Assembly: GCF_009650765.1 (NCBI RefSeq) | Contig: NZ_CP045740.1 | Coordinates: 3,758,001 to 3,822,000 of the forward strand | DNA: 64,000 bases | From: Streptomyces sp. SUK 48 | GTDB taxonomy: Bacteria > Actinomycetota > Actinomycetes > Streptomycetales > Streptomycetaceae | Direction of reading: 5' to 3' | In this document: positions 1-64,000 of the stretch, one piece after another | Layout of the letters: the number at the start of each line of letters is the position of its first letter | Position numbering within the stretch: the first letter of the stretch is position 1 | The notes under the pieces: generated by a model | Database searches by the model: none | Told to the model about the DNA's origin: nothing | Seen by the model: only the letters and a program-made list of their open reading frames with translations | Translations under genes and position numbers: made by a program

Positions 1-1203
1 TCGGTGACCTGGGCGGCCGGCGGCGCCAAGCCGTCGGACGAGCGCTGCGCCAACGGCACCGGCGCCTTCCAGACCGCCGCGTCCGCGACGCTCGGCGGCG
101 CGAACTCCTGCCCGGGCGGCGGCGGTGGCGGCGGCACCGGCGGCGGCCGGCTCCTGGGCGGCGGCGGGTCGCTCACCAGCGGCTGCGCCCCCGAGGCGCC
201 CACCGGTACGGCTTCCACCCCGGCCGGCACCTCGGCGTGGCCGGGCGGGCTCGACGTCACGATCGCCGACAACGTCTGCGCGTTCACCACGTCCACCGGC
301 CCCGAGGGGCGTGATGTGAGCGGTCTCGCGTTCGACCCGGCGAACCCCTCGGTGCTGTGGGCCGCCAAGAACAAGAACTGGCTGTTCAAGCTGGTCAAGA
401 GCAACGGCAAATGGATTCCGGACGCGTCGTGGAGCGCGACCGGCAAGCAAATCCGTTTCCTGGGCGGTTCCGGCGAGCCGGACTCCGAGGGGCTGACGGT
501 CGGCGCCGACGGGCACCTCTATGTGACCTCCGAGCGCGACAACGCCAAGAACACGGTCCCCAAGGACACGATCATGGAGTTCGACCCGACGGCCGCCGGC
601 TCGACCCTCACGCCGGTCCACCAGTGGGACATGACCTCGCAGTTCCCGCAGCTCGACACGGGCAGCAAGGACGACGCCAACCTCGGCTTCGAGGGCGTCG
701 CCTATGTGCCGGACAGCTGGCTGACCGCGAACCGCTGGACCGACCCGCTCACCGGGGCCGCCTACAACCCGGCGAACTACCCCCTGCACGGCTCGGGCCT
801 GTTCTTCGCCGGTCTGGAGTGGGACGGCACGCTGCACGCCTACGGCCTGAACTCCGACGGCACCTTCACCACGTTCGGCACGATCTCCACCGGCAAGGCG
901 TCCGTGGTGGACGTGACCTTCGACGCCGGGACCCAGCGCATCGTCGCCACCTGCGACAACGCCTGCGGCGAGACGCACACCTTCCTGAAGGTCGACGCCA
1001 CCGGCGCGATCGTCCCGGACGTGACCTACACGAACCCGGCCGTCATGCCCGTCGACAACCTGGAGGGCTTCGCCCTCGCCCCCGCCTCGACCTGCGTCGA
1101 CGGCTCGCGCGAGGCGGTGTGGAGCGACGACGGCATCTACGGCTTCGGCTCCGGAAGCTCCTCGTACGGACACGCCCTCTACAGCGGCACCTTCCCCTGC
1201 TGA
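1..1203 (+). CDS. Secreted lamin-tail/beta-propeller-like protein, 3' part only
   Basis: The reading frame is already open at the first base, so the true start lies left of the window. The first ~35 residues, with 'RCANGTGAF' followed by 'GGANSCPG', resemble the end of the lamin-tail domains common in Streptomyces secreted proteins. A glycine-rich linker (about residues 38-55) follows, then ~320 residues that read like an extracellular beta-propeller of the SdiA-regulated or phytase-like type: 'DVSGLAFDPANPSVLWA', 'EPDSEGLTVGADGHLYV' and 'PVDNLEGFALAP' are repeated blade-like segments. Paired cysteines (CDNAC and others) fit an exported protein. The C-terminus ends in Cys. No catalytic motif is assigned. 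Function is unknown; a role in extracellular binding or phosphoester hydrolysis is only a guess. Confidence 0.72.
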   Translation, partial: SVTWAAGGAKPSDERCANGTGAFQTAASATLGGANSCPGGGGGGGTGGGRLLGGGGSLTSGCAPEAPTGTASTPAGTSAWPGGLDVTIADNVCAFTTSTGPEGRDVSGLAFDPANPSVLWAAKNKNWLFKLVKSNGKWIPDASWSATGKQIRFLGGSGEPDSEGLTVGADGHLYVTSERDNAKNTVPKDTIMEFDPTAAGSTLTPVHQWDMTSQFPQLDTGSKDDANLGFEGVAYVPDSWLTANRWTDPLTGAAYNPANYPLHGSGLFFAGLEWDGTLHAYGLNSDGTFTTFGTISTGKASVVDVTFDAGTQRIVATCDNACGETHTFLKVDATGAIVPDVTYTNPAVMPVDNLEGFALAPASTCVDGSREAVWSDDGIYGFGSGSSSYGHALYSGTFPC

Positions 1204-1313
1204 ACCCCGCGCCGGGCTCCTCGCGGCGCTGAAGCTCCCCGGCGGACGGGCCGGCCACCGCGGCCGCCCCGTCCGCCGTCCCCTTTCCCGTCCCCTTTCC
1301 CCTCCTCGTCCCG

Positions 1314-2090
1314 TCACCGCTTCCTGGCCACCAGCATGAGTACGTCGTACGTCTCCTCGACCACGCCGTCGGGGAAGGCCCGCAGGAGGTGGGTCCGCTC
1401 CTCGGCCAGGAAGGCGTCACGGGCGGGGGCGTCGATGACGAGGTACTGGGAGTGGCTGGCGATGTTGGCCAAGTGGGTGTCGACGGAGACTCGGCGACTC
1501 CAGCGGACCTTGTGGTGGGCGAAGTCCAGACGGCCGCTGGGGTCGGCGAGGTCCAGGCGCTCATCGGCCTTGTGGTGCCGCTCGGCGGGGTCGAAGCCGA
1601 AGCGGCGGCCCTCACGGGCCTCGGCCTCGGCGATCCACTCGATGTCGGGGGCGTCGGTGTTCCACCACAGCGCCAGCGCGCCCCCCGGCCGCAGGACGCG
1701 CAGTGCCTCCGGCACCGAGTGGGCGGGGTCGGTCCAGTGCCAGGACTGGGCGTAGGTGAGGAAGTCGAGGGTGGCGCCGGCGAGCGGGAGGGCGTTGCCG
1801 TTGCCGCGCACCAGGGGGATGTCCGGGTTGCCGCGGCGGAACTCGGCGGCCATGCCCGCGCCGGGCTCGACCGCGAGGACGTCCGCGCCGCGGGCGTGCA
1901 GCAGGCTGGTGGAGATTCCGGTGCCGGCGCCGACGTCCGCGACCCGCGCGCCGGTCAGGGACCGGTCCGCGGCCTTCTCGATGGTGTCGAGGAGGGCGGG
2001 CGGGTAGGACGGGCGGTTGGCCGCGTACTGGGCGGCGGCCGCGTTGAAGGAGTGGGCACGGGCCGGGTCGACGGGTCGCGTGGTCGTCAT
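1314..2090 (-). CDS. Class I SAM-dependent methyltransferase
   Basis: 258 residues starting at an ATG. SAM-binding motif I is clear (VADVGAGTG, about residues 50-58), followed by an acidic residue at the end of the next strand (AVEPGAGM). Motif 'LDFLTYAQSWHWTDP' and the post-motif 'ALRVLRPGGALALWW' are typical of Methyltransf_11 proteins of the UbiE/yeast YHR209W-like type. The substrate cannot be told. It is a single gene, with an unrelated membrane protein gene 54 bp upstream on the same strand. A small-molecule methyltransferase is most likely. Confidence 0.85.
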   Translation of the reverse strand: MTTTRPVDPARAHSFNAAAAQYAANRPSYPPALLDTIEKAADRSLTGARVADVGAGTGISTSLLHARGADVLAVEPGAGMAAEFRRGNPDIPLVRGNGNALPLAGATLDFLTYAQSWHWTDPAHSVPEALRVLRPGGALALWWNTDAPDIEWIAEAEAREGRRFGFDPAERHHKADERLDLADPSGRLDFAHHKVRWSRRVSVDTHLANIASHSQYLVIDAPARDAFLAEERTHLLRAFPDGVVEETYDVLMLVARKR

Positions 2091-2143
2091 AGGGCCATGG
2101 TCGCCGTTGGGCGCCGCGCCCGACAGCGGCTTTGCCCGGACTT

Positions 2144-2653
2144 CTAGGCCCGGCGGCGCTTCTTCCTCGAGGGGTTGCCCGAGCGGCGGGTGGTGCGGGC
2201 GGTGTGTTCGGCGCGGGCCTTGTCGTACTCCTCGCGGTGCAGCTTCTCGCCCGGGGCCTCGGTGAGGGAGCGGACGAAGTAGGCGGCGAGGGTGCCGACG
2301 AACCCGATGGCGAGCAGGCCGCGCAGGGACGCCTGGCGCTGCGGGTCCTGGCGCTTGCCGAAGCCGGTCAGGGTGTTGCCGAAGGCGAGCGCGGTGCAGA
2401 TCGCGAACATGGCGACGACCAGGACGGTCACGAAGGCACCGGTGTCGGCGATCTGGAGGCCCTGGTAGGCGAAGCGCAGCACCAGGCAGGAGGCGACCGC
2501 GGCGGCCAGGGAGCCGACGGCGACACCGGCGCGGCGGGCCGCGTAGCCGTCGTCGTGGTTCACCCAGGACGTGCCGAAAAAGCGCAGGGGCTCGGGCCGG
2601 GGCCCGCCCACGGGTCCCTCCGGGGCGCCCGGGGCGCCGGTTTCGTCGCTCAC
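2144..2653 (-). CDS. Small integral membrane protein, function unknown
   Basis: 169 residues from a GTG start (VSDETG). This start was preferred to longer readings because upstream codons encode only low-complexity Arg/Ala. Three hydrophobic segments are visible: about residues 42-62 (GVAVGSLAAAVASCLVLRFA), 70-95 (TGAFVTVLVVAMFAICTALAF) and 110-130 (ASLRGLLAIGFVGTLAAYFV). The tail is very basic (SGNPSRKKRRRA), which by the positive-inside rule suggests a cytoplasmic C-terminus. No family is recognised. The 118 bp upstream of it contain imperfect repeats of a CCGGATACGGG-like element with no other feature seen. Confidence 0.75.
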   Translation of the reverse strand: MSDETGAPGAPEGPVGGPRPEPLRFFGTSWVNHDDGYAARRAGVAVGSLAAAVASCLVLRFAYQGLQIADTGAFVTVLVVAMFAICTALAFGNTLTGFGKRQDPQRQASLRGLLAIGFVGTLAAYFVRSLTEAPGEKLHREEYDKARAEHTARTTRRSGNPSRKKRRRA

Positions 2654-2771
2654 GGGACGATTATGGCGCCGAAGCGCGGAGGGCTCGCGGGCGGGGCGGC
2701 GGCGGGCACGGGCTCGGACCCGGATACGGGCGCGCATACGGGCTCGGTCCGGATACGGGTACGGCGGTGTG

Positions 2772-3026
2772 TCAGCCGCAGCGGTCCGCCACGAAGCCGT
2801 CGCTGCCCGTGTGGACGTACGCGTCCGCCACGAACTCGCCGTCGCTGATGTTGTCCCAGATGTCGGAGGTGCCGTACGTGCCGGCGACCTTGGTGCCCGT
2901 GGTCTGGCAGTAGATCGGGACCTTGGCACCCTCGGGGAGGGTGCGGGTGATGCCGTAGCCGGTGCCGGGGCCGCTGCGGACGTTGACGCGGACGCCCGGG
3001 GCGACGGAGTAATAGCGGACGGACAT
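2772..3026 (-). CDS. Small bacterial SH3-domain protein
   Basis: 84 residues. The ATG at the right end is preceded by a good ribosome-binding site (GGGGGAG, 6-8 nt upstream on the minus strand), so longer in-frame readings were rejected. The whole protein is one SH3b fold: 'GVRVNVRSGPGTGYGITRTL' is the signature of SH3_3 domains, followed by 'KVPIYCQTTGTKVAGTYGTSDIWDNI'. Two cysteines (in YCQTT and DRCG) could form a disulfide. There is no signal peptide, which is odd because such domains usually bind cell-wall peptides in exported proteins. It may be cytoplasmic or use a non-classical route. It lies divergent to the kinase gene. Confidence 0.8.
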   Translation of the reverse strand: MSVRYYSVAPGVRVNVRSGPGTGYGITRTLPEGAKVPIYCQTTGTKVAGTYGTSDIWDNISDGEFVADAYVHTGSDGFVADRCG

Positions 3027-3172
3027 GCGGATTCTCCCCCGTGAAGTCCCGCCGGAAGGCGGGGACCGTCGAATGCGAACGGAGGTTAGCAAGCCGCCTC
3101 GGTCTCGTACGAGCCATCGACTAGGCTCCGTGCGTCGCGCGCGGACGAGGAGCACGGGGGGCGGTCCAGTCG

Positions 3173-5278
3173 ATGACGCCACAGCGCAGCACCGGAACGG
3201 GCGCGGAGGCCGATATGCCCGAATACGCCGGGCATTACCACCTGGAGTCGCGGCTGGGCTCCGGCGGCATGGGGGTGGTGCACCTCGCCCGCAGCACGTC
3301 CGGGCTGCGCCTCGCCGTGAAGGTCGTACACGCGGAGTTCGCGCGGGACCGGGAATTCCGGGGCCGGTTCCGGCAGGAGGTGGCCGCGGCGCGCCGGGTC
3401 AGCGGTGCCTTCACCGCGCCCGTGGTGGACGCCGACCCGGAGGCGGCGCGCCCCTGGATGGCCACCCTGTACATCCCCGGGCCGACCCTCTCCGAGCAGG
3501 TGAAGGAGCACGGGCCGCTGGACGCCGGGCAGTTGCGGCGGCTGATGGCGGGACTCGCGGAGGCGTTGCGCGACATCCACCGCGTGGGCGTGGTGCACCG
3601 GGATCTCAAGCCGAGCAACGTGCTGCTCGCGGAGGACGGCCCGAAGGTCATCGACTTCGGCATCTCCCGGCCCAAGGACAGCGAACTGCGCACGGAGACG
3701 GGCAAGTTGATCGGCACGCCGCCGTTCATGGCGCCCGAGCAGTTCCGGCGGCCGCGCGAGGTCGGCCCCGCCGCGGACATCTTCGCGCTGGGCTCGGTGC
3801 TGGTGCACGCGGCGACCGGGCGAGGACCGTTCGACTCCGACAGCCCGTACGTCGTCGCCTATCAGGTCGTCCACGACGAGCCCGATCTGTCGGGGGTGCC
3901 GGCCGGTCTCGCGCCGCTCATCGAGCGCTGCCTCGCCAAGGACCCGGACGAGCGGCCGACGCCGGACGAGCTGATGCGCCGACTGCGGTCGGTGGCGGCG
4001 TCGTACGACACCCAGGCGTTCATACCGGCACAGCGCAAGGCCGGTTCGGCGGACGCGGACGGGCCCGCCGCGAAGGCGCCGGAGCACCCGCGGCCGGCCC
4101 CCTCGAAGCGGCGGGTACGGCCCGGACGCGTCGCCGCCGTCGCGGCCGGGGTGCTCGCGCTGGCCGTCGGCGGGGCGCTCGCCTGGGTGCAGTGGCCCGG
4201 TGCCGACGCCCCCGCGGCGAAGGCTCCGCGCACGGCGGCGGTCGGGTTCGCGGGGTGGCGTACGACGCCGGTCGCCGGGCAGAGCGACGCGCCCCGGTGC
4301 GCCTTCGGGGCGGGCAGGCTGCTGTGCGCCGGCGGGGGGCAGGCGTACGCGCTCGATCCGCGCGGCGGCCGGGTGCTGTGGCGGCATCCCTTCACGGGGG
4401 CGCACTGGAGCGCGGCGCCCGCGGTGTCGGGCGGCCTGGTGCAGGTGCGCGACGAGGCCGGGGACGTGGTGGCCCTCGACCCGGACACGGGCCGTACCCA
4501 CTGGCGGCGCACGCTGCCCACCGGTGCCGGGACGCAGTACGCGGACGGGACACTGCTGGTCACCGCGGCCGACGGCACGGTCACGGGCGTGGACAGCGCG
4601 TCGGGCCGTACCCGCTGGAGCCACCGGCTGCCCGGAACGGGGCGGCCGGGCGTCGACTCGTATCCGGGCGGCGGCGCCGCCTACGCGTCGACCGCCTCCG
4701 CCGACGGCCGCAGTACGCGGGTCGTCGCGTTCGATCCGAGGACCGGCGCGGTGCGCTGGGACACCCGGCTGACCGGACTGCTGCGGCCGGTCGGCGCCGC
4801 GGACGGCACGGTGTTCTTCGTGTCCGCCGACCCGGTGTACGGCGACACGGACGCGGTGGTGCGCTACGACGCCGCGTCCCGGGCCGTACGACGGGTGCCG
4901 CTGCCCGCGCCCCGGCCGGACGTCCACGCCGTCGTCCGCGAGGGCGTGGTCTATCTGCTGGACGTCAACGGTGGCCTGGACGCCGTGGACACCGCGGCCG
5001 GCAAGCGGCTGTGGCACCTGGAGACCTCGGTGAGCAGGGGCTCGGCGCTGGTCGCCGGGGACCGTTACCTGTACTTCTCCGCCGGTGACGGGCGGCTGCT
5101 CGCCGTGGACGCGCGCGGCGGACGGCTCGCGGGCCAGACACCGGCGCGGCCGGGCGACGGCACGGCGCGGATCGCGGCGCTGCGGGCCGCGCCGGTGCTC
5201 GCGGCGCCGCAGGTGTTCGCCGCCGCTCCCGACGGGTCGGTGTCCGCGCTCGACGGGCGGGACCCGTCGGCCTGGTGA
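3173..5278 (+). CDS. Membrane Ser/Thr protein kinase with PQQ-type propeller sensor
   Basis: 701 residues. The N-terminal half is a Hanks-type kinase: glycine loop GSGGMG (29-34), catalytic Lys50, HRDLKPSN (142-149), DFG (161-163) and APE (187-189). A basic Pro/Ala linker leads to one transmembrane helix (about 320-341). The remaining ~355 residues form an outside domain of PQQ-like beta-propeller repeats ('YALDPRGGRVLWRHPF', 'VALDPDTGRTHWRRTL', 'VTGVDSASGRTRWSHRL', 'VAFDPRTGAVRWDTRL', 'LDAVDTAAGKRLWHLE'). The family reads external or cell-wall ligands and signals by phosphorylation inside. All key kinase residues are present, so it should be active. The upstream GGGGGG-rich tract before the ATG is an acceptable ribosome-binding site. 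The ligand is unknown. Confidence 0.93.
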   Translation: MTPQRSTGTGAEADMPEYAGHYHLESRLGSGGMGVVHLARSTSGLRLAVKVVHAEFARDREFRGRFRQEVAAARRVSGAFTAPVVDADPEAARPWMATLYIPGPTLSEQVKEHGPLDAGQLRRLMAGLAEALRDIHRVGVVHRDLKPSNVLLAEDGPKVIDFGISRPKDSELRTETGKLIGTPPFMAPEQFRRPREVGPAADIFALGSVLVHAATGRGPFDSDSPYVVAYQVVHDEPDLSGVPAGLAPLIERCLAKDPDERPTPDELMRRLRSVAASYDTQAFIPAQRKAGSADADGPAAKAPEHPRPAPSKRRVRPGRVAAVAAGVLALAVGGALAWVQWPGADAPAAKAPRTAAVGFAGWRTTPVAGQSDAPRCAFGAGRLLCAGGGQAYALDPRGGRVLWRHPFTGAHWSAAPAVSGGLVQVRDEAGDVVALDPDTGRTHWRRTLPTGAGTQYADGTLLVTAADGTVTGVDSASGRTRWSHRLPGTGRPGVDSYPGGGAAYASTASADGRSTRVVAFDPRTGAVRWDTRLTGLLRPVGAADGTVFFVSADPVYGDTDAVVRYDAASRAVRRVPLPAPRPDVHAVVREGVVYLLDVNGGLDAVDTAAGKRLWHLETSVSRGSALVAGDRYLYFSAGDGRLLAVDARGGRLAGQTPARPGDGTARIAALRAAPVLAAPQVFAAAPDGSVSALDGRDPSAW

Positions 5279-5296
5279 AACGATTCCCGGTCGGGC

Positions 5297-5331
5297 GAAA
5301 GGGGCCGCTCCCCACGGGGGCGGCCCCTTCG
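5297..5331. terminator. Bidirectional hairpin terminator
   Basis: A perfect 10-bp stem (AAGGGGCCGC / GCGGCCCCTT, positions 5299-5308 and 5320-5329) with an 11-nt loop lies between the convergent kinase and ilvD genes. A short T/A context flanks it on each side. It likely ends transcription of both. Confidence 0.75.
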
Positions 5332-5354
5332 TCGTACGGGCGTCGTACGGGCGG

Positions 5355-7208
5355 TCAGCCCAGCTTGCTCACGTCCCGCACCGCGCCCTTGTCCGCGCTG
5401 GTCGCCATCGCGGCGTAGGCGCGCAGCGCGGCGGTGACCTTGCGGTCGCGGTCCTTCGGGGCGAAGACGCCGTTCAGGGCCTGCTCGCGGCGGGCCAGTT
5501 CGGCGTCGTCCACCAGCAGCTCGATGGTGCGGTTCGGGATGTCGATGCGGATCCGGTCGCCGTCCTCGACCAGGGCGATGGTGCCGCCCGAGGCCGCCTC
5601 CGGGGAGGCGTGGCCGATGGAGAGGCCCGAGGTGCCGCCGGAGAAGCGGCCGTCGGTGATCAGCGCGCAGCTCTTGCCGAGGCCGCGGCCCTTCAGGTAC
5701 GAGGTCGGGTAGAGCATCTCCTGCATGCCGGGGCCGCCCTTGGGGCCCTCGTAGCGGATGACGACGACGTCGCCCTCCTTGACCTCCTGGGTGAGGATGC
5801 GCTGGACGGCCTCCTCCTGGGACTCGCAGACCACGGCCGGCCCCTCGAAGGTCCAGATGGACTCGTCGACGCCGGCCGTCTTGACCACGCAGCCGTCGAC
5901 GGCGAGGTTGCCGCGCAGTACCGCGAGGCCGCCGTCCTTGGAGTAGGCGTGCTCGGCGGAGCGGATGCAGCCGCTCTCGGCGTCGTCGTCCAGCGACTCC
6001 CAGCGCTCGGACTGGGAGAACGCCTCGGCGGAGCGGACGCAGCCGGGGGCCGCGTGCCACAGCTCGACGGCCTCGGGGGACGGGGAGCCGCCGCGCACGT
6101 CCCAGGTCTTGAGCCAGTCGGCGAGGGAGGGGCTGTGCACGGCGTGCACGTCCTCGTTGAGCAGGCCGGCGCGGTGCAGTTCGCCGAGGAGGGCGGGGAT
6201 GCCGCCGGCGCGGTGCACGTCCTCCATGTAGTACGTGCGGTTCTTGCCCACGTTCGGCGCGACCTTGGCGAGGCAGGGGACGCGGCGCGAGACGGCGTCG
6301 ATCTCCTCCAGGCCGAAGGCGACGCCCGCCTCCTGGGCGGCGGCCAGCAGGTGCAGGATCGTGTTGGTGGAGCCGCCCATCGCGATGTCCAGGGCCATGG
6401 CGTTCTCGAACGCCTGGAAGGTGGCGACATTGCGGGGCAGGACGGTCTCGTCGTCCTGCTCGTAGTAACGCCGGGTCACGTCCATGACGGTGCGGGCGGC
6501 GTCGACGTACAGCTGCTTGCGCGCGGTGTGGGTGGCGAGGACCGAGCCGTTGCCGGGCAGGGACAGGCCGATGGCCTCGGTCAGGCAGTTCATCGAGTTG
6601 GCGGTGAACATGCCGGAACAGCTGCCGCAGGTCGGGCAGGCGTTCTCCTCGATGCGCAGGATGTCGGCGTCGGAGACCTTGTCGTTGGCGGCTTCCGAGA
6701 TGGCGTCGATCAGGTCGAGGGTGCGCACGGTGCCGTCGACCAGGGTGGCGCGGCCGGCCTCCATGGGGCCGCCGGAGACGAAGACCGTCGGGATGTCCAG
6801 GCGCAGGGCGGCCATCAGCATGCCCGGGGTGATCTTGTCGCAGTTGGAGATGCAGACCAGGGCGTCGGCGCAGTGGGCCTCGACCATGTACTCCACGGAG
6901 TCCGCGATCAGGTCGCGGGAGGGCAGCGAGTAGAGCATGCCGCCGTGGCCCATGGCGATGCCGTCGTCCACCGCGATGGTGTTGAACTCGCGCGGGATGC
7001 CGCCGGCCTCGGTGATCGCCTCGCTGACGATCCGGCCGACCGGCTGGAGGTGGGTGTGGCCCGGCACGAACTCGGTGAAGGAGTTGGCGACGGCGATGAT
7101 CGGCTTACGGCCGATGTCCGCGCCGGGTACACCGGAGGCACGCATAAGGGCGCGGGCGCCCGCCATGTTGCGGCCGTGGGTGACTGTGCGGGACCTCAGC
7201 TCGGGCAT
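5355..7208 (-). CDS. ilvD: Dihydroxy-acid dehydratase
   Basis: 617 residues, full length for the IlvD/Edd family. It dehydrates 2,3-dihydroxy-isovalerate and 2,3-dihydroxy-3-methylvalerate in the last common step of valine, isoleucine and leucine/pantothenate precursor synthesis. Visible signatures are the cluster cysteines '[13 protein letters not shown]' and '[19 protein letters not shown]', and the C-terminal '[23 protein letters not shown]'. The ATG has a GAGGAG ribosome-binding site upstream. It is apparently a single gene with its own 169-bp upstream region. The product, 2-ketoisovalerate, also feeds pantothenate, which is made by panC in this window. Confidence 0.97.
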
Positions 7209-7377
7209 CGTCGCTCGCTCCTCGATGAACAGTTCTGGCTTTCTCCGAGCCTACGCCCGCCCTCCAAGGAATGGACACGCTTGTCCGGAATGCGGGACGG
7301 GCATTTCATCGGCGCCCGCCCGGCGACCGTGGCCGGGCGCTGTTCGGGCCCTGGTCGGACCGTGCTCGGGCCGCGTC

Positions 7378-8007
7378 TCAGGGCTGGGTGAGGTGCTTCT
7401 GTACGACGGGTGACACCCGCGCGATGATCTCCTCCAGGTCCGCCGAGGCCAGCGGTTCCAGCTTGAGGACGTGGCGCAGCAGGGCCGTACCCACCAGCTG
7501 CGCGGCCGCCAGCTCGGCGCGCAGCTCGGCGTCCGGCAGGTCCAGCCGGGCCGCGGTCCGGCGCACCAGCTGGGCGGCGACCAGGCGGCGGAAGACGGCG
7601 GGGTCGGTGTCGTCGGTGACGGCCGAGCGCAGGATCGCGAGCAGCGGCGCCCGGGTCGCGGGGTTCTCCCAGACGCCGAGGACGAAGCGGGTCAGCCGCT
7701 CCCCCACGCCGTCCGGCGGGCCCTCGGCGAGGGTGTCGGGGGCGGCGAGGGCGGGGGCGAAGGCGACCTCGACGGCGGCCGCGAAGACCTGTTCCTTGGT
7801 GCCGAAGCAGTGGTGGACCAGCGCGGAGTCCACGCCGGCGGCCTGGGCGATCCGGCGTACGGACGTCCTGTCGTACCCGCGGGCGGAGAACTCCTCGCGG
7901 GCCGCGGCGAGGATGCGGTCCCGGGTGCCGGCGGACTCGGCGCGGGAGGGGCGGCCGCGGCGGCGGGCGGGCGGCCCGGCGGCGGACGGCGCGGTGGGGC
8001 CGGTCAC
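7378..8007 (-). CDS. TetR-family transcriptional regulator
   Basis: 209 residues from a GTG that overlaps the stop of the upstream isomerase gene by 4 nt (GTGA), so the two genes are translationally coupled. The N-terminal helix-turn-helix is typical: '[47 protein letters not shown]' spans about residues 28-75. The rest is a helical ligand-binding domain of the TetR_C type ('[24 protein letters not shown]'). Coupling suggests it regulates its own operon with the isomerase, but no operator was located. The ligand is unknown. Confidence 0.9.
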
Positions 8008-8840
8008 CGGCGCGGGAGGCGGACCGCGGCGGCCAGGTGCTTGCGGGCGAAGGCGAGGGCCTCGGCGAGGTCGGCCTCGCGCTCGGCGCCGGACATCGCC
8101 CGCCGGGTGTTGACCTCGACGACGACATGGCCGCCGAAACCGGAGACGGTCAGGTGCTCCAGCAGCTCGGCGCAGGGCTGGTCGCCGCGCCCCGGCACCA
8201 GGTGCTCGTCCTTGGCCGAGCCGCGCCCGTCGGCGAGGTGGACGTGGCCGAGCCGGTCGCCCATGCGGCCGATCATGTCCAGGGCGTCGGTGCGGGCCGT
8301 CGACGTATGGCTGAGGTCGATCGTGAAGTGCCGGTAGTCGTCCTGGGTGACGTCCCAGGCGGGGGCGTAGGCGAGCATTTCGCGGTCGCGGTAGCGCCAG
8401 GGGTACATGTTCTCGACCGCGAACCGTACGTCCGTCTCGTCCGCCATCCGCCACACGCCCGCGACGAAGTCCCGGGCGTACTGCCGCTGCCACCGGAACG
8501 GCGGGTGCACGACGACGGTGGAGGCGCCCAGCTTCTCGGCGGCGGCCTGGGCGCGGCGCAGCTTGGTCCACGGGTCGGTGGACCAGACGCGCTGCGTGAT
8601 CAGCAGGCACGGGGCGTGCACGGCGAGGATCGGGATGCCGTGGTGGTCCGAGAGGCGGCGCAGCGCGTCGATGTCCTGGCTGACGGGGTCGGTCCAGACC
8701 ATGACCTCGACGCCGTCGTAGCCGAGGCGCGCGGCGATCTCGAAGGCCGTCGCCGTGGACTCCGGGTAGACGGAGGCTGTCGACAGCGCTACGGGGACGG
8801 TCGTTGGTTCAGCCACGTCCGTCACCTTAAGGGGTTCCAC
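8004..8840 (-). CDS. Sugar phosphate isomerase/epimerase-like TIM-barrel protein
   Basis: 278 residues by the longest reading (GTG). In-frame GTGs at 8825 and 8816 are also possible starts, and the 8816 start fits the beginning of sequence conservation better. It has the xylose-isomerase-like TIM barrel layout: '[14 protein letters not shown]', '[16 protein letters not shown]', '[11 protein letters not shown]', '[10 protein letters not shown]', '[12 protein letters not shown]', 'LGHVHLADG' and 'HVVVEVNTR', with the metal-ligand Glu, Asp and His residues at strand ends. The family includes endonuclease IV-like and sugar isomerase enzymes. The substrate is not evident. It is coupled to the downstream TetR gene. 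Confidence 0.82.
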
Positions 8841-8964
8841 GGTGGGCGAGTCGGGTGCCTGTTCGCCGTTGTGAGGTTTGCCATTTGAGCGGGTGCGGGT
8901 GCGTCGTGGCGGCTCGCGCCCGCCCCGCCCGCCCTCGCGCCCGCCCCGCGCGCCGTCCGGTCGC

Positions 8965-9897
8965 TCAGGCGGAACCCATGTGGTCGAGGCGCCGCAGGAT
9001 CACGCCCTCCCGCAGTGCCCAGGGGCATATCTCCAGGCTCTCCACGCCGAAGAGGTCCATCGCGCCCTCCGCCACCAGGGCGCCCGCGAGCAGCTGGCCC
9101 GCCCGGCCGTCGGAGACGCCCGGCAGCTCGGCGCGCTGCTCGATGGTCATACCGGACAGGCGGGGGACCCATGCCTCCAGGGATTCGCGTTTGAGCTCGC
9201 GCTGGACGTAGAGGCCGTCGGCGCTGCGGGCCGCGCCGGCGATGCGGGCCAGCTGCTTGAAGGTCTTGGAGGTGGCGACGACATGGTCGGGGGCGCCGAA
9301 GCGGGCGAACTCGCCGACCGTGCGGGCGATCTCCGCGCGGACGTGGCGGCGCAGGGCGCGTACGTCGTCCGGGGCGGGCGGGTCGCCGGGGAGCCGGCCG
9401 GCGGTGAGGCGGCCCGCACCGAGCGGCAGGGAGGCGGCGGCGTCCGGTTGCTCGTCGATGCCGAACGCGATCTCCAGGGAGCCGCCGCCGATGTCCAGGA
9501 CCAGCAGCTTCCCGGCGGACCAGCCGAACCAGCGGCGTACGGCGAGGAAGGTGAGGCGGGCCTCCTCGGCGCCGGACAGGACCTGGAGCCGTACGCCGGT
9601 CTCGTCGGCGACGCGGGCGAGGACCTCGTCGGCGTTGGTCGCCTCGCGGACGGCGGAGGTGGCGAAGGGGAGCAGGTCCTCGACGCCCTTGTCCTCGGCG
9701 GCCTGGAGCGCGTCCCGTACGACGTCGACGAGCTTCTCGATGCCGGCGTCGCCGATGGCACCGCTGGCGTCGAGGAGTTGGGCGAGCCGAAGGTCGGCCT
9801 TGTGCGAATGCGCGGGCAGCGGGCGGGCGCCGGGGTGGGCGTCCACCACCAGCAGATGCACCGTGTTCGAACCCACGTCCAGGACACCGAGTCTCAT
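8965..9897 (-). CDS. Ppx/GppA-family exopolyphosphatase-like phosphatase
   Basis: 310 residues from ATG 9897 ([16 protein letters not shown]). A longer in-frame reading would run into the divergent gene starting at 9969, so it was rejected. It has the ASKHA fold motifs of the family: '[12 protein letters not shown]' (phosphate 1), '[11 protein letters not shown]' and '[15 protein letters not shown]' (phosphate 2). It probably hydrolyses polyphosphate or the gamma phosphate of pppGpp. At ~310 residues it is the short single-module form common in actinobacteria (Rv0496/Rv1026 type) and lacks the HD-like C-terminal domain of E. coli Ppx. Which substrate is preferred cannot be told here. Confidence 0.9.
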
Positions 9898-9968
9898 ATA
9901 CGGAACGCTACTGCCAGAACGCGGCTCCACGGTCCCCGGACCGGGGGCGGGGCACTTACCCTGGACGG

Positions 9969-10808
9969 GTGCCAAAGACGAAAAAGGCGAAGTCCGCGAA
10001 AGCCGATAAGACGGACAAGGCTCGCAAGGTCGCCAAAGCTGCCAAGGGGTCGAAGGTGAGCGACGAGAAGGGGCTCGACTTCGCGCGCGCGTGGGTGGAG
10101 TTTCCGGACCCGGCGGACGACGAGCAGGTCTTCCGCTGTGATCTGACGTGGCTGACCTCGCGCTGGAACTGCATCTTCGGCAGCGGCTGCCAGGGCATCA
10201 AGGCGGGGCGCGCGGACGACGGGTGCTGCACGCTGGGGGCGCACTTCTCCGACGAGGACGACGAGAAGCGGGTCGCCGGGCACGTGGCGCGGCTCACGCC
10301 GGACATCTGGCAGCACCACGCCGAGGGCACGAAGGACGGCTGGATCTCGGAGGACGAGGAGGGGTCCCGGCAGACGCGGCCCTTCGAGGGGTCCTGCATC
10401 TTCCAGAACCGGCCCGGGTTCGCGGGCGGCGCGGGGTGCTCGCTGCACATCCTCGCGCTCAAGGAGGGCCGGGAGCCGCTGGAGACGAAGCCGGACGTGT
10501 GCTGGCAGCTGCCGGTGCGGCGGACGTACGAGTGGATCGACCGGCCCGACGACACGCGGGTGCTCCAGATCTCCATCGGCGAGTACGACCGCAGGGGCTG
10601 GGGTCCTGGCGGGCACGATCTGCACTGGTGGTGCACGTCGGCCACGTCGGCGCACGGTGCGGGGGACCCGGTGTACGTGTCCTACCGCGCGGAGCTGACG
10701 GAGCTGATGGGCAAGGAGGGCTACGACCGGCTGACCGAGCTCTGCGAGCAGCGCCTGTCCGCACAGCTCCCGATGCTGGCCCCCCACCCGGCGGACCCGG
10801 CGTCCTGA
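9969..10808 (+). CDS. Cysteine-rich protein of probable metal-binding (DUF3109/YkgJ-like) type
   Basis: 279 residues from a GTG. The first ~30 residues are a Lys/Ala-rich tail ([21 protein letters not shown]), followed by a compact domain with ten cysteines at about 57, 68, 74, 86, 87, 143, 157, 178, 222 and 259. The arrangement C-x5-C-x11-CC, then a distant C-x13-C-S-L-H, resembles the CxxxxxCC iron/zinc-binding proteins of the YkgJ/DUF3109 group. Several conserved-looking Trp residues (DIWQHH, DLHWWC) are present. It may bind an Fe-S cluster or zinc. It is divergent from the Ppx-like gene (71 bp apart). The function is unknown. Confidence 0.8.
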
Positions 10809-10916
10809 CCTGACTACCTAACCCGCCCGACTCGGCCGGCCGACGGGTCACCCAGAACCCCCCGAGCAAAACCCGGTCCCGGTGCCCCGGCGGAGCCCCC
10901 CGCGCCGACCCCGCCC

Positions 10917-12713
10917 CTAACTTCCCGTCGGGGTCGGGGTCTCGCTGTCCGTCGGGGTGGGGGTCGGGGTCGGAGACGCGGAGGTCGGGGGATCGGTCGG
11001 GGTCGGGGAAGGGGTTGGCTGGGCGGGGGGCGGAGAGGTCGGCGGGGACGTCGGGGCGGGGGTGGCCGGGGACGTCGGCGTCGGACGGGTGGGGACGGGG
11101 CCGGAACCCGTGATGGTGACCACCGCGCCCGCCGGGGCGATGGAGATCCGGGCCTGCCAGGCGCCCCTGGGCTCGTGCAGGTGGTCGACGTACGCCTTCA
11201 GGGTCACGCTCCCGCCGGGCGCCAGGGTGCCCGCGGACCGGCTCAGGTACAGCCAGGCGGAGCCGGTCGCGGCGGACCAGCGGACCGGGTCCGGACCCGT
11301 CGCGGTCAGGGTGATCAGCGTGGTGTCCCCGTCGTTCGCCGCGGTCACCGACAGACTCCCGGCCGAACCGTCCGCCGTACCGGGCGCGACGCTCGTCACC
11401 TCCACCGAGACGTCCGGCTCGCCGTCCTTGCCCGTGCCCGGCCTCACGCTCGCGCTGCCCGCGTTCTCGTACCCGCCGCCCGCGCCGGTCCCACCGATCG
11501 CGTCCGGGCCCCGGTCCTCGCGCGCGGTGCCGGGACGGCCGTCCGGCTCCCCCGTCGGCGCGCCCCGGTACGCCGCCCACAGGGCCAGCACCGGCGCCGC
11601 CACCACCGTCGCCACGACCGTCGTCGTCACCGCGCGGGCGCGCAGCCGGTCGCGGCGGGCCGCGCGGTCCCGGGGGTCCATCGGGAAGCCCCGCCGGTCG
11701 AAGCGGGGCGCGTCCGCGACCTTGGCCCGGGAGCGCGAGGCGAGGGCCGCGCGGGGCGCCTCCAGGACCGGCAGCTCGGCGGGGGTGACCGAGGTGCCGG
11801 GCCAGCGGCCGGGGGCCGCGCGCTCGGCGCTGCGCCGGCAGCGCGGACAGTCGTCGACATGCCGTACCAGCTCGCGGCGGAGCGCGGTGCTGAGGATCAG
11901 CCTGCTGTCGCCGGTGAGGTGGGCGACGCTCGGGCAGCCGCCGGACTCCACCACGGCGAGCGCGGCCCGGGTGCGCTCGACCTCGCAGGCGGCCGTGGCG
12001 AGCAGATCGCGGGCGGTGGCCGGTGCGACGCCGAGGACGGCGGCGACCTCGGGGGCGGTCAGGTGGTGGCGTACGGCGAGTTCCAGCGCCTCGCGCTGCT
12101 CGGGCGTGGTGCCGGCCGCCTCCGGCCAGGCGAGCAGGGTCAGTTCGCGGTGCCGGCGCTCCTGGAGGTCCGGGGGAAGGGCCGGTTCGGCGGACTCGGG
12201 GCCGGTTCCCTTCCCGCTCTTGCCCGCGCCCTTGTCCATGCGGCCCGCCGCGTGCGTGGCCTGACGTTTCTGCTTCGTCTCGGCCAGCTTGCGCAGACAC
12301 GCCCACCGGGCCAGCGCGTACAGCCAGGCCCGGTGCTCGCCGCCGGTCCCCGGCCCGCGGTGCGCCCGCCGCTCGGCGAGGGCGAGGGCGTCGCCGAGCG
12401 CGGCGGTGGCCGCGTCGTGGTCGCACAGGATGGACAGGCAGTAGGTGAACAGGCCGTCCAGGTACGACTCGTACGACGCGTACGACGCGGAGCGGGTCGA
12501 CGCCCGCCGGGCGATGGTCCGCGCGGCGGCACGGTCCCGCGCCTCACGGGACGCACGTGGCTCATGCGCCTCACATGACTCGAACACACCGGGCATCCGC
12601 GCACCCTCGCGCGGTTCACGCCCCTCGCGCGCCTCTCGTGCTTCGCGCGCCGCGCCGTGCGCCCGGTGCGCGCCGGTGGTGCGGGTGGTGGTCTCCGGGC
12701 TGCTGCTCATCAC
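10917..12713 (-). CDS. Fusion: sigma-70-like domains, zinc-binding anti-sigma, TM, BACON
   Basis: 598 residues; GTG at 12713 is followed directly by ATG at 12710, and either may be used. Segments in order: an Arg/Glu/Ala-rich N-terminus (about 20-70); ECF sigma region 2-like helices (about 80-145, 'SYLDGLFTYCLSILCDHDAA'); region 4 helix-turn-helix (about 185-252, 'LTAPEVAAVLGVAPATARDLL'); a zinc-binding anti-sigma motif H-x3-C-x2-C (285-292, with Cys260 as a likely further ligand); a transmembrane helix (about 361-383); and an outside beta-sandwich resembling a BACON domain ('WLYLSRSAGTLAPGGSVTL', about 435-520). A Pro/Thr/Ser tail (about 525-598) follows. Region 2 is degenerate, so sigma activity is uncertain. 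ECF groups with fused anti-sigma and surface domains are known in actinobacteria. It is divergent to radA. Confidence 0.85.
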   Translation of the reverse strand: MMSSSPETTTRTTGAHRAHGAAREAREAREGREPREGARMPGVFESCEAHEPRASREARDRAAARTIARRASTRSASYASYESYLDGLFTYCLSILCDHDAATAALGDALALAERRAHRGPGTGGEHRAWLYALARWACLRKLAETKQKRQATHAAGRMDKGAGKSGKGTGPESAEPALPPDLQERRHRELTLLAWPEAAGTTPEQREALELAVRHHLTAPEVAAVLGVAPATARDLLATAACEVERTRAALAVVESGGCPSVAHLTGDSRLILSTALRRELVRHVDDCPRCRRSAERAAPGRWPGTSVTPAELPVLEAPRAALASRSRAKVADAPRFDRRGFPMDPRDRAARRDRLRARAVTTTVVATVVAAPVLALWAAYRGAPTGEPDGRPGTAREDRGPDAIGGTGAGGGYENAGSASVRPGTGKDGEPDVSVEVTSVAPGTADGSAGSLSVTAANDGDTTLITLTATGPDPVRWSAATGSAWLYLSRSAGTLAPGGSVTLKAYVDHLHEPRGAWQARISIAPAGAVVTITGSGPVPTRPTPTSPATPAPTSPPTSPPPAQPTPSPTPTDPPTSASPTPTPTPTDSETPTPTGS

Positions 12714-12910
12714 CCGTGCGACCGTAGGCGTCGGCGGCGCGCCCCTTCTGGAGCCTTGAGCACTTTTAATCCGTACGGGTGAAACGATCCCTCATAAGGG
12801 GACAGGAACCGTTTGCTCCGGGTCCGGAATCCGCGGGACGCCGGCCGATACCGTCCACCCCCTTGGCGGCCCCCGGCCCGGTTGTCAGTGCCGCGGGCTA
12901 CGGTTTCCGC

Positions 12911-14320
12911 ATGGCTGCCCGTACCAAGACCACCAAGGACCGTCCGTCCTACCGCTGCACCGAGTGCGGCTGGCAGACGGCCAAGTGGCTCGGCCGCTGC
13001 CCCGAGTGCCAGGCGTGGGGCACGGTCGAGGAGTACGGCGCGCCCGCGGTCCGCACCACGGCACCCGGCCGGGTCGTCACCTCCGCGCTGCCCATCGGCC
13101 AGGTGGACGGCCGGCAGGCCACCGCCCGCTCCACCGGGGTGCCCGAGCTGGACCGGGTGCTCGGCGGCGGGCTCGTACCGGGCGCGGTGGTGCTGCTGGC
13201 GGGCGAGCCCGGCGTCGGCAAGTCCACCCTGCTGCTGGACGTGGCGGCCAAGGCGGCGAGCGCGGAGCACCGCACCCTCTATGTCACCGGCGAGGAGTCG
13301 GCGAGCCAGGTGCGGCTGCGCGCCGACCGGATCAACGCGCTGCACGACGAGCTGTATCTGGCCGCCGAGACCGACCTCTCCGCCATCCTCGGGCATCTGG
13401 ACGAGGTCAAGCCCTCCCTGCTGGTCCTCGACTCGGTGCAGACGGTCGCCTCCCCGGAGATCGACGGCGCGCCCGGCGGCATGGCCCAGGTCCGCGAGGT
13501 GGCCGGGGCGCTGATCCGGGCCTCCAAGGAGCGCGGCATGTCCACGCTGCTGGTCGGCCATGTCACCAAGGACGGCGCGATCGCCGGCCCGCGCCTGCTG
13601 GAGCACCTGGTGGACGTGGTGCTGCACTTCGAGGGCGACCGGCACGCCCGGCTCCGCCTGGTCCGCGGTGTGAAGAACCGGTACGGAGCGACGGACGAGG
13701 TCGGCTGCTTCGAGCTGCACGACGAGGGGATCACCGGCCTCGCCGACCCCAGCGGCCTCTTCCTGACCCGGCGCGACGAACCGGTGCCGGGCACCTGCCT
13801 GACCGTGACCCTGGAGGGCCGCCGCCCGCTGGTGGCGGAGGTGCAGGCGCTGACCGTGGACTCCCAGATCCCCTCCCCCCGGCGGACGACGTCGGGCCTG
13901 GAGACCTCCCGCGTGTCGATGATGCTGGCCGTGCTCGAACAGCGCGGCCGGATCAGCGCGCTCGGCAAGCGGGACATCTACTCGGCGACGGTCGGCGGCG
14001 TGAAGCTGTCCGAGCCCGCCGCCGACCTCGCCATCGCCCTCGCGCTGGCCTCCGCCGCGAGCGACACCCCGCTGCCGAAGAACCTGGTGGCCATCGGCGA
14101 GGTGGGTCTCGCGGGCGAGGTGAGACGGGTCACGGGCGTGCAGCGCAGGCTCGCCGAGGCGCACCGGCTCGGCTTCACGCACGCGCTGGTGCCGGGCGAT
14201 CCGGGGAAGACCCCGCCGGGCATGAAGGTGCTGGAAGTCGCGGACATGGGAGACGCGCTGCGGGTCCTGCCCCGCTCCCGTCGCCGAGAGGCCCCGCGAG
14301 AGCCGGAGGAGCGCCGGTAG
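12911..14320 (+). CDS. radA: DNA repair protein RadA (Sms)
   Basis: 469 residues, the usual length. It is a RecA-related ATPase that promotes branch migration in recombination. Visible features: the N-terminal zinc finger (CTEC ... CPEC, about 17-34), Walker A 'GEPGVGKST' (about 99-107), Walker B 'LLVLDSVQT', the RadA-specific motif as KNRYG (usually KNRFG), and the C-terminal Lon-protease-like domain ('[13 protein letters not shown]'). The ATG was chosen because protein similarity begins there. disA follows 80 bp downstream on the same strand. RadA and DisA act in the same pathway: RadA is known to modulate DisA c-di-AMP synthesis in Bacillus. Confidence 0.96.
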
Positions 14321-14400
14321 ACTTTGCCCAGGTCTCGCCCGTCCGTACGAACCGAGTGCGGGCACGGGTGCGCGTGAGAACCCCCGACCGGAGGAGTGCA

Positions 14401-15525
14401 GTGGCAGCCAACGACCGGGCAGCAGCTCCCGGAAAGTCCGGTGGGAGTGCCGGTGCCGATGGCCTGATGCGCGCTGCCCTGAGCGCCGTAGCACCCGGTA
14501 CGGCCATGCGGGACGGCCTGGAGCGGATCCTGCGCGGCAACACCGGCGGCCTGATCGTGCTCGGCTCCGACAAGACCGTCGAGGCGATGTGCACGGGCGG
14601 CTTCGTGCTGGACGTGGAGTTCGCCGCGACCCGGCTGCGCGAGCTGTGCAAGCTGGACGGCGGCATCGTGCTGTCCTCGGACCTCTCGAAGATCCTGCGC
14701 GCGGGCGTCCAACTGGTCCCGGACCCGACCATCCCCACCGAGGAGACCGGCACCCGGCACCGCACGGCGGACCGGGTGAGCAAGCAGGTCGGCTTCCCCG
14801 TCGTCTCCGTCTCCCAGTCGATGCGGCTGATCGCGCTCTACGTCGACGGTCAGCGCCGCGTCCTGGAGGACTCGGCGGCGATCCTCTCCCGCGCGAACCA
14901 GGCGCTGGCCACGCTGGAGCGGTACAAGCTCCGCCTGGACGAGGTGGCGGGCACCCTGTCGGCGCTGGAGATCGAGGACCTGGTGACGGTGCGGGACGTG
15001 TCCGCCGTCGCGCAGCGCCTGGAGATGGTGCGCCGGATCGCCACCGAGATCGCCGAGTACGTGGTGGAGCTGGGCACCGACGGCCGGCTGCTCGCGCTCC
15101 AGCTGGAGGAGTTGATCGCGGGGGTCGAGCCGGACCGGGAGCTGGTCGTACGGGACTACGTGCCCGAGCCGACCGCGAAGCGCTCCCGCACGGTGGAGGA
15201 GGCCCTGTCCGAGCTGAACGCGCTCACCCAGTCCGAGCTGATCGAGGTCGGCACGGTGGCGCGGGCGCTGGGCTACACCGGGTCGCCCGAGACCCTGGAC
15301 TCCGCGGTGTCCCCGCGGGGCTTCAGGCTGCTGGCCAAGGTGCCGCGGCTGCCCGGGGCGATCATCGACCGGCTGGTGGAGCACTTCGGCGGGCTCCAGA
15401 AGCTGCTGGCGGCGAGCGTGGACGACTTGCAGACGGTCGACGGCGTGGGCGAGGCGCGGGCCCGGAGCGTGCGGGAGGGGCTCTCCCGCCTGGCCGAGTC
15501 CTCGATCCTGGAGCGGTACGTCTGA
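14401..15525 (+). CDS. disA: DNA-integrity scanning diadenylate cyclase
   Basis: 374 residues from a GTG with a GGAGG ribosome-binding site 7-8 nt upstream. It makes c-di-AMP from two ATP. The N-terminal DAC domain holds 'NTGGLIVLG', the catalytic motif DGA read here as DGG (86-88), and '[14 protein letters not shown]' with RHR at 119-121. A helical linker follows, then a C-terminal helix-hairpin-helix DNA-binding domain ('[19 protein letters not shown]'). It is probably cotranscribed with radA. c-di-AMP in Streptomyces controls osmotic balance and spore germination through ydaO riboswitches and binding proteins. Confidence 0.96.
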
Positions 15526-15552
15526 TTCCCGGGGCCGACGGCTCCGGGAATC
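15524..15552. terminator. Hairpin after disA
   Basis: A 9-bp perfect stem (GATTCCCGG / CCGGGAATC) around an 11-nt loop starts inside the disA stop codon. It has no T-tract. The following gene is convergent, so a stop signal is expected here. Confidence 0.6.
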
Positions 15553-15654
15553 ACCGGTCCGCTCCGCGAAGCCCTAGGGCCTCTCGTGTGGATCATGCCG
15601 GGCTCGCGGACCCTGGCACCGCTCCCTGATCCGGCCTGATCCAAACGAAAGACC

Positions 15655-16488
15655 CTAGTCCGCCGACAGCACGAACGACGCCTGTAGCTTCCCGTACCCC
15701 GGGGTCTTCGCCTCCAGCAGGTACGTACCCGACTTGGCCGCGCCGCCGGACGGCGTCGCGCAGTGGGCGGCGCTCGGGCGGCGGTCCCACTTGACCGTGT
15801 ACGTGATGGTCTTGCCGGCCGGGACCCGGAAGGACAGACTGCCCGCGCCGTCGGGGCAGTCGGCGGAGGACCAGAACGTGTTGTCGCCGTCGGCCGGGGT
15901 GATCGTCAACACCGCGTTCTTCGGGCCGAGATCGACCTTGCAGTCGGCGGACGAGGTGTTCTTCGCGGTGAGTTCGAACGCCGGCGTCTGGTCCGGCGAG
16001 TAGGAGTTGCGCAGGCTGCGCAGGCCCAACGACACCGCGCCGGAGGAGCAGTTCGCCAGGTCGGAGGAGCCGGGCAGCGCGTCGCCCGCGACGACCGCCC
16101 CGCCGCCCGAGCCGGACCCGCCGGAGCCCGCTCCGCCGCCCGAGCCGGAGCCGCCGTTCCCGCCGCCGGCGCCGTCGTCGGACCCCGCACCGGCGGACCC
16201 CGCCGAACCGCCGGACCCGGAGCCCGCGTCCGACCCGCCCGACTCGTCCCGCCCGCCCGGGTGTTGGCTGTACGCGGGGCCCGAGCCCGAAGGGCCGGGT
16301 GTGATCGTGTTCGTGGGGTTCTTGCCGCCGGACGCGCTGCTGCCCTTCCTGCCGCCGCCACCGCCCCCCGCCGTGACGATCCACGCGATCAGCAGCGCCG
16401 AGACGGCGACCACCGACAGCATTACGGCCCTCCTGCGCCAGTAGATGGAGGAGGGAAGCGGCCCGACCGGATTGCGCAGAGATCCCAC
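15655..16488 (-). CDS. Membrane-anchored surface protein with Gly/Ser-rich stalk
   Basis: 277 residues. A short cytoplasmic N-terminus and one transmembrane helix (about 20-41, 'AVMLSVVAVSALLIAWIVTA') are followed by a ~95-residue stalk of almost only Gly, Ser, Ala, Asp. The last ~135 residues form a beta-rich outside domain with three spaced cysteine pairs ('LANCSSGAVSLGLRSL', 'SSADCKVDLGPKN', 'SSADCPDGAGSLSF', 'SAAHCATPSG'). This domain resembles DUF4232-like or Ig-like sandwiches seen in Streptomyces cell-surface proteins. Ligand and role are unknown. The stalk would hold the domain away from the membrane, in the wall. It is divergent from mutY. Confidence 0.8.
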   Translation of the reverse strand: MGSLRNPVGPLPSSIYWRRRAVMLSVVAVSALLIAWIVTAGGGGGGRKGSSASGGKNPTNTITPGPSGSGPAYSQHPGGRDESGGSDAGSGSGGSAGSAGAGSDDGAGGGNGGSGSGGGAGSGGSGSGGGAVVAGDALPGSSDLANCSSGAVSLGLRSLRNSYSPDQTPAFELTAKNTSSADCKVDLGPKNAVLTITPADGDNTFWSSADCPDGAGSLSFRVPAGKTITYTVKWDRRPSAAHCATPSGGAAKSGTYLLEAKTPGYGKLQASFVLSAD

Positions 16489-16667
16489 GCCTGAACTCTA
16501 CGAGAGTTCGGCGCGCGGCCTTGCCTCACCCGCCGTCCGCGCACCAACTTTTCCGGATCATCATTCCGGTAACTGCCCCCGCAGGCACGGTTCTTCAGTG
16601 ATCGGCACGCTGGGTGACGGCCTGGTCACCCGCGCCACCCCGTGCGGCGTGGCAGGATCGGAAGGCC

Positions 16668-17543
16668 ATGACCGAGAAAATCCACGCCCCCGTGATCGCC
16701 TGGTTCGACGCCCATGCCCGCGACCTCCCCTGGCGCCGCCCGGAGGCGGGCGCGTGGGGCGTGATGGTCAGCGAGTTCATGCTTCAGCAGACCCCGGTCA
16801 ACCGGGTGCTGCCCGTCTACGAGCAGTGGCTGGCCCGCTGGCCGCGCCCCGCCGACCTGGCGAAGGAGGCGCCCGGCGAGGCGGTGCGCGCCTGGGGCCG
16901 GCTCGGCTATCCGCGCCGCGCGCTGCGGCTGCACGGCGCCGCGGTCGCCATAACGGAACGGCACGGCGGCGACGTGCCGACGGAACACGCGCAATTGCTC
17001 GCGCTGCCCGGCATCGGCGAGTACACGGCCGCCGCGGTGGCCTCGTTCGCCTACGGGCAGCGGCACCCGGTGCTGGACACGAATGTGCGACGGGTGCTGG
17101 CGCGCGCGGTGACGGGGGTGCAGTACCCGCCGAACGCGACGACCGCGGCCGAGCGGCGCCTCGCCCGGGAGCTGCTGCCCGAGGACGAGGGGACGGCCGC
17201 GCGCTGGGCCGCCGCCTCCATGGAGCTGGGCGCGCTGGTGTGCACGGCGAAGAACGAGGGGTGCGCGCGCTGCCCGATCGCCGCGCAGTGCGCCTGGCGG
17301 CAGGCGGGCAAGCCGGAGCACCAGGGGCCGCCGCGGCGCGGTCAGACGTACGCCGGCACCGACCGGCAGGTGCGCGGCAAGCTGCTCGCCGTACTGCGGG
17401 AGGCGCACACCCCGGTGCCGCAGGCGGTGCTCGACCGGGTCTGGCACGAGCCGGTGCAGCGGGCCCGGGCATTGGACGGACTGGTCACCGACGGGCTGGT
17501 GGAGCCGCTGCACGGCGGTCTGTACCGGCTGCCGTTGACCTGA
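16668..17543 (+). CDS. mutY: A/G-specific adenine glycosylase, short form
   Basis: 291 residues from an ATG. It removes adenine mispaired with 8-oxoguanine. The HhH-GPD core is complete: 'MLQQTPVNRVLPVYEQWL', the hairpin 'LPGIGEYTAAAVASFAYG' and the catalytic-Asp segment 'VLDTNVRRVL'. The iron-sulfur loop is C-x6-C-x2-C-x5-C ('CTAKNEGCARCPIAAQC'). The C-terminal MutT-like domain that recognises 8-oxoG in E. coli MutY (~350 residues) is absent. In its place are ~60 residues that look like a small winged helix ('QVRGKLLAVLREAHTPVPQAVLDRV'). Actinobacterial MutY proteins are often short, so this is probably normal for the group. Confidence 0.93.
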   Translation: MTEKIHAPVIAWFDAHARDLPWRRPEAGAWGVMVSEFMLQQTPVNRVLPVYEQWLARWPRPADLAKEAPGEAVRAWGRLGYPRRALRLHGAAVAITERHGGDVPTEHAQLLALPGIGEYTAAAVASFAYGQRHPVLDTNVRRVLARAVTGVQYPPNATTAAERRLARELLPEDEGTAARWAAASMELGALVCTAKNEGCARCPIAAQCAWRQAGKPEHQGPPRRGQTYAGTDRQVRGKLLAVLREAHTPVPQAVLDRVWHEPVQRARALDGLVTDGLVEPLHGGLYRLPLT

Positions 17544-17678
17544 CGCTCAGCCAGATCACAGCGTCGCCGCCTCTGTTACGGGAGCCTTCGCCCAACCGAG
17601 CTACAGCAAAAGCCCCATAACTGGACATAAGCACCGCACTCTTTACCCCGTTCCTGTGGCCGTTACACAACCGACGGA

Positions 17679-17737
17679 TAGCCGATTGCTAGCCGAAGGC
17701 TGGTCCGCACAGCCTCGTGACAACGACTGCCTACCTT
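17679..17737 (+). promoter_or_regulatory. Candidate sigE promoter with activator direct repeat
   Basis: The 281 bp before sigE hold a direct repeat TAGCCGA-N4-TAGCCGA (17679-17685 and 17690-17696, period 11 bp), the layout bound by OmpR-family regulators such as CseB. About 36 bp downstream is a -10-like TACCTT (17732-17737) with no good -35, as expected for an activator-dependent promoter. The assignment is inferred; sigE is known to be switched on by CseB in S. coelicolor. Confidence 0.45.
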
Positions 17738-17824
17738 CATTTCCGTGCCCGACAGACCACGGGCCGGCAGGACAGCGGGACTTCGGCGGGGGCCGAAGCA
17801 CACGGGGAACGGAGGCGGTTGAAC

Positions 17825-18364
17825 ATGGCGCAGGGCGAGGTGCTCGCATTCGAGGAGTACGTCCGCACGCGACAGGACGCGCTGCTGCGCAGCGCGCGCC
17901 GGCTGGTGCCGGACCCCGTGGACGCGCAGGACCTGCTCCAGACCGCGCTGGTGCGGACGTACGGCCGCTGGGACGGCATCGCCGACAAGCGGCTCGCCGA
18001 CGCCTACCTGCGCCGGGTCATGATCAACACCCGGACCGAGTGGTGGCGGGCCCGCAAGCTGGAGGAGGTCCCCACCGAGCAGCTGCCGGACGCCTGCGTG
18101 GAGGACTCCACCGAGCAGCACGCCGACCGGGCCCTGCTGATGGACATCCTGAAAGTTCTGGCACCCAAGCAGCGCAGCGTCGTGGTGCTGCGACACTGGG
18201 AGCAGATGTCCACCGAGGAGACGGCCGCGGCCCTGGGCATGTCGGCCGGTACGGTCAAGAGCACGCTGCACCGGGCGCTCGCCCGGCTCCGCGAGGAGCT
18301 GGAGGCCCGCGACCTGGACGCACGGGCGCTGGAGCGTGAGGAGCGGGAGCGTTGCGCGGCCTGA
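17825..18364 (+). CDS. sigE: ECF sigma factor SigE (cell-envelope stress)
   Basis: 179 residues. An in-frame ATG at 17717 was rejected because similarity begins at MAQGEV, and a GGAGG-type ribosome-binding site (GGAACGGAGG) lies upstream. Sigma region 2 ('FEEYVRTRQDALLRSARRLV', 'DAQDLLQTALVRTYGRW', 'AYLRRVMINTRTEWWR') and region 4 ('LAPKQRSVVVLRHWEQMS', 'TEETAAALGMSAGTVKSTL') are complete. The family directs transcription of wall-synthesis and repair genes after vancomycin, lysozyme or bacitracin damage. It is unusual for an ECF factor in having no anti-sigma gene; control is by CseB/CseC on its promoter. Its stop codon lies inside cseA (13-bp overlap). Confidence 0.97.
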   Translation: MAQGEVLAFEEYVRTRQDALLRSARRLVPDPVDAQDLLQTALVRTYGRWDGIADKRLADAYLRRVMINTRTEWWRARKLEEVPTEQLPDACVEDSTEQHADRALLMDILKVLAPKQRSVVVLRHWEQMSTEETAAALGMSAGTVKSTLHRALARLREELEARDLDARALEREERERCAA

Positions 18365-19017
18365 CAGGGCCCGGGTCGACACCGACCCGTGGGAGTTGGC
18401 TGGCGGTGATCGCGGCGGTGGCCTCGGTCACCGCCCTCGCCCTTTTCGTCGGTGCGTGCGGCACGGGCGGCCTGGGTGCCCGGGACGAGGGCCCGGCACA
18501 CGCCTCGGCGGTGGCCGGGGCCGGCGCCGTGGCGTCGCCGGCGCCCTCGCCGAGCGATCCGGACAAGTACCGCAAGGTGGACGCCGTACAGCTGCTCAAG
18601 AGCGATCCGGCGGTGTCCGCCGCCGTCAAGCGGGAGCTGAAGCCGTGCAGCGGCAACGAGTACCCGGTGGACGTCTCGTACGGTGATCTGACCGCGTCCC
18701 CGGTGGACGACGTCGTGATCAACGTACTGACCTGTGCGGACGCGGTCGGGGTCGGCTCGTACGTGTACCGGGACGACTCCGGCAGCTTCAAGAACGTGTT
18801 CCGGACCGAGGAGTCGCCGGTCTACGCCGAGATCGACCAGGGCCGGCTGTCGGTGACCAGGCAGTATTACGAGAAGGGCGATCCCATCTCCAGCCCGTCC
18901 GGTGAGATCGTGACGCCGTACAGATGGAAGGCGGGACGGTTCGCGCCGGGCAAGAGCGTGCGCAACGAGTACAGCAAGTCGGCCGGGCAGGCCCCGACGC
19001 CCGTGCCGGACAGCTGA
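18352..19017 (+). CDS. cseA: Lipoprotein CseA, negative modulator of the SigE system
   Basis: 221 residues by a TTG start that overlaps the end of sigE by 13 nt; no ATG or GTG lies upstream of the signal sequence. A lipoprotein signal is clear: a hydrophobic stretch (about 16-34) ends at the lipobox VGAC, giving lipidated Cys36. The mature part has an Ala/Pro/Ser linker, then a small folded domain with two cysteines (KPCSGNEYPV and VLTCADAV). In S. coelicolor, cseA mutants overexpress sigE, so CseA is thought to damp CseC signalling from outside the membrane. Gene order sigE-cseA-cseB-cseC matches that operon. Confidence 0.93.
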   Translation: MRGLTGPGSTPTRGSWLAVIAAVASVTALALFVGACGTGGLGARDEGPAHASAVAGAGAVASPAPSPSDPDKYRKVDAVQLLKSDPAVSAAVKRELKPCSGNEYPVDVSYGDLTASPVDDVVINVLTCADAVGVGSYVYRDDSGSFKNVFRTEESPVYAEIDQGRLSVTRQYYEKGDPISSPSGEIVTPYRWKAGRFAPGKSVRNEYSKSAGQAPTPVPDS

Positions 19018-19068
19018 ACCGCCCTTCCACCGGACCACCAGTGATCAACGAGGACAGAGAGCACCGGG

Positions 19069-19773
19069 ATGGCAGACCAGACCCACGTCCTGTTCGTCGA
19101 GGACGACGACGTCATCCGTGAGGCCACACAGCTCGCCCTGGAGCGGGACGGCTTCGCGGTCACCGCCATGCCCGACGGGCTCTCGGGCCTCGCCGCGTTC
19201 CGGGCGAACCGCCCGGACATCGCCCTGCTCGACGTGATGGTGCCGGGTCTCGACGGGGTCAGCCTGTGCCGCCGGATCCGGGACGAGTCGACCGTGCCGG
19301 TGATCATGCTGTCGGCGCGCGCCGACTCCATCGACGTGGTCCTCGGCCTGGAGGCCGGCGCGGACGACTATGTGACCAAGCCGTTCGACGGTGCCGTACT
19401 GGTCGCCCGGATCCGGGCGGTGCTGCGCCGCTTCGGGCACGCCGGCGGCTCCGCGCACCCGGAGGAGCCCGCGTCCGCGATGCAGGGCGGCACGCTGACC
19501 TTCGGCGATCTGCGGATCGACACCGACGGCATGGAGGTGCTGCGCGGCGGACAGCCGGTGGCCCTCACCCCGACCGAGATGCGGCTGCTGCTGGAGTTCT
19601 CCTCCGCGCCCGGGACCGTGCTCTCCCGTGACAAGCTCCTGGAGCGCGTGTGGGACTACGGCTGGGGCGGGGACACCCGCGTGGTCGACGTCCATGTGCA
19701 GCGGCTGCGACAGAAGATCGGCCAGGACCGGATCGAGACGGTCCGCGGCTTCGGCTACAAGCTGAGGGCCTGA
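19069..19773 (+). CDS. cseB: Response regulator CseB (OmpR family)
   Basis: 234 residues. The receiver domain has the acidic pocket (EDDD, 11-14), phospho-acceptor Asp55 in 'IALLDVMVPG' and Lys104 in 'VTKPF'. The C-terminal winged helix is of the OmpR/PhoB type ('LTPTEMRLLLEFSSAPGTVL', 'VVDVHVQRLRQKIG', 'VRGFGYKLRA'). It activates the sigE promoter when phosphorylated by CseC. Ten nt separate it from cseC. A candidate target site is the 11-bp-period direct repeat upstream of sigE. Confidence 0.96.
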   Translation: MADQTHVLFVEDDDVIREATQLALERDGFAVTAMPDGLSGLAAFRANRPDIALLDVMVPGLDGVSLCRRIRDESTVPVIMLSARADSIDVVLGLEAGADDYVTKPFDGAVLVARIRAVLRRFGHAGGSAHPEEPASAMQGGTLTFGDLRIDTDGMEVLRGGQPVALTPTEMRLLLEFSSAPGTVLSRDKLLERVWDYGWGGDTRVVDVHVQRLRQKIGQDRIETVRGFGYKLRA

Positions 19774-19783
19774 ACGGAGCGGT

Positions 19784-21142
19784 ATGCGGGGGTTTTGGCG
19801 CCACCCGGTCCGGCGCATGGAGCGCGTGGGCCTGCACACCGGGATCCGGTGGAAACTCAGTGCGGCGATCGCGCTGGTCGCCGGTCTCGTGGCGATCGCG
19901 CTGAGCCTGGTCGTGCACAACGCGGCCCGGGTCTCGATGCTGGACAACGCGCGCGACCTGGCCAATGACCGGGTCCAGCTGGCCCAGCGCAACTACGAGC
20001 TGTCCGGGCGGACGAACTTCCCGAACATAAAGATCGACGACCCGGAGATGCCGCCCGCGCTGCGCGAGAAGGTGATGGCCGGGCGCCGGGCGAGCGATGT
20101 CTCCGACCGGAGCTCGGGTCCGCCGGACATCTGGGCCGCGGTACCGGCCAAGGACGGGCATGTGCTCTCGCTGCACAGCCACTTCCCGGACCGCTCCATG
20201 GACGTGATGAAGGACCTGGACCAGGCCCTGGTCATCGGGTCCATCGCGGTCGTCCTCGGCGGCAGCGCGCTCGGCGTGCTGATCGGCGGGCAGCTGTCCG
20301 GCCGGCTGCGCAAGGCCGCGGCCGCGGCGCACCAGGTCGCGCGGGGCGAGACCGAGGTACGGGTGCGGGAGGCCATCGGCGGGGTCGTACGGGACGAGAC
20401 CGACGATCTCGCGCGGGCGGTGGACGCGATGGCGGACGCGCTGCGGCTGCGCCTGGAGGCCGAGCGGCGGGTCACCGCCGACATCGCGCACGAGCTGCGC
20501 ACCCCGGTGACGGGTCTGCTGACGGCCGCCGAGCTGCTGCCGCCCGGCCGGCCCACGGAGCTGGTGCTCGACCGGGCCAAGGCGATGCGCACGCTGGTGG
20601 AGGACGTGCTGGAGGTGGCCCGCCTGGACAGCGCCTCGGAGCGGGCCGAGCTCCAGGACATCCTGCTGGGCGAGTTCGTCGCGCGGCGGGTGGCGGCGAA
20701 GGACCCGGAGATCGTCGTACGGGTGGTGCACGAGTCGGAGGTGACGACCGACCCGCGCCGGCTGGAGCGGGTGCTGTTCAACCTGCTCGCCAATGCCGCG
20801 CGGCACGGGCGGCCGCCGATCGAGGTGAGCGTCGAGGGCCGGGTGATCCGGGTCCGCGACCACGGTCCCGGCTTCCCCGAGGCGCTCCTCGCGGAGGGCC
20901 CGAGCCGCTTCCGCACCGGCAGCATGGACCGCGCGGGACAGGGCCACGGCCTCGGCCTGACCATCGCCGCCGGCCAGGCGCGCGTGCTCGGCGCCCGCCT
21001 CACCTTCCGCAACATCCGCCCCACCGGCCTCCCCCCGGACCTCCCGGCGGAGGGCGCGGTGGCGGTGCTGTGGCTGCCGGAGCACGCACCGACGAACACG
21101 GGGAGCCATCCGATGCTGCCCCTGTCGGGGGGAGCGGGCTGA
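19784..21142 (+). CDS. cseC: Sensor histidine kinase CseC
   Basis: 452 residues. Two transmembrane helices (about 24-46 'LSAAIALVAGLVAIALSLVV' and 148-170 'VIGSIAVVLGGSALGVLIGG') enclose an outside sensor of ~100 residues. Then come HAMP, the H-box 'ADIAHELRTPVTGLL', N-box 'LFNLLANAARHG', and G-boxes 'VRDHGPGF' and 'GHGLGLTIAAG'. It senses cell-envelope damage and phosphorylates CseB. The last ~40 residues are Pro/Gly-rich. Confidence 0.96.
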   Translation: MRGFWRHPVRRMERVGLHTGIRWKLSAAIALVAGLVAIALSLVVHNAARVSMLDNARDLANDRVQLAQRNYELSGRTNFPNIKIDDPEMPPALREKVMAGRRASDVSDRSSGPPDIWAAVPAKDGHVLSLHSHFPDRSMDVMKDLDQALVIGSIAVVLGGSALGVLIGGQLSGRLRKAAAAAHQVARGETEVRVREAIGGVVRDETDDLARAVDAMADALRLRLEAERRVTADIAHELRTPVTGLLTAAELLPPGRPTELVLDRAKAMRTLVEDVLEVARLDSASERAELQDILLGEFVARRVAAKDPEIVVRVVHESEVTTDPRRLERVLFNLLANAARHGRPPIEVSVEGRVIRVRDHGPGFPEALLAEGPSRFRTGSMDRAGQGHGLGLTIAAGQARVLGARLTFRNIRPTGLPPDLPAEGAVAVLWLPEHAPTNTGSHPMLPLSGGAG

Positions 21143-21154
21143 GCGGGCCCAGGA

Positions 21155-21210
21155 CGTGCCCCGAAGGGGCACGGGGAACTGCGCGACCGGCCCACGACGG
21201 CCCGCGGCCG
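21155..21210. repeat. Streptomyces intergenic palindromic repeat
   Basis: Just after cseC: hairpin CGTGCCCC-GAA-GGGGCACG (21155-21173) followed by a GGGGAACTGCGCGACC block and CCACGACGGCCCGC. From memory this composite is a family repeated many times between genes in Streptomyces chromosomes. It may act as an extra terminator or mRNA 3'-end structure. I cannot count copies here. Confidence 0.65.
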
Positions 21211-21257
21211 ACGACGGGCCGAACCGCGCCCGCCCCCGCCGCGAACCCCCGGACATG

Positions 21258-21297
21258 ACGAAGGCCCCCGGGGCGGACACCCGCCGGGGGCCTTCGT
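21258..21297. terminator. Bidirectional hairpin terminator between cseC and exporter gene
   Basis: A 13-bp perfect stem (ACGAAGGCCCCCG at 21258-21270 with its complement at 21285-21297) and a 14-nt loop sit between convergent genes. Such GGCCCCCGG...CCGGGGGCC hairpins are the usual Streptomyces terminator type. Confidence 0.8.
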
Positions 21298-21312
21298 CGT
21301 ACCGGGACCCGG

Positions 21313-22875
21313 TCAGATCGCCTCGACCAGCGGAGCGACCGGCTCCTCCGGCTTCGCCGCCTGCGGGCCGCCCCGCAGCGGGACCTCCTTGACGAAGAGC
21401 GCGCCGACGAGGACCAGGACGGCGATCACGGCGCCCAGGAGGAACGCGGAGTGCGTGCCGGCGGAGACCGCGTGCTGGTACGCCTCGCGGGCCAGCGGCG
21501 GCAGCTTCGCCAGGCTCTTGGCGTCCAGCTGGGCGGACTGCTCGGTGACGCCCTTGCCCAGCGAGCCCGCCCGCGCGGCCATGACGTCCTTGACCTTGTT
21601 GTTGAACAGCGCGCCCATGATGGCGACGCCGAACGAGGAGCCGAGCGTACGGAACAGCGTCGTGGACGAGGACGCGACGCCCATGTCCTTCATCTCCACG
21701 CTGTTCTGCGCCACCAGCATGGTGATCTGCATCAGGCAGCCCATGCCGAGGCCGAGGACGGCCATGTAGACGCCGGAGGTGAAGCGGCTCGTGCCGGTGT
21801 CCATCAGGGACAGCAGGTACAGGCCCGCGACCATCAGCACACCGCCGGCGATCGGGAACACCTTGTAGCGGCCGGTGTTGGTGGTGACCCGCCCCGCGAC
21901 CATCGACGTCACCAGCATCGCGCCGAGCATCGGCAGCAGCAGCAGACCGGAGTTGGTCGCCGACGCGCCCTGCACCGCCTGCTGGTAGAGCGGCAGGAAC
22001 AGCGTCGCGCCGAACATCACGAAGCCGGTGATGAAGCCGATCACGGACATCAGGGTGAAGTTGCGGTTGCGGAAGATGTGCAGCGGCAGCACCGGGTCGG
22101 CGGCCTTCGTCTGCCAGAACACGAACCCGGCCAGCGCGACCACGCCGATGGCTATGAGCTCCATGATCCGCGCGGACGTCCAGGCGTACTCGCTGCCGCC
22201 CCAGGTGGTGACCAGCACGATCGAGGTGATGCCGACGGTCAGCAGTACGACACCGAGGTAGTCGATGCCCGCCTTGGCCCGCTTGCGCGGCAGGTGCAGC
22301 ACCGCGCTGACCAGGACCAGCGCGACCGCGCCGAGCGGCAGGTTGATGTAGAAGGACCAGCGCCAGCCCCAGTTGTCGGTGATGGTGCCGCCGACCAGCG
22401 GACCGCCGATCATCGCGAGCGCCATCACGGCGGCCATCATGCCCTGGTACTTGCCGCGCTCCCGCGGCGGCACGAGGTCGCCGATGATCGCCATGACGCC
22501 GACCATCAGACCGCCGGCGCCGAGGCCCTGGATGGCGCGGAAGCCGATCAGCTCGCCCATGTTCTGGGCCATGCCGCTGAGCGCGGAGCCGATCAGGAAG
22601 ATCACGATCGAGCTGAGGAAGGCGCCCTTGCGCCCGTACATGTCACCGAGCTTGCCCCAGATCGGGGTGGAGGCCGCGGTGGCCAGGGTGTAGCCGGTGA
22701 CCACCCAGGACAGGTGCTCCAGGCCGCCCAGCTCGCCCACGATGGTGGGCATCGCCGTACCCACGATCATGTTGTCGAGCATCGCGAGCATCATCGCGAT
22801 CATGAGCGCGAGCAGTACGACGCGCACGCTCCGCTGTTTCTTGCCCCCCTGGGGGCTCTCCACCGTGTCCGCCAT
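21313..22875 (-). CDS. DHA2-family (EmrB/QacA-type) drug exporter
   Basis: 520 residues with about 14 hydrophobic segments, the DHA2 14-helix MFS topology. Motif A is 'GKLGDMYGRKGAFLSS' and motif C is near 'ALAMIGGPLVGG'. The N-terminal 'MLDNMIVGTAMPTIVGELGG' is the family's motif D1-like signature. It exports drugs or toxic compounds by proton antiport. The ATG lies next to a 23-bp inverted repeat shared with the divergent TetR gene, so it is almost certainly repressed by that protein. The natural substrate is unknown. Confidence 0.94.
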   Translation of the reverse strand: MADTVESPQGGKKQRSVRVVLLALMIAMMLAMLDNMIVGTAMPTIVGELGGLEHLSWVVTGYTLATAASTPIWGKLGDMYGRKGAFLSSIVIFLIGSALSGMAQNMGELIGFRAIQGLGAGGLMVGVMAIIGDLVPPRERGKYQGMMAAVMALAMIGGPLVGGTITDNWGWRWSFYINLPLGAVALVLVSAVLHLPRKRAKAGIDYLGVVLLTVGITSIVLVTTWGGSEYAWTSARIMELIAIGVVALAGFVFWQTKAADPVLPLHIFRNRNFTLMSVIGFITGFVMFGATLFLPLYQQAVQGASATNSGLLLLPMLGAMLVTSMVAGRVTTNTGRYKVFPIAGGVLMVAGLYLLSLMDTGTSRFTSGVYMAVLGLGMGCLMQITMLVAQNSVEMKDMGVASSSTTLFRTLGSSFGVAIMGALFNNKVKDVMAARAGSLGKGVTEQSAQLDAKSLAKLPPLAREAYQHAVSAGTHSAFLLGAVIAVLVLVGALFVKEVPLRGGPQAAKPEEPVAPLVEAI

Positions 22876-22901
22876 CTCTTCCCTACTCCCCCTCGGCGAC
22901 T

Positions 22902-22972
22902 ACTTACTTGCCGCCCGGCTAGTTAGTACACTTCGCAAGGTAGACGGCAAACTAGCCGGGCGTCAAGTAAGT
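22902..22972. promoter_or_regulatory. Candidate TetR operator, long inverted repeat
   Basis: Between the divergent exporter and TetR genes, a 23-nt arm (22902-22924, beginning ACTTACTTG and ending GGCTAGTT) is repeated inverted at 22950-22972 with one mismatch. The spacer is 25 nt, giving a 48-bp centre-to-centre distance. The arms are AT-richer than their surroundings. Each arm may bind one TetR dimer pair, so one regulator could close both promoters. Confidence 0.75.
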
Positions 22973-22999
22973 TTCCGCAGGAGCGCGAGGAGTACGAGG

Positions 23000-23599
23000 A
23001 TGGGCGTCACCATGGACGGCACCAAGCAGCAGCGCCGCGGCAACACCCGCCAGCGCATCCAGGACGTCGCGCTCGAACTCTTCGCCGAGCAGGGCTACGA
23101 GAAGACCTCGCTGCGCGAGATCGCCGAGCGCCTCGACGTCACCAAGGCGGCCCTGTACTACCACTTCAAGACCAAGGAAGAGATCATCGTCAGCCTCTTC
23201 GAGGACCTGACGCAGCCGATCGCGGACCTGATCGAGTGGGGTCGCGGCCAGCCGCACACCCTTCAGACGAAGCGGGAGATCCTGCGCCGCTACAGCGAGG
23301 CGCTCTCGCACGCGGAGCCGCTCTTCCGCTTCATGCAGGAGAACCAGGCGACGGTGCGGGAGCTGCGCATCGGCGAGACCTTCAAGGACCGCATGCACGG
23401 GCTGCGGGAGATACTGATGGACCCGGACGCCGAACTGGTCGACCAGGTGCGCTCGCTCAGCGCGATGTTCACCCTGCACGCCGGGATGTTCGTGATGCAG
23501 GACCTGGTGGGCGACGTGGAGAAGCGCCGCCAGGCCGTGCTGGAGGTGGCCCTCGATCTGGTCACCCAGGCGCACGAGCACGCCCACGCCGACGACTGA
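23000..23599 (+). CDS. TetR-family repressor of the adjacent exporter
   Basis: 199 residues from ATG 23000 (GAGGAG ribosome-binding site upstream); ATG 23012 is an alternative. The helix-turn-helix is typical: 'RQRIQDVALELFAEQGYEKTSLREIAERLDVTKAALYYHFKTKEEI', about residues 15-60. The C-terminal helical domain is the ligand pocket. It is divergent from the DHA2 exporter, and the 124-bp gap contains the inverted repeat described separately. This is the standard efflux-repressor layout, in which the ligand is likely a substrate of the pump. Confidence 0.93.
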   Translation: MGVTMDGTKQQRRGNTRQRIQDVALELFAEQGYEKTSLREIAERLDVTKAALYYHFKTKEEIIVSLFEDLTQPIADLIEWGRGQPHTLQTKREILRRYSEALSHAEPLFRFMQENQATVRELRIGETFKDRMHGLREILMDPDAELVDQVRSLSAMFTLHAGMFVMQDLVGDVEKRRQAVLEVALDLVTQAHEHAHADD

Positions 23600-23671
23600 G
23601 CCGCCCGCGTCGACTCACTCGACCCGGACGGCCCGGACAGCTCACTCGGCGGCTCACGCGGCCCGCTCGGC

Positions 23672-24220
23672 TCAGACGCGGACGCCCTTGCCCTTCAGGA
23701 ACGGCACCGGGTTGAGGGCGGAGCCGTAGTTCGGGGTCGTACGGATCTCGAAGTGCAGGTGGGGACCCGTGGAGTTGCCGGTGGAGCCGGACAGGGCGAT
23801 GTGCTGGCCGGTCTTCACCTTCTGGCCGATCTTGACGTCGACGCGGGAGAGGTGCGCGTACTGGGAGTAGACGCCGTTCTCGTGCTTGATCACGATGGCG
23901 TTGCCGTACGCGGGACCGTCACCGGCGCCGTTGGGGCCGGCCTTGACGACGGTGCCGCCGTGCACGGAGAAGACCTCGGTACCGGTGGACACGGCGAAGT
24001 CCTGGCCGCTGTGCTTGGCGACCCAGTGGGCGCCGGACTGGTTGAAGCCCGCGGAGAGCGCGTACTTCTTCACCGGGTCGACCCAGGAGGCCGCCGACGG
24101 AGCGGCGCTCGCGACTCCGGCGCCCAGCACGACCGGGACAGCGACACCGGCGGCCAGGAAGGCGGCGCGGGTACGGAGCGAGGACGTACGGGTGGCACGG
24201 GACGTGAAGCGCTTGAACAT
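23672..24220 (-). CDS. Secreted M23 (LytM-type) metallopeptidase
   Basis: 182 residues. A twin-Arg-free Sec signal peptide (basic MFKRFTSRATRTSSLRTR, hydrophobic core, cleavage near GVASAAP, about 39-41) precedes a single M23 domain. Zinc ligands are visible: H-x3-D in 'HSGQDFAV' and H-x-H in 'GPHLHFEI', with 'QYAHLS' supplying the other active-site His. It cuts peptide cross-links in peptidoglycan outside the cell. There are no extra wall-binding domains. It shares a 457-bp divergent region with the HAD phosphatase gene; that region contains a perfect dyad and an 11-bp direct repeat. Wall hydrolases of this kind are often under c-di-AMP or SigE control, but no such signal was recognised. Confidence 0.92.
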   Translation of the reverse strand: MFKRFTSRATRTSSLRTRAAFLAAGVAVPVVLGAGVASAAPSAASWVDPVKKYALSAGFNQSGAHWVAKHSGQDFAVSTGTEVFSVHGGTVVKAGPNGAGDGPAYGNAIVIKHENGVYSQYAHLSRVDVKIGQKVKTGQHIALSGSTGNSTGPHLHFEIRTTPNYGSALNPVPFLKGKGVRV

Positions 24221-24320
24221 CGAGACCTCGTGAACTCGGGGACAGATCGGCCGCCCGGCGGACAGGCGTTCGCCGCGGCGGCCATCCCTTGGTAACCGAT
24301 CGCCCCAGCCGGGCGAAAGC

Positions 24321-24353
24321 GGGGCATCTACGGCGCCCGGTAGTAGATGCCCC
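24321..24353. promoter_or_regulatory. Perfect 11-bp dyad upstream of the M23 gene
   Basis: GGGGCATCTAC (24321-24331) and its exact complement (24343-24353) flank an 11-nt loop. They lie about 100 bp upstream of the M23 start. No T-tract follows on either strand, so an operator or a 5'-UTR hairpin is more likely than a terminator. Confidence 0.5.
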
Positions 24354-24444
24354 GAAAACTACCCGCCCTCTTGACAGCCGCCGCGCCTACCCGGCATCTC
24401 CCGGCTCGAACTGCCTGTTTCCATCGAAAACCGAGGATCTACGA

Positions 24445-24466
24445 GCCCTTTGCCAGCCCTTTACCA
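24445..24466. repeat. Two 11-bp direct repeats in divergent promoter region
   Basis: GCCCTTTGCCA and GCCCTTTACCA stand head to tail at exactly 11-bp period, followed by a partial third GCCC. One-turn spacing is typical of OmpR/PhoP-type response-regulator sites. The region lies between the M23 and HAD phosphatase genes. The rest of 24221-24677 shows no gene. Confidence 0.45.
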
Positions 24467-24677
24467 GCCCGGCCAATCCCACTATCGGGGCTAGTAAGGG
24501 ATAAATCGCCTGTGCGGCATGTCACCGGCCCCGCGCCCCGGCGGGGCGCGGAATGTGACGCAGACCCCTATCCACCTACCGTCCGGTAACCCTACGGTTC
24601 CCCTCACGCCATCCGCACCACAGATCATGCACCTGCCATCCGGCACCGCGTACGTGACGTGAGAGGAACCCCCACCG

Positions 24678-25331
24678 ATGAGCAGCCCCCTGGCGCGCCG
24701 CCTCACCGTGACCGCCGTCTCCGTGGCCGCCCTGGCCGCCGTGGCCGCCCCGGCCCGGGCGGCGGACGCCACCGCGGCCCCGGCCACCGCCGCCACGGCC
24801 CCGGCCACCGCCGCCGCGGCGAGCGCCACGACCGGCAAGGTCGACTTCGCCACCTGGCAGAACGACTGCCGGACGGTCATGGCCCCGGCCCTGCCGTACC
24901 TGGAGCAGCGCATCGCCGCCGCGAAGCCGGGCGAGAAGCAGGCCATCGTCTTCGACATCGACAACACCACCCTGGACACCGACCTGGGCCTCACCGTCCC
25001 CCAGCAGGCCAACCAGCCGGTGTTCGACGTCGCCCGGTACGCCCAGGACCACGGCGTCGCGCTCTTCTTCGTGACCGCCCGCCCGGGCATCATCGCGGCG
25101 CCCACCAGGTGGAACCTGGAGTACGACGGCTACCAGGTCTCCGGCCTCTACGTGCGCGGCCTGTTCGACCTCTTCAAGAACGTCGCCGACTACAAGACGG
25201 CCCAGCGCGTCGACATCGAGAACAAGGGCTACGACATCATCGCCAACATCGGCAACAGCGCCACCGACCTGTCCGGCGGCCACGCCGACCGCACCTTCAA
25301 GTTGCCGGACTACAACGGCCAGCTCTCGTAG
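24678..25331 (+). CDS. Secreted HAD-superfamily acid phosphatase
   Basis: 217 residues with a Sec signal peptide (about 1-28, ending APARAAD), then an Ala/Thr linker. HAD motifs are present: motif I 'VFDIDNTTLDT' (DxD), motif II Thr in 'FFVTARPG', motif III Lys in 'DYKTAQR' and motif IV 'NIGNSATDLSGGHAD'. It fits class B/'HAD family acid phosphatase' proteins that release phosphate from organic phosphates outside the cell. The ATG has a GAGAGGAA ribosome-binding site 8-10 nt upstream. Its own promoter is in the shared 457-bp region. It ends 56 bp before the NACHT gene on the same strand. Confidence 0.9.
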   Translation: MSSPLARRLTVTAVSVAALAAVAAPARAADATAAPATAATAPATAAAASATTGKVDFATWQNDCRTVMAPALPYLEQRIAAAKPGEKQAIVFDIDNTTLDTDLGLTVPQQANQPVFDVARYAQDHGVALFFVTARPGIIAAPTRWNLEYDGYQVSGLYVRGLFDLFKNVADYKTAQRVDIENKGYDIIANIGNSATDLSGGHADRTFKLPDYNGQLS

Positions 25332-25387
25332 GGCAGTTAGGCTCCGTCCGTAGTCTTCTGACGGTCGTACGACCACGGGGGTGGCGG

Positions 25388-28300
25388 ATGGAGCCGACGG
25401 TGCTCGGCGGCAAACTCGCGTCCGCCGCGATCGGCCCGCTGGTGCGGAGACTGCTCGCGGCGGACGGCCCCGGAGCGGGCCTGGTCGACGAGCCGGTACG
25501 GCTGTCCGCGCTGGTCTCCTTCCGGGGCGAGAAGCGGACGCTGGGCGAGAAGGACGTCCTCAAGCTCGCCGGGCAGATCGTCGCCAGAGCGGTGGAATCA
25601 CCGGGGGCCGCGCCGTTCCCCGCCGACGAGCAGTTCGCCGTCGTCGGCGCGCTCGCCCGCAGGCTGCTGGCCCTGGGCGACCTGGAGATGGACGACGTCC
25701 AGGCCGTACGGCTCGGCCACCGGGAACTGGCCCGCGAACTGCTCCGCTCCGCGGCCGCCCCCGACGGCCTCTCCGTGGACTCCTGCCACTTCCTGGACTC
25801 GGCGACGCAGTGGTGCTGCCTTCAGATCCTGGAGTTCTTCACCCGGCGCTCGTCCTTTGTCACCCGCACGCTCGTGGAGCAGAGCCGGGCACAGGCCGAA
25901 CTGATCGCCAGGGTGGACGAGTTGATCGTCCGCGTGCCGCGCCCCGACGCGCGCGACACCGCCTTCGAACGCCGCTATCTGCCGTATGTCGCCGAGCACC
26001 ACAACCACATCACCATCTACGGCATCGACCTGCGTGACTCTCCCGACCGCTGGCCCCTCGAAGTCGCCTATCTGAGCCTGGAGGCGACGGCGGTCGAGGA
26101 CGCGCCGCCCGACCCGGTCCCCGGCGAGCACCCGCTGACCGCCACCGGCCGGCTGCGGGCCGAGGAGGCGCTGCTGGCCGACTCCCGGGTGCTGCTGCGC
26201 GGCGACGCCGGCTCCGGCAAGACCACGCTGGTGCAGTGGCTCGCGGTCACGGCGGCCCGCGAGGGCGGCCGCGTCCCCTACGTCCTGCCGCTGCGCACCC
26301 TGATCCGGGCGGGGACGCTGCCCGCCCCGGACGGTTTCCTGAAGGCCGTGAGCTGCCCGCTGCCCCCGCCGCAGGGCTGGGCCGAGCGGGTCCTCGCGGC
26401 GGGCCGGGGCCTGATCCTGGTGGACGGCCTGGACGAGATCCCGGCCGCCGACCGCCATCGCACCCGCGACTGGCTGCGCGCGCTCCTTGCGGCCTGCCCC
26501 GGCAACCACTGGCTGCTGACCTCCCGCCCGACCGCCGTGCGCCCCGACTGGCTGGCCCAGGAGGGCTTCCGGGAGCTGACCCTCGCCCCGATGCGGCGCT
26601 CGGAGGTGGCGACCTTCGTCCACCGCTGGCACGAGGCGGCCCGGGCGCCCGAGTTCGAGGCCCCGCTGCTGGACTCGCTGCGCACGAAACGCGATCTGGC
26701 CCGGCTCACCACCAACCCCCTGATGTGCGGCCTGATCTGCGCCCTGCACCGCGAACGCCGGGGCTATCTCCCCACCGGCCGCAAGGAGTTGTACGACGCC
26801 GCCCTCACGATGCTGCTCGCGCGCCGGGACCGGGAGCGGGGCATGAGCGTCGACCTGGGCGAGGAGGTCCAGCTGGAGCTGCTCCAGCGGCTCGCGTACG
26901 CGCTGGTGCTCAGCGGCCGTACGGAGATGGGCACCGACCGGGCCGAGGCGATCGTGGGGCGGTGTCTGCCGGCGGTGGCCTCGGCGGGGAGCGACGCGTC
27001 CGCCGTACTGCGCGGGCTGCTGCTGCGGAGCGGCCTGCTGCGCCAGCCCGCCGAGGGTGTCGTGGACTTCATCCACCGGACGTTCCAGGACTATCTGGGG
27101 GCCCGGTACGCGGTGGAGGAGGGGCATCTGGAGGTCCTGCTGAAGAACGCCGACGACACGCAGTGGGAGGACGTCGTCCGGATGGCCGTGGCCCATGCCC
27201 GGTCCGGTGAACGGGCCTGGCTGCTGGCGCGGTTGCTGGAGCGGAGGACTCCCCGGCTGACCTTGCTGGCGCTGGCCTGTCTGGAGCATGTGGCGGCCTT
27301 GAAGGCAGACGTGCGCAGCGAGGTGGAGGACCGCGCGGGGGCGCTGATCCCCCCGCAGACGACGAAGGGGGCGAAGGCGCTGGCCGAGGCCGGCCCGCTC
27401 GTCCTGGAGCTGCTGCCCGGCCCGGACGGGCTGACCGACGAAGAGGCCCGGGCCGTGACGGTCACCGCGTCCCTCCTCGGTGAACTGGAGCCCGAAGGCG
27501 CGCTCGGGGTGCTGCGGCGATTCCGGGAGCATCCCGATCTGGATGTACGCCAGCAACTGGCCCGTACCTGGGGCCGGTTCAACACCGAGGAGTACGCGAC
27601 CGAGGTGCTGGATCAGCTGGACCGCCGTACGCTCCGCCTGACCTGCACCTCCGCCGAACAGTGCGCGGCACTGGCCCGGATGCGCCCGTGGCCGTGGCTG
27701 CGGTTGCAGGGCGCGCGGCGGGTCGACGAGTTCCTGGAAGCGGGAATGCCGGAAACGACGGTGTCGCTCATCCTGTCGGACATCTCCGACCTCACCGATC
27801 TGGGCGTGCTTCTGCCCTTCGGCGGGCTGCGCGCACTGTGGCTGGACGACTGCCCGGCCGCACACGGTCTGGAGCGGCTTTCCGTTCTGCCGCTCACGGT
27901 GCTCAGCTGCTCCCCCCTCGCCGATATCTCGGGACTGAGGTCTCTGCGGTCCCTCACCACGGTCGCCGTCAGCCAGCGGCTGCCGGGCTGGAACCTCACC
28001 GAAGCGCTGCCGGTCGACGCGGCACTGGAATACCTGGCCCTCGGCAGATCCAGTACCGACAGCACGGGATTACGCGGCCTGAGCCACTGGAGTGGGCTGC
28101 GCACATTGAGTCTCGGGCCGCTGACGACGGAACCGACGGTGGGCGACTGGCACGAAGTCGCGGAACTCCCCGCCCTGACGGACCTCCATCTGAACGGAAG
28201 GATCGTCCGGGAATACTCTCGCTCGCTCACCCGTATGCCGGAACTTCCCGGTATCGAGGCACTGGAGGTGCGGATGCTGGCCGGCGACGAGGATTTCTCC

Positions 28301-28426
28301 CCCCTGGTGTCCCGGCTGACGGGACTGCGTTCGGTGACCCTGTCGAGTCAGCCCGGGCATTTCCTCTCGGCCGCCCGCTGCCGGGAACTCTTCCCGCACG
28401 CCCACGTCACCGTGGAAGAAAGCTGA
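25388..28426 (+). CDS. NACHT-LRR STAND NTPase (NLR-like protein)
   Basis: 1012 residues from ATG 25388, which follows a GGGGGTGG ribosome-binding tract. Architecture: a helical N-terminal domain (about 1-230) resembling the NACHT N-terminal helical (NNH) domains of actinobacterial proteins; a NACHT NTPase with Walker A 'GDAGSGKTT' (272-280), Walker B 'GLILVDGLDEIP' (341-352) and the sensor-like 'HWLLTSRP'; a post-NACHT helical region with 'VDFIHRTFQDYLGARYA'; a helical spacer; and ~230 C-terminal residues with irregular leucine-rich repeats ('LRALWLDDC', 'LEYLALGRS', 'LRTLSLGP', 'LTDLHLNG', 'LRSVTLSS'). Bacterial NACHT proteins include anti-phage sensors related to animal NLRs. No separate nuclease or TIR effector is visible. 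Base composition matches its neighbours. Confidence 0.9.
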   Translation: MEPTVLGGKLASAAIGPLVRRLLAADGPGAGLVDEPVRLSALVSFRGEKRTLGEKDVLKLAGQIVARAVESPGAAPFPADEQFAVVGALARRLLALGDLEMDDVQAVRLGHRELARELLRSAAAPDGLSVDSCHFLDSATQWCCLQILEFFTRRSSFVTRTLVEQSRAQAELIARVDELIVRVPRPDARDTAFERRYLPYVAEHHNHITIYGIDLRDSPDRWPLEVAYLSLEATAVEDAPPDPVPGEHPLTATGRLRAEEALLADSRVLLRGDAGSGKTTLVQWLAVTAAREGGRVPYVLPLRTLIRAGTLPAPDGFLKAVSCPLPPPQGWAERVLAAGRGLILVDGLDEIPAADRHRTRDWLRALLAACPGNHWLLTSRPTAVRPDWLAQEGFRELTLAPMRRSEVATFVHRWHEAARAPEFEAPLLDSLRTKRDLARLTTNPLMCGLICALHRERRGYLPTGRKELYDAALTMLLARRDRERGMSVDLGEEVQLELLQRLAYALVLSGRTEMGTDRAEAIVGRCLPAVASAGSDASAVLRGLLLRSGLLRQPAEGVVDFIHRTFQDYLGARYAVEEGHLEVLLKNADDTQWEDVVRMAVAHARSGERAWLLARLLERRTPRLTLLALACLEHVAALKADVRSEVEDRAGALIPPQTTKGAKALAEAGPLVLELLPGPDGLTDEEARAVTVTASLLGELEPEGALGVLRRFREHPDLDVRQQLARTWGRFNTEEYATEVLDQLDRRTLRLTCTSAEQCAALARMRPWPWLRLQGARRVDEFLEAGMPETTVSLILSDISDLTDLGVLLPFGGLRALWLDDCPAAHGLERLSVLPLTVLSCSPLADISGLRSLRSLTTVAVSQRLPGWNLTEALPVDAALEYLALGRSSTDSTGLRGLSHWSGLRTLSLGPLTTEPTVGDWHEVAELPALTDLHLNGRIVREYSRSLTRMPELPGIEALEVRMLAGDEDFSPLVSRLTGLRSVTLSSQPGHFLSAARCRELFPHAHVTVEES

Positions 28427-28460
28427 AGGGGGCCGGTGCTCGAAAGCACCGGCCCCCTTC
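28425..28460. terminator. Strong bidirectional terminator between NACHT gene and clpC
   Basis: A 16-bp perfect stem starts at the NACHT stop codon (28425-28440 with 28445-28460) and has a CGAA tetraloop. It serves both convergent genes. It is one of the most stable hairpins in the window. Confidence 0.88.
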
Positions 28461-28478
28461 GGTGGGAGCGTCGCGGAC

Positions 28479-31001
<2,523 letters not shown>

Positions 31002-31202
31002 CGTTAATCGCTCCTCAGAGCGGTCAGGCAGTGGGGGGAACTTCCCCTCCCTGTCCTTCCGCAGCTTAGTCCCGCAAGCGGGGACCGCTCATTCCAACTG
31101 CCGACACCGTCCTTGGCCTCCTGACCCCGAACGCCGACATCTGCTCCAACCCGATGGTGCGAGACGATGTTCCCGCAGGCCAGGCAGTTACCCCACTCGC
31201 CA

Positions 31203-31219
31203 CTACGCCGATGGCGAAC
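31203..31219 (-). promoter_or_regulatory. ClgR-like operator, proximal copy
   Basis: On the minus strand GTTCGC-CATCG-GCGTAG lies about 200 bp upstream of clpC. It matches the GTTCGC-N5-GCG half-palindrome described for ClgR activator sites, with one weak position in the core. The assignment is by eye. Confidence 0.42.
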
Positions 31220-31310
31220 GGGAAGCCGCCGCGCCCGCACGTCGCCCCCTCCCACTAGGCATGTCTTACCCGCAGGGACGGACACTCCATGCCGAAGGCA
31301 CCGGTTCCCT

Positions 31311-31325
31311 CCGCTATGGGCGAAC
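31311..31325 (-). promoter_or_regulatory. ClgR-like operator, distal copy
   Basis: On the minus strand GTTCGC-CCATA-GCGG lies about 310 bp upstream of clpC. It fits the ClgR pattern better than the proximal copy. Two such sites 107 bp apart in one intergenic region argue against chance. It is also 107 bp upstream of the divergent gene at 31432. Confidence 0.48.
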
Positions 31326-31431
31326 AACCTTGCGGCTCCCCCCGCCACCGGACGCCTCCGTTTTCGGCACGATGTGCGATCGGTGGGGCACTCAGCGTAA
31401 CTTGCCGCCCTTCCCGCCGGTTGCACCCGGC

Positions 31432-32052
31432 ATGGCTGGCACGGTCTCCACGACCTCCACGGTCCCCCTTCCCCGCCGCCCCGTCGAACCGGGAGCGCCC
31501 GGCGCGCGGGTGCGCGGGCCGGAGGGCCGGTGCGCGGTGCGGCGCTGGTACGAGGAGGAGCTGGGCTGGGCGACCGTGCCCGGGCCTCCGCCGGGGCTGC
31601 CGACCGGGCTGCGCTTCGACGTCCTGGACGTGCCGGCCGAGGCGGGCGCGCGGGCGCTGCGGCATTTGGCACCGGGGTCGCCGGTGGCCCTGCGGGGCGA
31701 CCGCGTGCGGCTGCTGGTGGCCGCGGGCGGCGCGGAGGAGGTGCCGGGGCTGCTGGACTGGCTGGAGTGGAGCGCGGTGGCGCTCGATCTGCGGGTCCTG
31801 GGGGCGGGGGGCGTCATGGAGGCGCCGCTGCCGCCCGGCGGCCCGCCGCCGTCCGGGAGCCTGAAGGGGGCCGCCGTGTGGCTGCGGCCCCCTGGACCGG
31901 AAGGCGAGGCCGATGCCTCGCTGCCCGTGATGCCGGGCATGGGACGCGAGGGGAGCGCCCCGGATCTCGTACGGCTGGTGGACACGGTGGCGTTGTGGTG
32001 TCACCGGGTCCGGCTGCGGCGGGAATGCGGCGGGGTGCCTCTCTCGCCGTAG
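31432..32052 (+). CDS. SCO3374-family protein, PrimPol-like fragment
   Basis: 206 residues from ATG 31432; an in-frame ATG at 31374 is a weaker alternative. It lies between clpC and lsr2 as in other Streptomyces, so it is a conserved gene. The middle ('GLPTGLRFDVLDVPAEAGARALRHL', then 'PVALRGDRVRLLVAAGGAEEVP', then 'GSLKGAAVWLRPP') resembles the strand pattern of bifunctional DNA primase/polymerase N-terminal domains. The metal-binding Asp pair and His of an active PrimPol are not evident. It is probably a degenerate domain that binds rather than polymerises. The function is unknown. Confidence 0.78.
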   Translation: MAGTVSTTSTVPLPRRPVEPGAPGARVRGPEGRCAVRRWYEEELGWATVPGPPPGLPTGLRFDVLDVPAEAGARALRHLAPGSPVALRGDRVRLLVAAGGAEEVPGLLDWLEWSAVALDLRVLGAGGVMEAPLPPGGPPPSGSLKGAAVWLRPPGPEGEADASLPVMPGMGREGSAPDLVRLVDTVALWCHRVRLRRECGGVPLSP

Positions 32053-32095
32053 TGCCGTACTGATGGCCGTACCGATATTCGACCGATTCGGCTGA

Positions 32096-32431
32096 TCAGC
32101 CGTTGGCCTTCTCGTATGCCTCGCGGATGGAGGCGGGGACACGGCCGCGGTCGTTGACCTCCAGGCCGTTCTCCTTGGCCCAGGCGCGGATCGCCGCGGT
32201 GTCCTGGTTGCCGTTGGAGGCGGCGCGCGCCTTTCCGCGTCCACCGGAGGCACGGCCACCGGTGCGACGACCACCCTTGACATAGGGGTCGAGAAGGCCG
32301 CGCAGCTTGTCCGCATTGGCGGTCGTGAGATCGATCTCGTACGTCTTGCCGTCCAGCGCGAACGTCACCGTCTCGTCCGCCTCGCCGCCGTCGAGGTCGT
32401 CGACAAGAAGGACCTGAACCTTCTGTGCCAC
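32096..32431 (-). CDS. lsr2: Nucleoid-associated silencer Lsr2
   Basis: 111 residues from GTG 32431, which has an AAAGGAAA ribosome-binding site 5-8 nt upstream; an in-frame ATG 15 nt further up was rejected. It is an H-NS-like protein that coats AT-rich DNA and silences acquired and biosynthetic genes. The N-terminal dimerisation domain ('VQVLLVDDLDGGEADETV', 'FALDGKTYEIDLT') is followed by a flexible basic linker ('GGRRTGGRASGGRGKARAA') and the C-terminal DNA-binding domain with the AT-hook-like core RGRVP. Its promoter is described separately. Confidence 0.97.
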   Translation of the reverse strand: MAQKVQVLLVDDLDGGEADETVTFALDGKTYEIDLTTANADKLRGLLDPYVKGGRRTGGRASGGRGKARAASNGNQDTAAIRAWAKENGLEVNDRGRVPASIREAYEKANG

Positions 32432-32496
32432 CGGATTTCCTTTCATCGATAACGTTGAGGGTCAGGGTGCGCGCGTCCGCCCGTTTCGCCGCCCCT

Positions 32497-32525
32497 GTTA
32501 TATGCAGTACTGCAGTACGTCGGAA
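32497..32525 (-). promoter_or_regulatory. lsr2 promoter with palindromic operator in spacer
   Basis: Read on the minus strand: -35 TTCCGA, a 17-nt spacer, -10 TATAAC, about 65 nt before the lsr2 GTG. The spacer holds the perfect 12-bp palindrome GTACTGCAGTAC (32507-32518). The AT-rich patch is unusual for this chromosome. A repressor or Lsr2 itself could bind here. Confidence 0.6.
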
Positions 32526-32645
32526 AGCAAACCGCTTTTGCGGGAAAAACACAAACCCCTGGGAGAGGACTGAGGAGGGGGCACGGGCCGGAAAGATACG
32601 CGTTTCGGACATAGGGCACTGCGCATAGTCACCGGGCAAAGACGC

Positions 32646-33179
32646 TCAGAGATGCAGAAGCATCCGGCTGTTGCCCAAGGTGTTCGGTTTCACTCGTTCG
32701 AGTCCGAGGAACTCGGCGACGCCCTCGTCATAGGAACGCAGGAGCTCCGCGTAGACATCGGTGTCGACCGGTGTCTCACCGATCTCGACGAAGCCGTGCT
32801 TCCCGAAGAAGTCGACTTCGAAGGTCAGGCAGAATACCCGGCGAACACCGAGCCAACGCGCCGTGTGCAGCAACTTCTCCAGCAACTGATGGCCGACGCC
32901 CGCGCCCTTGAGGCCGGGCTTCACCGCGAGAGTGCGGACTTCCGCGAGGTCCTCCCACATGACGTGCAGCGCGCCGCAGCCGACGACCTCGGCGTTGTCG
33001 TCCCGTTCCGCGACCCAGAACTCCTGGATGTCCTCGTAAAGCGTGACCGTCGCTTTGTCGAGCAGGATGCGGCCCTGGACGTAGGCGTCGAGGAGGTGGC
33101 GCACGGCCGGCACATCGCCGGTCCTGGCCCGGCGGACCGTGATGGCTTTTGCGGAGACTTCGGGACGCTGCTCGGACAT
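32646..33179 (-). CDS. argA: Amino-acid N-acetyltransferase (N-acetylglutamate synthase, short GNAT type)
   Basis: 177 residues, one GNAT domain. It closely resembles the mycobacterial short N-acetylglutamate synthase (Rv2747 type): 'VRRARTGDVPAVRHLLDAY', 'LYEDIQEFWVAE', 'VVGCGALHVMWEDLAEVRT', the acetyl-CoA loop 'KGAGVGHQLL', 'VFCLTFEVDFFGKHGF' and the C-terminal 'VKPNTLGNSRMLLHL'. It makes N-acetylglutamate, the first step of arginine synthesis, and lacks the kinase-like regulatory domain of E. coli ArgA. The start is an ATG. It lies 9 nt downstream of the BlaI-type gene on the same strand and is probably cotranscribed. Confidence 0.9.
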   Translation of the reverse strand: MSEQRPEVSAKAITVRRARTGDVPAVRHLLDAYVQGRILLDKATVTLYEDIQEFWVAERDDNAEVVGCGALHVMWEDLAEVRTLAVKPGLKGAGVGHQLLEKLLHTARWLGVRRVFCLTFEVDFFGKHGFVEIGETPVDTDVYAELLRSYDEGVAEFLGLERVKPNTLGNSRMLLHL

Positions 33180-33188
33180 GAGCGGACG

Positions 33189-33644
33189 CTATCGCCCGGC
33201 GGCGTCCTCCGCCGAGCCGGGGTTCTCCCGTCGCTCCGCCGGCGCGGGCTTCGGTTCCGCGGCTTCGGGGGCTTGCCGGGTTTCCGGTCCCTGGACGATG
33301 CGTACGGCGTCCTGAAGGGCCTGGCGCTGTTCCTCGCTCATCATCCCGAAGAACGCGACGAGCGCGGCGGCGGGGTTGTCGCTCTGCGACCAGGCGTCGT
33401 TCATGAGAGCGGCGGCGTAGGCGGCGCGGGTGGAGACGGCCTCATATCGATAGGCCCGGCCTTCCGCCTCGCGGCGGACCCAGCCCTTCTGATGGAGATT
33501 GTCCAAAACCGTCATCACGGTGGTGTACGCGATGGTGCGTTCCTGCTGGAGGTCTTCCAGGACTTCTCGAACGGTCACCGGGCGGTTCCACTTCCACACC
33601 CGCGTCATGACCGCGTCTTCGAGTTCTCCCAAGGGGCGAGGCAC
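33189..33644 (-). CDS. BlaI/MecI/CopY-family transcriptional repressor
   Basis: 151 residues from a GTG. The N-terminal winged helix is characteristic: 'PLGELEDAVMTRVWKWNRPVTVREV', 'AYTTVMTVLDNLHQKGWVRRE' and 'GRAYRYEAV'. The helical dimerisation part follows ('ALVAFFGMMSEEQRQALQDA') and then a Pro/Glu-rich tail of ~35 residues. Family members repress beta-lactam, copper or respiration genes and are often cleaved by a BlaR1-like sensor peptidase; no such gene is next to it. It precedes argA by 9 nt. Target genes are unknown. Confidence 0.9.
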   Translation of the reverse strand: MPRPLGELEDAVMTRVWKWNRPVTVREVLEDLQQERTIAYTTVMTVLDNLHQKGWVRREAEGRAYRYEAVSTRAAYAAALMNDAWSQSDNPAAALVAFFGMMSEEQRQALQDAVRIVQGPETRQAPEAAEPKPAPAERRENPGSAEDAAGR

Positions 33645-33776
33645 AGCTCAGAACAATAGTGGGAGATCGGCGCAATAGCGTGCCGGACATGGCGAAACGT
33701 TACGAACATGGACAAAAAGGGTGGGCCGGGGGAAAGCGGGACCCTCCCCCGGCCCGCGGCGATCCCCCGGGTCCGC

Positions 33777-33956
33777 TCAGACGTCGGCCGCGGCGGACCC
33801 GCCGCGCGCCGCCTCCGCCCGCGCCATCGCGGCGTCGACGGCCGCGTCCTCCTTGGCCTTGGCCGCCCCGCCCTGGGTCTTCACGATCACCCGGACCACA
33901 CCGATGAAGAACACGGCCATCACGACCGGGGGCACGAGCGCGGAGACATAGTCCAT
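33777..33956 (-). CDS. 59-residue single-helix membrane protein
   Basis: The ATG at 33956 opens 'MDYVSALVPPVVMAVFFIGVV', an N-terminal transmembrane helix (about 6-26), followed by a positively then negatively charged Ala-rich tail ('AAKAKEDAAVDAAMARAEAA'). Small proteins of this shape are widespread in Streptomyces and annotated as hypothetical membrane proteins. It shares its frame with the first part of the frameshifted gene upstream, with no stop between them. An independent start is therefore inferred, not proven. The ribosome-binding site is weak. Confidence 0.65.
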   Translation of the reverse strand: MDYVSALVPPVVMAVFFIGVVRVIVKTQGGAAKAKEDAAVDAAMARAEAARGGSAAADV

Positions 33957-34059
33957 GGGACCAGAGTAGCCATGCCCTACCGGGCGAATCGGGCGGGGTG
34001 GGTCCGGGCGAGCCGGTGCAGGTCGCAGGCGTCCGGCTCCTCGGCGCGCCCTTTCCGCG

Positions 34060-34697
34060 TCAGCAGACCAGCTGGTGCGGCGGCGCCGGGGGCTTGCGGC
34101 GGGGGAAGACCTCGCCGGGGGTGGGGATGGGGCGCTTGGGAGTGGTGGCGGGGTCGGGGCGTTCGGCGGGGGCCGGCTTCGGGGCGGGCTTGGGGGGCTC
34201 CTTGTCGGCGTCCCCGACCGGTGGGCCGCGCCGCCCGCCAGGGCCAGCAGGCGGGTCCGCGCGGGCGGTACCGCCGGCGCCGGGACCCTGCGCGCGCCCT
34301 GGGCGAACCGGGCCCGTACGTCCTGTTCCGCCAGCGTCCGGCAGCGTTCGAGGAGTGCCGCGGCCCTCGGGTTCCCGCGCAGCGCCCGCAGCGCCGCGAG
34401 GTCGTCCGGCACCGGCCGGTACGCGGCGCCCAGCGCCTCCTCCAGAAGGGCGAAGTAGCCGGCCGCGGTTCCGGGCAGCGCGGCCCGGTAGCGGTCCAGA
34501 TCGGCCAGGAGGAAGGCGCGCAGTCTCACCCCCTCGTGGATCGCCTCGTCGAGCGACTCGGCGAGCCGGAGGCAGTCCTGGACGTCCTCGGCGGACGTGC
34601 GGCCGGGGTGAAGGGCGAGGGCGAGGGCGCGGCGGAGCACACGCAGCTCCTCCGCGCCGAACGCCATGCCGCCGCGGGATCCGTATGGCGTGGGCAT
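34060..34697 (-). pseudogene. Hypothetical protein interrupted by one frameshift
   Basis: The ATG at 34697 opens a helical, Leu/Ala/Arg-rich domain ('FGAEELRVLRRALALALHPGRTSAEDVQDCLRLAESL'). The frame stays convincing to about residue 155 (LLALAGGAA). It then turns to nonsense rich in Pro/Ser/Arg. In the next frame the same DNA gives a typical ending: 'GDADKEPPKPAPKPAPAERP', 'PIPTPGEVFPRRKPPAPP' and a stop at 34060-34062. The shift lies near 34215-34232, beside a GGTGGG tract. Restoring one base would give a 212-residue protein. It could be a sequencing error, a recent mutation, or less likely programmed slippage. No function is known. Confidence 0.7.
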
Positions 34698-34759
34698 GCG
34701 GCGACGCTACCGCTAATCGGACAAAAGTGACACAACGGGATGATGTGTCGCGGGGGTTT

Positions 34760-34796
34760 CCCTCTAAAGCCTCGGCGGGACCGGGGCTTCAGAGGG
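34760..34796 (-). terminator. Hairpin after coaX
   Basis: A 16-bp stem with one mismatch and one wobble (CCCTCTAAAGCCTCGG with CCGGGGCTTCAGAGGG) and a 5-nt loop lies just downstream of the coaX stop. It likely ends the five-gene operon. The rest of 34698-34801 shows no gene. Confidence 0.68.
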
Positions 34797-34801
34797 GAGG
34801 A

Positions 34802-35599
34802 TCAGAGCCGCGACACGTTCCGCTCGTACACCAGCCGCAGCCCGATCAACGTCAGCCACGGCTGGTGCTCGTCGATCACCGACGCCTCGCCGAGCACCAT
34901 CGGCGCGAGGCCGCCCGTCGCGATCACCGTCACGTCGTCCGGGTCGTCCGCCAGCTCGCGCGCCATCCGGCCCACCACCCCGTCGACCTGGCCGGCGAAG
35001 CCGTACACGATGCCCGCCTGCATGGCCTCGACCGTGTTCTTGCCGATCACGCTGCGCGGCCGGGCGACCTCGATCTTGCGCAGCTGGGCGCCCTTGACGC
35101 CCAGCGCGTCCACGGAGATCTCGATGCCGGGCGCGATGACCCCGCCCACGTACTCGCCGCGCGCGGAGATCGCGTCGAAGGTGGTCGCCGTACCGAAGTC
35201 GACCACGATCGCCGGACCGCCGTACATGTCCACCGCCGCGACCGAGTTGACGATGCGGTCGGCGCCGACCTCCTTGGGGTTGTCGGTGAGGATGGGCACG
35301 CCGGTCTTGACGCCCGGCTCGACCAGGACCGCGGGGACGTCGCCGTAGTAGCGCCGGCTGACCTCGCGCAGCTCGTGCAGGACCGACGGGACGGTGGCGC
35401 AGATCGCTATCCCGTCGATGCCGTCGCCCAGTTCGTCGCCGAGCAGCGGATGCATGCCCATCAGGCCCCGGAGCAGCACCGCCAGCTCGTCGGCGGTGCG
35501 CCGGGCGTCGGTGGAGATGCGCCAGTGCTCCACGATGTCCTCGCCGTCGAACAGGCCGAGGACGGTTTGCGTGTTGCCGACGTCGATCGTGAGCAGCAT
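34802..35599 (-). CDS. coaX: Type III pantothenate kinase
   Basis: 265 residues from ATG 35599. It phosphorylates pantothenate, the first step of CoA synthesis, and unlike type I enzymes is not inhibited by CoA. Motifs: N-terminal 'LLTIDVGNTQTVLGLFDG' (phosphate 1), 'GADRIVNSVAA', 'AIVVDFGTATTFDAIS' (phosphate 2), 'GGVIAPGIEISVDAL' and 'VIATGGLA'. It is the last gene of the panC-nadB-nadC-coaX operon, 5 nt after nadC. Confidence 0.95.
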   Translation of the reverse strand: MLLTIDVGNTQTVLGLFDGEDIVEHWRISTDARRTADELAVLLRGLMGMHPLLGDELGDGIDGIAICATVPSVLHELREVSRRYYGDVPAVLVEPGVKTGVPILTDNPKEVGADRIVNSVAAVDMYGGPAIVVDFGTATTFDAISARGEYVGGVIAPGIEISVDALGVKGAQLRKIEVARPRSVIGKNTVEAMQAGIVYGFAGQVDGVVGRMARELADDPDDVTVIATGGLAPMVLGEASVIDEHQPWLTLIGLRLVYERNVSRL

Positions 35600-35604
35600 G
35601 GCCG

Positions 35605-36582
35605 TTACTCCGCCTCCCGCAGGTCCAGGCCGATGTCCAGGATCGGCGAGGAGTGGGTGAGCGCGCCGACGGCGAGGAAGTCGACGCCCGTGTCGGCGTA
35701 GCCGCGCGCGGTCGCGAGCGTCAGGCGCCCCGACGCCTCCAGGAGCGCCCGCCCGCCGACGATGCCGACGGCCTCCGCGCACTCGCCGGGCGTGAAGTTG
35801 TCCAGCAGGATCAGGTCGGCGCCCGCGTCCACGACCTCGCGCAGCTGGTGCAGCGTGTCGACCTCGACCTCGATCGGCACCTCGGGGAAGGACTCCCGTA
35901 CGGCCTTGAACGCCTCGGCGACGCCGCCCGCGGCGACCACGTGGTTGTCCTTGACGAGGGCCGCGTCCGACAGGGACATGCGGTGGTTGACGCCGCCGCC
36001 CGCGCGGACCGCGAACTTCTCCAGGGCGCGCAGGCCCGGGGTCGTCTTGCGGGTGTCGCGGACCTTGGCCTTGGTGCCCTCCAGGACGTCCGCCCAGGCG
36101 CGCGTGGCGGTCGCGATGCCGGACAGCCGGCACAGCAGGTTCAGCGCGCTGCGCTCGGCGGTGAGCAGGTCGCGGGTGCGGGTGGTGACGGACAGCAGCT
36201 TCTGCCCGGCCTCGACCCGGTCGCCGTCCTCCACGTGCCGTTCGACCTCGAACTCGTCCGTGCAGACCACGGAGAGCACGGCCTCGGCGACGCGCAGCCC
36301 GGCCACGACGCCCGCCTCGCGCGCGGTGAAGTCACCGGTGGCCACGGCCTCCTCGGAGATGGTCGCGACCGTGGTCACGTCCACCCCGCCGGCCAGGTCC
36401 TCCTGGATCGCCACGGTGGCGATGTCCTCGACCTCGATCGGGTCGAGCCCGTCCGCGGCCAGCAGCTCGGCGAGCACGGGGTCGAGCCCGCACTCCAGGT
36501 ACTCCTCGTCGTGCTCCGCGCCGCAGCCGCAGCCGTCGCCGCAGCCGCCGGTCGTCACGAGGGGAAGGTCGTCGGTGCTCAC
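35605..36582 (-). CDS. nadC: Nicotinate-nucleotide pyrophosphorylase (quinolinate PRTase)
   Basis: 325 residues. GTG 36582 was chosen because an AGGAG lies 11 nt upstream; GTG 36591 overlaps the nadB stop but has a poor ribosome-binding distance. The enzyme converts quinolinate and PRPP to nicotinate mononucleotide. Motifs: 'EDLAGGVDVTT', 'TAERSALNLLCRLSGIAT', 'RDTRKTTPGLRALEKFAVRA', 'GGGVNHRMSLSDAALVKDNH', 'VEVDTL' and 'LLDNFTP'. The first ~32 residues are an odd extension with four Cys (14, 18, 20 and 31, 'GGCGDGCGCGAEHDEEYLEC'), absent from E. coli NadC. The separation from nadB is 5 nt. Confidence 0.94.
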   Translation of the reverse strand: MSTDDLPLVTTGGCGDGCGCGAEHDEEYLECGLDPVLAELLAADGLDPIEVEDIATVAIQEDLAGGVDVTTVATISEEAVATGDFTAREAGVVAGLRVAEAVLSVVCTDEFEVERHVEDGDRVEAGQKLLSVTTRTRDLLTAERSALNLLCRLSGIATATRAWADVLEGTKAKVRDTRKTTPGLRALEKFAVRAGGGVNHRMSLSDAALVKDNHVVAAGGVAEAFKAVRESFPEVPIEVEVDTLHQLREVVDAGADLILLDNFTPGECAEAVGIVGGRALLEASGRLTLATARGYADTGVDFLAVGALTHSSPILDIGLDLREAE

Positions 36583-36587
36583 GTCTG

Positions 36588-38309
36588 TCACTGCTCCTGT
36601 GGCGCTGGGTATGACCGGGTAGGGGGGAAGTCTGCGGTGTCGGTGGGGCGCACCGCCAGCGAACGGTCCGGATCGAGCGTGACGACGATATGGCGCCGCC
36701 AGTGGGCGTCGTCGCGCTCGGCGTGGTCCAGGCGCCAGTGGCAGCCGCGGGTCTCCTCGCGCAGCCGGGCGGCGGCGACCAGGACGCGGGCCACGCACAG
36801 GAGGTTGGTGGCCTCCCAGGTGTCCACGCCGGGCTCGGCGGTCTTGCCGTGCACGTCCAGGGCGTCCCGGGCGTCCGTGTGCAGCTTCTGGAGCTGCTCG
36901 GCGGCCCCGGCGAGGGACTCCGCGCCGCGCAGCACGCCCGCGCCCTCGGTCATGATCCGCTGGATGGCGAACCGGGACTCGGGGGCGAGCAGCGGGTGCG
37001 CCGGCCTGTCGGGGTACGGGACCGGCTCGGGCACCCGCGCGTGCAGCCCGTCCGCGGCGCGCTCGGCGGCGATGTCCGCGGCGATCCGCTCGGCGTAGAC
37101 CAGGCCCTCCAGGAGGGAGTTGGAGGCGAGGCGGTTGGCGCCGTGCACGCCGGTGCAGGCGCACTCGCCGCTCGCGTACAGGCCCGGCACGGTGGTGCGG
37201 CCGTGGTCGTCGGTGCGCACACCCCCGGAGGCGTAGTGGGCGGCCGGGGCGACCGGGATGGGCTCGGTGACCGGGTCGATGCCGTTGGCCCGGCAGGCGG
37301 CCAGGATGGTCGGGAAGCGGTGCTCCCACATGTCGGCGCCGAAGTGGCGGGCGTCGAGGAACATGTGCTCGGCGTCCTGCTCCAGCATCCGCCGCGTGAT
37401 GGCCTTGGCGACGATGTCCCGGGGCGCCAGCTCGGCCAGTTCGTGCTGACCGGCCATGAAGCGCACGCCGTCGGCGTCGACCAGGTAGGCGCCCTCGCCG
37501 CGCACCGCCTCGGAGACCAGCGGCTGCTGGCCCTCCGCGTCGGTGCCGAGGAACAGCACGGTCGGGTGGAACTGCACGAACTCCAGGTCGCTGACCTCGG
37601 CGCCCGCGCGCAGCGCGAGGGCCACACCGTCGCCGGTGGACACGGACGGGTTGGTGGTCGCGGCGAACACCTGGCCCATGCCGCCGGTGGCGAGGACCAC
37701 CGCGGGGGCGTGCACGGCGCCCACGCCGTCGTGCTGGCCCTCGCCCATGACATGCAGGGTGACGCCGGCCGTGCGGCCCTCGGCGTCCGTGAGCAGGTCC
37801 AGGACCAGCGCGTTCTCGATGGTGCGCAGGCCGCGCGCGCGGACCGCCTCGACCAGCGCGCGGGAGATCTCGGCGCCGGTGGCGTCGCCGCCCGCGTGCG
37901 CGATCCGGCGCCGGTGGTGGCCGCCCTCGCGGGTGAGCGCGAGGCCGCCCTCGGAGGACTCGTCGAAGTGCGCGCCGGTCTCGATGAGCCGTCGTACCGC
38001 GCCCGGGCCCTCGGTGACCAGCAGGCGTACGGCCGACTCGTCGCACAGGCCGACGCCCGCCACCAGCGTGTCGTCCAGGTGCTGTTCGGGAGTGTCGCCC
38101 TCGCCGAGGGCGGCCGCGATGCCGCCCTGGGCCCAGCGGGTGGAGCCGTCGTCCAGGCGGGCCTTGGTGACGACGACCGTGGTCAGCCCGGCGGCCTCGC
38201 AGCGCAGGGCGGCGGTCAGCCCGGCCACGCCGGAGCCGACGACGACGACGTCCGCGGCGATGGCCCAGCCGGGGGCGGGCGCGTGCAGTCGTATACCGGT
38301 GCTGGTCAC
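36588..38309 (-). CDS. nadB: L-aspartate oxidase
   Basis: 573 residues from GTG 38309, overlapping the panC stop by 4 nt (GTGA). The FAD enzyme oxidises L-aspartate to iminoaspartate, the first step of de novo NAD synthesis. Visible: the dinucleotide-binding '[16 protein letters not shown]', '[11 protein letters not shown]', '[19 protein letters not shown]', '[19 protein letters not shown]', 'VQFHPTVLF' and '[30 protein letters not shown]' in part. nadA is not in the window. Confidence 0.96.
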
Positions 38310-39307
38310 GAGGCGGCTCCGAGGGTGCCGAAGGTGAGGGGGAGGTTGTCGATCAGCCGGGTGGCGCCGACCCGGGCCGCGACGGCGAGCACGGCCTCGC
38401 CGGTGAAGTCGTCGCCGATCTCGGTGAAGTCGGACGGGTCGACCAGGGCGAGGTAGTCCAGTTCGAGCGGCGGGTCGTAGCGGGACGCCTCGTCCAGGGC
38501 CTGGCGGGCGGCGGCGCGGACGGCGGCCGGACCGCCCGGGGCGGCGATGGCCACCGCGTGCGCGTCGGCGGCCGCGCGGGACTCCCCTATCGCGCTCAGC
38601 GCCTCGGCGCGCGCCTGGGTGGCGGGCACTTCGAGGGCCCGCGCGCGCAGCGCCTCCTGCGCGGCGTGCCGGTCGCAGCCCGCGAACAGCGCGCGGGAGA
38701 GCGCGAGGGCGGTACGGCGCTCGTCGGCCGACAGGAAGCGGTTGCGGCTGGACAGCGCGAGGCCGTCCTCCTCGCGCACGGTCGGCACGCCGACGATCTC
38801 GATGCCGAAGTTCAGGTCCCGCACCATGCGCCGGATCAGGGCGAGCTGCTGGGCGTCCTTCTGGCCGTAGAGGGCGACGTCGGGGCGGGTGAGGTGGAGC
38901 AGCTTGGCGACGACGGTCAGCATGCCGTCGAAGTGGCCCGGGCGGGAGGAGCCCTCCAGGCGCTCGCCCATCGGGCCCGCGGTGACACGGACCTGGGGGT
39001 CGCCGCCGGGGTAGACCTCGTCCACGGAGGGCGCGAACACGGCGTCGGCACCGGCCTGTTCGGCGATCTTCAGATCGGCTTCCAGGGTGCGCGGGTAGCG
39101 GTCCAGGTCCTCGCCCGCACCGAACTGGAGCGGGTTGACGAAGACGGTGACGACGACCTCGCCGTCCGGGCCCGCGATCTCGCGCGCACCGCGGATGAGG
39201 GTGGCGTGACCCTCGTGCAGGGCGCCCATGGTCATCACGACGGCACGGCGGCCCTCGCGGGTGCGGGCGTGCAGCTCCTGGGCGGTGTGGAGCAGGGCGG
39301 TGGTCAT
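38306..39307 (-). CDS. panC: Pantothenate synthetase
   Basis: 333 residues, slightly longer than the usual ~285-310. ATG 39307 overlaps the stop of the upstream gene (ATGA), so translation is coupled. It condenses pantoate and beta-alanine using ATP. Motifs: '[19 protein letters not shown]' (HIGH-like), '[19 protein letters not shown]', '[14 protein letters not shown]', '[16 protein letters not shown]' and '[15 protein letters not shown]'. The extra length is in the C-terminal domain. Confidence 0.96.
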
Positions 39308-40362
39308 CGGTCGTTCCCCTCGGTGCCGGTCGGGCCGTCGGTGCCGTCGTGGTCGTCGCTCTCGGTGCTGTCCGTGGTGTCCGTGCTGTCCGTGCTGTCC
39401 GTGCTGTCCGTGCTGTCCGTGCCTCGTGCGGCGCTGTCCGTGCCCGGTGCGCCCGCGGCCGTGCCGTCGGCCAGCGCGTCGAGCAGGTCCTCGGCGAGTT
39501 CGGGCTTGAGCAGGCCGTGCGCGAGGGCGCGGTCGGCGGTGGCGCGGGCCATCGCGACGTACCCCGCGACGGCCGCCGGGGCGTGCCTGCGCAGCTCGAC
39601 GAGGTGCGCGGCGACGGTGCCCGCGTCCCCGCGCGCGACCGGCCCGGTCAGGGCCGCGTCCCCGGAGCGCAGGGCGTTGTCCAGGGCGGCGCCGAGCAGC
39701 GGGCCGAGCATCCGGTCGGGGGCCTCGACGCCGGCCGTGCGCAGCAGCTCCATGGCCTGCGCCACCAGGGTGACCAGGTGGTTGGCGCCGAGCGCGAGGG
39801 CCGCGTGGTAGAGCGGGCGGTTCTCCTCGCTGATCCACTCCGGCTCGCCGCCCATCTCGATCACCAGGGCCTGGGCGGCGAGGCGCAGTTCCTCGGGCGC
39901 GGTGACGCCGAAGGAGCAGCCCGCCAGGCGCTGCACGTCGACGGGGGTGCCGGTGAAGGTCATCGCGGGGTGCAGGGCGAGCGGCAGGGCGCCGGCCCGC
40001 AGGGCGGGGTCGAGGACCTTGGCGCCGTACCGTCCCGAGGTGTGCACGAGCAGCTGCCCGGGCCGTACGGCACCGGTCTCGGCGAGGCCGGTGACCAGGG
40101 CGGGCAGCACGTCGTCGGGGACGGTGAGCAGCACCAGGTCGGCGCGCTGGAGGACCTCGGCGGGCGGCACCAGGGGCACGCCCGGGAGCAGGGCCTCGGC
40201 GCGCCTGCGGGAGGCGTCGGAGACACCGGAGACGGCCACCGGACGGTGCCCGGCGAGCTGGAGGGACGCGGCCAGCGCGGGGCCCACCCGGCCGGCGCCC
40301 ACGACGCCGACGGTGAGCCGCGCGGGGCGGTCCCGGTGGTCTTGCTGGTGGACTGTGCTCAC
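39304..40362 (-). CDS. Rossmann-fold/DUF2520 dehydrogenase-like protein, first gene of the pan-nad operon
   Basis: 352 residues from a GTG. The N-terminal NAD(P)-binding fold ('[20 protein letters not shown]', about 16-35; '[16 protein letters not shown]') is followed by the DUF2520 helical domain ('[23 protein letters not shown]', '[11 protein letters not shown]'). The layout is that of 6-phosphogluconate dehydrogenase C-terminal-like and ketopantoate reductase-like enzymes. The same gene precedes panC in Mycobacterium (Rv3603c). A ketopantoate reductase role is plausible but unproven. The last ~55 residues are a low-complexity Asp/Ser/Thr/Gly tail made by a 9-bp tandem repeat. It likely carries the operon promoter in the 177 bp shared with the threonine aldolase gene. 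Confidence 0.88.
39366..39423 (-). repeat. 9-bp tandem repeat in coding sequence
   Basis: About six copies of GTGCTGTCC (with one GTGGTGTCC variant) encode the Thr-Asp-Ser repeat in the tail of the DUF2520 protein. The unit is a multiple of three, so copy changes keep the frame. Confidence 0.8.
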
Positions 40363-40539
40363 GCTACGGCGGCCTTCCCGTTCCAGTCCGCTTCGGGTAC
40401 CGGACGATGTACCGGACGATTTCTCGTCATGTTAACGCTATCTCGGTCCGGCGCCGACCGGTTGTCCACAGGCTGTGGGTTTTGACACGCCCGGGCCGGG
40501 CCGCGGAATTCCCGGTGCCCCGAGCGGCCCCGGCGCGGC

Positions 40540-41739
40540 ATGATCCCGGGCATGACCGAGACATCTGGGCAGGACACGGAACCCACCACCGAGGAGCGGA
40601 CGGAGCCTACGGCCAGGGAGCGGTGGGCGGCGGTACGGCGGCAGGGCGCGCGCCGGCTGAGCCACGCGCCCGCGGGCGACTCGCTGCGCGCACGCCTCGC
40701 GGACCTGGCGGAGGCGGGGGCGGGGGTCTACGACCTGGACGAGCCCGCCGACATCTACGGCAACCGGATCGTCGCCGGCCTGGAGGAGCGGGTCGCCGCG
40801 CTGCTGGGCACGGAGGACGCCGCGTTCTTCCCGTCGGGCACGATGGCCCAGCAGGTGGCGCTGCGCTGCTGGGCGGCCCGCACCGGCAACCCGGCGGTGG
40901 CCCTGCACCCCCTCGCCCACCCCGAGGTGCACGAACGCGACGCCCTCAGCCAGGTCAGCGGGCTGCGCCCGGTGCATGTCGGCAGCGGCATCGACCAGCC
41001 GACGGCCGCGGAGATACGCGACCTGGCGGAGCCCGTCGGCGCGCTGATGCTCGAACTGCCGCTCCGGGACGCCGGGTTCGTGCTGCCCACATGGCAGGAG
41101 CTGACCGCACTGGTCGAGGCGGCACGGGAGCGGGACGCGGTGGTGCACTTCGACGGCGCGCGTCTGTGGGAGTGCGCCGAGCACTTCGGGCGCCCGCTGG
41201 CGGAGATCGCGGGCCTGGCCGACAGCGTCTACGTGTCGTTCTACAAGTCCCTCGACGGCCTCGGCGGCGCCGCGCTCGCCGGGCCGCGCACGCTCGTCGA
41301 GGAGGCGCGGACCTGGCGGCACCGCTACGGCGGGCAGATCTTCCAGCAGTTCCCGACCGCGCTGTCCGCGCTGATCGGCCTGGAGCGCGAACTGCCCCGG
41401 CTGCCCGAGTACGTCCGGCACGCGCGCGTGGTCGCCGCCGCGCTGCGCGAGGGGTTCGCCGAGGCGGGTCTGCCCTGGGCGCGGGTGCATCCGGAGGTGC
41501 CGCACACCCACGAGTTCCAGCTCTGGCTGCCGTACGAGCCCGAGGTGGTGGCCGAAGCGGCGCTGCGGCAGGCCGAGGAGACCTCGGTGGCCCTCTTCCC
41601 CGGCCACTGGTCGGGCGACGCGGGCCCCGGCATGGCCCGCACGGAGGTGTCCGTGCGGGCGCCCGGCCTGGAGTGGACGGCGGAGGAAGTGCGGGCCGCC
41701 GTACGGGACTTCGTACGGCGGCTGCCGGGACGGGGCTGA
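40540..41739 (+). CDS. Low-specificity threonine aldolase-family PLP enzyme
   Basis: 399 residues by ATG 40540; ATG 40552 (MTETSG) is also possible, and neither has a strong ribosome-binding site. It is a fold-type I PLP enzyme of the beta-eliminating lyase group. Motifs: 'DLDEPADIYGNRIVAGLEERVAALLG', 'AAFFPSGTMAQQVAL', the PLP-Asp segment 'VVHFDGARLWE' and the Schiff-base Lys in 'SFYKSLDGLGGAAL'. It cleaves threonine or allo-threonine to glycine and acetaldehyde. It is transcribed divergently from the pan-nad operon. The N-terminal ~50 residues are longer than in E. coli LtaE. Confidence 0.9.
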   Translation: MIPGMTETSGQDTEPTTEERTEPTARERWAAVRRQGARRLSHAPAGDSLRARLADLAEAGAGVYDLDEPADIYGNRIVAGLEERVAALLGTEDAAFFPSGTMAQQVALRCWAARTGNPAVALHPLAHPEVHERDALSQVSGLRPVHVGSGIDQPTAAEIRDLAEPVGALMLELPLRDAGFVLPTWQELTALVEAARERDAVVHFDGARLWECAEHFGRPLAEIAGLADSVYVSFYKSLDGLGGAALAGPRTLVEEARTWRHRYGGQIFQQFPTALSALIGLERELPRLPEYVRHARVVAAALREGFAEAGLPWARVHPEVPHTHEFQLWLPYEPEVVAEAALRQAEETSVALFPGHWSGDAGPGMARTEVSVRAPGLEWTAEEVRAAVRDFVRRLPGRG

Positions 41740-41827
41740 GGGTGCCGGGGACGGGTCGGGGCCGGGGACGGGCCGGGGACGGGTCGGGGCCGGGGACGGG
41801 TCGGGGCCGAGGGCGGGTCGGGGCCGG
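41740..41827. repeat. G-rich minisatellite between convergent genes
   Basis: Degenerate tandem copies of a ~17-bp unit (CGGGGACGGGTCGGGGC) fill the space from the threonine aldolase stop to the response-regulator gene. Runs of three to five G on the plus strand could form G-quadruplexes. No coding content was seen. Confidence 0.8.
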
Positions 41828-41849
41828 GCGGCCGCGGCTCAGCGGCCGC
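41828..41849. terminator. Hairpin overlapping the response-regulator stop
   Basis: GCGGCCGC (41828-41835) and an exact inverted copy (41842-41849) flank a 6-nt loop containing the stop codon. It is a likely 3'-end hairpin for the two-component pair. Confidence 0.5.
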
Positions 41850-42510
41850 CGCCGGCCCGCACCAGGCCGGTCTCGTAGGCCAGCACCACCACCTGCACCC
41901 GGTCCCGCAGGCCCAGCTTGGTGAGGATGCGGCCCACATGGGTCTTCACGGTCGCCTCGGACAGCACCAGCCGGGCCGCGATCTCCCCGTTGGACAGGCC
42001 CTGCGCGACCAGCACCATCACCTCGCGCTCCCGCTCGGTGAGCCGCTCCAGCTCCTTGTGCTTGGGGTCCCGGTTGCCGGAGGGCAGCATCGGCGCGAAC
42101 CGGTCCAGCAGGCGGCGCGTGGTGGAGGGCGCCACCACCGCGTCGCCGCTGTGCACGGCGCGGATGGCCGCGAGCAGCTCACCGGGCGGCACGTCCTTGA
42201 GCATGAAGCCGGACGCGCCCGCCTTCAGCCCGGAGAAGGCGTACTCGTCCAGGTCGAACGTGGTCAGGATCAGCACCTTGGGCGGGTCCGCCTGCTCGCA
42301 GATGCGCCGGGTGGCCTCCACGCCGTCGAGCTTGGGCATACGGACGTCCATCAGGACGACGTCGACCGCGGTGGAGCGCAGCGCCTCCAGGGCCTCGACG
42401 CCGTCCCCCGCCTCGGCGACGACCTCCATGTCCGGCTGGGCGGCGAGCACCATCCCGAACCCGGTGCGCAGCAGCACCTGGTCGTCGACGAGCATCACGC
42501 GGATCGTCAT
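41839..42510 (-). CDS. NarL/LuxR-family response regulator
   Basis: 223 residues. Receiver domain: Asp9/Asp10 pocket ('VMLVDDQVLLRTGF'), phospho-acceptor Asp55 in 'VVLMDVRMPKLDG' and Lys in 'FMLKDVPPGEL'. The C-terminal LuxR helix-turn-helix is 'LTEREREVMVLVAQGLSNGEIAARLVLSEATVKTHVGRIL'. The partner kinase ends 31 bp upstream, so the two form an operon. Target genes and signal are unknown; the adjacent threonine aldolase and methyltransferase genes give no clear hint. Confidence 0.95.
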   Translation of the reverse strand: MTIRVMLVDDQVLLRTGFGMVLAAQPDMEVVAEAGDGVEALEALRSTAVDVVLMDVRMPKLDGVEATRRICEQADPPKVLILTTFDLDEYAFSGLKAGASGFMLKDVPPGELLAAIRAVHSGDAVVAPSTTRRLLDRFAPMLPSGNRDPKHKELERLTEREREVMVLVAQGLSNGEIAARLVLSEATVKTHVGRILTKLGLRDRVQVVVLAYETGLVRAGGGR

Positions 42511-42541
42511 CGGGGTCCTTCTTCCATCCGTCTTCGGTGAC

Positions 42542-43747
42542 TCAGTGCGCCGGTTTGAGCGGCAGAAGGGCGCTGATACGGAACCCTCCGCCGGGACGCG
42601 GCCCGGCGTCCAGGGTGCCGCCGACCATGCCGACGCGCTCGCGCATCCCGATCAGGCCGTGCCCCCGGCCGTCGGCGCCGCCCTCCTCGTACAGCTCCTG
42701 CGGGGCGCCCTTGCCGTCGTCCTCCACGAGGAGGCCGAGACCGTCGTCGAAGTAGACCAGACGGACGCTCGCGCCCGCCTTCGGGCCGCCGTGCTTGCGG
42801 GTGTTGGTGAGCGCCTCCTGCACGATCCGGTACGCGGTCAGCTCCACCCCGCTGGGCAGCGGGCGCGGGGTGCCCTCCACCGCGAAGTCGACGGGGAGGC
42901 CGGAGCGGCGGCACTGCTCGATCAGCTCGTCGATCTGCTCGACATCGGGCTGCGGGACGTACTCCCCGCTCTCCTGGTGCTCCCCGGTGCGCAGCACGCC
43001 CAGCAGGCGGCGCATCTCGGCGAGGGCCTGCCGGCCGGTCGAGGAGATCGTCTCCAGGGCCTTCCTGGCCTGGTCGGGGGCGGCGTCCAGGACGTAGGCG
43101 GCGCCGTCGGCCTGGACCACCATCACGGACACGTTGTGCGCGACGACGTCGTGCAGTTCGCGGGCGATCCGGGCGCGCTCGGCGGCGACCGCGACCTTCG
43201 ACTGCGCCTCGCGCTCCTTCTCCAGGCGGGCCGCGCGCTCCTCCAGCTGGGCGAAGTAGGCGCGCCGGGTGCGCATCGAGTCGCCGAGCACCCAGGCGAG
43301 CGAGAACGGCACGGTCTGGAAGACCACGATGGCGACCTGTCCGAGGAAGCTTGAGTGCTGCGCCGGCCAGCGCAGCTGCGCCATGGACGCGGCGCAGAAA
43401 CTGGCGACCAGGGCGAGCCGGGAGGCCCAGCCCGCGCCCATGGTGGCGACCGTGTAGGTGATCACCAGCAGGGCGAAGTCGGCGACGGTCGTCTCCACGT
43501 CCAGCACCAGCTGGGCGAGGCCGGTGGCGAGCGCGAGCAGCAGCATCTGCTCCGGGAGCCGGCGGCGCAGCGCGACGACGACGCACAGGACGGCGGAGAC
43601 CACGACGGGCGCGGCGAGCGATCCCCGGTGGTCGGGCGCCCCCTGGAGATTGACCTCGCTCAGCGTCGACAGCCCGAACAGGACGACGGCCCAGAAGGAG
43701 TCGACCCCGGTCGGGTGGCGGCGGAGGAAGTCGTAGAGGCGCTGCAC
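42542..43747 (-). CDS. Two-component sensor histidine kinase (HisKA_3 type)
   Basis: 401 residues from GTG 43747. The N-terminus has about four to five hydrophobic segments in 20-150 ('AAPVVVSAVLCVVVALRRRL', 'LLLALATGLAQLVL', 'FALLVITYTVATMGAGW'), without a large outside loop, so it probably senses in the membrane. A coiled coil ('AQLEERAARLEKEREAQSKVAV') leads to the H-box 'ERARIARELHDVVAHNVSVM' and the ATPase domain ('EALTNTRKHG', 'LVEDDGKGAP', 'GHGLIGMRERVGMVGG'). It is paired with the NarL-type regulator. The pair belongs to the DesK-like actinobacterial class. Confidence 0.95.
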   Translation of the reverse strand: MQRLYDFLRRHPTGVDSFWAVVLFGLSTLSEVNLQGAPDHRGSLAAPVVVSAVLCVVVALRRRLPEQMLLLALATGLAQLVLDVETTVADFALLVITYTVATMGAGWASRLALVASFCAASMAQLRWPAQHSSFLGQVAIVVFQTVPFSLAWVLGDSMRTRRAYFAQLEERAARLEKEREAQSKVAVAAERARIARELHDVVAHNVSVMVVQADGAAYVLDAAPDQARKALETISSTGRQALAEMRRLLGVLRTGEHQESGEYVPQPDVEQIDELIEQCRRSGLPVDFAVEGTPRPLPSGVELTAYRIVQEALTNTRKHGGPKAGASVRLVYFDDGLGLLVEDDGKGAPQELYEEGGADGRGHGLIGMRERVGMVGGTLDAGPRPGGGFRISALLPLKPAH

Positions 43748-43865
43748 GTAACCCAGCGTAGGGAAACGGAATGCCCGACCGGGTCAACCGGAGGGCCGAT
43801 CCGGGCCCGGCGCGCGTACTCCCCAAGGTGGAGGTGATGATCATCTTCTGGCCTACTCTGGTGCG

Positions 43866-44891
43866 GTGACGCAGGAGACACCGGGGCAGCGGCGGGAGGC
43901 GCCCGGGAGCCCGCGCGGCTGGCGGGCGGCGGCCGAGGAGGCCCTGTACGGCCCCGCCGGCTTCTACCGGCGCCCGGAGGGCCCCGCCGGGCACTTCCGT
44001 ACGTCCGTGCACGCCTCGCGGCTGTTCGCGGGGGCCGTGGCGGAACTGCTCCAGCGGGTCGACACGGCGCTGGGACGGCCCGCGGCGCTGGACTTCGTGG
44101 ACATGGCGGCCGGGCGGGGCGAACTGGTCGCCGGGGTGCTCGCCGCCCTGCCGCGCGAGGTGGCGGCGCGCGTGCGGCCGTACGCCGTGGAGATCGCGGG
44201 CCGCCCCGCGGGCCTGGACGAACGCGTCCGCTGGTGTGCCGGGCCCCCGGCGGAGATCACCGGGCTGCTGTTCGCCAACGAGTGGCTGGACAACGTGCCC
44301 GTGGACGTGGCCGAGACGGACCCCGCCGGGGTGCCCCGGTACGTGCTCGTCGGCGACGACGGCACCGAGCGCCTCGGCGCCCCGGTGACCGGCGCGGACG
44401 CGGACTGGCTGGCGCGCTGGTGGCCGCTGGGCGCCGAGGAGGGCACCAGGGCGGAGATCGGGCTGCCCCGGGACCGGGCGTGGGCGGCGGTCACGGGCCG
44501 GGTGGCGCGCGGGCTCGCGGTGGCCGTGGACTACGCCCACACCGCCGGGGCGCGCCCCCCGTTCGGCACACTCACCGGCTTCCGCGCGGGCCGCGAGACG
44601 ACGCCCGTACCGGACGGGAGCTGCGACCTCACGGCCCATGTCGCCCTGGACGCGTGCGCGGCGGCGGACGAACATCCGGCCCCCGCGCGCCTGCTGACCC
44701 AGCGCGCCGCCCTGCACGCCCTCGGCCTCACCGGCGGGCGCCCCCCGCTCGCGCTCGCCTCCAGCGATCCCGCCGCCTATGTGCGCGCCCTGGCGAGCGC
44801 CGGGGAGGCCGCCGAACTCACCGCCCGGGGCGGCCTCGGCGACTTCGGCTGGCTGCTCCGGGCGGTGGAGATCGCGGACCCGCTGGCCTGA
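43866..44891 (+). CDS. SAM-dependent methyltransferase, MidA/NDUFAF7-like
   Basis: 341 residues from a GTG. It has the DUF185 layout: '[24 protein letters not shown]' (substrate/cofactor entry), SAM motif I as '[17 protein letters not shown]', '[17 protein letters not shown]' (the NE-x-LDN-xP signature of the family), 'VAVDYAHT' and '[11 protein letters not shown]'. Human NDUFAF7 methylates an arginine of NDUFS2, the homologue of NuoD. Here the neighbour facing this gene is a nuoD copy only 66 bp away. A NuoD-modifying role is therefore attractive, but the arrangement is convergent, not an operon. Other DUF185 proteins have unknown substrates. Confidence 0.85.
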
Positions 44892-44916
44892 ATGGGCCGC
44901 TGCCGCCCGTCCGCTG

Positions 44917-44968
44917 CTTGTCGACTACTTGTCGACTACTTGTCGACTACTTGTCGACTACTTGTCGA
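44917..44968. repeat. 11-bp tandem repeat over the nuoD stop codon
   Basis: CTTGTCGACTA is repeated four times exactly (44917-44960) plus a partial fifth unit (44961-44968). On the minus strand each unit encodes the last Asp-Lys-stop of the NuoD copy. Only the first stop is used. The unit also contains the palindrome GTCGAC. Confidence 0.9.
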
Positions 44969-46109
44969 TGTCGCCGACCACGAAGAACATCGAGCCCAGG
45001 ATCGCCACCATGTCCGCCACCAGCGTCCCGGGCAGCAGCTCGGTCAGCACCTGGATGTTGTTGTACGACGCCGAGCGCAGCTTGAGCCGGTACGGGGTCT
45101 TCTCGCCCTTGCTGACCAGGTAGTACCCGTTGATGCCGAGCGGGTTCTCGGTCCAGGCGTACGTATGGCCCTCGGGCGCCTTCAGCACCTTCGGCAGCCG
45201 CTGGTTGATCGGCCCGGGCGCCAGCTCGGCGATCCGGTCCAGGCAGGCGTCCGCGAGCTCCAGCGCGTTGTGCGTCTGCGCCAGCAGCACCTCGAAGCGG
45301 GCCAGGCAGTCGCCCTCGCTCCGGGTGACGACCTTCAGCGTGTCCTGGAGCTCGCCGTACGCCAGGTAGGGCTCGTCGCGGCGCAGGTCGAAGTCGACGC
45401 CCGAGCCGCGCGCGATGGGCCCGCTCACCCCGTAGGCGTGCACCGCCTCGGGGGCGAGCGCGCCGACCCCGCGCGTGCGCCCCCGGAAGATCTCGTTGCC
45501 GAGCACCAGGTCGTCGAAGACGTCCATGCGCGAGCGCACCGCCGCGACGGCGGCACAGGCGCGGGCCGTCCACCCGGCCGGCAGGTCCTCCTTGAGGCCG
45601 CCGACGCGGTTGAACATGTAGTGCATGCGCCCGCCGGAGACCTCCTCCATGACGTTCTGGAGCACCTCGCGCTCGCGGAACGCGTAGAACACCGGGGTGA
45701 TCCCGCCCAGTTCCAGCGGGTAGGAGCCGAGGAACATCAGGTGGTTGAGCACCCGGTTCAGCTCCGCGAGCAGGGTGCGCGTCCACACCGCGCGCTCCGG
45801 GACCTCCATGCCGAGCATCCGCTCCACGGCGAGGACCACGCCCAGCTCGTTCGAGAACGCCGACAGCCAGTCGTGGCGGTTGGCCAGCATGATGATCTGC
45901 CGGTAGTCCCGCGCCTCGAAGAGTTTCTCGGCACCGCGGTGCATATAGCCGATCACCGGCTCGGCCCGCACGATGCGCTCACCGTCCAGCACCAGCCTGA
46001 GCCGCAGCACGCCGTGCGTGGACGGGTGCTGGGGACCGATGTTGAGCACCATGTCGGTGCTCTCCGCGGCACCGCCGATCCCGACCGTGGTCTGCGTCGT
46101 AGGACTCAT
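44958..46109 (-). CDS. nuoD2: Orphan NADH-quinone oxidoreductase subunit D
   Basis: 383 residues from an ATG. It is homologous to the 49-kDa/NuoD subunit that lines the quinone site of complex I: '[16 protein letters not shown]', '[18 protein letters not shown]', '[14 protein letters not shown]', '[18 protein letters not shown]' and '[19 protein letters not shown]'. The conserved His-Pro-Ser-Thr-His and the C-terminal 'VGDIDK' are present, so it looks functional. No other nuo gene is in the window, so it is a paralogue outside the main nuo operon. From memory such a second copy also exists in S. coelicolor. It faces the NDUFAF7-like methyltransferase gene. Confidence 0.93.
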
Positions 46110-46142
46110 GCCCCCCAGTTTCCCCCATGCCGGGACGCGCGA

Positions 46143-46174
46143 AGGCCCGGCTCCCCTGGGCGGGGGCCGGGCCT
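46143..46174 (-). terminator. Hairpin after the coiled-coil membrane protein gene
   Basis: AGGCCCGGC (46143-46151) and GCCGGGCCT (46166-46174) form a perfect 9-bp stem with a 14-nt loop. It lies between the stop at 46193 and the nuoD2 start at 46109, so it separates two same-strand genes. Confidence 0.6.
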
Positions 46175-46192
46175 ACGCGGGACGTGCCGTCG

Positions 46193-47635
46193 TCAGGAGG
46201 CCGCGCTGCGCAGCCCCTGGACGTCGATCACCTCGGTCTCGTCGTGCGCCGTCAGGTCGATGACCTGGCCGACACCACGCGCGCTGTCGTCGGCGGGCTT
46301 GAACTCCGCCTCCGCCTCGGCCTTGTGCACGGCCAGCGCCTCCTGGCCGACGACATCGGCCAGGTCCTCGTTCTGCACGGCGTCCAGCGCGGCCTTCGGC
46401 GTCGCCTTCTGCGTGCCGAAGAAGTCGAAACCACCCCCGGTCAGCGGGCGCCGCGCGGGCGTGGCCGGTACGACGGCCACGGCGGTCGGCACGGTGAAGT
46501 GCCCGGCGGAGGCCCGGCCCACGGGGGCCTCGGTGGTCTCGGTGGTCTCAGAGTTCTCAGAGGTCTCCGGGGTCTCGCCGGTCTCCGGGGTCTCGCCGGT
46601 CTCCGGGGTCTCGCCGGTCTCCGGGGATGATCCGGTGGGCTCCGGCGTGGCGGACTCGTCGGCCGCGGCGGACTCGGTGGCCGTCGTATGCCCGTCGGCC
46701 GCCGGCGACCGGTCCCGCGCCGCCGTCCCACCGACCGGCACGTCCCCGGCGCCCTCGGCGTTGTCGAAGCCCTCGGCACCCGAGGCACCTTCGGTCGCCG
46801 GCGCGGCCCCGTCCTGCGGCGCCGCCTCGGTCCTCGCCTCGTCCCGCCCGGCTATGTCTCCCTCGGCGCCGTCCCCTTTGGCACCGGCCTCGTCCTCGCC
46901 CGCCGTCCCGGACTCGGACACGGGCTCGGACCCGGAGGTGGTGGCGGTGACGGTGGCGGCGCCGGTGCTCCCCGCGGCATCCCGGTCGAACGCGGCGAGC
47001 GCCCGCAGCGCCTGCCCGTACAGCTTGGCGCCCTCGGCGGAGAAGACGTCGTACGCCTTCTCCGTCTCCTTGTCCCCGGCGGTGGCCTGCTCGGCGCTCC
47101 GCGCGGGCGGCAGCGCCGGGGAGGCCGCGCGGGACGGCAGCGAGGGCGCCGTACGCCCGGCCGGCTCCAGCGCGGGCGCGCCCGACTCGATCTCCAGCAG
47201 GCGGCGCCCCTCCAGGGCGCTGGCACGCTCGGTCTCCGCGGTGGCGTAGCGGCGCAGCAGGGCGGCGTGCTCATTGCGCAGGCCCGCCAGTTCGGCGCGC
47301 TTGGCGCGCAGCCGCTGCTCCAGCTTGCCGCGCAGTTCGCGCGACTCCTCCAGGTCGGCCTCCAGCTCGGCGACCCGTTCCTCGAAGCGCCATTCGTCAC
47401 CGGCGCGGGCGCGGGTGAGGTCGGCGACCTGTTTGCCCGCGTGGATGTCCCAGCGGCGCATCACGAACGCACCGGCGAGGGCGGTCGCCGCGGCGGCCCC
47501 GGCCAGCGCGCGCACGACCGCGGCCTCGGAGAACACCCAGGGGCCCAGCGCGCACACGACGGAGACGCCGGCGATCGCGGAGGGAGGCAACAGCCGGTGC
47601 AGAGGCGGGGAATGGCGGTGGCGTCCACGTGGCAT
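46193..47635 (-). CDS. Large membrane protein with coiled coil and acidic repeat region
   Basis: 480 residues from ATG 47635 (MPRGRHRHSPP); the 25 codons above it are not convincing coding sequence. Two transmembrane helices near the N-terminus (about 20-37 'AIAGVSVVCALGPWVF' and 43-60 'LAGAAAATALAGAFVM') are followed by a coiled coil (about 75-145, 'RFEERVAELEADLEESRELRGKLEQRLRAKRAELAGL'). Next comes a ~200-residue acidic, low-complexity stretch rich in Glu/Thr/Ala with three 'GETPET' repeats. A short conserved-looking C-terminus ('GGFDFFGTQKA', 'VIDLTAHDETEVIDV') closes it. It may be a cytoplasmic scaffold anchored in the membrane. No family is known to me. Confidence 0.8.
   Translation of the reverse strand: MPRGRHRHSPPLHRLLPPSAIAGVSVVCALGPWVFSEAAVVRALAGAAAATALAGAFVMRRWDIHAGKQVADLTRARAGDEWRFEERVAELEADLEESRELRGKLEQRLRAKRAELAGLRNEHAALLRRYATAETERASALEGRRLLEIESGAPALEPAGRTAPSLPSRAASPALPPARSAEQATAGDKETEKAYDVFSAEGAKLYGQALRALAAFDRDAAGSTGAATVTATTSGSEPVSESGTAGEDEAGAKGDGAEGDIAGRDEARTEAAPQDGAAPATEGASGAEGFDNAEGAGDVPVGGTAARDRSPAADGHTTATESAAADESATPEPTGSSPETGETPETGETPETGETPETSENSETTETTEAPVGRASAGHFTVPTAVAVVPATPARRPLTGGGFDFFGTQKATPKAALDAVQNEDLADVVGQEALAVHKAEAEAEFKPADDSARGVGQVIDLTAHDETEVIDVQGLRSAAS
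46562..46626 (-). repeat. 18-bp tandem repeat in coding sequence
   Basis: GGTCTCCGGGGTCTCGCC occurs 3.6 times head to tail and encodes the Gly-Glu-Thr-Pro-Glu-Thr repeat of the coiled-coil membrane protein. The copies are almost identical, suggesting recent expansion. Confidence 0.85.
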
Positions 47636-47731
47636 GGCCAGAAACTTACCGCGCGTAGGCGACCGATGGGCCCCCGCCCCGCAAAAACACGGCCATACGG
47701 CGTGCCTCACAGGGCGTCAGGACCGAGGCGT

Positions 47732-48856
47732 TCAGTGGGAGACGAGCCGGGCGCCGAGCCACTGCAACGCCGCCGGGATCTCCCGGCGCCAGGTGTTGAA
47801 GTTGTGACCGCCGCTCGGGAGGATGATCGAAGAAATCCTGGTCACGTTCGTTTCCTGCACGTTCTTGATGAACCGAAGCGTGTCCTTGTAGTTGTGCTCA
47901 CCAATTTTGCTGCTGGTGACGAGCAGTGACGTTTCGGGGGCCGCCTGGTGCTTGAGCACCCAGAAGAGGTTGGCACGATTGCGCAGGTTCTTGTCACCGT
48001 GGAACAGGTCACCGGTGGTCGGGTCGATCGGCGCCTTGTAGTACGGCGACAGGCCCACGGCGGCGCCGTACGACTTCGGGTGGTGCATGGCGATCTTCAG
48101 CGCGCAGTACCCGCCGGTCGAGTCGCCGATGATGCCCCAGCTCGCGGGCGTGGGGTCCACCCGGTAGCGGCTCATCACCGACTCGCGCAGGTCCTTGGCG
48201 AAGAACGTCTCGGTCTTCGGGCCCCCGGGCACGTCCACGCACTCGGTGTCCCGCGGCGGCGCCACGGACGGGCGCAGCATCACCAGGATCATCGGCTGCA
48301 TCTTGCCGCCCTTGACGAGGCGTTGCGCCGTGCTCGGGTAGTTCAGCTTGTCGACCAGCGCCTGCGCGGTGCCGGGGTAGCCGGTCAGGACGACCGAGAC
48401 CGGGAACTTGCGGTCGCGCTGGCCCGGCTGGAAGTACTCCGGCGGCAGGTACACGAACGCCGGCGCGGCGATCCTCGTCGAACGGCCCAGGATGTCGATC
48501 TTCTGCACCTGCCCGGCCACCTGCGGCAGCCCGCTGCTCACCCCGGGCACCCGCGAGGCGGAGACCACCCGGATCGGGCTGCCGGCGCCGTCCGCTATGT
48601 GGTCGACGACCACGCCCTGGCCGTCCTCCTGGCCGAACAGGTCCGCCCAGGTGGAGTAGAAACCGAATGCCTGGTTGGCGGCGAGGCCCACCGAGGCGAA
48701 GACCGCGACCTGGGTGGCGAGCAGCAGCCCGACCCGTCCGCCGATGGTCCGCCAGTGCTGCCGGGCCAGGCGCGGCCACAGCCACACCGTGCCCGCGAAC
48801 AGCGCCACGGCGAGCACGATCGCCAGCAGCAGCACCTTGTTGCTCGTGAGACCCAT
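47732..48856 (-). CDS. Membrane-anchored esterase D/antigen-85-like hydrolase
   Basis: 374 residues from ATG 48856 (GCAGGAA ribosome-binding site 5-9 nt upstream). Two N-terminal hydrophobic helices (about 8-28 and 42-62) precede a PF00756-type alpha/beta hydrolase that is probably outside the membrane. Nucleophile elbow: 'WGIIGDSTGGYCALKIA' (Ser in GDSTGG). The likely catalytic His is in 'LPSGGHNFNTWR'. The family includes mycolyltransferases (antigen 85) and S-formylglutathione hydrolases. Streptomyces has no mycolic acids, so a surface esterase or acyltransferase is more likely. It is divergent from the MprF-like gene, which hints at lipid or envelope work. Confidence 0.87.
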   Translation of the reverse strand: MGLTSNKVLLLAIVLAVALFAGTVWLWPRLARQHWRTIGGRVGLLLATQVAVFASVGLAANQAFGFYSTWADLFGQEDGQGVVVDHIADGAGSPIRVVSASRVPGVSSGLPQVAGQVQKIDILGRSTRIAAPAFVYLPPEYFQPGQRDRKFPVSVVLTGYPGTAQALVDKLNYPSTAQRLVKGGKMQPMILVMLRPSVAPPRDTECVDVPGGPKTETFFAKDLRESVMSRYRVDPTPASWGIIGDSTGGYCALKIAMHHPKSYGAAVGLSPYYKAPIDPTTGDLFHGDKNLRNRANLFWVLKHQAAPETSLLVTSSKIGEHNYKDTLRFIKNVQETNVTRISSIILPSGGHNFNTWRREIPAALQWLGARLVSH

Positions 48857-48891
48857 GGACTGTTCCTGCCTGCGCTCTAGGCCCGTGCGCC

Positions 48892-48911
48892 CCCACGCCT
48901 CGTGGCGTGGG
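48892..48911. other. Stable hairpin in divergent intergenic region
   Basis: CCCACGCC-TCGT-GGCGTGGG is a perfect 8-bp stem with a tetraloop. It lies 35 bp from the esterase start and ~170 bp before the MprF-like gene. It could be part of a 5' leader or an operator. The rest of 48857-49081 shows no gene. Confidence 0.5.
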
Positions 48912-49081
48912 TTTGCCCGGAGCTTTCCTCGGCCTTTGGCCCGACTTTCCGGTGGGGAGTGAACCTCTCTCCCCAAGACACCGTCCTAGAGGGCGCAATG
49001 TCACCGGATGCCCGATCGGGCCCGGGTTCAAGGTCTCTCGCAGAACTACGGGATGCGATGTCTGTCAGGATAGATGGGGAA

Positions 49082-50896
49082 ATGTCGGGCGGGGTTCCGG
49101 GCCGATCAAGCCGGGCGCGGCGCATACTGCGCGGCCCGCGCCCCGAGGCCGTACCCGGCCTGGTCGGCAGGGCGGTCGCCCTCGTCGGGCTCCTGGACAT
49201 CGCCGCCGGGGTCTTCCCGCGCTTCCGGCACAGCCGTATGCACGCCATCGCCGAGGTGCTGCCCGGGTCCTTCGGGCCCTTCGCGGCGGCACTCTCGCTG
49301 AGCGCCGGTGTGCTGCTGCTGCTGCTCGCGCACGGACTCCGGCGGCGCAAGCGCCGGGCATGGCGCGCCGCGGTCGCGCTCCTGCCGGCCGGTGCGGTGG
49401 CCCAACTGGCCTACCGGCACTCGCTGATCGGCCTGCTGATCACGATCCTGCTGCTGGTGCCGCTGGTGTGGCACCGCCGGGAGTTCGCGGCCCTGCCCGA
49501 CCCGCGCAGCCGCTGGCGCGCGCTCGCCAACTTCGTTCTGATGAGCGCCGGTTCGCTGATCCTCGGGCTGGTCATCGTCAGCGTCCACCCGCACCGCACG
49601 CTGGGCGACCCGAGCCTGGCCGACCGGCTCACCCATGTCGTCTACGGCCTGTTCGGCTTCGAGGGCCCGGTCGACTACCAGGGCGCGACCTCCTGGACCG
49701 TCGCCTTCTCGCTCGGCGCCCTCGGCTGGCTCACCGCCGTCACCACCATCTACCTGGCCTTCCGCCCCGAGCACCCGGCCGCCCGCCTCACCGCGGACGA
49801 CGAGGTGAAACTGCGGGAGCTGCTGGTCAAGCACGGCCGCCGCGACTCCCTCGGCCACTTCGCGCTGCGCCGCGACAAGGCGGTCGTCTTCTCGCCCAGC
49901 GGCAAGGCGGCGGTCACCTACCGCGTCATCTCCGGTGTGATGCTCGCCAGCGGCGACCCCATCGGCGACGTCGAGGCATGGCCGGGCGCCATCGAGCGCT
50001 TCATGGACGAGGCCAAGGCGCACTCCTGGACCCCCGCGGTCGTGGGCTGCTCGGAGACCGGCGGCGAGGTGTGGACCCGCGAGACCGGCCTGGACGCCCT
50101 GGAACTGGGCGACGAGGCGGTGGTGGACGTCGCGGATTTCTCGCTCGCCGGGCGCGCCATGCGCAACGTCCGGCAGATGGTCAAGCGCATCGAGCGGGCC
50201 GGCTACGAAACCCGGGTACGGCGTATCTCTGACCTCGGCGACGCGGAACTCGAGCGCGTCCGGCGGGCCGCCGAGGACTGGCGCGGCACCGACACCGAGC
50301 GCGGCTTCTCCATGGCGCTGGGCCGCATCGGCGACCCGTCCGACGGCGACTGCCTCATAGCCACCGCCCACAAGGCCGACGACGAACCCGGTGAGTACGG
50401 CGATCTGAAGGCGATCCTGCACTTCGTGCCCTGGGGCAAGGACGGCGTCTCGCTGGACCTGATGCGCCGTGACCGCAGCGCCGACCCCGGCATGAACGAG
50501 CTGCTGATCGTGGCCGCCCTCCAGGCCGCCTCCAGGTTCGGTGTCGCCCGGGTCTCGCTGAACTTCGCCATGTTCCGCTCCGCCCTCGCGCGCGGCGAGA
50601 AGATCGGCGCGGGCCCGGTGCTGCGCGCCTGGCGCGGGCTGCTGGTGTTCCTCTCGCGCTGGTTCCAGATCGAGTCGCTGTACAAGTTCAACGCCAAGTT
50701 CCAGCCGCGCTGGGAGCCGCGCTTCATCGTCTACCGCGCCACCAGCGACCTGCCCCGCATCGGCTTCGCCACCATGCAGGCCGAGGGCTTCGTCACCCTG
50801 GCCCTGCCGCTGCCCCGCTTCCTGCGCCGCCGCCGCTCGGCCGCCGAACGCGCGTGCGCCCACTCGGTGACCGAACGGGACGCCCGAGCGGCGTGA
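49082..50896 (+). CDS. MprF/DUF2156-like phosphatidylglycerol aminoacyltransferase, short form
   Basis: 604 residues from ATG 49082; ATG 49058 is also possible. About six transmembrane helices in the first ~230 residues ('VALVGLLDIAAGVF', 'ALSLSAGVLLLLLAHGL', 'AAVALLPAGAVAQLAY', 'LIGLLITILLLVPLVW', 'FVLMSAGSLILGLVIVSV', 'AFSLGALGWLTAVTTIYLAF') are followed by the DUF2156 GNAT-like catalytic domain ('AVTYRVISGVMLASGDPIGD', 'WTPAVVGCSETGG', 'DLMRRDRSADPGMNELLIVAAL', 'FNAKFQPRWEPRFIVY'). Family members attach amino acids to membrane lipids and alter charge and antimicrobial-peptide resistance. The 14-helix flippase of full MprF and a lysyl-tRNA synthetase domain are missing. The amino acid used is unknown. 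Confidence 0.88.
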   Translation: MSGGVPGRSSRARRILRGPRPEAVPGLVGRAVALVGLLDIAAGVFPRFRHSRMHAIAEVLPGSFGPFAAALSLSAGVLLLLLAHGLRRRKRRAWRAAVALLPAGAVAQLAYRHSLIGLLITILLLVPLVWHRREFAALPDPRSRWRALANFVLMSAGSLILGLVIVSVHPHRTLGDPSLADRLTHVVYGLFGFEGPVDYQGATSWTVAFSLGALGWLTAVTTIYLAFRPEHPAARLTADDEVKLRELLVKHGRRDSLGHFALRRDKAVVFSPSGKAAVTYRVISGVMLASGDPIGDVEAWPGAIERFMDEAKAHSWTPAVVGCSETGGEVWTRETGLDALELGDEAVVDVADFSLAGRAMRNVRQMVKRIERAGYETRVRRISDLGDAELERVRRAAEDWRGTDTERGFSMALGRIGDPSDGDCLIATAHKADDEPGEYGDLKAILHFVPWGKDGVSLDLMRRDRSADPGMNELLIVAALQAASRFGVARVSLNFAMFRSALARGEKIGAGPVLRAWRGLLVFLSRWFQIESLYKFNAKFQPRWEPRFIVYRATSDLPRIGFATMQAEGFVTLALPLPRFLRRRRSAAERACAHSVTERDARAA

Positions 50897-50960
50897 TCCC
50901 CCCGGCGCCGCCCCGGCCTTCCGGGCCGTGGCGGTGCTGCCCGGGGCCTACGCTGAACGT

Positions 50961-51851
50961 ATGAACAACCACAGCGGGCGCGGCCGAGTGGCGGGCCTTC
51001 CGGCATGGGACCGGTGCGCGGTCATGGGGGTCGTGAACGTCACCCCCGATTCCTTCTCCGACGGCGGCCGCTGGTTCGACACCACCGCGGCCGTCAAGCA
51101 CGGCCTCGACCTGGTCGCCGAGGGCGCCGACCTGGTGGACGTGGGCGGCGAGTCCACCCGTCCGGGCGCCACCCGGGTGGACGAGGCGGAGGAGCTGCGG
51201 CGGGTCGTCCCCGTCGTGCGCGGACTCGCCTCCGAGGGTGTCGTGGTCTCCGTCGACACCATGCGCGCCTCGGTCGCGGCCCGGGCCCTGGAAGCCGGCG
51301 CGGCCCTCGTCAACGACGTCAGCGGCGGGCTCGCCGACCCCGAGATGATCCCGGTGGTCGCCGACGCCGGCGCCCCCTTCGTCGTCATGCACTGGCGCGG
51401 CCTCCTGGAGGGCGCCACCGTCCACGGGGTGTACGACGACGTCGTCGGCGAAGTCGTCGACGAACTGCGCGCCCGGGTGGACGCCGTACTGGCCGGCGGC
51501 ATCGCGCCCGACCGGATCGTGCTCGACCCCGGCCTCGGCTTCTCCAAGGAGGCCGAGCACGACCTCGCCCTCCTCGCCCGCCTCGACCGGCTGACCGCCC
51601 TCGGCCATCCGCTGCTGGTGGCCGCCTCCCGCAAGCGGTTCCTCGGCCGGGTCCTCGCCGGGCCCGGGGGCGCGCCGCCGCCCGCCCGGGAGCGCGACGC
51701 CGCCACCGCCGCCGTCTCCGCGCTCGCGGCGCAGGCCGGCGCCTGGGCCGTACGCGTCCACGAGGTGCGCGCCACGGCGGACGCCGTGCGGGTCGCCCGC
51801 GCGGTCGAAGCGGCCCGGCAGGCGGACCGTACGACGGACGGAGCCCGGTGA
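50961..51851 (+). CDS. folP: Dihydropteroate synthase
   Basis: 296 residues from ATG 50961. It joins p-aminobenzoate to dihydropterin pyrophosphate and is the target of sulfonamides. Motifs: 'VMGVVNVTPDSFSDGGRWFD', 'GADLVDVGGESTRPGA', 'VSVDTMRASVAARALEAGA', 'LVNDVSGG', 'IVLDPGLGFSKEAEHDLALL' and 'VAASRKRFLG'. Streptomyces often has a second folP, so its share in folate supply cannot be judged here. It is coupled to the next gene by a 4-nt overlap (GTGA). Confidence 0.95.
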   Translation: MNNHSGRGRVAGLPAWDRCAVMGVVNVTPDSFSDGGRWFDTTAAVKHGLDLVAEGADLVDVGGESTRPGATRVDEAEELRRVVPVVRGLASEGVVVSVDTMRASVAARALEAGAALVNDVSGGLADPEMIPVVADAGAPFVVMHWRGLLEGATVHGVYDDVVGEVVDELRARVDAVLAGGIAPDRIVLDPGLGFSKEAEHDLALLARLDRLTALGHPLLVAASRKRFLGRVLAGPGGAPPPARERDAATAAVSALAAQAGAWAVRVHEVRATADAVRVARAVEAARQADRTTDGAR

Positions 51852-52384
51852 GCGCCCCGCACACCGACGTCGAACAGGTCGAAGCCGCCAACACCGCCTT
51901 CTACGAGGCCCTGGAGCGCGGCGACTTCGAGGAAGTCTCGGCCCTCTGGCTCACCCCCGCCGACCTGGGCGTGGACGACGAGTACCACGACCCCGCGGAC
52001 AGCGGTGTGATCTCCTGCGTGCACCCGGGCTGGCCGGTGCTCACCGGGCGCGGCGAGGTCCTCAGGTCGTACGCCCTGATCATGGCGAACACCGACTACA
52101 TCCAGTTCTTCCTCACCGACGTCCATGTCTCCGTCACCGGTGACACCGCGCTGGTCACCTGCACCGAGAACATCCTCAGCGGCGGACCCGCCCCGGCGGA
52201 GGGCGACGAGCTCGGGCCGCTGGTCGGTCAGCTCGTCGTCGCCACCAACGTGTTCCGGCGCACACCCGAGGGCTGGAAGCTCTGGTCGCACCACGCCTCC
52301 CCCGTGCTCGCCGAGAGCGACGACGACGAGGCCGACGACGACGGCGCGAACGGGCTGAATCCGGACGACGGCCCCCTCGGCTGA
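51848..52384 (+). CDS. NTF2/SnoaL-like protein coupled to folP
   Basis: 178 residues from a GTG overlapping the folP stop. It has the cone-shaped NTF2 fold pattern: 'VEAANTAFYEALERGDFEEVSALWL', 'SCVHPGWPVLTGRGEVLRSY', 'FFLTDVHVSVTGDTALVTCTE' and 'VATNVFRRTPEGWKLWSHHASP'. It belongs to the ketosteroid isomerase-like/DUF4440 group, many of which have unknown substrates. The acidic tail ('ESDDDEADDDGANG') is unusual. Coupling to folP is shared by other Streptomyces and suggests a folate-linked role, not yet defined. Confidence 0.87.
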   Translation: MSAPHTDVEQVEAANTAFYEALERGDFEEVSALWLTPADLGVDDEYHDPADSGVISCVHPGWPVLTGRGEVLRSYALIMANTDYIQFFLTDVHVSVTGDTALVTCTENILSGGPAPAEGDELGPLVGQLVVATNVFRRTPEGWKLWSHHASPVLAESDDDEADDDGANGLNPDDGPLG

Positions 52385-52640
52385 GCGGGTAGGGGAAGGG
52401 GGGTGGCCGGGCGGTTCCCGGAAGTGGTTGGAATCACCTACCCCGGGGTATGAGCGGCTACCAGCCCCGACGCGACCGCGTTCACCGGGGAAAACGGGCG
52501 GTGAATCCGGCCGCTGCCGGCCGCGCCCGCGCCCCTGGGGCCCGGTGCTGTCGGTGCCCGCAGGTAGATTCGTGTGCGACCGGTGTCTCGCACGCACGCG
52601 GTACGACCGGTCGTTCCCGACGATTGCAGGAGTGATTCGC

Positions 52641-53000
52641 GTGGATCGTGTCGCGCTGCGCGGCCTGAAGGCTCGCGGGCACCATGGCGTGTTCCCCAGG
52701 GAACGCGAGGAGGGCCAGACCTTCCTCGTGGACCTGGTCCTGGGCCTGGACACCCGGCCGGCCGCGGCCGACGACGACCTGACGAAGACCGTGCACTACG
52801 GCGTCGTGGCCGAGGAGGTCGTGGCCGTGGTCGAGGGCGAGCCGGTGAACCTCGTCGAGACCCTCGCCGAGCGGATCGCCCAGACCTGCCTGAAACACGA
52901 AGGGGTCGAGGAGGTCGAGGTGTGCGTCCACAAGCCGGACGCCCCGATCACCGTCCCCTTCGACGACGTGACCGTCACCATCATCCGGAGCCGAGTATGA
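52641..53000 (+). CDS. folB: Dihydroneopterin aldolase
   Basis: 119 residues from GTG 52641, chosen because AGGAG lies 8 nt upstream. It cleaves dihydroneopterin to 6-hydroxymethyl-dihydropterin and glycolaldehyde. Motifs: 'VALRGLKARGHHGVFPRERE', 'VDLVLGLDTRPAA', 'KTVHYGVVAEEV' and 'NLVETLAERIAQTCL'; the catalytic Lys is in 'VCVHKPDAPI'. It overlaps folK by 4 nt (ATGA). The 256 bp before it hold a TAGATT -10-like hexamer at about 52564 but no clear -35, and no gene. Confidence 0.95.
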   Translation: MDRVALRGLKARGHHGVFPREREEGQTFLVDLVLGLDTRPAAADDDLTKTVHYGVVAEEVVAVVEGEPVNLVETLAERIAQTCLKHEGVEEVEVCVHKPDAPITVPFDDVTVTIIRSRV

Positions 53001-53608
53001 CCCGACCTTTCGTCCAGGGTCACAGTGACCCGACCGTCCAGCCGGTGCCCGCCTCGGTCGTCGAGCGGGTGGACGCGGCGGACACCACCCTCCAGAACCC
53101 CAAGTGGGCCGTGATCTCCATCGGTTCCAACCTCGGCAACCGCCTGGAGACCCTCCAGGGCGCCGTGGACGCGCTGGAGGACACGCCCGGCGTCCGGGTG
53201 AAGGCCGTGTCGCCGGTCTACGAGACGGAGCCCTGGGGCGTCGAGCCCGGCAGCCAGCCGTCGTACTTCAACGCGGTGGTGGCCCTGAAGACCACCCTGC
53301 CGCCGTCCTCCCTGCTGGAGCGGGGGCACGCCATCGAGGAGGCGTTCAACCGCGTCCGCGACGAGCGCTGGGCCCCGCGCACCCTGGACGTGGACATCGT
53401 CGCCTACGCCGATGTCACCTCCGACGACCCGCAGCTGACCCTGCCCCACCCGCGCGCCCACGAGCGCGCCTTCGTGCTCGCTCCCTGGCACGACGTGGAC
53501 CCCGGTGCCCAGGTGCCCGGCCGCGGCACCGTGGCCGACCTGCTCGCCGCCGTCACCCGTGAAGGTGTCGAGCCGCGCGCGGACCTGGAACTCCGACTGC
53601 CCGAGTAG
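52997..53608 (+). CDS. folK: HPPK (6-hydroxymethyl-dihydropterin pyrophosphokinase)
   Basis: 203 residues from ATG 52997, which overlaps the folB stop. It transfers pyrophosphate from ATP to 6-hydroxymethyl-dihydropterin, the substrate of FolP. Motifs: 'AVISIGSNLGNRLETLQGAV', 'SPVYETEPWG', 'YFNAVVALKT' and the signature 'RWAPRTLDVDIV' with 'LTLPHPRAHERAFVLAPW'. The N-terminal ~35 residues are an extra, low-conservation extension. Confidence 0.95.
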   Translation: MTRPFVQGHSDPTVQPVPASVVERVDAADTTLQNPKWAVISIGSNLGNRLETLQGAVDALEDTPGVRVKAVSPVYETEPWGVEPGSQPSYFNAVVALKTTLPPSSLLERGHAIEEAFNRVRDERWAPRTLDVDIVAYADVTSDDPQLTLPHPRAHERAFVLAPWHDVDPGAQVPGRGTVADLLAAVTREGVEPRADLELRLPE

Positions 53609-53688
53609 TCGTTAAGGTCAACGACGACTCGGCAGTCGATCATCCGGGCATCATCCGGGACCCGGTCCGGGGGAACTGAAGGGACACC

Positions 53689-54180
53689 GTGAGAGAGCTG
53701 CGCATCAGGGTGCTGGCCGGCGTGTTCGTCGTGGCGGGCATCCTGTCCTGGGCGGGCGCCCGCCTCTGGAACTCGATCGGGACCCTGCCCAGCGTCCCCC
53801 TGGCCGCACCCGTCGTGCTCGCCCTGATCGCCGTGGTCCTGCTGGCCACGGCGCTCTCGCTGCGGGCCCGTTTCAAGGCCCAGCGCGAGCGGCGCCCCGG
53901 CGCGAAGGGCGTCGACCCGCTGATGGCGGCCCGCGCGGTCGTCTTCGCCCAGGCCAGCGCCCTGGTCGCCGCCCTCGTCGCCGGGATGTACGGCGGCACG
54001 GGCGTGTTCCTGCTGGAGCTGCTCGACCTCCCGGCCCGCCGCGACCAGGCGTTCTACGCCGGTTTCTCCGTCCTGGCCGGACTCGCCGTCATAGCGGCCG
54101 CCATCTTCCTGGAGCGCGTCTGCAAGCTCCCCGAGGACGACGACCAGGACCACCACCAGGGCGCGGAACCGGCGGCGTGA
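53689..54180 (+). CDS. DUF3180 membrane protein next to fol genes
   Basis: 163 residues from GTG 53689 with an AAGGGA ribosome-binding site. Four transmembrane helices are visible (about 8-25, 38-58, 83-103 and 122-142). It matches the DUF3180 family, regularly found after folK in actinobacteria. The function is unknown. The C-terminal tail is acidic and His-rich ('EDDDQDHHQGAEPAA'). It is 80 bp after folK, on the same strand, and convergent with folE. Confidence 0.85.
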   Translation: MRELRIRVLAGVFVVAGILSWAGARLWNSIGTLPSVPLAAPVVLALIAVVLLATALSLRARFKAQRERRPGAKGVDPLMAARAVVFAQASALVAALVAGMYGGTGVFLLELLDLPARRDQAFYAGFSVLAGLAVIAAAIFLERVCKLPEDDDQDHHQGAEPAA

Positions 54181-54216
54181 CCGCCGGTCCCCCGGACCCC
54201 GCCGCGGGGCCTCGGC

Positions 54217-54822
54217 TCAGCGCGCCATGATCAGGCTCATGGCCTCGTTGCGGGTCGCCGCGTCCCGCAGCTGACCGCGCACCGCGGACGTTATGGTCTT
54301 GGCGCCCGGCTTGCGGATGCCGCGCATCGACATGCACATGTGCTCGCACTCGACGACCACGATGACGCCCCGCGGCTCCAGGATCTCCATCAGGGAGTCC
54401 GCGATCTGCGTGGTGAGCCGCTCCTGCACCTGCGGCCGGCGGGCGTAGACGTCCACCAGGCGGGCCAGCTTGGACAGGCCGGTGATCTTCCCGGAGACCG
54501 ACGGGATGTAGCCGACATGGGCGACGCCCCGGAACGGCACCAGGTGGTGCTCACAGGTCGAGTACACCTCGATGTCCTTCACCAGGACCATCTCGTCGTG
54601 GCCCAGGTCGAACGTCGTGGTGAGCACGTCCTCCGGCTTCTGCCACAGTCCGGCGAAGATCTCCCGGTACGCCCGCGCCACCCGGGCCGGCGTCTCGCGC
54701 AGCCCCTCGCGGTCGGGGTCCTCACCGATGGCGAACAGCAGCTCGCGTACGGCGTTCTCGGCGCGCTTCTCGTCGAACTCGCCGACGGGGCGCTCGCTGT
54801 CCAGCGTCACCGGGTCGGTCAT
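54217..54822 (-). CDS. folE: GTP cyclohydrolase I
   Basis: 201 residues from ATG 54822. It converts GTP to 7,8-dihydroneopterin triphosphate, the first step of folate synthesis. Motifs: '[15 protein letters not shown]', zinc ligands '[13 protein letters not shown]' and '[17 protein letters not shown]', and '[21 protein letters not shown]'. Length is normal. It is the last of the ftsH-folE same-strand genes, but a strong terminator lies between ftsH and folE, so it likely has its own promoter. Confidence 0.97.
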
Positions 54823-54867
54823 CTGGTGCCTCGTTCCTGTCGTCCCAGGTGCGTGCATACGGAAAAT

Positions 54868-54903
54868 GCCGCGCCCCCCAGGCTAGAACCTGGGGGGCGC
54901 GGC
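54868..54903 (-). terminator. Rho-independent terminator after ftsH
   Basis: A 15-bp perfect stem (54868-54882 with 54889-54903) and a 6-nt loop are followed on the minus strand by ATTTTCC, one of the few T-tracts in the window. It ends ftsH transcription before folE. Confidence 0.88.
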
Positions 54904-54946
54904 GTTCATTCCGGGCCTGAGTGGCCGGGAAGCGACCGGCGTGCGG

Positions 54947-56986
54947 TCAGCTCTCCGGGCGCTCCTCCGGGGTCTGGTCCGTCACGGGGGCGGACTCGGT
55001 GGCGGTGGACTTGACCGTGCTGATCGCGGCCGTCGCGCCGTTCGCACCGTTGGTCAGTGCCAGCTCCTTGGGGGAGAGCACCGGCGGGCGGGTGGACGGG
55101 GTACGGCGCGAGGAGCCGGTCCAGGCGGGCCGCGCCGGGCGCTTGACGATCGAGGCGAAGACCTCGGCGATCTCCTCCTTGCCCAGCGTCTCCTTCTCCA
55201 GCAGCTGGAGGACGAGGTGGTCGAGCACGTCGCGGTTCTCGACCAGGATCTCCCACGCCTCGTTGTGCGCGGTCTCGATCAGCTTCTTGACCTCTTCGTC
55301 GACCAGCGCGGCGACCTCTTCCGAGTAGTCGCGCTGGTGCGCCATCTCACGGCCGAGGAAGGGCTCGCTGTTGTCGCCGCCGAACTTGATGGCGCCGAGC
55401 CGCTCGGTCATGCCGTACTGGGTGACCATCGCGCGGGCCAGGTTGGTGGCCTTCTCGATGTCGTTGGCGGCACCGGTGGTCGGGTCGTGGAAGACCAGTT
55501 CCTCGGCCGCCCGGCCGCCCAGCATGTAGGCGAGCTGGTCGAGCATCTCGTTGCGCGTGGTCGAGTACTTGTCCTCGTCCGGCAGGACCATGGTGTAGCC
55601 GAGGGCGCGGCCGCGGGACAGGATCGTGATCTTGTGCACCGGGTCGGAGTTCGGCGAGGCCGCCGCGACCAGGGCGTGACCGCCCTCGTGGTACGCGGTG
55701 ATCTTCTTCTCCTTGTCCGACATGATCCGGGTCCGCTTCTGCGGGCCCGCGACCACGCGGTCGATCGCCTCGTCCAGCGCCTTGTTGTCGACCAGCTTCT
55801 GGTCGCTGCGGGCGGTGAGCAGCGCCGCCTCGTTCAGCACGTTGGCCAGGTCGGCGCCGGTCATGCCGGGGGTGCGGCGGGCGACGGCGGCCAAGTCGAC
55901 GTCGGGCGCGACCGGCTTGCCCTTCTGGTGGACCTTGAGGATCTCCAGACGGCCCTGGAGGTCCGGCGGGTCGACGGCGATCTGGCGGTCGAACCGGCCG
56001 GGACGCAGCAGCGCCGGGTCCAGGATGTCGGGCCGGTTGGTCGCCGCGATCAGGATCACGCCGCCCTTGACGTCGAAGCCGTCCATCTCGACCAGCAGCT
56101 GGTTGAGGGTCTGCTCGCGCTCGTCGTGACCACCGCCGAGGCCGGCGCCGCGGTGGCGGCCGACCGCGTCGATCTCGTCCACGAAGACGATCGCCGGGGC
56201 GTTCGCCTTGGCCTGCTCGAACAGGTCGCGGACGCGGGAGGCGCCGACACCGACGAACATCTCCACGAAGTCCGAACCGGAGATCGAGTAGAAGGGCACC
56301 CCGGCCTCGCCCGCGACGGCACGCGCCAGCAGGGTCTTGCCGGTACCCGGGCGGCCGTAGAGCAGCACACCCTTGGGGATCTTGGCGCCGACGGCCTGAA
56401 ACTTGGCCGGCTCCTGGAGGAACTCCTTGATCTCGTGGAGCTCCTCGACGGCCTCGTCACAGCCGGCGACGTCGGAGAAGGTCGTCTTCGGGGTGTCCTT
56501 GGTGATGAGCTTGGCCTTGGACTTCCCGAAGTTCATGACCCGGGAGCCGCCGCCCTGCATCTGGTTCATCAGGAACAGGAAGACGACGACGATCAGTACG
56601 AACGGCAGCAGGGAGAGCAGGACACCGACGAACGGGTTCTGCTTCGACGGCGAGATGGTGTAGCCGTCGGGGATCTGCTTGTTCTGGTACCTGGTCTGGA
56701 GATTGTCGGCGAGCTGAGCGCCCTGGTCGCCGATGTAGCTCGCCTGGATCTTGGAGCTGCCCTCGACCTTCTGGCCGTCCTTGAGCGTGACCTTGACGGT
56801 CTGCTCGTCGCCGGTGGTCAGCTTGGCCGACTGGACCCTGTTGGCATTGATCGCCGCGACGACCTGGCCGGTGTCCACCGACTTGTAGCCGCCGGACGAG
56901 CCGACGACCTGCATCAACACGACCACGGCAAGGACGGCCAGCACGATCCACATGACCGGCCCACGGAAGTATCGCTTCACGTCCAT
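54947..56986 (-). CDS. ftsH: ATP-dependent zinc metalloprotease FtsH
   Basis: 679 residues from ATG 56986 ([13 protein letters not shown]); ATG 57022 is an alternative that adds 12 residues. It is a membrane AAA protease that degrades misfolded membrane and regulatory proteins. Order: TM1 (about 10-30), outside domain, TM2 (about 118-138), AAA with Walker A '[11 protein letters not shown]' (the usual form is GPPGTGKT, so Pro is replaced by Arg), Walker B '[11 protein letters not shown]', SRH '[18 protein letters not shown]' and the protease site HEGGH. The C-terminal ~45 residues are low complexity. hpt lies just upstream. Confidence 0.97.
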
Positions 56987-57206
56987 CCATACGGAGCGGT
57001 GCCGCCCCGTCCCTCCTGCCATAGTGAGTTTGATAAGACAGTTCTTCCGACGGTACCCCAGCCTTGGCGCCCGAAGCCGCGCGAAGCCGTTTCGAGAGTC
57101 AGGGAAACCCGTCTCTGCATGCTTCAACGGCACGGGACCCGCCGGGGTTCCCGATCACCTCGCCGGGCTTGGGCCGAGTGGCTCAGCCCACGCGCCGGGT
57201 CGGGTC

Positions 57207-57767
57207 TCAGCCGCCGTAGACGTGCGGCGCGAGCGTACCGACGAACGGCAGGTTGCGGTACTTCTCGGCGTAGTCCAGGCCGTAACCGACGACGAACTCG
57301 TTCGGGATGTCGAAGCCGACCCATTCCACGTCGATGGCGACCTTGGCGGCGTCCGGCTTGCGCAGCAGCGTGCACACCTTGAGGGAGGCGGGCTCGCGCG
57401 AACCGAGGTTGTTGATCAGCCAGGACAGCGTCAGGCCGGAGTCGATGATGTCCTCGACGATCAGGACGTCACGGCCCTTGATGTCGGTGTCGAGGTCCTT
57501 GAGGATGCGCACGACACCGGAGGACTGGGTGCCCGCCCCGTAGGAGGACACGGCCATCCAGTCCATGGTGACCGGGGTGGACAGCGCCCGCGCGAGGTCG
57601 GCCATGACCATCACCGCGCCCTTGAGGACGCCGACGATGAGCAGATCCTTGCCCGCGTACTCCGCGTCGATCTTCGCAGCCAGCTCGGCCAGCTTGGCGT
57701 CGATCTCTTCCTTGGTGATGAGCACCTTCTCGAGGTCGGCACCCATGTCTTTCGCGTCCACCCGCAT
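57207..57767 (-). CDS. hpt: Hypoxanthine phosphoribosyltransferase
   Basis: 186 residues from ATG 57767; a GTG at 57803 and ATG at 57746 are alternatives. It salvages hypoxanthine and guanine with PRPP. Motifs: '[19 protein letters not shown]', '[12 protein letters not shown]', the PRPP loop '[14 protein letters not shown]' and '[20 protein letters not shown]'. tilS-hpt-ftsH is a gene order conserved across many bacteria. Confidence 0.95.
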
Positions 57768-57857
57768 CACTTTCGGTCGTCCCGCACTTACGGCCGCAAT
57801 CACGGCCTCCGGCTGCCCCGTGCCGGCCGCCGGAGGGTCGCTCCGGACGGTCGGGAT

Positions 57858-58925
57858 TCAGCCTTGCCGAATCACCAGTCTGCCACCCTGCCGCTGGGCG
57901 ACGACCCGGCCCGGGAGATTGATGGCTCCCTGGCCGCGCCACCCGGTGATCAGGCGGTCGACTTCCTCGATGTGACGGGCGAACAGGGAACCGGCCGGGG
58001 CGCCCGCCTCGATGGCGGCGCGGCGCAGGATCCGGCGGCGCACGGCGGGCGGCAGGGCGTAGAGCTTGGCGCACTCCAGCAGGCCCGCCGCGTCCCGTAC
58101 GGACGCCTCGGCCTGGCTGGCCCAGGAGTCGAGGGCGTCGGCGTCGTCGCGGGAGAGCTGGGCGGTGCGGGCGAGCGCCTCGACGACGCCCTTGCCGAGG
58201 GCCTTCTCCAGGGCGGGCAGGCCCTCGTGGCGCAGCCGGGAGCGAGTGTAGGCGGGGTCGGTGTTGTGGGGGTCGTCCCAGACGGGCAGGGACTGGACCA
58301 TGCACGCCTTGCGGGCGGTCTGCCGGTCGAGGTGCAGGAAGGGGCGCCGGTAACGGCCGCCGGCCCCCGAGACCGCGGCCATTCCGGACAGGGAGCGGAT
58401 GCCGGAGCCGCGGGCGAGGCCCAGCAGGACGGTCTCGGCCTGGTCGTCGCGGGTGTGGCCGAGCAGGACCGCGGCGGCGCCGTGGCGGTCGAGCGCGGCG
58501 TCCAGGGCGGCGTAGCGGGCGTCCCGGGCGGCGGCCTCGGGGCCGCCGTCGCGGCCGACGTCGACGGAGACGGACTCGACCGGGTCGAGGCCCAGGCCGC
58601 GCATCCGCAGGGCGACCTCGTCGGCGCGCAGGTCGGAGCCGGGCTGCAGGCCGTGGTCGACGGTGATGCCGCCGGCGCGCAGGCCGAGCCGGGGGGCTTC
58701 GAAGGCGAGGGCGGAGGCGAGGGCCATGGAGTCGGCGCCGCCGGAGCACGCGACGAGCACGAGAGGGCGCTCGGGCGCGGACACGAGGGTGGATCCGAGC
58801 GGGGAGGGGAGCCGCTCGGCCAGCCGGTCCGGGCGCTCGCCGGAGGTCGGGAGGGTGTTCAGGATGTCGTGGAGGACGCGGCGGACCGCCAGGCGTATCG
58901 CCGCGACCGCAGGATGGGGACCCAT
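57858..58925 (-). CDS. tilS: tRNA(Ile)-lysidine synthase
   Basis: 355 residues. It adds lysine to C34 of the CAU-anticodon tRNA-Ile so that it reads AUA. The ATP-pyrophosphatase loop '[18 protein letters not shown]' (about 55-72) is present, with '[12 protein letters not shown]', '[22 protein letters not shown]' and '[14 protein letters not shown]'. The C-terminal domain is short, as usual in actinobacteria. The ATG was chosen. The 192 bp to the next upstream gene show nothing recognisable. Confidence 0.95.
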
Positions 58926-59117
58926 TGTCCGGTTCCCTTCATGAAGTATCCGGGGGGTGAGCCCGATTCGGTCACTCAGAGTGTGTCGATGGTGACAGAA
59001 GCGGGCCGTTCCCCGAGCATTGCACGCCTACGCATGAGCCACGGTCCCTCGGACGGGTGATTGGAGGGGCGTTCGACTGCCGTCGGCCGGATTCGATTCA
59101 CGACCCCGGCGTGCGTT

Positions 59118-60251
59118 TCACGACTCTGCCTTGCGGTGCACCCGCGCGATCCAGTCCGCCGGTTTGGCGATCTCCGCCTTGGTGGGCAGGGTGTTGGGCG
59201 AGGTCCACACGCGGTTGAAGCCGTCGATGCCGACCTGGTCGGTGACGGCTCGTACGAAGCGTTCACCGTCCCGGTACTGCTTGAGCTTGGCGTCCAGGCC
59301 CAGCAGTTTGCGCAGGGCCTGGTCGAGCCGGGAGGCGCCCTTGGCGCGCCGCTGCTGGAACTTCTCCCGGATCTCGGCCACGGACGGTACGACGCTCGGG
59401 CCGACCCCGTCCATCACGTAGTCGGCGTGGCCCTCCAGCAGGGACATCACGGCGGTGAGCCGGCCGAGGACCTCGCGCTGCGCGGGGGTCTGCACCAGCT
59501 CCACGAAGGAGCGGCCGCCGTCGTCCTCCTCGGCCTCGGGGCGGCCCCCGGCGAGGGACTGGGCGGCCTCCCGGATGCGCTCCAGGAAGGTCATGGGGTC
59601 GACGTTCGTCTCCGCCAGGAAAGACTGGATCTCGCCCTCCAGGTGGTCACGCAGCCAGGGCACGGCCGTGAACTGCGTGCGGTGGGTCTCCTCGTGCAGG
59701 CACACCCACAGGCGGAAGTCGTGCGGTTCGACGTCGAGTTCGCGCTCCACGTGGACGATGTTGGGCGCGACGAGCAGCAGCCGGCCGCCGCCGTTCGCGC
59801 CGGCCGGCAGATCGCGGCCGGCGGGGGCGAAGGTCTCGTACTGGCCGAGGACGCGGGAGGAGAGGAACGAGAGCAGCATGCCCAGTTCCACGCCGGTGAC
59901 CTTGCCGCCGACGGCGCCGAGGACGGCGCTGCCCGGGCTGCCCGCGCGGCGTTCCTGCATCTTGTCCAGGAGCGGTTTGAGGATCTCCCGGAAGCCGGCG
60001 ACATTGGCCCGGACCCAGCCGGGGCGGTCGACGACGAGCACGGGGGTGTCGTGGCTCTGCTCGGTCTCCAGCCGGGTGAAGCCTCTTACGTGCTCCTCCG
60101 AGGCCCTCGCGTGCCGCCGCAGTTCCGCGACGACGGACCGGGCCTCGTCCCGCGAGATGTCGGGGCCGGGCCGTACGAGCCGAGTCGCGGTCGCCACCGC
60201 GAGGTTCCAGTCGACCATCCCGGGGGATGCGGTGCCTCCGAAGCCTGTCAT
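59118..60251 (-). CDS. Zinc-dependent metalloprotease-like protein (DUF2342 type)
   Basis: 377 residues. The zinc motif HEETH ('LWVCLHEETHRTQFTAVPW', about 195) fits HExxH, with downstream Glu/His candidates ('LLEGHADYVMDG') as the third ligand. It belongs to the actinobacterial DUF2342/'zinc-dependent metalloprotease' family, sometimes labelled coenzyme F420 biosynthesis-associated. The N-terminal 'MVDWNLAVATATRLVRPGP' is a family signature. There is no signal peptide, so it acts in the cytoplasm. It lies between dacB and tilS on the same strand. The substrate is unknown. Confidence 0.87.
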   Translation of the reverse strand: MTGFGGTASPGMVDWNLAVATATRLVRPGPDISRDEARSVVAELRRHARASEEHVRGFTRLETEQSHDTPVLVVDRPGWVRANVAGFREILKPLLDKMQERRAGSPGSAVLGAVGGKVTGVELGMLLSFLSSRVLGQYETFAPAGRDLPAGANGGGRLLLVAPNIVHVERELDVEPHDFRLWVCLHEETHRTQFTAVPWLRDHLEGEIQSFLAETNVDPMTFLERIREAAQSLAGGRPEAEEDDGGRSFVELVQTPAQREVLGRLTAVMSLLEGHADYVMDGVGPSVVPSVAEIREKFQQRRAKGASRLDQALRKLLGLDAKLKQYRDGERFVRAVTDQVGIDGFNRVWTSPNTLPTKAEIAKPADWIARVHRKAES

Positions 60252-60362
60252 GCGTCAACGGTACGTGAGCGTTACCACTTGGGGCAGGCCGTGGGCGCCG
60301 GGATCGGCGGGACACCGGGCCGATACGGGCCCGCCGCGACGCGGCGGTGGGCCCTCGCCGGA

Positions 60363-61964
60363 TCAGCCGCAGCCGCACGCCGCCAGGGCCGTCGCCGTCT
60401 TGTCCAGGGCCGACTGGGCGGCCATCGGATCGGTGGTGCCGGAGGCCAGGAAGGCGAAGGCCAGCAGCCGGCCGTCCTGGTCGACGACCGTGCCGGCCAG
60501 GGTGTTGACGCCGGTCAGGGTGCCCGTCTTGGCGTGCACGAGCCCGGCCGCGCCGTCGGCGTAGCGGCTGGTCAGCGTGCCGGTGAAGTGGGCGATGGGC
60601 AGGCCGGTGAGCAGGGGGCGCAGGCCGGGGTGGCCCGAGGTGCCGGCCTTGACCAGGATCGCGGTCAGGAGGTCGGCCGTGAGCCGGTCGTCGCGGTCGA
60701 GCCCGCTGCCGTCGTGGAAGGCCGCGCCCGTGAGCGGCAGGCCCAGCTTCCGCAGCTGCCCGGCGATCGCCTTCGCGCCCCCGTCGAAGCTGCCGGGCTG
60801 CCCGCTCGCGAGGGCGGTCTGCCGGGCGAGGGCCTCGGCGATGTCGTTGTCGCTGTTGGTCAGCATGCGCTCGACCAGGGTGGCCAGCGGCGGCGAGGAG
60901 ACGCTCGCGACGGTCTCGGCGTGCGCGGCGCCCTTGGCCGGGGCGGGGCCGGTCGCGTCGACGCCGGCGGCCCTGAGGAAGCCCGCGAACTTCCGCGCCG
61001 CGTCCTGCGCCGGGTCGGCGACCCGGCGCACGGGTCCGCTGGCGGAGCCGTCGGTACGGCCCTCGTCGGCGACGAGGGCGCTGACCGGCGCCAGGTTGTC
61101 GTTGACCCCTATGGGGTGCAGGGCCGGCCCGGCGTAGAGCGTCGTGTCGTACGACAGCGCGATCTTGTGGACGCCGCGTTCCCGCAGCGCGGCCGCGGTG
61201 CGCGTCGCCAGGGTGCGCAGGCTCGCCCACCCGTCGGCCTTGGCGTGCGCCGTGAGCGTGGGGTCGCCGCCGCCGACCAGGACGAGTCCGCGGTCGCCGG
61301 CCAGGAGGGCGGTCCGGGTGGTGAGGCGGTGGTCCGGGCCGAGCGCGTTCAGCGCGGCGGCGGCGGTGGCGAGCTTGGTCGTGGAGGCGGGCGTGAGCCC
61401 CTTGTCGGGATTGACGCCGTACAGCCGCCTGCCGGTGGCCGCGTCGACCACCACCGCCGTGTGGCCGTCCCCGAGCGCGGCGGAGCCCAGGAGCGGCCCC
61501 AGGACGTCCGCCAGGGCCGTGCCGCCCGCCGCCGGGGCCTGGCGGGTGCCGACGGGGCCGGTCGCGGCGCCCAGGCCCGCCAGGACGGCCGGCGCGCTCG
61601 GCGCGGGCCGCGGGCCGCCCGCCGCGGGGCCCGGTCCGTGATCTGCGCCACGTGCGTGCCCCAGGGCGGCCGCCCGGTCCCGCTCGGCCGTACGCTGACC
61701 GGTGGCGTCCCAGGGCCCGGCCAGGGCCACCACACCGCCGGTGAGCACCAGGCCGGCGGTGACGGCGCCCGCGGTGTACCGCAACGTGCTGAGGGAACGC
61801 GGACGGGGGAGGTCGGCGAGCAGCGGTCGCACCGTGGACACCAAGCGCGTGACCTGCGGTTTCGCCGTGCTCACGGCATGCGCGAGACGCGGTCGTACGG
61901 CGCTCGCGATCCGCCTCACCCGCGGTCCCGCGGCCCGCCAAGGCCCGAGCTCCGGCACGACCAC
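60363..61964 (-). CDS. dacB: D-Ala-D-Ala carboxypeptidase/endopeptidase (PBP4, DacB type)
   Basis: 533 residues from a GTG. A ~60-residue cytoplasmic basic region precedes one transmembrane helix (about 64-84, 'YTAGAVTAGLVLTGGVVALAG'), then a low-complexity Pro/Gly linker and the S13 penicillin-binding domain: SxxK in 'TPASTTKLATAAAAL', SxN as 'LTNSDNDIAEAL' and KTG in 'VHAKTGTLTGVNTLAG'. It trims or cuts peptidoglycan stem peptides outside the membrane. The long N-terminus is typical of Streptomyces DacB. It is divergent to ppa. Confidence 0.95.
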   Translation of the reverse strand: MVVPELGPWRAAGPRVRRIASAVRPRLAHAVSTAKPQVTRLVSTVRPLLADLPRPRSLSTLRYTAGAVTAGLVLTGGVVALAGPWDATGQRTAERDRAAALGHARGADHGPGPAAGGPRPAPSAPAVLAGLGAATGPVGTRQAPAAGGTALADVLGPLLGSAALGDGHTAVVVDAATGRRLYGVNPDKGLTPASTTKLATAAAALNALGPDHRLTTRTALLAGDRGLVLVGGGDPTLTAHAKADGWASLRTLATRTAAALRERGVHKIALSYDTTLYAGPALHPIGVNDNLAPVSALVADEGRTDGSASGPVRRVADPAQDAARKFAGFLRAAGVDATGPAPAKGAAHAETVASVSSPPLATLVERMLTNSDNDIAEALARQTALASGQPGSFDGGAKAIAGQLRKLGLPLTGAAFHDGSGLDRDDRLTADLLTAILVKAGTSGHPGLRPLLTGLPIAHFTGTLTSRYADGAAGLVHAKTGTLTGVNTLAGTVVDQDGRLLAFAFLASGTTDPMAAQSALDKTATALAACGCG

Positions 61965-62043
61965 CAGCCCCTTTCGCGATCACACACCTGCGTGAGGGAC
62001 ACTTAACCACCAGAACTATGTGCTGATCATGAAGGAGCCACCG

Positions 62044-62535
62044 GTGGAGTTCGACGTCACGATCGAGATCCCGAAGGGTTCGCGGAACAAGTACGAGGTG
62101 GACCACGAGACCGGTCGGATCCGTCTGGACCGTCGCCTCTTCACCTCGACCGCCTACCCGACCGACTACGGATTCGTCGAGAACACCCTCGGCGAGGACG
62201 GCGACCCGCTGGACGCGCTGGTCATCCTCGACGAGCCGACCTTCCCGGGTTGCCTGATCAAGTGCCGCGCGATCGGCATGTTCCGGATGACGGACGAGGC
62301 GGGCGGCGACGACAAGCTGCTGTGCGTGCCGGCCACCGACCCCCGGGTGGAGCACCTGCGCGACATCCACCACGTGTCGGAGTTCGACCGCCTGGAGATC
62401 CAGCACTTCTTCGAGGTCTACAAGGACCTGGAGCCCGGCAAGTCCGTCGAGGGCGCCAACTGGGTGGGCCGCACGGAGGCCGAGCAGGAGATCGAGCGGT
62501 CCTACAAGCGCTTCGAGGAGCAGGGCGGTCACTGA
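62044..62535 (+). CDS. ppa: Inorganic pyrophosphatase (family I)
   Basis: 163 residues from GTG 62044, with AAGGAG 7 nt upstream; in-frame ATGs further up overlap the ribosome-binding site and were rejected. It hydrolyses PPi and drives biosynthesis forward. Motifs: '[17 protein letters not shown]', '[24 protein letters not shown]' in part (metal-binding DGDPLD signature) and 'VEGANWVGR'. Hexameric, magnesium-dependent and essential in most bacteria. Confidence 0.97.
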
Positions 62536-62550
62536 CCCCCCGGTTCGCAC

Positions 62551-62582
62551 AACGGGCCGCACGCTTCGTGTGCGGCCCGTTT
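62551..62582 (+). terminator. Terminator after ppa
   Basis: AACGGGCCGCAC (62551-62562) and its perfect complement (62570-62581) flank a 7-nt loop, followed by a short T run (TTT). It ends ppa transcription. Confidence 0.82.
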
Positions 62583-62649
62583 GCATGCCCGCGTGGGGTG
62601 CATGCGCATACTGAGGCCAGCGGAAGGTGTCGTTCAGGGACGGTGCGAG

Positions 62650-64000
62650 GTGACGGAGGCGGACGACCGCAAGCCCCGGTCGGACGAGGCGCGGTACGAC
62701 CCGGAGATCACATCGGAGTTCGCCATCCCCAAGGGACTCGACGTCCCGAGGACGGGGGGCGAGCCGGAGACGACCTCCGAGTTCCAGGTGCCGCAGGGGC
62801 TGCTCACGCCGCAGCCGCCGGCCGGTGAGCCGGAGGGGTCGGCGTTCAGCACGCCCAGAACGTACGGCCCCCAGGGCGGGTTGACGGCGTTCACCCCGGC
62901 CACCGGGGTGCCCCTGGTCAGCCTGGTCAAGGACGCGCCCTGGCAGGACCGGATGCGCACCATGCTGCGCATGTCGGTGGCGGACCGGCCCGCGCCGGAG
63001 CCGGTGCAGCACGAGGAGGAGAGCGGCCCGGCCGTCCCGCGCGTGCTGGACCTGACCCTGCGTATCGGCGAGCTGCTGCTGGCGGGCGGCGAGGGCGCGG
63101 AGGACGTGGAGGCCGCGATGTTCGCGGTGTGCCGGTCCTACGGCCTGGACCGCTGCGAGCCCAACGTCACCTTCACCCTGCTGTCGATCTCGCACCAGCC
63201 GTCCCTGGTCGAGGACCCGGTGACGGCCTCGCGGACGGTACGGCGCCGGGGCACCGACTACACCCGGCTGGCGGCCGTCTTCCGGCTGGTGGACGACCTG
63301 ACCGACCCCGAGACCCATGTCTCCCTGGAGGAGGCGTACCGGCGCCTCGCGGAGATACGCCGTAACCGGCACCCCTACCCCGGCTGGGCGCTCACCCTGG
63401 CCAGCGGGCTGCTGGCGGGCGCCGCCTCGATGCTCGTCGGCGGTGATCTGATCGTCTTCTTCGCGGCGGCGGTCGGCGCGATGCTCGGCGACCGGCTCGC
63501 CTGGCTGTGCGCGGGGCGCGGGCTGCCGGAGTTCTACCAGTTCACGGTGGCCGCGATGCCGCCCGCGGCGATCGGGGTGGCGTTCTCGCTGGCCCATGTG
63601 GACGTGAAGGCGTCCGCGGTGATCACCGGTGGACTGTTCGCGCTGCTGCCCGGACGGGCGCTGGTGGCGGGCGTCCAGGACGGCCTGACGGGCTTCTACA
63701 TCACCGCCTCGGCCCGTCTCCTGGAGGTTCTGTACTTCTTCGTGGGCATCGTCGCCGGTGTCCTGCTCGTCCTGTACTTCGGCGTGAAGGTGGGCGGCAA
63801 GCTCAACCCGGAGGCGGCGCTGCACATCTCCGAGCGCCCCCTGATCCAGATCGTGGCCTCCATGCTGCTGTCGCTGACCTTCGCGGTGCTGCTCCAGCAG
63901 GAACGGTCCACCGTGCTCTGGGTGACGCTCAACGGGGGCGTCGCCTGGAGCGTGTACGGCGCGATGCACTATGTCGCCGACATCTCGCCGGTGGCCTCCA
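62650..64000 (+). CDS. ThrE-family threonine/serine exporter, 5' part
   Basis: At least 450 residues; the frame is still open at the window edge. It starts at GTG 62650 (VTEADDRK). A ~125-residue hydrophilic N-terminus is followed by the ThrE domain: 'LDLTLRIGELLLAGGEGAEDVEAAMFAVCR', 'CEPNVTFTLLSISHQPS', then hydrophobic segments ('WALTLASGLLAGAASMLVGG', 'LIVFFAAAVGAMLGDRL', 'VLYFFVGIVAGVLLVLYFGV', 'IVASMLLSLTFAVLL'). The family exports threonine and serine (C. glutamicum ThrE). The N-terminus has two copies of 'TSEF-x-(I/V)-P-x-GL' (about residues 21-30 and 42-51), of unknown use. Confidence 0.9.
   Translation, partial: MTEADDRKPRSDEARYDPEITSEFAIPKGLDVPRTGGEPETTSEFQVPQGLLTPQPPAGEPEGSAFSTPRTYGPQGGLTAFTPATGVPLVSLVKDAPWQDRMRTMLRMSVADRPAPEPVQHEEESGPAVPRVLDLTLRIGELLLAGGEGAEDVEAAMFAVCRSYGLDRCEPNVTFTLLSISHQPSLVEDPVTASRTVRRRGTDYTRLAAVFRLVDDLTDPETHVSLEEAYRRLAEIRRNRHPYPGWALTLASGLLAGAASMLVGGDLIVFFAAAVGAMLGDRLAWLCAGRGLPEFYQFTVAAMPPAAIGVAFSLAHVDVKASAVITGGLFALLPGRALVAGVQDGLTGFYITASARLLEVLYFFVGIVAGVLLVLYFGVKVGGKLNPEAALHISERPLIQIVASMLLSLTFAVLLQQERSTVLWVTLNGGVAWSVYGAMHYVADISPVAS

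Follow-up and report, generated by a model that had tools for sequence, protein, structure and literature searches.

The locus analysed here raises the question of what a protein built like an animal NLR does beside clpC in a Streptomyces chromosome, and whether it is a permanent resident of that site. The window, the whole stretch of DNA that was analysed, comprises 64,000 nt of the soil bacterium Streptomyces sp. SUK 48 (NZ_CP045740.1, assembly GCF_009650765.1, positions 3,758,001-3,822,000). We propose that the gene is probably a single-gene STAND/NLR immune receptor at a polymorphic locus, most likely aimed at phage or other DNA elements that invade, for several reasons: the domain order, the conserved NTPase motifs, the structural matches to animal NLRs, the polymorphism of the slot and the variability of the LRR. 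The features on which the argument draws are listed below, A3 being an alignment of 65 rows.

23672..24220, - strand: M23 peptidase, left border of the variable interval (Pfam)
24678..25331, + strand: HAD IIIB acid phosphatase (Pfam), with NACHT genes on either side of it in relatives
25388..28426, + strand: NNH1-NACHT-LRR gene, 1012 aa (ORF, Pfam, AlphaFold2 model; homologues listed)
25409..25927, + strand: NNH1 helical N-terminal domain, residues 8-180 (Pfam, E 2.8e-53; model of residues 1-265)
26186..26638, + strand: NACHT NTPase core, residues 267-417 (Pfam, E 1.3e-28)
26201..26227, + strand: Walker A GDAGSGKTT, residues 272-280 including K278 (invariant in A3)
26411..26437, + strand: Walker B LILVDGLDE, residues 342-350 (D346, G347, D349 and E350 invariant in A3)
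27062..27103, + strand: VDFIHRTFQDYLGA motif, residues 559-572, with invariant H563 (A3)
27128..27622, + strand: helical (HD2/HEAT-like) region, residues 581-745 (HEAT_2 weak, below cut-off; DSSP of the model)
27623..28423, + strand: LRR solenoid, residues 746-1012, variable putative sensor part (model, profile, variability)
28426..28459, no strand: GC hairpin separating the NACHT and clpC stop codons, putative shared terminator by position (read from the sequence)
28479..31001, - strand: clpC (Clp_N/AAA_2 ATPase, UVR motif), fixed right border (Pfam)

The architecture of the product is NNH1, NACHT, winged-helix/HD2-like helices and a C-terminal LRR. The gene runs from an ATG at 25388 to a stop at 28426, with the reading frame open further upstream of the ATG, and homologues are 983-1032 aa long among the 120 matches listed. 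Its base composition is normal, as had been noted beforehand (GC 0.720 versus 0.724 for the window). The sequence-only reading had described a helical N-terminus without a recognisable effector, and had suggested structure prediction and HMM searches as checks. The N-terminus is indeed a helical domain, but not an anonymous one: Pfam places it in NNH1 (PF22733) with 181 bits against a curated cut-off of 27, and NNH1 is found in 46 of 46 aligned rows (the window protein and 45 slot homologues). No nuclease, TIR or protease domain was found in it by Pfam, PADLOC or a further search, and a genome search found no second NNH1 protein elsewhere in the host. With Foldseek, the best match to the NNH1 model reached E 0.22 and was not a confident one; the amphipathicity of the N-terminal helix is no more than moderate.

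The NACHT domain and both Walker motifs had been read correctly from the sequence, being matched by Pfam and invariant in A3 at G272, A274, G275, G277 and K278 and at D346, G347, D349 and E350. Within the VDFIHRTFQDYLGA motif F561, R564, T565, F566, Q567 and D568 are invariant as well as H563, whose position presumably corresponds to the winged-helix histidine of animal NLRs. The leucine-rich repeats predicted earlier were recovered by model and profile: Pfam did not call an LRR on the window protein itself, and LRR_4 was matched by 11 of the 46 NNH1-type proteins, the A3 profile matched solved LRRs (C. tepidum Roco, E 4.7e-19), and AlphaFold2 built a solenoid of 12 strands over residues 750-1010, with pLDDT of at least 90 for most of them.

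The likeness to animal NLRs, also claimed earlier, held in the structural comparison. The top Foldseek matches of the full model were NLRC4, NOD2 and NLRP3, and residues 191-675 superimposed on the NLRP3 NACHT domain with an rmsd of 3.4 A over 395 residues, so that a winged-helix/HD2 region is predicted between NACHT and LRR. With a NACHT that has Walker A and B and a C-terminal LRR by model and profile, the protein is predicted to share the NACHT - winged helix/HD2 - LRR order of animal NLRs, and the A3 profile matches the NACHT region of NOD2 (E 4.5e-8). However, animal NLRs begin with a CARD or PYD instead of NNH1, and sequence identity was 12-20% in the matches listed. Since the nearest LRRs by sequence are those of bacterial Roco and internalin proteins, the layout may be convergent. 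Bacterial NACHT-LRR proteins as such are already in print: after Kibby et al. 2023, the available text of PMC12169576 cites proteins with NACHT and LRR as bona fide bacterial NLRs. The bNACHT anti-phage proteins described in the same excerpt share the central NACHT, and differ in that clade 6 combines a nuclease with NCH1 and clade 14 has SNaCT, whereas the window protein has NNH1 and LRRs. The NCBIfam antiphage NACHT models fell far below their cut-offs (EruA, residues 341-574, 55 bits versus 1000; HyoA, residues 390-573, 21 bits versus 1200). The protein is not assigned to Avs (AVAST), PADLOC Avs2 giving just 11.5 bits over residues 483-578, and the PADLOC models matched it weakly and partially only.

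The sequence-only reading placed the gene in the chromosomal core, outside a defence island and bounded by clpC and a phosphatase, and the flanks agree with this. By Pfam, the neighbours encode a histidine kinase, an MFS protein, a TetR regulator, the M23 peptidase, the acid phosphatase, ClpC, Lsr2, a GNAT protein and a penicillinase repressor. The gene adjoins clpC in L008-L020, 13 of the 23 named loci, with lsr2 and the GNAT gene beyond, except in L013, whose sequence ends within clpC; L025 has a relative about 3 kb from clpC, L030 has a remnant only, and clpC was not found in the flanks examined of the remaining 8. From 296 Streptomyces genomes drawn, 222 of which had a match, 112 with at most 5 contigs were kept, one per species (contig counts were taken by hand from listings), and the 12 kb downstream of clpC was surveyed in each. 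A clpC orthologue was present in 150 of 150 genomes searched, at 94-99% identity (in G133 over residues 155-840 only); 38 of these, with more than 5 contigs, were left out of the counts. NACHT genes adjoin clpC in 54 of the 112 genomes, with 1-3 per slot, and 58 are without a NACHT match. All 71 NACHT matches face clpC, and none was found beyond the left border of the interval, which among the 54 occupied loci is M23 in 49 and another flank gene in 1; no left flank was found in L051, L081, L089 and L090, for which the border test is empty. ORFs of at least 600 aa number one in 42 loci, two in 9 and three in 2, and the NNH1 type occurs in 42 loci, a non-NNH1 type in 15 and both in 3. Where the phosphatase is present, NACHT matches may be on one side of it (14) or on the other (9). 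Among 21 NACHT-free sites that retain the phosphatase, 14 were inspected; in 13 the phosphatase stop is followed by a gap, a GC hairpin and then clpC, and the other (L129) contains a decayed gene. The hairpin at these relatives' sites resembles that at 28426..28459. The acid phosphatase is itself fast-evolving (dN/dS 0.56, 0.57 and 0.43 in pairs with L009, L008 and L030), other genes measured in the same pairs having values of 0.06-0.45.

One alternative is that the protein guards ClpC or the proteostasis system, which would account for the adjacency. In many species clpC is the neighbour, and a precedent exists in bNACHT25, which senses phage via the host chaperone DnaJ (PMC12169576, in part). 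However, the two genes are convergent, clpC is 94-99% identical with the slot filled or empty, and recombination via the conserved flank explains the location equally well; we therefore give very little weight to a guard of ClpC.

The association of NNH1 with the site is pronounced. Genome-wide, 108 NNH1 matches at E <= 1e-3 were found in the 112 genomes (105 above the cut-off, fragments included), and 53 of them lie within 12 kb beside clpC, against 0.15 expected from 12 kb per 8.7 Mb without correction for phylogeny. Three further matches in G121 extend the slot array, the next nearest being 139 kb off. Other NNH1 matches recur at similar distances from clpC (about 212 kb in G088 and G237; about 143-157 kb in G045, G100 and G177), hinting at secondary sites. 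In a draw of 396 genomes from the phylum, scoring up to 8 candidates per genome, 9 were above the NNH1 cut-off, of which 8, including the window's, are Streptomyces.

Core synteny is conserved around the gene, yet the gene is not a fixed part of the core. This follows from the 58 NACHT-free slots, from at least 28 changes of occupancy, and from decayed copies in L030 and L129. The changes were counted on a quick tree with 100 rows, one for the window and 99 for loci among the 112; it was built from the histidine kinase and the ClpC C-terminus and is hence linked to the locus, 13 loci having been left off because the kinase gene was absent; the minimum was 28 for occupancy, 22 for NNH1 and 14 for the protease type described below, to which L121 was assigned. 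Differences appear between the closest pairs: where L105 keeps an intact gene, its sister L129 has a remnant, and the place that is filled by an NNH1-type gene in L060 is filled by a trypsin-type gene in its sister L118. In S. griseofuscus DSM 40191 (L030), the NACHT gene is in fragments, and the flanking genes are 96-99% identical, apart from 87% in the phosphatase and 88% in a doubtful ORF. S. griseofuscus may be a permissive phage host; a literature search did not confirm this. The slot genes in L030 (8700-10300) and L129 have several internal deletions, and their flanks are intact. Of the earlier proposal of a resident immune sensor, immunity thus remains the best reading, and residency does not stand.

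Such turnover bears on two other explanations. The family might be neutral and decaying, with a relaxed LRR, as the frequent empty slots and the two decayed copies would allow. However, of the 66 NACHT ORFs in the slot that reach 600 aa, 62 have Walker A and 64 have DG-x-DE. In addition, 52 of the 54 occupied loci contain an ORF of 800 aa or more (some with an assumed start), and the leucine core of the LRR is far more constant than its exposed positions, as detailed below; neutral decay is therefore highly improbable. Alternatively, the protein could be a STAND regulator of development or metabolism, like AfsR or MalT, which would suit its position in core synteny; STAND regulators are common in Streptomyces. 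Against this, Pfam finds no DNA-binding domain on the window protein, and the occupancy changes, the decayed copies and the LRR variability point elsewhere. Given its frequent absence and strong LRR variability, a developmental role for the gene is disfavoured, and we consider a regulator of either kind a very poor candidate.

Variability within the protein is concentrated in the LRR. Across 121 sequences, mean entropy was 0.71 bits in NNH1, 0.50 in NACHT, 0.67 in the HD2-like region and 1.48 in the LRR. Within the LRR, diversity peaks at the predicted concave face: the 55 exposed positions of the xxLxLxx motif averaged 2.24 bits, against 1.55 for 110 other polar positions and 0.60 for the 33 of the leucine core, with p 2.7e-6 in a rank test uncorrected for relatedness. 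Pairs at least 95% identical in NACHT numbered 98; like the genomes they are non-independent and were counted without correction for relatedness. Of these, 76 by rounded identities (77 in another count) had LRR identity below 80% and 22 kept the LRR. The best break in the former lay at a median of residue 746 (5th-95th percentile 670-776). Divergence is found even under the same species label (15 of 21 pairs below 80% in the LRR; NCBI labels without an ANI check, the identity cliff falling inside single proteins). For instance, S. tricolor P0015 and P0027 are 99% identical in NNH1, 99% in NACHT and 55% in the LRR; three S. griseorubiginosus pairs exceed 80% (82-87).

Synonymous divergence rises in the LRR as well. 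Of 23 codon pairs, 22 gave dN/dS numbers (one failed its motif), and dS was higher in the LRR than in NACHT in 20 of the 22, at least twofold in 7, with the reservation that the alignment affects dS where identity is low. From NACHT to LRR it rose from 0.07 to 0.59 in the L035/L110 orthologue (paralogue 2 of the same pair is 99% identical across its whole length), from 0.24 to 0.62 for the window and L008, and from 0.23 to 0.58 for L017 and L019, with no rise in L010/L011 (0.13 to 0.09) or L089/L090 (0.06 to 0.06). LRR dN exceeded dS solely in L059/L060 and L060/L126, where identity is 31-35% and the alignment poor. Because faster amino-acid change alone would leave dS unraised, the LRR alleles are likely recombined or old, through import of divergent alleles or long retention. 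Nearest-neighbour agreement was 0.29 between NACHT and LRR and 0.33 between the halves of NACHT, so that the gene appears mosaic throughout and this test cannot separate LRR exchange from general recombination.

Some slot occupants carry a predicted trypsin-like protease N-terminus in place of NNH1. Among 14 aligned non-NNH1 slot proteins, NACHT was found in 14, Trypsin_2 in 9, Trypsin in 7 and an LRR model in 1; of the 13 rows that have letters in the protease columns, all carry His and Ser and 12 carry Asp. One site holding receptors of differing putative outputs fits immunity better than a house-keeping role. In excerpts of PMC13236601, the CARD-NLR/LypABC systems likewise couple an NLR-like ATPase to trypsin-like peptidases; they differ in being multi-gene, with TPR-like repeats in LypB, whereas the slot genes encode single proteins, that of the window with LRRs. 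The Pfam-checked neighbours in the window include M23 and no trypsin-like peptidase, and NNH1 had no confident fold match by which to compare it with a CARD-like adaptor.

The protein could instead serve allorecognition or kin discrimination, its variable LRR sensing non-self molecules of neighbouring hyphae. LRR variability and presence/absence are also compatible with this, and NACHT proteins involved in fungal incompatibility offer a parallel (PMC7159879, partial text). However, about half of the species have a NACHT-free slot, no partner gene was apparent on reading the window, and the protease-type occupants of the slot are reminiscent of the CARD-NLR systems of phage defence (PMC13236601, as excerpted); allorecognition is thus unlikely, though less so than the other alternatives.

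For an immune receptor, the sensor role of the LRR, the NTPase switch and the oligomer would be expected from the family. The concave face of the LRR would bind an invader protein, binding would release a closed ADP-bound form, and nucleotide exchange at NACHT would be followed by oligomerisation, upon which clustered NNH1 domains might kill or arrest the infected hyphal compartment. NNH1 as the output domain, and killing as its action, is a guess, since the domain has no confident fold match and a moderately amphipathic helix. The protease-NACHT occupants of some genomes might act likewise via proteolysis, and homologous recombination within the conserved NACHT half and the flank at clpC could spread alleles with other LRRs.

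Plant NLR resistance loci show presence/absence, tandem copies and diversity concentrated at exposed LRR positions. The clpC slot has all three, which suggests that it is a bacterial counterpart of disease-resistance genes; the N-terminus of plant NLRs is unrelated to NNH1, and they have NB-ARC instead of NACHT (PMC12169576, available portion). A broader proposal is that the interval from M23 to clpC serves the whole genus as a dedicated NLR resistance locus, parallel to plant R-gene loci, with interchangeable NNH1 and protease outputs, exchangeable LRR specificities, turnover by homologous recombination and balancing selection; we put its chances at slightly below even. The NACHT sensors diversified by DGRs, as described in the part of PMC10907252 available, also combine a variable sensor part with a NACHT protein in multicellular bacteria, but there CLec domains are mutagenised by a retroelement, while the slot proteins vary in LRRs.

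Among the literature matches listed, which cover few subscription papers, no report was found of the slot beside clpC, of its turnover and two outputs, or of the pattern in the LRR. The locus is unmentioned in the available portions of PMC13236601, PMC12169576, PMC8195603, PMC7159879, PMC10907252, PMC10482375 and PMC13092281, and in the main text, as available, of the actinobacterial defence survey PMC10482375 the terms NLR, NACHT, Avs and STAND do not occur. Discovery based on neighbours is limited to the surroundings of defence islands (PMC13092281, partial text), and a slot outside such islands would lie beyond its reach. If the broader proposal is true, bacteria possess, beyond NLR-like proteins, an NLR locus whose population genetics is that of immune receptors in eukaryotes, with presence/absence, tandem arrays, a conserved switch and a variable sensor. 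The natural alleles, alike in NNH1-NACHT and differing in the LRR, would provide matched pairs for mapping LRR recognition, and the animal-NLR-like fold could offer a simple model of NLR activation.

Some minor observations concern the starts of the slot genes. Upstream of the gene, the window has TAGGCT and TAGTCT within 25338-25356, and TANNCT-like boxes and CGGGGG stretches occur near the start of many slot genes, so that a promoter may come with each slot gene. Immediately before the start codon, L033 and L056 have a CACCCCCG/CGGGGGTG inverted repeat.
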